Source of the DNA: a virus
IMG/VR virus record: IMGVR_UViG_3300027816_002663
Span: 1 to 26,182 of that record
Strand: one strand, 5' to 3'
DNA length: 26,182 bases
Made by a program: the position numbers and the translations under genes. The notes under the pieces are model-generated. The model saw nothing but the letters and a program-made list of their open reading frames with translations, did no database searches and had not been told where the DNA came from. Within the stretch, counting starts at the first letter, position 1; every line of letters starts with the position of its first letter. Shown here piece by piece: positions 1 to 26,182 of this stretch.

Positions 1-1
1 T

Positions 2-112
2 ATCAATCGTTACATGGACTATGCGTATAGTTGGATTGGTTGGGGGCATCATGGTGCTCGTACATCATATGCACATGATTATGCCAACCGACTGATCACG
101 GTAGAAGTTTGA
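2..112 (+). CDS. 3' end of an unidentified protein (partial)
   Basis: An open frame enters from the left edge and ends at a TGA at 110-112, giving the last 36 residues. The tail is rich in Tyr, Trp, His and Gly (it includes the stretch SWIGWGHHGAR) and ends ITVEV. I do not recognise the family. It is followed within 20 bases by a hairpin and an early promoter, so it probably ends a transcription unit. The frame could be fortuitous because only 36 codons are visible. Confidence 0.5.
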   Translation: MNRYMDYAYSWIGWGHHGARTSYAHDYANRLITVEV

Positions 113-128
113 TACAATAGAATAGGTT

Positions 129-165
129 GGGAGGGGTTGACAAAAAACTTCTCCCCCACTATAAT
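129..165 (+). promoter_or_regulatory. Early sigma70-type promoter with the -35 box inside a hairpin
   Basis: TTGACA at 137-142 and TATAAT at 160-165 are separated by 17 bases, both hexamers matching the bacterial consensus exactly. GGGAG at 129-133 can pair with CTCCC at 151-155, so the -35 box lies in the loop of a hairpin that may also end transcription from upstream. The promoter points into the tRNA array. Confidence 0.85.
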
Positions 166-182
166 AACTACATACTAAACAT

Positions 183-256
183 GCCTCAGTAACTCAGTGG
201 ACTAGAGTATCCGCCTTCTAAGCGGTTAGTCGTTGGTTCGAATCCAACCTGAGGCG
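183..256 (+). tRNA. tRNA-Arg (UCU)
   Basis: The acceptor stem GCCTCAG pairs fully with CTGAGGC, the T arm holds GGTTCGAATCC, and the anticodon loop CTTCTAA gives UCU. The discriminator is G256 and no CCA is encoded. It decodes AGA/AGG, codons used often in the AT-rich genes of this window. Confidence 0.95.
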
Positions 257-257
257 T

Positions 258-288
258 TTGACTTTTTAACAAAAAAGTCTTATAAATA
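258..288 (+). promoter_or_regulatory. Overlapping early and late promoters
   Basis: TTGACT (258-263), 17 bases, then TATAAA (281-286) makes a sigma70-like promoter. The same bases 281-288 read TATAAATA, the T4-type late promoter box. The -35 box starts one base after the 3' end of tRNA-Arg. Both would transcribe the 33-codon ORF that follows. The dual reading is inferred from the sequence; the same arrangement recurs before psbA. Confidence 0.6.
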
Positions 289-308
289 AATCACTTAGGT
301 CGAAAACA

Positions 309-410
309 ATGTCTTTTCAAATGAACAACAAACAGATTAACATTCTTGATTGCCGCTATTGGCATATCGAGGGTACTCCCCTGTTTGCTGACATGGAAAG
401 ACATATGTAA
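309..410 (+). CDS. Small hypothetical protein (33 aa)
   Basis: The ATG at 309 opens a 33-codon frame ending in TAA at 408-410. The product is hydrophilic with one Cys and no motif I recognise. Support comes from context: a TATAAATA late box lies 20 bases upstream, an AGG sits at about the right distance for ribosome binding, and a good intrinsic terminator follows 26 bases after the stop. This gives a complete promoter-gene-terminator unit inside the tRNA array. The function is unknown. Confidence 0.5.
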   Translation: MSFQMNNKQINILDCRYWHIEGTPLFADMERHM

Positions 411-436
411 GATGTAATCCATAAAAGCAAAAGACA

Positions 437-470
437 GGGGAGAGAAACCAAAAGTTTCCTCCCCTTTTTT
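437..470 (+). terminator. Intrinsic terminator
   Basis: GGGGAG.GAAAC at 437-448 pairs with GTTTCCTCCCC at 454-464 with one bulged base, followed by six T. It ends the unit carrying the 33-aa ORF. Confidence 0.85.
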
Positions 471-532
471 GTTGTCTGTGACAGTTTCTTAAGTGTCCAC
501 CAGTCCATCCTAAGAGACCGAACGGTGGTATT

Positions 533-570
533 CTAGCTAAGTGGTCGAGAGAGACCACGATTCGAACCTT
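533..570 (+). pseudogene. Possible remnant of a tRNA gene
   Basis: The stretch at 533-552 resembles a tRNA D arm (TAGCTAAGTGGTCGAGAG) and is followed at 559-568 by GATTCGAACC, which looks like a T arm. No anticodon arm or matched acceptor stem fits between or around them. GTGGTC (541-546) instead pairs with GACCAC (553-558). This is consistent with an internally deleted tRNA, but chance resemblance cannot be excluded. Confidence 0.3.
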
Positions 571-586
571 GAAAATTTAACTCTTT

Positions 587-658
587 GGGACATTAACTCA
601 GCGGTAGAGTATCCGGCTTTTAACCGGTTAGTCCTCGGTTCGAATCCGAGATGTCCCA
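587..658 (+). tRNA. tRNA-Lys (UUU)
   Basis: The acceptor stem GGGACAT/ATGTCCC pairs fully, the T arm is CTCGGTTCGAATCCGAG, and the anticodon loop CTTTTAA gives UUU. The discriminator is A658. Confidence 0.95.
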
Positions 659-696
659 TAGACCGCCGCAGTTCGGTCTCTAAACATAAACTGTTC

Positions 697-778
697 GGGA
701 GGATTTCCGAGTGGTTAAAGGAATCTGACTGTAAATCAGACGGCTCTGCCTTCACAGGTTCAAATCCTGTTCCTCCCA
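697..778 (+). tRNA. tRNA-Tyr (GUA)
   Basis: The acceptor stem GGGAGGA pairs with TCCTCCC, and the anticodon stem CTGAC..ATCAG encloses GTA. The long variable arm is the class II form usual for bacterial tRNA-Tyr. The discriminator is A778. Confidence 0.95.
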
Positions 779-782
779 CCTT

Positions 783-856
783 GACCCATTAGTGTAGCGG
801 TCTATCACGCCACCCTGTCACGGTGGAGATCACGGGTTCGAATCCCGTATGGGTCG
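783..856 (+). tRNA. tRNA-Asp (GUC)
   Basis: The acceptor stem GACCCAT pairs with ATGGGTC. The anticodon stem CCACC..GGTGG encloses CTGTCAC, giving GUC. The discriminator is G856, the usual base for tRNA-Asp. Confidence 0.95.
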
Positions 857-857
857 T

Positions 858-991
858 TGGGTTGCTGCCCGATATGAAAAACACTTCCGTTACCTAGCTA
901 GTAACTATGGTTGTGAAAAATCGGAATTTCCTCTGCCCGTGCTCTTCGGGATGTGAATTGAGGAAAGGTAAAGGGAAGAGACAGCAACCCA
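858..991 (+). ncRNA. Unidentified structured RNA between tRNA-Asp and tRNA-Glu
   Basis: A perfect 10-bp closing stem joins TGGGTTGCTG (858-867) to CAGCAACCCA (982-991). Inside, TTCCG (885-889) pairs with CGGAA (922-926) around a hairpin TTAC/GTAA (890-893/901-904). TTTCCTC (927-933) pairs with GAGGAAA (960-966) around a second hairpin CCCG/CGGG (936-939/947-950). The whole makes a branched fold of 134 bases. It lacks tRNA signatures and I see no coding frame worth calling. It may be a stand-alone small RNA or a processing element of the tRNA transcript. It does not match any riboswitch or ribozyme core I know. Confidence 0.5.
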
Positions 992-995
992 TTTT

Positions 996-1067
996 GTTCC
1001 TATCGACTAGCGGTTAGGTCACCACCCTTTCAAGGTGGCAGCACGGGTTCGAATCCCGTTAGGAATA
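996..1067 (+). tRNA. tRNA-Glu (UUC)
   Basis: The acceptor stem GTTCCTA pairs with TAGGAAT (first pair G-U), and the anticodon stem CCACC..GGTGG encloses CTTTCAA, giving UUC. The bases CCA follow directly at 1068-1070, so a CCA end may be encoded here, unlike the other tRNAs. Confidence 0.93.
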
Positions 1068-1071
1068 CCAA

Positions 1072-1144
1072 GGAAACATAGCTTAGTTGGTAAAGCATTC
1101 GACTGATAATCGAAAGACCACTGGTTCAAGTCCAGTTGTTTCCA
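1072..1144 (+). tRNA. tRNA-Ile (GAU)
   Basis: The acceptor stem GGAAACA pairs with TGTTTCC, and the anticodon stem CGACT..AATCG encloses GAT. The T arm is CTGGTTCAAGTCCAG and the discriminator is A1144. Confidence 0.93.
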
Positions 1145-1146
1145 CT

Positions 1147-1217
1147 GTGTCGTTAGCCTAGTGGTAAGGCAGTGGTTTGTGGAACCACCTAGATGGGTTC
1201 AATTCCCATACGGCACC
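1147..1217 (+). tRNA. tRNA-His (GUG)
   Basis: The acceptor stem GTGTCGT pairs with ACGGCAC and the anticodon is GTG. The discriminator is C1217, the base typical of tRNA-His. The base before the acceptor is T, so the extra G at position -1 found on mature tRNA-His is not obviously encoded. Confidence 0.93.
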
Positions 1218-1221
1218 CCAC

Positions 1222-1293
1222 TCTGAGGTCGCCAAGTGGTAAGGCAGCGGGTTTTGGTCCCGCCATTCGTGGGTTCGAATCCTACTCTCAGAA
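1222..1293 (+). tRNA. tRNA-Gln (UUG)
   Basis: The acceptor stem TCTGAGG pairs with TCTCAGA (one G-U), starting with the U usual for tRNA-Gln. The anticodon stem CGGGT..TCCCG encloses TTG. The discriminator is A1293. Confidence 0.93.
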
Positions 1294-1297
1294 CTAT

Positions 1298-1372
1298 ACT
1301 CTCTTAGCTCAGTGGACTCAGAGCACTTGACTACGGATCAAGGTGTCGTAGGTTCGAATCCTACAGAGAGTG
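1298..1372 (+). tRNA. tRNA-Arg (ACG)
   Basis: The acceptor stem ACTCTCT pairs with AGAGAGT, and the anticodon stem CTTGA..TCAAG encloses ACG, which reads CGN codons after A-to-I editing. The discriminator is G1372. The next base begins a TTGACA box. Confidence 0.93.
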
Positions 1373-1400
1373 TTGACATTCATTCTCAGTGTGGTATGAT
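1373..1400 (+). promoter_or_regulatory. Early sigma70-type promoter abutting tRNA-Arg
   Basis: TTGACA (1373-1378), 16 bases, TATGAT (1395-1400). The -35 box begins on the base after the tRNA-Arg discriminator. It drives tRNA-Ser 10 bases downstream of the -10 box. Confidence 0.75.
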
Positions 1401-1409
1401 GTCTTTATT

Positions 1410-1496
1410 GGAGAGGTGTCCGAGTGGTTTAAGGAGCAGACCTGGAAAGTCTGTGTGGGGGCAACTTCACCGTGGGTTCAAATCCCACTCTCTCCG
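1410..1496 (+). tRNA. tRNA-Ser (GGA)
   Basis: This is a class II tRNA with acceptor stem GGAGAGG/TCTCTCC, anticodon GGA in the loop CTGGAAA, and a long variable arm. The discriminator is G1496, the usual base for tRNA-Ser. Confidence 0.95.
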
Positions 1497-1525
1497 TTGA
1501 CAAACTTGCAAAAGTTTGTTACTAT
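1497..1525 (+). promoter_or_regulatory. Early promoter whose spacer is a perfect palindromic hairpin
   Basis: TTGACA (1497-1502), 17 bases, TACTAT (1520-1525). The -35 box starts on the base after tRNA-Ser ends. ACAAACTT (1500-1507) and AAGTTTGT (1512-1519) are perfect inverted repeats with a GCAA loop, filling the space between the two boxes. The hairpin could release the tRNA end, terminate weakly, or act as an operator. Confidence 0.65.
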
Positions 1526-1529
1526 ATAA

Positions 1530-1561
1530 AAGGATAGAGGTTAAGTCTCTGTTATATCCTT
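1530..1561 (+). other. Hairpin downstream of the promoter
   Basis: AAGGAT-AGAG (1530-1539) can pair with CTCT (1547-1550) and ATCCTT (1556-1561), leaving a 5-base bulge. It would form at the 5' end of the transcript that carries tRNA-Asn. Confidence 0.4.
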
Positions 1562-1589
1562 ATGAGGTATATCACACTTAATCCATCAT

Positions 1590-1661
1590 TCCCCTGTAGC
1601 TCAGCGGTAGAGTCGTCGGCTGTTAACCGATTTGTCGCAAGTTCGAATCTTGCCGGGGGAG
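1590..1661 (+). tRNA. tRNA-Asn (GUU)
   Basis: The acceptor stem TCCCCTG pairs with CGGGGGA (one U-G). The anticodon stem CGGCT..ACCG encloses GTT and the T arm is GCAAGTTCGAATCTTGC. The discriminator is G1661. Confidence 0.92.
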
Positions 1662-1699
1662 TTGGAAGGTCTGGAAATGTTCGGGTCTTCCTACTAAAT

Positions 1700-1831
1700 C
1701 CTAGAAATTTTTTCTAGGTCAGGGGATTGATCACCCCTGTTCGTAGGTGCCAAAACCGCTCCTCATCCCTAGTATTCTGTGGGTGAGTGAATGTAAAGAG
1801 GGATAACATAGGTAAAGTTATCCACACCTAC
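1700..1831 (+). ncRNA. Unidentified structured RNA with a three-way junction
   Basis: Two hairpins stand in series, CCTAGAAA/TTTCTAGG (1700-1707/1711-1718) and AGGGG/CCCCT (1721-1725/1734-1738). A three-way junction follows. Its closing stem is GTAGGTG/CACCTAC (1743-1749/1825-1831), one arm is CTCA.CCC/GGGTGAG (1762-1769/1781-1787, one bulge) and the other is GGATAAC/GTTATCC (1801-1807/1817-1823). All stems except the bulged arm are perfect. No tRNA signature or credible ORF is present. It may be a small RNA or part of the tRNA precursor. Confidence 0.45.
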
Positions 1832-1836
1832 CACAT

Positions 1837-1908
1837 CCTCTGGTAGTCTATTGGTAAGGACAGGCAGACAATGCACTTGGAAACTAGGTTCGATTCCTAG
1901 ACAGAGGT
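1837..1908 (+). pseudogene. tRNA-like gene with a disrupted anticodon arm
   Basis: The acceptor stem CCTCTGG/ACAGAGG (last pair mismatched), D arm GTCT..GGAC and T arm CTAGGTTCGATTCCTAG are all in place, and the discriminator is T1908 as in tRNA-Gly or tRNA-Cys. The 17 bases where the anticodon arm should lie (GGCAGACAATGCACTTG) do not form a 5-bp stem with a 7-base loop, so no anticodon can be assigned. It may be a decaying tRNA or a tRNA mimic. Confidence 0.55.
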
Positions 1909-1913
1909 AACAA

Positions 1914-1995
1914 GTCGATGTGGCGGAATTGGTAGACGCGCTGGGTTTAGGTTCCAGTGAATTTATTCGTGGAGGTTCAAGTCCTCTCATCGACA
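1914..1995 (+). tRNA. tRNA-Leu (UAG)
   Basis: This is a class II tRNA with acceptor stem GTCGATG/CATCGAC and anticodon stem CTGGG..TCCAG around TTTAGGT, giving UAG. It has a long variable arm and discriminator A1995. Confidence 0.95.
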
Positions 1996-1996
1996 C

Positions 1997-2025
1997 TTGC
2001 CAATCTAAACTACATAGTTTATAAT
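1997..2025 (+). promoter_or_regulatory. Early promoter behind tRNA-Leu
   Basis: TTGCCA (1997-2002), 17 bases, TATAAT (2020-2025). The -35 box starts one base after the tRNA-Leu end. It would drive tRNA-Gly, tRNA-Val and probably the gene at 2198. Confidence 0.75.
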
Positions 2026-2033
2026 TGGTACAT

Positions 2034-2105
2034 GCGGAATTAGTTCAGTGGTAGAACGCCATCCTTCCAAGTTGGATGTCACCGGTTCGAATCCGGTATT
2101 CCGCT
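2034..2105 (+). tRNA. tRNA-Gly (UCC)
   Basis: The acceptor stem GCGGAAT pairs with ATTCCGC and the anticodon loop CTTCCAA gives UCC. The T arm is ACCGGTTCGAATCCGGT. The discriminator is T2105, typical of tRNA-Gly. Confidence 0.95.
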
Positions 2106-2108
2106 CTT

Positions 2109-2180
2109 GGGCGATTAACTCAGCGGTAGAGTGGCCTCCTTACAAGTGGTAAGTCACTGGTTCGATTCCAGTATCGCCCA
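2109..2180 (+). tRNA. tRNA-Val (UAC)
   Basis: The acceptor stem GGGCGAT pairs with ATCGCCC and the anticodon loop CTTACAA gives UAC. The anticodon stem GCCTC/GTGGT has one T-T mismatch. The discriminator is A2180. Confidence 0.88.
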
Positions 2181-2197
2181 TTGATAGGACGAAAAGA

Positions 2198-3151
2198 ATG
2201 GAAATAAATGTATATAATAAATTCGGTGATGTAGTTAAATCAATTGATCTTAAAGACTCTATTGAATACATTGATGGTAGAGTTTATAAAGGAGATAAAT
2301 TTTACTACAAAGGTATAGGAGTTCCATATCAATTTCATCATATTCATCCAGACGACATGACTGATGAGTATGATTTTATTGACGTATGCGATGTTTTTTA
2401 TATTGGTAATTTAGTTTCGAAAAAAGTCTTCGCAGGAAAGACTGGAATATTCCAAGAAAAATATCAAACTCATTTTACTGATTGGATAGGTGCTTGTGGT
2501 GTAAAGGAACTCAACATATTTGAAAATTTATATGATGAGAGTGGATTTGAATTCAGTGCAATTGAAGTTTTTGAATATCAAATTATTGATGAACAAAATC
2601 AACAATATTATTTGAAGGTTGATTATCCAGAAGGTAGAAATAATTACTTAACGAGTCCTGATCCAAAAAAACTTAGGCTTCTTTTGGACTATATGATTCA
2701 AAATGATTGGAACTTTCCTTGGGATAAAAATTGTCTTACAGATATTAACTCAGAATCTAAAATAACTGACGTAGCTGATATCTTTAAGTCCTCAGATATT
2801 TCTCATAAGATTGGAACAGTTTATGCTTTGTTGCATAGTCTTTATCAAAATGATCAAAATGCATACTTTGAATTTTGTGAATCAAATTCTTTAATGCACT
2901 ATAATAGAATGAGTTTTATTCTTAATACTCTTTCTATTCTTCAATATAATAATGTAGATGTTGGTCATTTATATTCAACAACTCCGGTTGAAACTTATAG
3001 AAATATAATTTATAATTACTTGATTACTGGAAAAAATTGTGGTTTCTGTGGAGTTGGTAGTTGTAAAGGAAGAAAGGATTCTAATGAATCTTATGGGGAG
3101 GAAATTCGAAACGAATATATTAAAATGGCTAAAGTTCAATTGAACTTATAA
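2198..3151 (+). CDS. Hypothetical protein (317 aa)
   Basis: I do not recognise this protein. It starts at an ATG with AGGAC about 10 bases upstream and lies 17 bases after tRNA-Val, so it is probably cotranscribed with the tRNAs from the promoter at 1997. The sequence is soluble in character and rich in Asp, Tyr and Asn. Near the C-terminus a Cys-rich segment, CGFCGVGSCKGRKD, carries three Cys that could bind a metal. Base composition is more AT-rich than in the neighbouring metabolic genes. The last codons overlap a TATAAATA late box that serves the next gene. It could be a recently acquired orphan. Confidence 0.85.
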   Translation: MEINVYNKFGDVVKSIDLKDSIEYIDGRVYKGDKFYYKGIGVPYQFHHIHPDDMTDEYDFIDVCDVFYIGNLVSKKVFAGKTGIFQEKYQTHFTDWIGACGVKELNIFENLYDESGFEFSAIEVFEYQIIDEQNQQYYLKVDYPEGRNNYLTSPDPKKLRLLLDYMIQNDWNFPWDKNCLTDINSESKITDVADIFKSSDISHKIGTVYALLHSLYQNDQNAYFEFCESNSLMHYNRMSFILNTLSILQYNNVDVGHLYSTTPVETYRNIIYNYLITGKNCGFCGVGSCKGRKDSNESYGEEIRNEYIKMAKVQLNL

Positions 3152-3154
3152 ATA
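3147..3154 (+). promoter_or_regulatory. T4-type late promoter box
   Basis: TATAAATA spans the stop codon of the preceding gene and lies 16 bases before the ATG of the Dps-like gene, which leaves room for a short leader. It matches the late promoter box of T4-like phages, though an 8-base match in AT-rich DNA can arise by chance. Confidence 0.5.
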
Positions 3155-3170
3155 TCTCAAAAAGAGTATA

Positions 3171-3695
3171 ATGGAAACACTTTATAAACTACTTTCTGAT
3201 ACTCAATCGAGTCTTTTTGTCTTATTTCATAAGACTTGGGCTTATCATTGGAATGTAGTTGGAGAAGATTTTCCTCAACTTCATACTCTTTTTGGTGGTC
3301 AGTATGAGACTATGTTTGAAGAGATTGATCGTATCTCTGAACACATGAGATTTTTAAATGTAAAACCACTTAATAGTTTAGAAAGAATTCTAGAAGTTTC
3401 AAAAATTAAAACAGGTCAAAGTACAACAGATTGCCATAAGATGGTTAAGGATCTGTTGAAGTCAAATCAAGATCTTTGTGAACTTCTTACTGAGGTTGCT
3501 GAAGAAGCTGATGAACAAAAGTCAAGAGCAACTTCAAATCTTGCAGACGATCTAAACGAAACTCATGGTAAATTTGTTTGGATGTTAAGGTCTTATTTAG
3601 AATCTTCACCTGGATTGAAAGAAGAGGTAGTTGAGATTGAAGAAACTGAGGAACAAATCACCGAAGAAATTGTAGAAGAAACTATTGAAGATTGA
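3171..3695 (+). CDS. dps: Dps-family ferritin-like protein
   Basis: Dps proteins form 12-subunit shells that oxidise and store iron and detoxify peroxide, and many bind DNA. The N-terminal two thirds matches the family: HWNVVGEDFPQLHTLF (26-41) followed by FEEIDRISEH (49-58). His26, His38, Asp53 and Glu57 have the same spacing (12, 15, 4) as the inter-subunit ferroxidase ligands of bacterial Dps, so the iron site looks intact. The helical core ends near residue 145. The tail (about 149-174) is almost all Glu, Val and Ile, strongly acidic, unlike the Lys-rich tails that bind DNA in other Dps proteins, so direct DNA binding seems unlikely. A late promoter box lies just upstream. Its role may be to protect against iron-driven oxidative damage late in infection (inference). 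Confidence 0.85.
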   Translation: METLYKLLSDTQSSLFVLFHKTWAYHWNVVGEDFPQLHTLFGGQYETMFEEIDRISEHMRFLNVKPLNSLERILEVSKIKTGQSTTDCHKMVKDLLKSNQDLCELLTEVAEEADEQKSRATSNLADDLNETHGKFVWMLRSYLESSPGLKEEVVEIEETEEQITEEIVEETIED

Positions 3696-3711
3696 TTAAA
3701 GGTACAGTACA

Positions 3712-3963
3712 ATGTTAAGAGTAAGATGTAAGGTGTGTAACACCGAGTTGGAGTCGCATCCAACTAAATCAGTATGTTGTGGATGTGATAATATGACACT
3801 TGTGAAGGGAGACACTATTACTGCTGTTGACCTAAACCAGGTTGTCATGTTAAACTCCATAAAAGAAAACAAGAATTCTGGTGTACTCAGTGCATCGGAT
3901 CTTGCATATCAAGAGTCCAGAAGAGCTCGTAAAGTTCGTAAACTGGATTTTGAGGTAAAGTAA
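3712..3963 (+). CDS. Small Cys-rich (zinc-ribbon-like) protein
   Basis: This 83-residue protein has two Cys clusters near the N-terminus, CKVC (6-9) and CCGC (22-25), spaced like a zinc ribbon. A basic stretch RRARKVRK (70-77) lies near the end. Zinc binding is inferred from the spacing and I cannot name the family. An AAAGG about 10 bases before the ATG could serve as ribosome binding site. The stop overlaps the next start by one base (TAATG), so the two genes are probably translated together. Confidence 0.75.
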   Translation: MLRVRCKVCNTELESHPTKSVCCGCDNMTLVKGDTITAVDLNQVVMLNSIKENKNSGVLSASDLAYQESRRARKVRKLDFEVK

Positions 3964-4670
3964 TGTACCAAGAAGATTTGAATCCTTATAATTCTTCTGA
4001 ATATGAAAAATTTTTTAAAACTACTTTATTATACAAAAAAATCAGTAAAAATTATGATCTAGTTTCTTTTGATAATGATTTAATGCAAATTATTAATGGA
4101 CTCACTACAAGAACAGTTTTATCTTTATCTATTCTCGATGCAGCACCATTTTATTATTTGCAATATTTGACTGACTTAAATCCATCAAAAATATATGATA
4201 TTGGATGTAGAGCAAATTTATTTAAAAAGTATGTTCCAAATCTAATTGGAATTGATGTTTTAGCTGCAAAAAAAGATCGAGATGCAAATGCTGATGAATA
4301 TCTAAAAATAAATAATCGTTTTTATGAAGAAAATTTTGAAACAATGGAAGCAGCTTTTGCAATAAATTCATTTCATTTTTTTCCTCTTAAAAAAATTAGA
4401 GAAAGAGTGATTCAGTTTTCTTCTTTAATTTCTAAAGGTGGTAGAGGTTGGATTACTTTTAATGCAGCAATAATGTTAGAACGTCAAGTTAAATCAAAAA
4501 TTAGATTAAATTCTAAAAATATACCTGAGGAAGAAGTTGAGAAACTTGAAAAATTTGTGAGAAAAGAATTGTACGATTTGCCATTTAAATTAGAAGTTTT
4601 TGAGTGTACTATAAATAAAGAACTTGATTCTCCTTTAACTGGTAATGTACGAATTCTTTTCACAAAATAA
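3963..4670 (+). CDS. Putative class I SAM-dependent methyltransferase
   Basis: Residues 77-85 (IYDIGCRAN) followed by LIGIDV (94-99) resemble motif I and the acidic loop end of a Rossmann-fold methyltransferase, and a later SKGGRGWITFN segment fits the strand after motif III. The substrate cannot be told. The glycine loop is poorer in Gly than usual, so activity is uncertain. The gene starts within the stop codon of the Cys-rich gene and ends two bases before a tRNA-Ser. Codon use is very AT-rich. A structural relative without methyltransferase activity is possible. Confidence 0.65.
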   Translation: MYQEDLNPYNSSEYEKFFKTTLLYKKISKNYDLVSFDNDLMQIINGLTTRTVLSLSILDAAPFYYLQYLTDLNPSKIYDIGCRANLFKKYVPNLIGIDVLAAKKDRDANADEYLKINNRFYEENFETMEAAFAINSFHFFPLKKIRERVIQFSSLISKGGRGWITFNAAIMLERQVKSKIRLNSKNIPEEEVEKLEKFVRKELYDLPFKLEVFECTINKELDSPLTGNVRILFTK

Positions 4671-4672
4671 TT

Positions 4673-4761
4673 GGAGGATTGGCTGAGTGGTTTAAAGCAG
4701 CGGATTGCTAATCCGTCGATGTCTTTAGGGGCATCCATTGGTTCAAATCCAATATCCTCCG
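4673..4761 (+). tRNA. tRNA-Ser (GCU)
   Basis: This is a class II tRNA with acceptor stem GGAGGAT/ATCCTCC, anticodon stem CGGAT..ATCCG around GCT, a long variable arm and discriminator G4761. It starts two bases after a stop codon. Confidence 0.95.
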
Positions 4762-4764
4762 TTT

Positions 4765-4849
4765 GGAAAGGTGGCCGAGTGGTTTAAGGCAACTGTCTTG
4801 AAAACAGTCGATGTGAAAGCATCCGGAGGTTCGAATCCTCTCCTTTCCG
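4765..4849 (+). tRNA. tRNA-Ser (UGA)
   Basis: This is a class II tRNA with acceptor stem GGAAAGG/CCTTTCC, anticodon stem ACTGT..ACAGT around TGA, a long variable arm and discriminator G4849. With GGA and GCU it makes three serine acceptors in the window. Confidence 0.95.
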
Positions 4850-4903
4850 TTTAAAATTATTAAAAATTTAAGTATTTCTTAATAAGTGTGTCGTAATGAA
4901 CAC

Positions 4904-4942
4904 AAAAGGATGCCTTTTGGGCTTCCGTGATTATTATATACT
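4904..4942 (+). promoter_or_regulatory. Weak promoter candidate behind a hairpin
   Basis: AAAAGG/CCTTTT (4904-4909/4913-4918) forms a tight hairpin and TATACT (4937-4942) is a good -10 box 21 bases before the next ATG. No good -35 hexamer lies at the right distance. It would start the run of tiny genes. Confidence 0.35.
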
Positions 4943-4962
4943 TATGTACAAGTTAGTACCTT

Positions 4963-5112
4963 ATGGATCAACATACCTACGAAAATTGGGTGAAGATCAA
5001 AGAGACCTTCGAGGCCTCAGGTAACATGAATAATATGTTCTACAAAAGAGCATGTGAAATTGTAAAAACAAAAAGAGATCCTTTAGCTAAGTTTCTTGGA
5101 GATGAGAAGTGA
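4963..5112 (+). CDS. Small hypothetical protein (49 aa)
   Basis: The ATG at 4963 opens a 49-codon frame ending in TGA at 5110-5112, whose last base is also the first base of the next ATG. The product is charged and probably helical, with no membrane segment and one Cys. The tight coupling to the following gene and the -10 box upstream support it as real. I do not recognise it. Confidence 0.65.
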   Translation: MDQHTYENWVKIKETFEASGNMNNMFYKRACEIVKTKRDPLAKFLGDEK

Positions 5113-5312
5113 TGGAACCTCAAGACGAATTAATCAGTCGTAGAGAAGTTCAGGAGATGATTGATGATGCAATCCGTAGACACAACCGTAATGCTTCAAT
5201 TATTAGTATGTGCGTCGGTTGGGTGGTTCTTGCTTTATTTGCTGAGGGACTTCTAAGACTTATTGGAGTTATTCCACCAGTACTACCATGGCTCAACATT
5301 ACCCTGAAATAA
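5112..5312 (+). CDS. Small membrane protein (66 aa)
   Basis: The ATG at 5112 overlaps the preceding stop (TGATG), with GGAG about 12 bases upstream. Residues 1-27 are charged and helical and residues about 28-55 form a hydrophobic segment long enough to cross the membrane, ending in Pro-rich sequence. It is one of a series of overlapping tiny genes. The function is unknown. Confidence 0.65.
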   Translation: MEPQDELISRREVQEMIDDAIRRHNRNASIISMCVGWVVLALFAEGLLRLIGVIPPVLPWLNITLK

Positions 5313-5467
5313 TTGGTATCGTTTTCCTGTTAGTATTTGCCGCCACGATGTTCTATCAAGGCACCTGTATTATTAGAGGTCAAAGAGGATATTCCCTCAG
5401 AGACTATATGAAACAGGAAAGTGTAAACATGCGTCAAAGAATAGAAGAACTACTCAAAGACAAATGA
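5288..5467 (+). CDS. Small membrane protein (59 aa)
   Basis: The ATG at 5288 lies inside the 3' end of the previous gene (25-base overlap in another frame). Residues about 7-28 are hydrophobic (IIGIVFLLVFAATMFY) and the rest is basic then helical and charged, ending ELLKDK. The layout suggests a single-pass protein with a cytoplasmic tail. The family is not recognised. Confidence 0.6.
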   Translation: MAQHYPEIIGIVFLLVFAATMFYQGTCIIRGQRGYSLRDYMKQESVNMRQRIEELLKDK

Positions 5468-5580
5468 TAGTGTTAACCGAAGAGGATTTAAAAGAACTAC
5501 AAGAAAGAGTTCTACATCAAAAGATGGATGAACTATTTGAAGAACCATCTACATACGAGGATGATGATGGAATGGAATGA
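5464..5580 (+). CDS. Tiny acidic protein (38 aa)
   Basis: The ATG at 5464 overlaps the previous stop (ATGA). The product is acidic and mostly helical in character, with the tail YEDDDGME. It overlaps the next gene by 14 bases. Coding is supported by the chained overlaps rather than by homology. Confidence 0.5.
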   Translation: MIVLTEEDLKELQERVLHQKMDELFEEPSTYEDDDGME

Positions 5581-5680
5581 ATTCATCGACTTTTTAGGCA
5601 AACAAATTTTAATTTTTATCGTATTTGTGTGTGGTCTCACTGTGGGATATATGTACGGACAAAGAGATGTGGGAGGTTAA
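5567..5680 (+). CDS. Tiny membrane protein (37 aa)
   Basis: Three ATG codons stand in line at 5561, 5564 and 5567. GAGG at about 5557 sits best for the third, which is chosen here. Residues about 10-29 (LGKQILIFIVFVCGLTVGYM) are hydrophobic, followed by a short polar tail. It is probably a single-pass membrane peptide of unknown role. Confidence 0.5.
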   Translation: MEWNEFIDFLGKQILIFIVFVCGLTVGYMYGQRDVGG

Positions 5681-5682
5681 AT

Positions 5683-5769
5683 ATGAATAGTTTAACTTTG
5701 TCTAGTATTTGTGTATTTGGAGCAATTGGATTATTTATTTTTTGGGGACTGGGACACGCTTATCCATAA
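5683..5769 (+). CDS. Tiny membrane protein (28 aa)
   Basis: The ATG at 5683 follows the previous stop by two bases, and GGGAGG about 8 bases upstream is a good ribosome binding site. Nearly the whole peptide is hydrophobic (residues 4-23), ending GLGHAYP. The size resembles small photosystem or cytochrome b6f subunits, but the sequence does not match PetN, PsbN, PsbT or others I can recall. It directly precedes talC. Confidence 0.5.
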   Translation: MNSLTLSSICVFGAIGLFIFWGLGHAYP

Positions 5770-5784
5770 ATTGGGAGAGGACAA

Positions 5785-6450
5785 ATGAAGATTTTTTTAG
5801 ATACGGCTGACGTTTCATTTATTAAGTCAGCGTATGACACAGGATTATTGGATGGGGTCACTACAAATCCATCATTAATTCTTAAGAGCGGAAGACAACT
5901 TTCGGAAGTTATTCAAGAGATTTCAACCGAGTTTCCAAACTTGCAAAGTATTTCTGCAGAGGTTGTTGCAGAAACATCAGAAGAGATGCTTTCACAAGCA
6001 CAACAATATTACTCAATTGCACCTGCAGTTACAATTAAAGTTCCTTGTACAGTAGAGGGACTTAAAACATGTAAGTTTCTTTCTGATAAAGGAATTCAAA
6101 CTAACGTAACTTTGGTATTCTCAGTTGCTCAGGCAATCCTTGCATCTAAAGCAGGTGCAACATTCATCTCACCTTTTGTTGGTCGTTGGATGGATAACTC
6201 TATTGATGGTATTGAGTTGATTAGAAATATCCGCAAGGCTTTTGACTACTCTGGAACATCAACAAAGATTCTCGGTGCATCTCTCCGTGATGTGAGACAG
6301 GTGGAACAATCTGCACTCTTCGGTGCAGACGTTGTTACAATCCCGCCAGTGGTCTTCTGGGCAATGTATAAGAACATTATGACTGATAAGGGTCTAGAAC
6401 TCTTCCAGAAGGACTGGGAAGAGGTATTGAGTTCTGTTAATAAGAAGTGA
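5785..6450 (+). CDS. talC: Transaldolase (TalC / fructose-6-phosphate aldolase type)
   Basis: Cyanophage TalC is a short transaldolase of the pentose phosphate pathway. The 221-residue length fits the TalC/FSA subfamily, well below host TalB-type enzymes. Visible family marks are FLDTAD (4-9), the DGVTTNPSLI segment (23-32) and the Schiff-base lysine Lys85 in VTIKVPCT. A GGGAGAGGA ribosome binding site lies just before the ATG. The stop overlaps the GTG start of zwf by three bases, and gnd follows, so the three genes form one operon. During infection this set is thought to send host carbon into NADPH and ribose for nucleotide synthesis. Confidence 0.97.
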   Translation: MKIFLDTADVSFIKSAYDTGLLDGVTTNPSLILKSGRQLSEVIQEISTEFPNLQSISAEVVAETSEEMLSQAQQYYSIAPAVTIKVPCTVEGLKTCKFLSDKGIQTNVTLVFSVAQAILASKAGATFISPFVGRWMDNSIDGIELIRNIRKAFDYSGTSTKILGASLRDVRQVEQSALFGADVVTIPPVVFWAMYKNIMTDKGLELFQKDWEEVLSSVNKK

Positions 6451-7775
6451 AAAATATTGTTATTTTTGGTGCAACGGGGGACTTGTGCCGCAGAAAACTT
6501 ATTCCAGCTCTATATGAACTTCATAAGAAGAATCTATTACCACCTGAGTTTATCATTACTGGTGCGTCAAGAACGCAACACACTAAACAAAGTTGGTTAC
6601 ACACTCTTGGATCTTACCCAGAAGATTTTGTAAATCGTCTGAACTATGTTGTCTGTGACTTGTCTGATTCCGACAGTCTGAAACAATTGGAACCAGGAGA
6701 AGATGTAACATTCTTCCTCTCAGTTCCACCAGAAAGATATGGCGATGCGGTTCTCAGTTTGAAATCTACAGGATATGTGGAAGATGTTGAGACCAGTAGA
6801 GTCATCATTGAGAAACCTTTTGGATACAATCTTCAGTCCGCAGAGGAACTGCAAGAGATTGTTTCTTCCAACTTGAGAGAAAAACAAGTCTATCGTATTG
6901 ACCACTATCTTGGTAAGGATACGGTCAATAATATCCTTGCAACAAGATTCAGTAACGTTCTTCTGGAACCTCTGTGGAATCGTGATTATGTGGAAGAGGT
7001 CCAGATTTTTGCAACTGAGACCATTGGTTGTGAGGGTCGTGCCCAATACTATGAGACTGCTGGTGCAGTCAGAGATATGTTGCAGAATCATATGTTGCAA
7101 CTGCTTGCTCTGATTGCAATGGAGGCACCATGCAAGAATGATGCTAAAGAGATTCGTAGAGAGAAAGTCAAAGTTCTTTCTGCTGCACGATTGGGAACAA
7201 AACTAGTCTGTGGTCAGTATGCTGGATATAAGAATGAACAGGGAGTTGATTTTGATTCACAAACTCCCACTTTTGTTGCCGGTGATATTTACATAGATAA
7301 TTGGAGATGGAAAGGAGTTCCTTTCTATTTTATGACTGGGAAAAAACTTCCTGTGGGTTGTGTTGAGGTTGTAATCAAACTGAGAGCACCTGCAGTGAAT
7401 TTATTTGAGGGTCATGAAGGTAATGATCGCATTGTGATGAGGTTTCAACCAGATCCTCACTTTGATATTCAAATTGATATTAAATCCCCAGGTCTTCAGG
7501 ATAAGGTTGAGAAGGCAATTTTGAAACATAATTATCCAGAAGGTGCGATTGATGGTTATGTGAAACTTTTTTATGATGCAATCAATAAAGATCAATCACA
7601 CTTTGTTCATTCTGAAGAAGTTATTGAATCATGGAGAATTGTTGATGATCTTCTTTGTGTTGGGGATCAATGTCCAGTCAACACAAAACCCCATACATAT
7701 CATTCAGGAACTTGGGGTCCACAACAACAAATAGAACACATTACTAAGTGGGACTATCCACTCAAACTGGTTTAG
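6447..7775 (+). CDS. zwf: Glucose-6-phosphate dehydrogenase
   Basis: Zwf oxidises glucose 6-phosphate to 6-phosphogluconolactone with production of NADPH, the entry step of the oxidative pentose phosphate pathway. The N-terminus carries the nucleotide-binding loop GATGDLCRRKLIPALY (8-23). EKPFG (122-126) and the substrate-binding RIDHYLGK (150-157) are intact. At 442 residues it is shorter than typical host enzymes (near 500), as expected for a phage version. It starts at GTG overlapping the talC stop. The stop is eight bases from the gnd ATG. Confidence 0.97.
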   Translation: MKNIVIFGATGDLCRRKLIPALYELHKKNLLPPEFIITGASRTQHTKQSWLHTLGSYPEDFVNRLNYVVCDLSDSDSLKQLEPGEDVTFFLSVPPERYGDAVLSLKSTGYVEDVETSRVIIEKPFGYNLQSAEELQEIVSSNLREKQVYRIDHYLGKDTVNNILATRFSNVLLEPLWNRDYVEEVQIFATETIGCEGRAQYYETAGAVRDMLQNHMLQLLALIAMEAPCKNDAKEIRREKVKVLSAARLGTKLVCGQYAGYKNEQGVDFDSQTPTFVAGDIYIDNWRWKGVPFYFMTGKKLPVGCVEVVIKLRAPAVNLFEGHEGNDRIVMRFQPDPHFDIQIDIKSPGLQDKVEKAILKHNYPEGAIDGYVKLFYDAINKDQSHFVHSEEVIESWRIVDDLLCVGDQCPVNTKPHTYHSGTWGPQQQIEHITKWDYPLKLV

Positions 7776-7783
7776 GAGGAGTT

Positions 7784-8827
7784 ATGAGAGTAGGATTAAT
7801 CGGACTAGGAAGAATGGGCGAAGGTATGTCTCGCCGCATGATGAAAGCAGGTATAGAAGTTTGGGGTTATCGGAGGAATTATGAAAAAGCAAACGAAGCC
7901 TACGAAAACGGATATGTTAATGGTATTACAACTTCTATACAAAGCCTTGCTCAAGTAGTTAAGTGTAAACATAGTGGTGTATCTGATGTATACGGTACAG
8001 GTATTTTTATGATGGTTGTACCAGCAGAAAACGTAGAGGAAACAATCAATGAGTTACTACGATATTGTGACGAAGGAGATATTATTATTGATCATGGCAA
8101 TAGCAATTTTAAGGACAGTCGGAAGAGAGCAGAACGCCTGGCAAAACTTGGTGTCCAATATATTGATTGTGGCACTAGCGGTGGTGTTTATGGTCTGGAT
8201 CGTGGATACTGTCTTATGGTTGGTGGCGGAAATACTGCGGTCTCCACTTGTTCGCGTATTTTTGATGCCCTTGCCCCAGGAATCAATGCTGCCCCAAGGA
8301 CTCAATTTGACTCAGACATAACTTCCGCAGAACATGGATGGTTGCATTGTGGCGGTCCAGGTGCGGGACACTTTGTAAAGATGGTTCACAATGGTATTGA
8401 ATATGGTATAATGCAGGCATATGCAGAAGGATTTAACATCATCAAGAACGCTAATGCAGGTGCTCAGTATGTTAGAGAAGGAGACGCAGAGGTTGCCCCG
8501 ATGTCAGACCCAGAATCCTATTGCTATGATATTGATGTTGCTGAGGTTGCTGAGTTATGGCGCCGTGGTAGCGTGGTTGGGTCTTGGTTACTCGATCTTA
8601 CTGCTGATGTGTTACGCGGCAATAGTGAGCTTAAACAGTTCTCTGGAGGGGTATCCGACAGTGGTGAGGGTCGTTGGACTGTTTCTGCCGCTGTGGACTT
8701 GGGGGTTCCCGCTCCTGTTATCACCACTGCGCTTTATGAAAGATTTAATTCACGCAATCTGGGTACTTTCGCAGCCAAAATTCTGAATGGTATGCGTTTT
8801 ATGTTTGGTGGTCATCACGTAAGATAG
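7784..8827 (+). CDS. gnd: 6-phosphogluconate dehydrogenase (decarboxylating)
   Basis: Gnd converts 6-phosphogluconate to ribulose 5-phosphate with reduction of NAD(P). The start is the ATG at 7784, with GGAGG seven bases upstream; an earlier in-frame start would run into zwf. GLIGLGRMG (4-12) is the dinucleotide loop, CGTSGG (129-134) and GGPGAGHFVKMVHNGIEYG (190-208) are the substrate and catalytic segments, with Lys199 and Asn203 as the expected catalytic residues. At 347 residues it belongs to the short form of the family rather than the about 470-residue form. It is the last gene of talC-zwf-gnd. Confidence 0.96.
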   Translation: MRVGLIGLGRMGEGMSRRMMKAGIEVWGYRRNYEKANEAYENGYVNGITTSIQSLAQVVKCKHSGVSDVYGTGIFMMVVPAENVEETINELLRYCDEGDIIIDHGNSNFKDSRKRAERLAKLGVQYIDCGTSGGVYGLDRGYCLMVGGGNTAVSTCSRIFDALAPGINAAPRTQFDSDITSAEHGWLHCGGPGAGHFVKMVHNGIEYGIMQAYAEGFNIIKNANAGAQYVREGDAEVAPMSDPESYCYDIDVAEVAELWRRGSVVGSWLLDLTADVLRGNSELKQFSGGVSDSGEGRWTVSAAVDLGVPAPVITTALYERFNSRNLGTFAAKILNGMRFMFGGHHVR

Positions 8828-8837
8828 GAGTTATCCA

Positions 8838-9005
8838 ATGGAACGATTTAAAGAGTTTAGTGATTATGAATTACAACTTTTAGCGGATGCTATTTGGATG
8901 AGACAGAGACGATTTATTGCAGGAGATAGGAGGTTCAGAGAGTATGGAGTTATCTTGGATGAGATTGGTAAACGAATAGATTATGTACCAGGAATATTTG
9001 CATAA
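8838..9005 (+). CDS. Small hypothetical protein (55 aa)
   Basis: The ATG lies 10 bases after gnd, with TAGGAG overlapping the gnd stop as ribosome binding site. The product is charged and helical, rich in Arg (MRQRRFIAGDRRFREYG at 21-37). No motif is recognised. It is probably the last gene of the pentose phosphate operon. Confidence 0.65.
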   Translation: MERFKEFSDYELQLLADAIWMRQRRFIAGDRRFREYGVILDEIGKRIDYVPGIFA

Positions 9006-9023
9006 AATTAAACTATAATAGAA

Positions 9024-9179
9024 ATGGAATCCCACACCAATTTGATTTTTAGATTCGTAGAGTTTGTACTAAATAATACCATAACACTTTTTATCATTGG
9101 TGTGGGCTTGACAATCGTTCCTGCACTGGGTATAATGTATGTACATTCACCAAAGGATGATAAGAGTAACGGGCATTAG
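9024..9179 (+). CDS. Small membrane protein (51 aa)
   Basis: The ATG at 9024 opens a frame with a hydrophobic segment at about residues 19-40 (ITLFIIGVGLTIVPALGIMY) and a polar tail. The gene body contains an 11-bp inverted repeat and a perfect consensus promoter, and its last 10 bases lie inside tRNA-Pro. Those overlaps mean either that coding and regulatory signals are superimposed or that the frame is fortuitous. The membrane-like pattern makes coding plausible. Confidence 0.4.
   Translation: MESHTNLIFRFVEFVLNNTITLFIIGVGLTIVPALGIMYVHSPKDDKSNGH
9031..9106 (+). repeat. 11-bp perfect inverted repeat before a promoter
   Basis: CCCACACCAAT (9031-9041) is the exact reverse complement of ATTGGTGTGGG (9096-9106). 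The right arm ends one base before a TTGACA box. Confidence 0.7.
9108..9136 (+). promoter_or_regulatory. Perfect consensus early promoter
   Basis: TTGACA (9108-9113), exactly 17 bases, TATAAT (9131-9136). It lies within the reading frame 9024-9179 and would start transcription about 27 bases before tRNA-Pro. Confidence 0.85.
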
Positions 9180-9243
9180 CGCAGTTTGGTAGCGCGCCTG
9201 CTTTGGGAGCAGGATGTCGGGGGTTCAAATCCCTCATGCCCGA
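9170..9243 (+). tRNA. tRNA-Pro (UGG)
   Basis: The acceptor stem CGGGCAT pairs with ATGCCCG, and the anticodon stem CCTGC..GCAGG encloses TTTGGGA, giving UGG. The discriminator is A9243. Confidence 0.95.
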
Positions 9244-9262
9244 CTTAATAAATACACAAAAA

Positions 9263-9430
9263 ATGCAAGTTTACACTGTGGAAGAATTTCAAGAACGTTG
9301 GGAAGAAATGATTGCAAGAGTGGAAGGCGGAGAAAATATAGGGATAACTAATGGTAGAAATACTTGTGTAATGATTCCTGCGGATGATGAACTCATACGC
9401 ATTTACACCGAGCATAACGAAGCCTCGTAA
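9263..9430 (+). CDS. Phd/YefM-type antitoxin-like protein (55 aa)
   Basis: The short protein begins MQVYTVEEFQERWEEMIARV and continues with GGENIGITNGRNTCVMIP. This is the pattern of the N-terminal DNA-binding fold of Phd/YefM antitoxins: a first strand, an amphipathic helix, then the GE-x-I-x-I-x-N-G-R strand pair. The C-terminal toxin-binding region is very short. No toxin gene lies beside it. The neighbours are tRNA-Pro and tRNA-Met. It may neutralise a host toxin or simply regulate transcription (inference). An AATAAATA late-like box at 9247-9254 is very close to the ATG at 9263. Upstream in-frame starts would lie in the tRNA and are rejected. Confidence 0.7.
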   Translation: MQVYTVEEFQERWEEMIARVEGGENIGITNGRNTCVMIPADDELIRIYTEHNEAS

Positions 9431-9438
9431 AATTATTT

Positions 9439-9511
9439 GCTCGATTAGCTATCTGGTGAAAGCGCCCGACTCATAATCGGATATAGGTGGGTTCGATCCC
9501 CTCATCGAGCA
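9439..9511 (+). tRNA. tRNA with CAU anticodon (Met, or Ile2)
   Basis: The acceptor stem GCTCGAT pairs with ATCGAGC, and the anticodon stem CCGAC..ATCGG encloses TCATA, giving CAU. The first acceptor pair is G-C and the D and T arms are regular, so it is not an initiator with an unpaired end. Elongator Met and lysidine-modified Ile2 cannot be separated by eye. The discriminator is A9511. Confidence 0.88.
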
Positions 9512-9513
9512 TG

Positions 9514-9564
9514 GACACTTTCGCAAGTGTCACTCTTGACTTCTCCAAGTCTAACCCTTATAAT
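9514..9564 (+). promoter_or_regulatory. Hairpin plus early promoter
   Basis: GACACTT (9514-9520) and AAGTGTC (9525-9531) form a perfect 7-bp hairpin with loop TCGC just after the tRNA. Four bases later TTGACT (9536-9541), 17 bases, TATAAT (9559-9564) makes a strong early promoter for the following gene. Confidence 0.8.
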
Positions 9565-9588
9565 AACAAGGTAAACAAATTCAAACAA

Positions 9589-9807
9589 ATGTCACTCACT
9601 GCTAAATTCAAAAAAGATCTTCAAACTTTGAAGTCTGCTGCTAACGGAGAATCCTATCTTGATGTAAAGAATCCGAAACTTTTCAAGAAAGTCCGTAAGT
9701 TCTATGAATCTAATGGTGCAATCTTCTCTGGTGATCCTCTTGATGACTATGATATCTTGATGGAATACATTTATAATGATCTTGAAGCTGAAGGAGTTCT
9801 TGCATAA
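9589..9807 (+). CDS. Hypothetical protein (72 aa)
   Basis: An in-frame ATG exists at 9511, but the strong promoter at 9536-9564 lies downstream of it, so the ATG at 9589 is chosen. The product is basic at the N-terminus (MSLTAKFKKDLQTLK) and acidic at the C-terminus (residues about 52-70). The family is not recognised. The stop overlaps the next ATG by one base (TAATG), implying coupled translation. Confidence 0.8.
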   Translation: MSLTAKFKKDLQTLKSAANGESYLDVKNPKLFKKVRKFYESNGAIFSGDPLDDYDILMEYIYNDLEAEGVLA

Positions 9808-10070
9808 TGATTGACGTACTTCCTAAAATTCTTCTTGAAAGAGAGGGATATAGGTTTGTTCAAAAGGGTATTATCGAACTTAATGGTATGCCCGATTATC
9901 GTATGCAAAAGAAAGACTTCTACACCAAACGTTGGAATGACATTTATCTTTTTGATAATGGCCTACAATGTTCTACTGCAATGGAGGATATTGAGTATGC
10001 GAAATGGTTAGATCCAGATCGTGTTCCATGTTATGTGAGAGACAATGATGAAGACACGGATGGTCTATAA
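9807..10070 (+). CDS. Hypothetical protein (87 aa)
   Basis: This soluble protein is rich in aromatic and acidic residues, ending DNDEDTDGL, with a WNDIYLFDNG segment around residues 43-52. I cannot assign a family. It is translationally coupled to the gene before it. Confidence 0.8.
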   Translation: MIDVLPKILLEREGYRFVQKGIIELNGMPDYRMQKKDFYTKRWNDIYLFDNGLQCSTAMEDIEYAKWLDPDRVPCYVRDNDEDTDGL

Positions 10071-10098
10071 CAGCACTGGTCGGTGATGAATTCCCCTT

Positions 10099-10326
10099 AT
10101 GTCTAAAACAAGTATCCTGAGATACATTGGCAACTTTCTCCTCTTACTTGGTTATCAAATCATGTTATGGGGAGATTTTAAAAACGGTTTGATTATAAAA
10201 TTTATCGGGGGTTTACTCGGTATTCCTTTTGCTATCAAACTTAAACTTTGGGATGTGTTATTTTTAATCACATTCTTTGGTATTTCCGAGATATCAAAGT
10301 TAACCCAACTTTTCTTAGTTTCATAA
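10099..10326 (+). CDS. Small membrane protein (75 aa)
   Basis: Two or three hydrophobic segments are visible (about residues 7-24, 32-46 and 50-72) with few charged residues between them, so this is probably an integral membrane protein. Ribosome binding is not obvious. The function is unknown. It shares a transcription unit with the two genes upstream and the peptide downstream. Confidence 0.7.
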   Translation: MSKTSILRYIGNFLLLLGYQIMLWGDFKNGLIIKFIGGLLGIPFAIKLKLWDVLFLITFFGISEISKLTQLFLVS

Positions 10327-10346
10327 AACTAAGTGGTGGAGTCAAA

Positions 10347-10436
10347 ATGACCTCCTATGTCCTCGTCGGATTGGACATTAAATATGCCGACTGGTGTGGA
10401 TGGGGAAACCCCGCCGAGTTTCTTGTTTTCTCGTAA
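10347..10436 (+). CDS. Tiny hypothetical protein (29 aa)
   Basis: The ATG at 10347 has GGAG six bases upstream and the frame ends in TAA at 10434-10436. The peptide is MTSYVLVGLDIKYADWCGWG followed by a short hydrophobic tail. It is supported by a good ribosome binding site only. The frame ends inside the loop of a hairpin. Confidence 0.45.
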   Translation: MTSYVLVGLDIKYADWCGWGNPAEFLVFS

Positions 10437-10446
10437 TCAAAACAAG
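10422..10446 (+). other. Perfect 8-bp hairpin near the end of the transcript
   Basis: CTTGTTTT (10422-10429) pairs with AAAACAAG (10439-10446). CGCC before it and GGCG after it could extend the stem across an internal loop. Confidence 0.5.
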
Positions 10447-10467
10447 TGGCGAGCCTGAGTTACACGG

Positions 10468-10493
10468 GAGGGGTATATTACCCCTCTTTTTTT
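10468..10493 (+). terminator. Strong intrinsic terminator
   Basis: GAGGGGTA (10468-10475) and TACCCCTC (10479-10486) pair perfectly around a 3-base loop and are followed by seven T. It closes the small-gene region before the glycan module. The stop codon of the minus-strand gene begins within it. Confidence 0.93.
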
Positions 10494-11095
10494 GTAAATG
10501 CCATTATAATTACATACCTGGAATACACTAGACTTTCTTCTGCAGTTGGTATTAATGCAGTGTGATATAATCTGGGATCAAAAATAGTTAAAGAATTTTC
10601 TGTTCCATCTAAAATTAAAGACCCTTTTTTAGTTCTTACTAAGGTTCCATATTTTTTATTTGGATTTTGCAAATAAAATACACAACTAATTATTTGTTTC
10701 TCATGATGAGAGTGATAGTGGTTGTCTGTATATGATTGTGCATCTTCATCGAAATATAATGTATTTTTTATATCTACATCGGTGTAATGACCTACTTTGT
10801 TTATCCAACAAGACTCAAATTCTGCAGTAATATTTAAATAATTTTTACTGTAATGATTGACTTCGTTAGCTATTTTGTTGAATAAATTTTTCCAGCATTC
10901 TTTTTCTAAAATCTTTTCACTAAAGAAATTTTCTGCCATTATTGGAGGATGTAGTTCCTCTATTTTTCTATGAGTTTTTAAATATAATTCTGCTTCTTGT
11001 ATGAGAGTTAATCGATCTATCTCTGAAATAGTCTCATAGGATTTGTAGAAATACTTTTCATCAAAATGAAATACTTTGTTCAAGGTATCTTGCAA
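10478..11095 (-). CDS. 2-oxoglutarate/Fe(II)-dependent oxygenase-like protein
   Basis: This is the only minus-strand gene seen. The C-terminal half has the double-stranded beta-helix pattern: His126 and His128 in DNHYHSHHE, then CVFYLQNP (138-145), a GTLV strand, SLTIFDPRLYHTALIP (168-183) with distal His178, and Arg193. Family members hydroxylate proteins or small molecules. The iron ligands may be His126-x-His128 and His178, a variant of the usual HxD..H. The frame opens with TTG at 11093-11095, and no ATG exists in frame until residue 53, so the start is uncertain. It faces away from the glycan operon. Confidence 0.7.
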   Translation of the reverse strand: MQDTLNKVFHFDEKYFYKSYETISEIDRLTLIQEAELYLKTHRKIEELHPPIMAENFFSEKILEKECWKNLFNKIANEVNHYSKNYLNITAEFESCWINKVGHYTDVDIKNTLYFDEDAQSYTDNHYHSHHEKQIISCVFYLQNPNKKYGTLVRTKKGSLILDGTENSLTIFDPRLYHTALIPTAEESLVYSRYVIIMAFTKKEG

Positions 11096-11118
11096 TTTCG
11101 CATCATAATTGGTATAAT
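11090..11118 (+). promoter_or_regulatory. Early promoter of the glycan operon
   Basis: TTGCAA (11090-11095), 17 bases, TATAAT (11113-11118), 34 bases before the first ATG of the operon. On the other strand TTGATC and TACTAT, 16 bases apart, could serve the divergent oxygenase gene. The -35 box overlaps the proposed start of that gene. Confidence 0.65.
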
Positions 11119-11151
11119 ATATAGTATGAGATTATTATTTTTGATCAAAAT

Positions 11152-12210
11152 ATGAGTCAATATATCAAGAAGGCACTTGTTCTTGGTGCTGGTGGCTTTA
11201 TCGGAAGTCATATGGTTCGCAGATTGCGTTCCGAAGGATACTGGGTTCGTGGCGTAGACCTAAAGTATCCAGAGTTTTCTGCACATGAAGCTAACGAATT
11301 TATTCGTGGAGATCTTCGTGATGTGGAATTTGTTCGTCGTGTCCTAGAATATAAAGGAGATAGAGGTAACTTTTATAACTCTGTTCCTCATCGTTACATC
11401 CAACCTTTTGATGAGATTTATCAGTTTGCTGCTGATATGGGTGGTGCTGGATTTGTTTTCACTGGTGAAAATGATGCAGACATCATGCACAACTCAGTTA
11501 CTATCAATCTGAACGTTCTTGAGATGCAACGTCAGATGAATGAGAAGGTTGGAAAAAATACTACTAAGATTTTCTATTCTGGATCTGCGTGTATGTATCC
11601 AGAACACAATCAACTAGATCCAGATAATCCAGATTGCCGTGAAGAGTCCGCATACCCAGCTAATCCAGACTCCGAGTATGGTTGGGAAAAACTATTCTCG
11701 GAACGTCTCTACTTTGCCTATCATCGCAATTATGGTATTCCAGTTCGCGTTACTCGTTACCACAATATTTTCGGACCAGAAGGAACCTGGGAAGGTGGAA
11801 GAGAAAAAGCACCTGCAGCAATCTGCCGTAAAGTTGCCTACCTTCCAGAGAAAGGTGGAGCCATCGAGGTGTGGGGAGATGGCCTACAAACTCGTTCCTT
11901 CTTGTACATTGATGAATGCATCGAAGCATCCAGGAGATTGATGGATTCCGATTTTATTGGACCTGTGAATATTGGTTCAGAAGAAATGGTTACCATTAAT
12001 CAACTTGTAGATACTGCTGCTAGGGTTTCGGGTAAGGATGTCCAGAAAATTCACATTGATGGTCCTCTGGGTGTTCGTGGACGTAATTCTAACAACGATG
12101 TAATCCGCAAAGAACTTGGTTGGGATTATCAACAAACTCTTGAAGAAGGTATTCGTAAGACATATAATTGGATTTCTGAACAAATTGCTAAAAAGAACAA
12201 TGAAAATTGA
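11152..12210 (+). CDS. gme: GDP-mannose 3,5-epimerase
   Basis: The enzyme converts GDP-D-mannose to GDP-L-galactose (and GDP-L-gulose). This 352-residue extended SDR protein has GAGGFIG (12-18), AADMGGAGF (93-101), SGSACMYP (143-150), GTWEGGREKAPAA (211-223), WGDGLQTRSF (241-250) and GVRGRNSNN (307-315), all hallmarks of plant GME. Cys147, Tyr176, Lys180 and Lys219 align at a constant offset of two with the catalytic Cys145, Tyr174, Lys178 and Lys217 of the Arabidopsis enzyme as I recall them, so activity is likely. There is no clear ribosome binding site. It is the first gene of the operon and overlaps the next gene by 11 bases. Confidence 0.88.
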   Translation: MSQYIKKALVLGAGGFIGSHMVRRLRSEGYWVRGVDLKYPEFSAHEANEFIRGDLRDVEFVRRVLEYKGDRGNFYNSVPHRYIQPFDEIYQFAADMGGAGFVFTGENDADIMHNSVTINLNVLEMQRQMNEKVGKNTTKIFYSGSACMYPEHNQLDPDNPDCREESAYPANPDSEYGWEKLFSERLYFAYHRNYGIPVRVTRYHNIFGPEGTWEGGREKAPAAICRKVAYLPEKGGAIEVWGDGLQTRSFLYIDECIEASRRLMDSDFIGPVNIGSEEMVTINQLVDTAARVSGKDVQKIHIDGPLGVRGRNSNNDVIRKELGWDYQQTLEEGIRKTYNWISEQIAKKNNEN

Positions 12211-12769
12211 AATTAATAAAGAACATGTAAATGCATTAGATGTCAGTCATCTCAGAGATATGTCTCTGAATCAAAATGACTGGCTACCTGCAGGACAAAG
12301 TGAGTATAGATTGTATGCTTACCTCTCTACATTTTTCAATAAAAGTACTATTCTGGACATTGGTACTCGCACTGGTGGGTCCGCTCTTGCACTTTCTTAT
12401 AATCCAACTAACCAAGTCATTAGTTATGATCTGGTAGAACAAGGTGCAAGTTCAATCGAGAAAGATAACATCACATGGAAAATCATGGACTTCATGGAAG
12501 ATGAAGAACTTGATTGGAACAACATTCCTATTGTCATGATTGATGTTGATCCTCATGATGGATCCCAAGAACGTGTCATGATGAATTGGCTTCGTGACAA
12601 GGGTTGGAAAGGAATTCTAATTCATGATGATATTGGTCCTGGTTGGCCTGATATTCAACTTATGTGGGATGAGATTCCCGAAGAAAAGTTTGATGTTACT
12701 GAGATTGCTCACATGAGTGGAACTGGTATTGTCAACTTTGGAAATGCACACGAAATTAGTATCGTCTGA
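12200..12769 (+). CDS. Putative class I SAM-dependent methyltransferase
   Basis: The start at 12200 is chosen because earlier in-frame starts lie deep in the epimerase gene. ILDIGTRTGG (51-60) is motif I, VISYDLVE (73-80) ends in the expected acidic residue, and PIVMIDVDPHDG follows as a metal- or substrate-binding strand, resembling methyltransferases that act on sugars or small molecules. Length is 189 residues. It overlaps gme by 11 bases and the next gene by one base (TGATG). The substrate is probably a nucleotide sugar or glycan, by context only. Confidence 0.7.
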   Translation: MKIEINKEHVNALDVSHLRDMSLNQNDWLPAGQSEYRLYAYLSTFFNKSTILDIGTRTGGSALALSYNPTNQVISYDLVEQGASSIEKDNITWKIMDFMEDEELDWNNIPIVMIDVDPHDGSQERVMMNWLRDKGWKGILIHDDIGPGWPDIQLMWDEIPEEKFDVTEIAHMSGTGIVNFGNAHEISIV

Positions 12770-13626
12770 TGAAAATTACAGTACTTGGTTCCAGTGGGCA
12801 GATCGGCGCCTACTTAACAGAATACCTACGTAGTAAAGGTCACACTGTTCATGAATTTGATGTTGTCAATGGTGAACATCAAGACATGACTGTTATTCCT
12901 AATCCAGAACTTCATAGAGTAATTAAGGATACTGATTTTGTATTCTTCCTTGCATTTGATGTTGGTGGATCACGTTATTTAAAGAAGTATCAACATACTT
13001 TCCAGTTTATTGACAACAATGGCCGTCTTATGGTCAATGCATTTGGACTTCTGAAAAAGTATAATAAAAAGTTTATCTTTGCATCATCTCAGATGAGTAA
13101 CATGAGTTATTCACCTTATGGTGTTCTTAAGAATGTCGGTGAACTCTATACCAAGTCATTGAATGGTTTGATTGTAAAGTTTTGGAACGTTTATGGAATT
13201 GAAAAAGATCACGAAAAATCCCATGTCATTACGGACTTCATCCGCAAAGGTTTTGAGACTGGTGTTATTGACATGCTTACTGATGGTCAGGAAGAACGAG
13301 AGTTTCTATATGCAGAAGACTGCTGCGAAGCACTTGAAACGATCATGGAAAACTATGATGACTTTACTTCTGAAGACAATCTTCATATCACCAGTTTCCA
13401 CTCTACAAAGGTCGTTGATATTGCGAGCATGATTTGCGGCCAATTTAATTTGATTGGAAAGTATGATGTTAAGATTCAACCCTCTACTGAAAAAGATAGT
13501 GTTCAGTTAGATAAAAGAAATAAACCAGACACATACTTAACAAAGTGGTGGATACCCAAGACAACTATTGATCAAGGTATCGCTAAAGTATTCGAGGCAA
13601 TGAAGAATGAACAAGTTCAAAATTAA
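12769..13626 (+). CDS. NAD-dependent epimerase/dehydratase (extended SDR)
   Basis: The N-terminal GSSGQIG (7-13) is the NAD-binding loop and Tyr117-x3-Lys121 (YGVLK) is the SDR catalytic pair, preceded by FASSQMSNM. FWNVYG and REFLYAEDCCEA later in the chain match sugar-nucleotide epimerases. The exact reaction cannot be read from the motifs. Reductase, 4-epimerase and 4,6-dehydratase are all possible, though the usual dehydratase TDE motif is not seen. It sits between a methyltransferase and a GT10 gene with overlaps at both ends. Confidence 0.82.
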   Translation: MKITVLGSSGQIGAYLTEYLRSKGHTVHEFDVVNGEHQDMTVIPNPELHRVIKDTDFVFFLAFDVGGSRYLKKYQHTFQFIDNNGRLMVNAFGLLKKYNKKFIFASSQMSNMSYSPYGVLKNVGELYTKSLNGLIVKFWNVYGIEKDHEKSHVITDFIRKGFETGVIDMLTDGQEEREFLYAEDCCEALETIMENYDDFTSEDNLHITSFHSTKVVDIASMICGQFNLIGKYDVKIQPSTEKDSVQLDKRNKPDTYLTKWWIPKTTIDQGIAKVFEAMKNEQVQN

Positions 13627-14407
13627 TCTTCATTGTAACGATTCTCTTCTCCCTTCCACTTCAGATAAAAATACTTCCAAGTATACTGAATGGGTTTATG
13701 ACAGGTCAGGATCGGTGAGTCTTTATGTAAATCAGAGATCACTCGATGTTCTTCAGGATGTTTCGGATACTCCTAAGTATATTTGGCTTCTCGAATCAAA
13801 ACAAATTATTCAAGGTGTTTATGATTGGATTCTTGCAAACTATGACTTTGTTGCTTCTAGAGTAGATGGAATTCTTTCTCCAGACAAAGAACTTTGTGAA
13901 AAGTATTCTAAGTTTCAGTATGCTTTAACTAATGCAGCTCCATGGATTGAAGAACGACAAATCTATGAGAAGACTAAATTGGTCTCTATGATTTCTTCTA
14001 ATAAGTCCATGGTTCCTGGCCATCGTAAGAGACTTGAATTTGTCAATAAATTCAAAGATCAAGTAGATCTTTATGGTCGTGGATTTCGTGATCTTCCCAG
14101 AAAGGAAGAAGGTATTAAAGACTATATGTTCTCTATCGCAGTGGAGAATGCCGTCTATGATACATACTTTACAGAGAAACTAACAGATTGTTTCGCAACA
14201 GGAACAATTCCAGTCTTCTACGGTTGTAGAGGAGTTACAGAGTATTTCAACGAGGATGGTATTATATTCTTGGACGATGACTTTGATGTTTCTACATTGA
14301 CAGAAGAACTTTATTATTCTAAAATGGATGCGATTAAAGACAACTTTGAACGTGCCAACAATCTGCCAGTGGCAGAAGATTACCTCTACGAAACTTACTG
14401 GAAATGA
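13607..14407 (+). CDS. GT10 fucosyltransferase-like glycosyltransferase
   Basis: Family GT10 enzymes transfer L-fucose from GDP-fucose in alpha-1,3/4 linkage. The C-terminal half carries the family pattern: YGRGF (156-160), YMFSIAVEN (173-181) and YFTEKLTDCFATGTIPVFYG (187-206). There is no membrane anchor. The donor may not be fucose here, since no GDP-fucose synthesis genes are in the window but a GDP-L-galactose-forming epimerase is. The start overlaps the preceding gene by 20 bases, and the stop overlaps the next start by four (ATGA). Confidence 0.85.
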   Translation: MNKFKINLHCNDSLLPSTSDKNTSKYTEWVYDRSGSVSLYVNQRSLDVLQDVSDTPKYIWLLESKQIIQGVYDWILANYDFVASRVDGILSPDKELCEKYSKFQYALTNAAPWIEERQIYEKTKLVSMISSNKSMVPGHRKRLEFVNKFKDQVDLYGRGFRDLPRKEEGIKDYMFSIAVENAVYDTYFTEKLTDCFATGTIPVFYGCRGVTEYFNEDGIIFLDDDFDVSTLTEELYYSKMDAIKDNFERANNLPVAEDYLYETYWK

Positions 14408-15183
14408 GTACTTATAAAGGCTGGGAAGCAGAAGAACAGATTGCAGTTGATTATCTGGAAACTTGCCGTAGTGCAGTTGCAGATGATGAAGTCTTTGCAA
14501 AATTTAAATCAATTCAAGGGTATAAAAATATTTTAGAACATGTAACTCCTCGTCAAGGTGCAGAGTATCTTCAACTTGCTATGGAAATGGCTGGAGATGC
14601 TCTACTTGATAATCTTGAAACATTTAAAGAGAATGATGTTATCGGAACTCCTGATAGATTCTCTTATCCAGAAACGGGTAAAATCTCTCCCACTACAATT
14701 AGATACATTAAGAATGTATTTGAGATGGCAACTCTCCTTGGAGAGTCTCCCATTAGTCGTGTAGTAGAAGTTGGTGGCGGGTACGGTGGACTATGTAAGA
14801 CCTTAAGTGTTGTATGTGATTTTGATGAATATATTTTAGTTGATCTTCCAGAGGCAGTTGCAGTTCAACAAAAATATCTTAAAAACTTTCCTGAACTTTA
14901 TTCAAAGTGCAAGTTTGTGAGTTGTGATAATGTTGAAGAAGTAAAAGATGTAGATCTTTTTATTAGTAACTATGCACTTTCGGAGTGTGATTATGATACT
15001 CAGATTAATTATTATGATAAATTAGTTTCAAAGGCTAAGTTTGCTTACATCATTTATAATCTTGTCAACTTTAATGATTTCTACTATAATAAGTTTACTG
15101 GAAGGATGAGTGAAACATTTGAGTTCACCACCAGTAAGGATTATGAAAACACAGTAATTCTCGCAAAGGCCAAGGATCAATGA
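14404..15183 (+). CDS. Putative sugar O-methyltransferase
   Basis: The motif I loop EVGGGYGG (122-129) with preceding PISRVV and following DEYILVDLPEA matches the putative sugar O-methyltransferase group found in polysaccharide clusters. An all-helical region of about 100 residues precedes the Rossmann part, as in that group. LFISNYALSECD lies after motif III. It would cap or decorate a sugar hydroxyl. It overlaps its neighbours by four bases on each side. Confidence 0.78.
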   Translation: MSTYKGWEAEEQIAVDYLETCRSAVADDEVFAKFKSIQGYKNILEHVTPRQGAEYLQLAMEMAGDALLDNLETFKENDVIGTPDRFSYPETGKISPTTIRYIKNVFEMATLLGESPISRVVEVGGGYGGLCKTLSVVCDFDEYILVDLPEAVAVQQKYLKNFPELYSKCKFVSCDNVEEVKDVDLFISNYALSECDYDTQINYYDKLVSKAKFAYIIYNLVNFNDFYYNKFTGRMSETFEFTTSKDYENTVILAKAKDQ

Positions 15184-15971
15184 ACCGTATCAATGACTAT
15201 GATGATCTAGAAGATCGGATTGTAAAATGGATCTCTGATTATTGCATTACTCACCCATCTATTAAAAGTCTTGTAGTAGGAATTTCTGGAGGTATTGATT
15301 CTTCTGTGGTTTCTACTCTTTGTGCTTTGACTGGTATGCCAACTTATGTTGTTGGTATGCCTATCAATCAACTTGAAAATCAAGAATCTCTTTCTGATGC
15401 TCATGGTGAGTGGTTGGCTAATAACTTTAATAATGTGAAGTTTATTAAGACTGATATGAGCCATGTCTATGATTCTTTCTTAGAGACTATTTCATTGGAT
15501 ATTGGCGAACGATTTGCAACCAATAAACTTGCACAAGCCAATACTCGTTCTCGTCTTCGCATGATAACCCTTTATCAGGTGGCATCTTCGGTCAATGGTA
15601 TTGTTGTAGGTACTGGTAATAAAGTTGAAGATTATGGTGTAGGATTTTACACTAAATATGGTGACGGTGGAATTGACATTGCACCTATTGCTGATCTTTA
15701 CAAAACTGAAGTCTGGAGACTTGGTGAACACCTTGGAGTAGACGAAAGAATTATTTCTGCACCTCCCACAGATGGTTTGTGGGATGATGGTAGAACTGAT
15801 GAAGATCAGATTGGAACTTCATATGCAATGCTTGAGTGGGTAATGGAACGGGGTCTTCAGGAGGATCCAATGTTCTTAACAGAAGAACAGACCAATGCCA
15901 TCAATGTGTTTCAGAAGTTTCATATGCAAAACAAACATAAGATGGTTGAAATTCCGACATTTAAGCTATGA
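15180..15971 (+). CDS. nadE: NH3-dependent NAD+ synthetase
   Basis: NadE makes NAD+ from deamido-NAD+, ATP and ammonia. The PP-loop SGGIDSS (36-42) binds ATP, and GTGNKVEDYGVGFYTKYGDG (144-163), IAPIADLYKTEVW (167-179) and PPTDGLWDDGRTDEDQIG (195-212) are the NadE signatures. It has no N-terminal glutaminase domain. Length is 263 residues, normal for the ammonia-dependent type. It is embedded in the glycan operon, next to NAD-using sugar enzymes, so it may refill the NAD pool. A role as a sugar amidotransferase seems less likely because the NadE motifs are complete. Confidence 0.88.
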   Translation: MNRINDYDDLEDRIVKWISDYCITHPSIKSLVVGISGGIDSSVVSTLCALTGMPTYVVGMPINQLENQESLSDAHGEWLANNFNNVKFIKTDMSHVYDSFLETISLDIGERFATNKLAQANTRSRLRMITLYQVASSVNGIVVGTGNKVEDYGVGFYTKYGDGGIDIAPIADLYKTEVWRLGEHLGVDERIISAPPTDGLWDDGRTDEDQIGTSYAMLEWVMERGLQEDPMFLTEEQTNAINVFQKFHMQNKHKMVEIPTFKL

Positions 15972-17113
15972 AGATTGGACTTATTGGCGCAGGAAGACTT
16001 GGTATCTGCCTTGCACTCCTTATGGAAAATGCAGGATATGATGTCCTAGTCTCTGACATTCGTGAGGATTATGTAGAAAACCTCAATAAAAAAATCATTT
16101 CCAGTACAGAACCCTTTGTACAGGAACATCTTAGACAAGCTAAGTATCTTGAAGCAACCACTGATAATAAAAGAGTTATTCGAGAGTGTGAGCTCATTTT
16201 TACTTTGGTTGCAACTCCATCTTTGACGGATGGATCTTATGATGTAAGTTCTGTATGGGATGTTATTCGAGACTTCCAAGAGACTCCTGATGTAGAAGGA
16301 AAAACCCTCGTCGTTGGATGTACAACAAATCCGGGTGATTGTGCAAGATTCCAAGAACAACTTAAGTCTTACGGTGTAAATGTTGTTTACAACCCAGAAT
16401 TTATTGCACAGGGATCTATCATCAGAGACTTGACTCATGCAGACATGGTTCTGCTTGGTGGAGATAATGCAGAGGTCTTAGAAATCCTTTCTGAGATTTA
16501 TAAGAAAATTCAAGTCACAAAACCGGTCATTTCTGTAATGTCTTCCACATCTGCAGAGATAGTTAAGATTGCGATTAACTGTTATATGACAACCAAGATT
16601 AGTTTCGCAAACATGATTGGTCAGGTACTTATTCTTTCTGGACTTGAAAATGAGATTGAAACTGTTCTCTCATCTATTGCAAGTGACTCTAGAATTGGAA
16701 GTAAGTACTTACGATTTGGATTTGGATTTGGTGGACCATGTTTGCCTAGAGATAACAGAGCGTTTAGTAAGTATGCAGAAAAGTTAGGATTGACTTATAA
16801 TCTTGGTGAGACTACCGATAACTTTAATTATGAACACTCAAAGTTCTTAAAGAATTATTTTATTGATAGAAATAAAGAGAGTCTGCCATTTTACTTCAGT
16901 TACATATCCTATAAAAAAGGAACTGATATTTTAACTGAAAGTCAACAGTACATTCTCTGTCAAGATTTACTTGATGCTGGCTATATCGTTTATGTTGATG
17001 ATGTCGATTCAATTATCAAACAGGTTGAAAAAAACTTAACTGAGTGGTATGGTGGTAGAATCAAGTTTGGGAAACCTCCCGAAGATATTAAAACAATTGC
17101 AATTAATTTATGA
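15968..17113 (+). CDS. UDP-glucose/GDP-mannose dehydrogenase family protein
   Basis: Enzymes of this family oxidise a nucleotide sugar twice with NAD+ to a uronic acid. The protein shows GLIGAGRLG (4-12), YNPEFIAQGS (141-150), Lys200 and Asn204 in the helix AEIVKIAINCYMTTK, and the catalytic Cys258 in GFGGPCLPRD (253-262), where Arg replaces the more usual Lys. The C-terminal domain is short and divergent (total 381 residues, compared with about 390-440 in bacterial enzymes). The donor nucleotide cannot be read from sequence. It overlaps nadE and the following GT11 gene by four bases each. Confidence 0.85.
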   Translation: MKIGLIGAGRLGICLALLMENAGYDVLVSDIREDYVENLNKKIISSTEPFVQEHLRQAKYLEATTDNKRVIRECELIFTLVATPSLTDGSYDVSSVWDVIRDFQETPDVEGKTLVVGCTTNPGDCARFQEQLKSYGVNVVYNPEFIAQGSIIRDLTHADMVLLGGDNAEVLEILSEIYKKIQVTKPVISVMSSTSAEIVKIAINCYMTTKISFANMIGQVLILSGLENEIETVLSSIASDSRIGSKYLRFGFGFGGPCLPRDNRAFSKYAEKLGLTYNLGETTDNFNYEHSKFLKNYFIDRNKESLPFYFSYISYKKGTDILTESQQYILCQDLLDAGYIVYVDDVDSIIKQVEKNLTEWYGGRIKFGKPPEDIKTIAINL

Positions 17114-17970
17114 TAGGATATAATAGGCTAGGAAGTAATGGTCGTCTGGGAAACCAGATGTTCCAGTATGCATCACTCAGAGGCATTGCTGCAAAACGAG
17201 GATATGATTGGTGTATTCCTCCAGATACTTATGATCATAAAGATAACTATGGTCTATTTGAAACATTCGAATTGTCAAATGTTAAGGAATCCAACATTGG
17301 ATTTGTTGATGGTCAATATATACAAGAGAATGATCACTGTTTTATTCCAGAATTTTTTGATGAATGTCCTGACAATGTAAGTATTGATGGATACTTCCAG
17401 ACTGAAAAATATTTTAGTCACATTGCAGAGGAGATCCGTGAGGACTTCACCTTTAGAAAAGATTATCTCGATCCTTGTCAGGAGTATATTGATAGTTTAC
17501 CTTCTAGCCCTATCTTCCTTCATATTCGTCAGAGTGACAACATTGGGAGAGAACAATACCATCCCATCCTTCCCATTACGTTCTTTGAAGAGGCACTAAG
17601 TCATTGGCCTGAAGACACTCCATGTTTCGTCTTTACTGATGATATCGATTGGTGCAAGTACAATCCTTTCTTTAAGAAAGATCGATTTTTATTTAATGAA
17701 AGTAACGGTAAATATACATATAAAACTATTGATGGCACTGGAAAAATGCAGAATACTCTTCTGCCACAGGTCGATCTGTGTCTAATGAGTCTTTGTTCTG
17801 GTGCTATCATTGCAAACTCATCGTTCTCTTGGTGGGGAGCATGGTTGCAAAATGATCGAGGTAAAGTTGTTGCTCCAGATCCTAAGAAGTGGTTTGGCAC
17901 TGCAATGGCTAACCTGGATACCTCGGACATTGTTCCTGATCGTTGGATTATTCAAGAGTGGAGTAAGTAA
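17110..17970 (+). CDS. GT11 alpha-1,2-fucosyltransferase-like (copy 1)
   Basis: Family GT11 transfers L-fucose from a GDP donor. GRLGNQMFQYA (11-21), YFQTEKYF (95-102) and NSSFSWWGAW (236-245) are family segments. The donor-binding motif HxRRGD is changed to HIRQSD (138-143), replacing the second Arg and the Gly, so catalysis or donor choice may be altered. It is the first of three paralogues, sharing the near-identical segment NQMFQYA and the order of motifs. It overlaps by one base with copy 2. Confidence 0.9.
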   Translation: MIGYNRLGSNGRLGNQMFQYASLRGIAAKRGYDWCIPPDTYDHKDNYGLFETFELSNVKESNIGFVDGQYIQENDHCFIPEFFDECPDNVSIDGYFQTEKYFSHIAEEIREDFTFRKDYLDPCQEYIDSLPSSPIFLHIRQSDNIGREQYHPILPITFFEEALSHWPEDTPCFVFTDDIDWCKYNPFFKKDRFLFNESNGKYTYKTIDGTGKMQNTLLPQVDLCLMSLCSGAIIANSSFSWWGAWLQNDRGKVVAPDPKKWFGTAMANLDTSDIVPDRWIIQEWSK

Positions 17971-18866
17971 TGGCTGTTTCATTTAAAGGTTTAGGTAATG
18001 AAGGTCGTCTGGGTAACCAGATGTTTCAATATGCATTTATCCGTGGGCTCGCTGCAAACCGTGGATTTGATTGGGTAATTCCTCCTCCAGATGCTGACCG
18101 TCTAGACAACTATGGTCTTTTTGATGCATTTGAACTCACTAATTGTGATCTAGAAAAGAATACTGGGGAACCATTCTACAAAAATGTAGAATACCGTGAC
18201 ATGCATTTTAATGAAAAAATTTATAATGAATGTGACGATGACACCAATTTTTCGGGTAATTTTCAAACAGAAAGATACTTTGAAAACATTGCCCAGGAAC
18301 TCCGTGAGGATTTCGCGTTTAAAACAGCGTATTTGGAACCATGTCAAGAATTTGTTGATAGTCTTGGCGGAAGGGATAATTGTATTTTTTTGCATGTTCG
18401 TCGCGGTTCTCCAAATCTTACTGGTCGGAGAGGTGAAAAGTGGTCTTATCAGATGGTCCAAGAGTACCACCCACTTTGTAAAAAGGATTATTACCTCCAG
18501 GCTCTAAAGGAGTTTCCGGAAGATAAGAATATAATTGTAGTCTCAGATCTTATTGATTGGTGTAAAAAACAAGATTGGTTACAGGGAGATCGTTTCCATT
18601 TTTCCGATTCATCTTACGAGACATTTGGTGATGGCGCATCAGTTCCTTATATTGATCTCTGTCTCATGAGTCTTTGTGGAGGCGCAATCATTGCTAACTC
18701 TTCTCTTTCTTGGTGGGGAGCATGGTTGCAGAATGATACAGGTAAAGTTGTTGTTCCTGATCCTTGGTTTGGTCCTGCTTATGACCACTATAATATGAAA
18801 GATATGATCCCCGAAAGGTGGATTAAAATTCACAATGATCCATCTCCAGTTCCAGCAGAAACATGA
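17970..18866 (+). CDS. GT11 alpha-1,2-fucosyltransferase-like (copy 2)
   Basis: This copy has the same architecture as copy 1: GRLGNQMFQYA (12-22), FQTERYF (98-104), then HVRRGS (142-147), where Ser replaces the last Asp of HxRRGD, and NSSLSWWGAW near the end. A 10-20 residue insertion after HVRRGS is shared with copy 3 but absent from copy 1. The start codon overlaps the stop of copy 1 (TAATG). The product is cytosolic or peripheral at the inner membrane, with no signal peptide. Confidence 0.9.
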   Translation: MAVSFKGLGNEGRLGNQMFQYAFIRGLAANRGFDWVIPPPDADRLDNYGLFDAFELTNCDLEKNTGEPFYKNVEYRDMHFNEKIYNECDDDTNFSGNFQTERYFENIAQELREDFAFKTAYLEPCQEFVDSLGGRDNCIFLHVRRGSPNLTGRRGEKWSYQMVQEYHPLCKKDYYLQALKEFPEDKNIIVVSDLIDWCKKQDWLQGDRFHFSDSSYETFGDGASVPYIDLCLMSLCGGAIIANSSLSWWGAWLQNDTGKVVVPDPWFGPAYDHYNMKDMIPERWIKIHNDPSPVPAET

Positions 18867-19684
18867 AAGATTTAACATTTTTATTGCCTTGCCGAATCGA
18901 ATCAGAAGATAGACTTAGAAATGTAGTCACTTCTGTTACTTATCTTTTAAAGAATTTTCCAGAGTCGAAAGTAATATTAAAGGAAGTAGATACACATTCG
19001 CATTTTAAGTTTAGAGCTTTACCAGTAATTAGGAAGTATGTAGATACTGATAATCTAACTCATATATTTGAAGAAAACGAAGAAAAGTTTTTTCATAAGA
19101 CTAGAATACTAAATGATCTACTAGTTGCTTCTGAAACACCAATCGTTTATAATCATGATGTAGATGTTGTATTACCAAAAGGTAGTTATGAATCTGCTTA
19201 TAACGCAATAGTATCCGGGAATGTGGATGCTGTATATCCCTTTGGATGTGGTGTATATCAGTGGGCTGTAAATTATTCCGAGTCAACTTTTAATCAATTT
19301 CTTGATTCTAACTTTAACTTTGATGTCTTAAACGATTCTAAATTTAGAGTAGCTTCTTCTATTGGTTGGGGTCAAATGTTAAAGAGGGAAGTTGAAATTA
19401 ATGCAGGTCTTTGGAACGAGAATTTTATTTCTTGGGGAGCTGAAGATTGCGAATTTTATTTCAGATTAAACTCTTTTGGATTTAAGGTTGCTAGGGTAAA
19501 TGAAGACATCTATCATTTTGAACATGGTAGAACATTTAACTCACATTATCACAACCCAAAGTTCATGGATAACCATAATCTTTGGCAAAATATTAGAACT
19601 TGGGATGCACCAAAATTACAATCCTATTACCAACAACAAGAGTACATTAAAAAAAGAGGAGAACAATTAAATGTTAGCGTTTAA
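18863..19684 (+). CDS. GT-A fold glycosyltransferase (GT2/GT7-like)
   Basis: The N-terminus TFLLPCRIESEDRLRNVV (5-22) resembles the nucleotide-binding start of family 2 transferases. VYNHDVDVVLP (95-105) contains the DxD metal motif. FISWGAEDCEFYFRL (188-202) resembles the W-G-x-E-D acceptor/catalytic segment of galactosyltransferases (GT7 C-terminal type). The donor is probably UDP-linked galactose or N-acetylgalactosamine by family analogy. Base use is AT-richer than in the flanking GT11 genes. It overlaps both neighbours (4 and 14 bases) and interrupts the GT11 series. Confidence 0.8.
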   Translation: MKDLTFLLPCRIESEDRLRNVVTSVTYLLKNFPESKVILKEVDTHSHFKFRALPVIRKYVDTDNLTHIFEENEEKFFHKTRILNDLLVASETPIVYNHDVDVVLPKGSYESAYNAIVSGNVDAVYPFGCGVYQWAVNYSESTFNQFLDSNFNFDVLNDSKFRVASSIGWGQMLKREVEINAGLWNENFISWGAEDCEFYFRLNSFGFKVARVNEDIYHFEHGRTFNSHYHNPKFMDNHNLWQNIRTWDAPKLQSYYQQQEYIKKRGEQLNVSV

Positions 19685-20525
19685 TGAATTGGGAAATATT
19701 GGTCGTCTAGGAAATCAGATGTTCCAGTATGCAGCGTTACGAGGTATTGCATCCGTAAAAGGATATGATTGGTGCATCCCTCCATATAATACTCGTAGAG
19801 TTGATAACTATAGTTTGGCTAATTGTTTTACACTAGAGAGTGTGAAGTCAATGAACCTATACATTCTGGATAGAGGGTTTGCTCCAGTTGTAGCTGAAAA
19901 ACATTTTCACTTTGATGAAGAACTCCTTCAACTGTGTCCTAATGATGTTTCTCTGCATGGATTTTTCCAGACAGAAAAATATTTTGCACATATCAAAGAT
20001 GAGATTCTTAAAGACTTTACTTTTCATGATGATCTAATCACTCCGGTAAAGGGCTTCCTTGATGAACTTAAAGACCCTATTTTTCTTCATGTTCGTCGTG
20101 GTGATCCAAATCTTGTTGACGCTCGGGGATTCAAGTGGGCATATACTGAGTGTTCTTCTCAACACCCTCCACAAACTCTAGAGTATTATGAAGAAGCTCT
20201 TAAGTTGTTCCCAGAAGATCAGGAAGTCGTAGTTGTTTCCGATTCTCCCGAATGGGTAATGGAACAGGAAGTCTTTAAACCAGATCGGTTCTACGTCTCT
20301 ACTCCCGAAGAAAAGTATCCTGATGGTTCCTATACTCCTTATGTTGACTTGTGCATCATGGCTAATTGTAAGGGTGGTATCATTGCTAACTCTACTCTTT
20401 CTTGGTGGGGTGCTTGGTTACAAAATGGTGCTGGTAAAATTGTAGCTCCTAAAAACTGGTTTGGTCCTGCATATGGACACAACAATACTGTTGATCTTTA
20501 TTGCGAGGGGTGGGAAGTTCTCTGA
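19671..20525 (+). CDS. GT11 alpha-1,2-fucosyltransferase-like (copy 3)
   Basis: This is the third paralogue and the only one with a canonical donor motif, HVRRGD (140-145). GRLGNQMFQYA (11-21), FFQTEKYF and NSTLSWWGAW complete the set. GGAGAA about 9 bases before the ATG is a good ribosome binding site. The gene overlaps the transferase before it by 14 bases and the GT25 gene by one base. Copies 1 and 3 share GYDWCIPP, so duplication within this lineage is likely. Confidence 0.92.
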   Translation: MLAFNELGNIGRLGNQMFQYAALRGIASVKGYDWCIPPYNTRRVDNYSLANCFTLESVKSMNLYILDRGFAPVVAEKHFHFDEELLQLCPNDVSLHGFFQTEKYFAHIKDEILKDFTFHDDLITPVKGFLDELKDPIFLHVRRGDPNLVDARGFKWAYTECSSQHPPQTLEYYEEALKLFPEDQEVVVVSDSPEWVMEQEVFKPDRFYVSTPEEKYPDGSYTPYVDLCIMANCKGGIIANSTLSWWGAWLQNGAGKIVAPKNWFGPAYGHNNTVDLYCEGWEVL

Positions 20526-21328
20526 TGGAATCTGCTGTAATGGATAAAAACAAGTCTGCATATAAACTAAAAGGAATTGGACCCATCTATTACATTAATC
20601 TAGATGGACAACCAGAAAGAAAAGCGTACATGGAGTCAATGTTTTCCCATTGGGAAATTGATAATTACGAACGTATTTCTGCTTATGATGGTCGTGACGA
20701 TGACCTGAGTGATATTATTCATGGCAGGTATCCAGCAAATATGAGTTCTGGTGAGGTGGGTTGTGTGACTTCACACCTTAAGCTTCTCAAACATTTTCTT
20801 GAAACTTCGGATTCTCCATATTGTATTGTAATGGAAGATGATGTTGATATTAGTGTTGCGAAGTACTGGAACTTTACTTGGAATCAATTTATTGCAAGAC
20901 TTCCTTATGACTACGATGTAGTTCAACTTGCTATTATTTGTCCAGGAACTCTTCATGTTAACCTACATCGTAGGTTTGTGAATGATTTTTCCACAGCATG
21001 TTATGTTATTACTAGACATCATGCAGAAAAAGTAGTACGACTTCACTGCCGTGGAGATAAGTATAAACTTGATCATGCAATTAAGCCTCGTGCAGTTGCA
21101 GATGATTTAATTTATAACTCTGGAAATACTTTTGCTATTCCTTTGTTCTTGTATAGGATTGAGTTGGGATCATCCATTCACCCAGAACATATTGAAATCT
21201 TCCATAGAGGATCTCATGATGGACTTCGTAATCTTTGGGAAACTCGTGGTTCTGATTTAGAAATTGAGAAACTCATGGATTTTGATCCTTATCTTGGAAG
21301 AACTTCTGAGGCTCAACCACCAAGTTAA
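20525..21328 (+). CDS. GT25 family glycosyltransferase (LPS biosynthesis type)
   Basis: The GT25 pattern is clear: IYYINLDGQPERK (21-33), then GEVGCVTSHLKLLKHF (76-91) and YCIVMEDDVDI (99-109) with the acidic metal-binding cluster. Bacterial members add galactose or glucose to lipooligosaccharide. The ATG at 20525 overlaps the GT11 stop (TGATG); a second ATG at 20540 is also possible. Length is 267 residues. Confidence 0.88.
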   Translation: MESAVMDKNKSAYKLKGIGPIYYINLDGQPERKAYMESMFSHWEIDNYERISAYDGRDDDLSDIIHGRYPANMSSGEVGCVTSHLKLLKHFLETSDSPYCIVMEDDVDISVAKYWNFTWNQFIARLPYDYDVVQLAIICPGTLHVNLHRRFVNDFSTACYVITRHHAEKVVRLHCRGDKYKLDHAIKPRAVADDLIYNSGNTFAIPLFLYRIELGSSIHPEHIEIFHRGSHDGLRNLWETRGSDLEIEKLMDFDPYLGRTSEAQPPS

Positions 21329-21332
21329 AAAT

Positions 21333-22400
21333 ATGAAAGTAACAAAAATACCCGGATTAGGAAGATTCGGTGTTTATATTGATGACATAGATCTCAATAA
21401 TATTACAGATGAAGAATGGATAGAAGTCGGTAAGATTCATCTAGAATCTCTAGTGACTATTATTCGTAATAATAGTATAGATCATCTAACATATTATAAT
21501 CTAATGACTAAGTGGGGCGATACTCGTTGGACTCGCCCTCTACAGTTGTATAAAAAATATGGTAAACCAGTTAAAGAATTATTTACAAAACGATTACTTG
21601 ATGCTGGAGATCGTAAAGATCTTTTACATCAAAGACGTTGGGCTGTAGATAAAAGGTGTCCTGGAATGCTTAGAATTACTCCTAAAAAGAATGACAAGGG
21701 GGAGTCTACTGGGATGTTTGGTGATGGTGAATTGTACTGGCATAGTAATGAAGCCTCAGATGTAGCATTTACTCCTGGTGTATCTCTAATGGGAGTTGAG
21801 AATATGATCGGAAGTTCTACGGGATTCTGTACAACTGCTGATTGGTATGAAAAACAATCTGATTCTTTTAAAAGTGAATTAGACGAAATGATTCTTGTGT
21901 GTAATTTTAGAACTAATCATCGTGAGTATGATGATCAGAAAAGATTATACTTAGAAACCATGGTAAGTTATGATGAAACCCAACAAAGTTTTTATCATAA
22001 CAATCAATGTCCAGAAAATGATAGTGAAATTCCACTAGTGATTCAAAATCCAGGTGGCATTAAAGGACTTCATTACTCTCCATGGACTGTGGATTATATT
22101 AAGGGAATGAATAGAGAAGAAAGTGATAAGATTCTCTCTAAGATTAGTACTGAATTATTCATTGATGAATACATATATGATCACAAATACCAAAGTGATA
22201 CAGATTTATTGATATTTGATAATAGTATTACTCTTCATAATAGATCTATTGAAAATGGATCTGCTCCTGATAGGTTAGGATATAGAGTTCAATTTGATTA
22301 TGATAAGTTGATTGGGAAAACTTATCAACCATTTTTTCAAAAAGAATTTCAAGAACTTAGATCCAAAAATATAGATGATCTTTATTTCGCAATGTCTTAG
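21333..22400 (+). CDS. TauD/TfdA-like 2-oxoglutarate oxygenase
   Basis: The 355-residue protein resembles the TauD/clavaminate synthase family: GELYWHSNEASD (132-143), TGFCTTADWYE (163-173), GLHYSPW (245-251), LLIFDNSITLHNRS (292-305) and DRLGYRVQFDY (313-323). Predicted ligands are His137 and His302, with Arg314 or Arg318 for 2-oxoglutarate. The usual HxD/E reads His-Ser-Asn-Glu, so the acidic ligand is displaced by one residue or changed. The start chosen is the ATG at 21333, after the GT25 stop, and earlier starts would overlap that gene heavily. It is the last gene of the glycan operon and may hydroxylate a sugar or lipid (inference). Confidence 0.75.
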   Translation: MKVTKIPGLGRFGVYIDDIDLNNITDEEWIEVGKIHLESLVTIIRNNSIDHLTYYNLMTKWGDTRWTRPLQLYKKYGKPVKELFTKRLLDAGDRKDLLHQRRWAVDKRCPGMLRITPKKNDKGESTGMFGDGELYWHSNEASDVAFTPGVSLMGVENMIGSSTGFCTTADWYEKQSDSFKSELDEMILVCNFRTNHREYDDQKRLYLETMVSYDETQQSFYHNNQCPENDSEIPLVIQNPGGIKGLHYSPWTVDYIKGMNREESDKILSKISTELFIDEYIYDHKYQSDTDLLIFDNSITLHNRSIENGSAPDRLGYRVQFDYDKLIGKTYQPFFQKEFQELRSKNIDDLYFAMS

Positions 22401-22411
22401 TCCACTTTCAC

Positions 22412-22440
22412 TTGACAGAATCTGAAGAAACTGTTAAAGT
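22412..22440 (+). promoter_or_regulatory. Promoter of the porin gene
   Basis: TTGACA (22412-22417), 17 bases, TAAAGT (22435-22440), a perfect -35 box with a weaker -10 box. Confidence 0.65.
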
Positions 22441-22450
22441 GATCTGACTT

Positions 22451-22477
22451 AACCGTGCCTCAACTACTTGCGCGGTT
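22451..22477 (+). other. Leader hairpin before the porin gene
   Basis: AACCGTGC (22451-22458) pairs with GCGCGGTT (22470-22477), one G-U, loop of 11. No T run follows, so it is more likely a leader structure or RNA stabiliser than a terminator. It ends 35 bases before the start codon. Confidence 0.5.
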
Positions 22478-22512
22478 ATTCATTATGTCCTATAGAACAC
22501 AAAAAAATTTTT

Positions 22513-23991
22513 ATGAAACTCAAACAACTGATGCTTGCACCTGTTGCTCTGGGAATGGTTGCTCCTGTTGCTGCGAATGCTGCAGATCTTAATATGGTAG
22601 CAGTCAACCAATATTCTTCAGAACAGGTTACAAGCGTCTCACAACTTTCTGACGTGCAACCCACTGACTGGGCATATCAAGCACTCAGCAACCTTGTAGA
22701 ACGTTATGGTTGTGTTGCTGGTTATGCCAACGGCACCTTTGGTGGTGGTCGTGCAATGACTCGTTATGAAGCGGCTGCACTTCTTAATGCTTGCCTTGAT
22801 CGTGTAACCGAAGTTACTGATGAACTCCAACGTCTTGCTAATGAATTTCGTGACGAACTAACTGTTATTCAAGGTCGTGTTGCTGCTCTAGAATCCAAAG
22901 TTGGTACTCTAGAAGCAACTCAATTCTCAACCACTACCAAACTTAAGGGTGAAACCAACTTCGTTCTTGGTGGTGTTCCTGGTGCTCGTCTTGCTAATGG
23001 AACCAACGTCGGTAACACCGCATTTAACTATGATCTTCGTCTGAACTTTGATACATCGTTCACTGGTAAGGATCTGCTTCGCACTCGTCTGCGTACTGGT
23101 AACTTCTCTAGTCAACCTTTTGGTTCTTCCTCGTCTCTGTTCAAACTGGACAAAGCAGAATCTTATGCGAACCAAGTCAATCTTGACCGTTTGTACTACA
23201 GCTTCCCTGGACTTACTAAGGGTGTGACTCTCACCGCTGGTCCTCTGGTTCGTAACACCGAGATGACATGGATTCCTTCCGTTTATCGTTCTGAAGTTCT
23301 TGACTTCTTTGCTGTTGGAGGTGCTCCAGGTGTCTATAACAAGGCAACTGGTGCTGGTTTCGGTGTTCAGTATGTTCAACCCAGTAAGAAAGGTGGAGTT
23401 GTTGCTGGTCTGAACTACGTTGCTCAGAACGGTGCTGATTCTTCTACTGGTGTGTTTAATGAGCAAGGTGCTCTGAACGTTCTTGCACAACTCGGTTATC
23501 GTGCTCCTCAGTGGGGTGCTGCCTTCGGATATCGTTATGGTACTCAGGGATCCCGTGTCCGCACCTTTAATGGTGTTGCTGGTAATGGCGGTACTCTTGC
23601 CGCTAACCAAACCTCCAATGGTTATGCTCTGAATGCCTACTGGCAACCCAAGACCTCTGGTATCATTCCTTCTGTGAGTGGTGCTTATGGTTGGAACAAC
23701 GTAGAAGGCCTTGCAACTCCTAATGCTGCAACTAACTCTCAGACCTGGTTTGCTGGTCTTCAGTGGAGTGATGTTTTTGCTAAGGGTAATGGTGCTGGTA
23801 TTGCTTACGGTCAACCTGGCAACGCTTCTGGTCTCTCTGAGAAGGCTCAAATGCTTGAGATCTTCTACAAGTACCGTGTGTCTGATAACATCAGTGTGAC
23901 CCCTGCTCTGCTCTATGTTACCAACAACCAAGCATTCCAAAATGCTTCTGATAACTGGGGTGGCGTGATTCAGACTAAGTTTACTTTCTGA
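22513..23991 (+). CDS. Outer membrane porin (SLH domain plus OprB-type barrel)
   Basis: The start at 22513 gives a clean signal peptide (MKLKQLMLAP, then a hydrophobic stretch, cut after ANA at residue 23). An SLH domain follows (about 46-97, DVQPTDWAYQALSNL and GYANGTFGGGRAMTRYEAAAL), then a coiled-coil linker (about 98-135) and a long beta-barrel-like region ending in Phe492, as outer membrane proteins do. This is the layout of cyanobacterial Som-type porins, where SLH binds the cell wall polymer. Codon use is richer in GCT, GGT, AAC and CTG than in the flanking genes, suggesting host origin and high expression. It may replace or alter the host outer-membrane permeability in infection. No Shine-Dalgarno sequence is visible. 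Confidence 0.92.
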   Translation: MKLKQLMLAPVALGMVAPVAANAADLNMVAVNQYSSEQVTSVSQLSDVQPTDWAYQALSNLVERYGCVAGYANGTFGGGRAMTRYEAAALLNACLDRVTEVTDELQRLANEFRDELTVIQGRVAALESKVGTLEATQFSTTTKLKGETNFVLGGVPGARLANGTNVGNTAFNYDLRLNFDTSFTGKDLLRTRLRTGNFSSQPFGSSSSLFKLDKAESYANQVNLDRLYYSFPGLTKGVTLTAGPLVRNTEMTWIPSVYRSEVLDFFAVGGAPGVYNKATGAGFGVQYVQPSKKGGVVAGLNYVAQNGADSSTGVFNEQGALNVLAQLGYRAPQWGAAFGYRYGTQGSRVRTFNGVAGNGGTLAANQTSNGYALNAYWQPKTSGIIPSVSGAYGWNNVEGLATPNAATNSQTWFAGLQWSDVFAKGNGAGIAYGQPGNASGLSEKAQMLEIFYKYRVSDNISVTPALLYVTNNQAFQNASDNWGGVIQTKFTF

Positions 23992-24006
23992 TCTTCTAAC
24001 AAAATA

Positions 24007-24055
24007 GGTATCGCATGATACCAAGGGGGGGTGCTTGACACCCCTTTCTTTTTCC
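24007..24055 (+). terminator. Porin terminator with preceding hairpin
   Basis: GGTATC/GATACC (24007-24012/24017-24022) is followed by GGGGTG/CACCCC (24028-24033/24039-24044) and a T-rich tract to 24055. The second hairpin is a good intrinsic terminator. Confidence 0.85.
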
Positions 24056-24063
24056 TATATAAT
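24035..24063 (+). promoter_or_regulatory. Perfect consensus promoter overlapping the porin terminator
   Basis: TTGACA (24035-24040), 17 bases, TATAAT (24058-24063). The -35 box lies in the loop and 3' arm of the terminator hairpin. It drives hli and the genes after it. Confidence 0.85.
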
Positions 24064-24090
24064 CATGTAACAATTCGTAATAAAACGAAA

Positions 24091-24300
24091 ATGACTGTAA
24101 CGACTAATGAACATGGTCAAATGAACATGTTCGCCAAAGAACCTAAAATGTATATTTCCGATGAGGATGCAATTAAATACGGCATGATGACTCACAACGA
24201 ACGAGCAGAACTTGCTAACGGTCGTTGGGCAATGATGGGTATTATTGCAGGATTCATTTCTTATGCCTTTACGGGTAAATTATTTTTTGGTATTTTCTGA
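24091..24300 (+). CDS. hli: High-light-inducible protein (Hli), 69 aa
   Basis: Hli proteins are single-helix relatives of light-harvesting proteins that bind chlorophyll and protect photosystem II assembly and repair. HNERAELANGRWAMMG (35-50) holds the ExxNxR chlorophyll-binding motif (Glu40, Asn43, Arg45), followed by a membrane helix (IIAGFISYAF). The polar N-terminal 34 residues are unlike those of the second hli. The start is the ATG at 24091, downstream of the strong promoter. Confidence 0.95.
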   Translation: MTVTTNEHGQMNMFAKEPKMYISDEDAIKYGMMTHNERAELANGRWAMMGIIAGFISYAFTGKLFFGIF

Positions 24301-24307
24301 CAATTCA

Positions 24308-24336
24308 TTGACAATGACTTCAATTATCTTTACAAT
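24308..24336 (+). promoter_or_regulatory. Early promoter overlapping a tiny ORF
   Basis: TTGACA (24308-24313), 17 bases, TACAAT (24331-24336). The -35 box touches the ATG of the 28-aa ORF, so this promoter would serve petF and downstream genes but not that ORF. Confidence 0.6.
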
Positions 24337-24400
24337 TACTAGTATCGCCTTCTTTGTTCTCTTGGCGGTATCTGTAGAAAAACTTTCCGAAACATACTAA
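24314..24400 (+). CDS. Tiny membrane protein (28 aa)
   Basis: The ATG at 24314 opens a frame whose product is a hydrophobic helix (residues 3-20, [18 protein letters not shown]) followed by VEKLSETY. The stop overlaps the petF start (TAATG). Its size recalls small photosystem subunits but no match is recognised. The overlap with petF supports translation; the overlapping promoter argues for caution. Confidence 0.5.
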
Positions 24401-24690
24401 TGACTTATTCTGTTACCCTTCGTTCTCCTGATGGAACTGAAAATGTAATTCAATGCGCTTCCGATCAATATATTCTTGAAGCTGCTGAAGAAGCTGGTAT
24501 TGATCTTCCTTCTTCCTGTAGGGCCGGTGCCTGTTCTGCTTGTGCGGGCAAACTGATTAGTGGTACTGTCGATAATGAGGAACAATCATTCCTTGATGAC
24601 GATCAAATTACTGAAGGATGGGTGCTAACTTGCGTTGCATATCCTACTAGTGATTGTATTATTTTAACTGAACAAGAAGAAAATCTTTAA
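24400..24690 (+). CDS. petF: Ferredoxin, plant-type [2Fe-2S]
   Basis: Ferredoxin carries electrons from photosystem I. The 96-residue protein has the four cluster cysteines at 40, 45, 48 and 78 in [11 protein letters not shown] and VLTCVAYP, and the usual acidic surface. The start overlaps the stop of the tiny ORF. A phage copy may feed phage reductases such as bilin reductases or ribonucleotide reduction (family knowledge; those partners are not in this window). Confidence 0.96.
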
Positions 24691-24707
24691 TAAAGGAGAA
24701 ACCTAAA

Positions 24708-24830
24708 ATGAAAAACTTTGGATGGACACCAGAAGCAGAAATTCTTAATGCTCGTCTTGCTATGCTTGGATTTGTAATTGCCGTTGGCACTTACTTGACT
24801 ACAGGACAAATTATTCCTGGAGTTCTATGA
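24708..24830 (+). CDS. hli: Short high-light-inducible protein (Hli), 40 aa
   Basis: The AAAGGAGAA ribosome binding site is strong. WTPEAEILNARLAMLGFVIA (6-25) holds the chlorophyll-binding pattern (Glu11, Asn14, Arg16, Met19) within the single helix, and the protein ends IIPGVL as in short phage Hli proteins. It is half the size of the first copy, without an N-terminal extension. The stop overlaps the next start by four bases (ATGA). Confidence 0.93.
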   Translation: MKNFGWTPEAEILNARLAMLGFVIAVGTYLTTGQIIPGVL

Positions 24831-25114
24831 GCTCTGGAATGCTCGGACAATTTGCTCTTGCTCTTGAAACACTTGGATGGGATAAAGATGATGACATCTC
24901 AGTTGAAATTGGTGGTGTGTCAGTAACAGGAACTGCTACCCACCCAGATGCAAATCCAAAATGGGCAAAACCTTTTGGGACAGTCACTTATCAAAACGAT
25001 GCTTTCATCGTAATCAAAAACAAGTCAAGGAACCCAGTTGTTCCTTCACAACCAAATCCTGAACTTAAACAACAACATCCTTATATTGAAAATCATGCCT
25101 CAACTAACTCCTGA
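24827..25114 (+). CDS. Hypothetical protein (95 aa)
   Basis: The gene is translationally coupled to hli at its start and overlaps the peroxiredoxin gene by 20 bases. The first 65 residues look like a small compact beta-rich domain (ISVEIGGVSVTGTATHP, then FGTVTYQNDAFIVIKN), followed by a Pro, Gln and Asn-rich tail. I do not recognise it. Its position suggests a role with the photosynthesis genes. Confidence 0.78.
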   Translation: MSSGMLGQFALALETLGWDKDDDISVEIGGVSVTGTATHPDANPKWAKPFGTVTYQNDAFIVIKNKSRNPVVPSQPNPELKQQHPYIENHASTNS

Positions 25115-25631
25115 AGAAACTGTAACCATTCCTTCAGTGGACTTTATGTTCCGTGAAGATGGTGAATTTGTGACTCGTTCCACCGATGATCTTTTTGGTG
25201 GTAAAAGAGTAGTTCTCTTTGCTCTTCCTGGTGCTTTTACTCCTACCTGTAGTGCCTATCAACTTCCAGGTTTTGAAGAGAAGTATGAAGAGTTTAATGA
25301 AGCCGGAATTGATGAGGTTTATTGTCTCTCAGTCAACGATGCATTTGTGATGAATGCATGGGCTAAAGATCAAGGAATCACAAATGTTAAACTGATCCCT
25401 GATGGTAATGGTGAATTTACCCAGGGAATGGGTATGCTTGTCCAGAAAAAGAACCTTGGTTTTGCCATGCGTTCTTGGCGTTATGCCGCAGTTATTGATA
25501 ATGGTGAAATTCAACAACTGTTTCTTGAAGATGACATGCGGGACAATGCTGACACTGATCCTTATGAATATTCCACTCCAGAACGGGTATTGGAATATGT
25601 CAAGACTACTGCTCCCGCAGTAGTAGTCTGA
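25095..25631 (+). CDS. Peroxiredoxin (Prx5/type II-like)
   Basis: Peroxiredoxins reduce peroxides through a reactive cysteine. DLFGGKRVVLFALPGAFTPT (32-51) with peroxidatic Cys52 matches the type II (Prx5-like) subfamily, and Arg127-type residues near SWRYAAVIDNG fit the active-site pocket. A second Cys at 77 could resolve the disulfide. The start at 25095 gives the 178-residue family length; an earlier in-frame start would lie inside the preceding gene. Together with Dps it suggests active peroxide defence. The stop lies in the outer stem of the terminator. Confidence 0.92.
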   Translation: MPQLTPEETVTIPSVDFMFREDGEFVTRSTDDLFGGKRVVLFALPGAFTPTCSAYQLPGFEEKYEEFNEAGIDEVYCLSVNDAFVMNAWAKDQGITNVKLIPDGNGEFTQGMGMLVQKKNLGFAMRSWRYAAVIDNGEIQQLFLEDDMRDNADTDPYEYSTPERVLEYVKTTAPAVVV

Positions 25632-25667
25632 GCCTCTCCCCCCGCAAGGGGGATTTTTTTGAGGCTC
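25630..25667 (+). terminator. Terminator with nested stems after the peroxiredoxin gene
   Basis: CCCCC (25639-25643) pairs with GGGGG (25648-25652) around GCAA, followed by seven T. An outer stem GAGCCTC/GAGGCTC (25630-25636/25661-25667) encloses the whole, and its 3' arm touches the psbA -35 box. Confidence 0.9.
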
Positions 25668-25701
25668 TTGACAAGGACGATAACCTGTAGTATTATAAAT
25701 A
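25668..25701 (+). promoter_or_regulatory. psbA promoter, early and late boxes overlapping
   Basis: TTGACA (25668-25673), 17 bases, TATTAT (25691-25696) is a strong early promoter. TATAAATA at 25694-25701 matches the T4-type late box and shares three bases with the early -10 box. psbA could thus be transcribed in both phases. Confidence 0.75.
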
Positions 25702-25711
25702 GGTAAACAAA

Positions 25712-25875
25712 TGTTACGAAACTTTAATGTTATGTAACACATTCATGGAGAAAAGGGACTAACCTCCTTACCGAGACTATCCATGTAAAATATGTCTCTC
25801 ATACCCAGTCTTAGGGTGACTGGGAAATAGTAACTCCACCATTTCCCTGATGGTCTTACTAACTTTTTTAAAAAA
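25712..25875 (+). promoter_or_regulatory. Structured psbA leader
   Basis: About 165 bases of leader hold several inverted repeats: TGTTAC/GTAACA (25712-25717/25734-25739), CATGGA/TCCATG (25744-25749/25780-25785), GAGAC/GTCTC (25773-25777/25794-25798), CCCAGT/ACTGGG (25804-25809/25819-25824) and GGGAAAT/ATTTCCC (25822-25828/25841-25847). The last two share GGG and cannot form together. TTTTTTAAAAAA touches the start codon and no Shine-Dalgarno sequence is visible. The tiny frame MEKRD at 25745-25762 is probably incidental. Confidence 0.55.
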
Positions 25876-26182
25876 ATGACTGCTTCAATTGCACAACAAC
25901 GACAATCGAATACTTGGGAACAGTTTTGCAACTGGGTAACTTCAACCGATAACCGCATCTATGTTGGGTGGTTCGGTGTTCTGATGATTCCTTGCCTACT
26001 TGCTGCTACAACTTGTTTCATCATCGCATTTATCGGTGCTCCCCCAGTGGACATTGATGGAATCCGTGAACCCGTTGCTGGTTCACTCATGTACGGAAAC
26101 AACATCATCTCTGGTGCTGTGATTCCTTCGTCCAATGCTATTGGACTGCACTTTTACCCCATCTGGGAAGCTGCTTCCCTAG
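25876..26182 (+). CDS. psbA: Photosystem II D1 protein, N-terminal part (partial)
   Basis: D1 is the reaction-centre protein that turns over fastest under light; phage copies keep photosynthesis running in infection. The visible 102 residues, from [20 protein letters not shown] on, are typical, with the first membrane helix (about 30-55) and the lumenal segment leading to [13 protein letters not shown]. The frame is open to the right edge of the window, so the Q_B region, C-terminus and any intron cannot be judged. It follows a dual promoter and a structured leader. Confidence 0.98.

Follow-up and report, generated by a model that had tools for sequence, protein, structure and literature searches.

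The window analysed here, the whole stretch from positions 1 to 26,182 of virus record IMGVR_UViG_3300027816_002663, is a 26 kb fragment related to Synechococcus phages at both the DNA and the protein level, and its source is a T4-like cyanophage. Rfam matches within it comprise 18 tRNA genes, a wcaG RNA and a PhotoRC-II RNA, and the right end holds genes of porin-like and high-light-inducible type together with ferredoxin, peroxiredoxin and psbA. The features are as follows:

183-2180, 4673-4849 and 9170-9511, + strand: set of 18 tRNA genes (Rfam), all in one 26 kb stretch
10357-10460, + strand: wcaG RNA (RF01761), 62.2 bits
22513-23988, + strand: phage-borne OprB-type porin with SLH domain
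24035-24063, + strand: sigma70-type promoter with perfect hexamers (TTGACA-N17-TATAAT), ahead of the high-light-inducible-type gene
25635-25653, + strand: hairpin resembling an intrinsic terminator, with T tail, between the peroxiredoxin gene and psbA
25668-25673, + strand: sigma70 -35 element TTGACA, read directly from the sequence, its fixed spacing kept in relatives
25674-25690, + strand: 17-base spacer (N17)
25691-25696, + strand: sigma70 -10 element TATTAT, read directly from the sequence
25694-25701, + strand: T4-type late (gp55) box TATAAATA, on the psbA strand
25702-25707, + strand: starts predicted from promoter geometry (sigma70 about 25703, gp55 about 25707)
25710-25741, + strand: conserved 5' leader hairpin
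25735-25838, + strand: PhotoRC-II RNA element (RF01717), psbA 5' UTR
25876-26181, + strand: psbA (photosystem II D1), Pfam PF00124, running past the window end

The wcaG RNA is a structured RNA of phage or marine origin, mostly tied to exopolysaccharide or high-light genes; 3' of it lies an ORF on the minus strand, followed by a gene of sugar-epimerase type at 11152. The OprB-type porin resembles those of cyanobacterial outer membranes, and the promoter before the high-light-inducible-type gene overlaps a terminator-like hairpin and is without a late box. Because the hairpin at 25635-25653 stands between the peroxiredoxin gene and psbA, the latter should have its own transcript. The leader of psbA has a folding z of -3.05, and its PhotoRC-II element scores 54.3 bits with the covariance model against a gathering score of 39, placing it in this family; PhotoRC-II (Weinberg et al. 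2010, PMC2864571) is a downstream RNA element, distinct from the promoter. In the 5' hairpin, the pairing of which was defined by hand from single-sequence folds, partner columns are paired in 87% of cells, as against 31-47% with the partner displaced by 1-3 columns; RNAalifold, run on the same leader, did not predict this hairpin.

The original prediction held that a sigma70-type promoter and a late box share bases in front of psbA, and the -35 element, the N17 spacer, the -10 element and the overlapping late box were all found at exactly the positions given, 25668-25701, with psbA beginning 174 bases downstream. TTGACA-N17-TATTAT matches sigma70 at 11 of 12 positions, with the hexamers within the 16-18 bases that define this promoter type. 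The late box TATAAATA, which shares TAT (25694-25696) with the -10 element, fits the late-promoter consensus NATAAATA (PMC2984593) and has the correct orientation for a T4-type late promoter of psbA. The arrangement is thus the composite described by Puxty et al. 2018, in which a Gp55 site lies within the sigma70 -10 upstream of psbA. The late box of T4 sits at -13 to -6 (PMC1524935), on which the predicted gp55 start rests, and a sigma70 start would be expected about 7 bases past the -10.

Motif counts within the window give no convincing excess over chance: over the last 6.2 kb, 15 sigma70-like sites compare with 15.9 in shuffles, and the window holds 4 copies of TATAAATA with 1.84 expected, a number reached by 12 of 100 shuffles and hence not convincingly above chance. 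The -35/-10 pair or TATAAATA, taken alone, is weak evidence, and comparison with relatives was therefore used in place of single-motif counting. For this purpose, the 80 viral contigs nearest to the window in PsbA were taken, a choice that over-represents one part of the diversity, and 77 of them had sufficient upstream sequence. Promoter sites were chosen by sigma70 score, so that part of the hexamer conservation follows from the selection itself; AAATA played no part in the choice.

In the window and in all 77 relatives, a TTGAC-type -35 (TTGCC in one) precedes a TANNNT -10 by 17 or 18 bases, and AAATA adjoins the -10 in nearly all of the relatives. After similar spacers were removed, 47 non-redundant psbA promoters were left, and AAATA lies directly 3' of the -10 in 45 of these, compared with 2.3% for TANNNT sites in general within these loci; exact ATAAATA in register is present in 41. 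The register is fixed across the window and the 77 relatives although the spacer sequence varies, and the fourth position of the -10 is free to vary, as NATAAATA permits. An extended -10 feature is also seen, with T three bases upstream of the -10 in 43 of the 47, followed by G in 31, and right behind AAATA at least two alternative sequences are seen (GGTAAAC or CATCAAC). Collection-wide pattern scans served for spacing only: among the matches listed for TTGACA-N18-22-TATAAATA, 11 of the 12 before psbA or an outer-membrane-protein-like gene have N20, the spacing of the window, and 110 of 137 stand before other genes. Judged by its recurrence in the same register at the psbA of almost every close relative, the composite promoter is more than a product of chance.

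The composite is found at 0 of 33 picocyanobacterial host psbA loci, and AAATA follows the best -10 in only 3 of 78 other cyanobacterial psbA loci; inheritance of the promoter along with the host gene was rejected, as these 33 and 78 loci hold no such conserved composite. This agrees with Puxty et al. 2018 (PMC5931967), who found no psbA motif in common with hosts. At the psbA loci of seven T7-like phages, both the composite and any late-type box within 300 bases were absent (0/7 each), and a gp55 gene sought in the same seven genomes was likewise not found (0/7). All nine of the named T4-like relatives that were tested possess gp55, as do two of six related viral contigs, and six of the nine (P-SSM5, MED4-213, S-RSM4, S-CAM1, DSL-LC03 and Syn9) carry the composite at psbA. 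The other three gp55-positive phages, P-SSM7, P-SSM3 and ACG-2014f, have no overlapping late box there: the first two retain the sigma70 part alone, and in ACG-2014f the late box is located further downstream. Dual reading is therefore not obligatory. In S-TIM5, neither composite nor gp55 was detected, and in four viral contigs that carry the composite no match to gp55 turned up, a result that is uninformative where contigs are fragments. Likewise, gp55 was not found in the 26 kb window, itself a genome fragment, and is presumed from the relatives.

On the + strand of the complete Syn9 genome, a matching -35 accompanies one of 37 NATAAATA sites, namely that of psbA, so that the composite as a general late-promoter feature was rejected for this phage; a reversed-sequence control is uninformative for such counts, since ATAAATA reads identically backwards. 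Across 23 records, 18 composites were found, mainly upstream of psbA. Of the remainder, three contigs have it before psbD and two records before an outer-membrane-protein-like gene; it also precedes a small ORF, and one contig with a psbA composite has a second site. The psbD examples lie 21 bases upstream of the gene on the - strand, near position 1500 of each of the three viral contigs, and carry GTTAA repeats in the spacer; the small outer-membrane-protein-like gene is that of P-SSM5 and one viral contig. As these psbD and outer-membrane examples differ in spacer and leader, the combination appears to have been selected rather than simply inherited with psbA. In the contig with two sites, the second composite and a psbA-like leader start lie about 1.2 kb from the psbA composite, with another ORF after them; this may be a psbA leader that was duplicated or interrupted.

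Sigma70 promoters do not require AAATA. T4 late promoters, for their part, consist of the 8-base box only and show no -35 conservation (PMC2988020). Because neither polymerase needs the part that serves the other, and both parts are conserved, two readers are indicated, and the -35/-10 part and the AAATA part look separately selected. Cyanomyoviruses are without alt, modA and modB and have homologues of g33, g55 and g45 (PMC2984593), from which it follows that the late reader would be host core polymerase with phage gp55. The original prediction had named a late-modified polymerase; a late reader stands, and 'modified' is imprecise for phages without alt, modA and modB (PMC2984593, PMC2988020).

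From these observations we infer the use of both elements, the timing of each and the start sites. Early in infection, host RNA polymerase with its main sigma would read TTGACA-N17-TATTAT, and once gp55 is made, host core polymerase with gp55, gp33 and the gp45 clamp would read TATAAATA at the same place, the predicted late start lying about 4 bases downstream of the early one. Both starts would give a near-identical leader of about 170 bases with the 5' hairpin and PhotoRC-II RNA, and psbA, as its own unit behind a terminator, would be transcribed from early through late infection. The best explanation, a likely one, is a promoter shared by sigma70 and gp55 that would drive psbA from the early into the late phase, its two starts some 4 bases from each other. 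The early and late reading originally proposed finds its support in comparison and literature, namely the fixed register, the absence of the composite from hosts and from phages without gp55, and the publication on S-PM2d.

Several other readings were weighed. The overlap may instead act in middle mode, with no clear early or late character, as was suggested for RB49 and S-PM2 genes that have both promoter types in phages lacking MotA; overlapping early and late promoters have been described as a middle-mode device in a review (PMC2984593), and in the P-HM2 time course psbA and other auxiliary genes fall in the middle expression cluster (PMC5082946). However, the S-PM2 genes of this kind that were tested showed no middle profile (PMC2984593), and expression like that in P-HM2 could be obtained from overlapping early and late promoters too. 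This reading, which differs from the shared promoter mostly in timing, where sequence cannot tell the two apart, is rather unlikely.

Less probable still is that the sigma70 promoter works alone, gp55 being unused and AAATA being an AT-rich discriminator or a conserved leader start. AT-rich discriminators do aid promoter opening, the leader just 3' of AAATA is conserved too, and P-SSM7 and P-SSM3 have just the sigma70 part. Yet AAATA is nearly fixed while the next bases vary between at least two forms, it is missing from hosts and from phages without gp55, and the same composite precedes the unrelated psbD and outer-membrane-protein-like genes. As for the late box working alone with a coincidental -35/-10 match, the 8-base box does suffice for gp55 promoters (PMC2988020), but TTGAC is kept 17-18 bases before the -10 in relatives although a late promoter has no need of it, which makes this reading very improbable.

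The observation of overlapping sigma70 and gp55 elements before psbA is correct, and the arrangement is widespread and already known, having appeared in print for related viruses in 2018. Puxty et al. 2018 (PMC5931967) described upstream motifs of cyanomyovirus psbA that hold a sigma70 -35, a -10 and a Gp55 site in the -10, concluded that S-PM2d retains motifs for early and late psbA expression, and described a hairpin in its psbA leader. The window shares with S-PM2d and other cyanomyovirus psbA loci the Gp55 site inside the -10, the long psbA upstream region and the leader hairpin; it differs in being from another phage and in its truncated psbA, so that any psbA intron or antisense RNA would lie beyond view. 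Overlapping early and late promoters had been proposed earlier still for RB49 and S-PM2 (PMC2984593), where, as here, both elements overlap upstream of one gene in MotA-less phages, but theirs stand at homologues of T4 middle genes whereas that of the window stands at a host-derived photosynthesis gene. Given the 2018 publication, the window is one more example plus controls rather than a discovery, and what it adds is small: controls from hosts and T7-like phages, a register seen to be fixed, and composites upstream of psbD and the outer-membrane-protein-like gene.

Tentatively, and with somewhat less than even probability, the composite may form a promoter class that T4-like cyanophages reserve for a small number of host-interaction genes; it would have arisen more than once and would give these genes expression in both phases, structural genes having the late box only. 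Phage-made D1 is thought to help sustain photosystem II in infected cells, and how psbA is kept on as infection passes from early to late matters for phage yield and ocean carbon flow. A conserved 34-base element potentially common to two sigma factors would offer a simple test of that switch.
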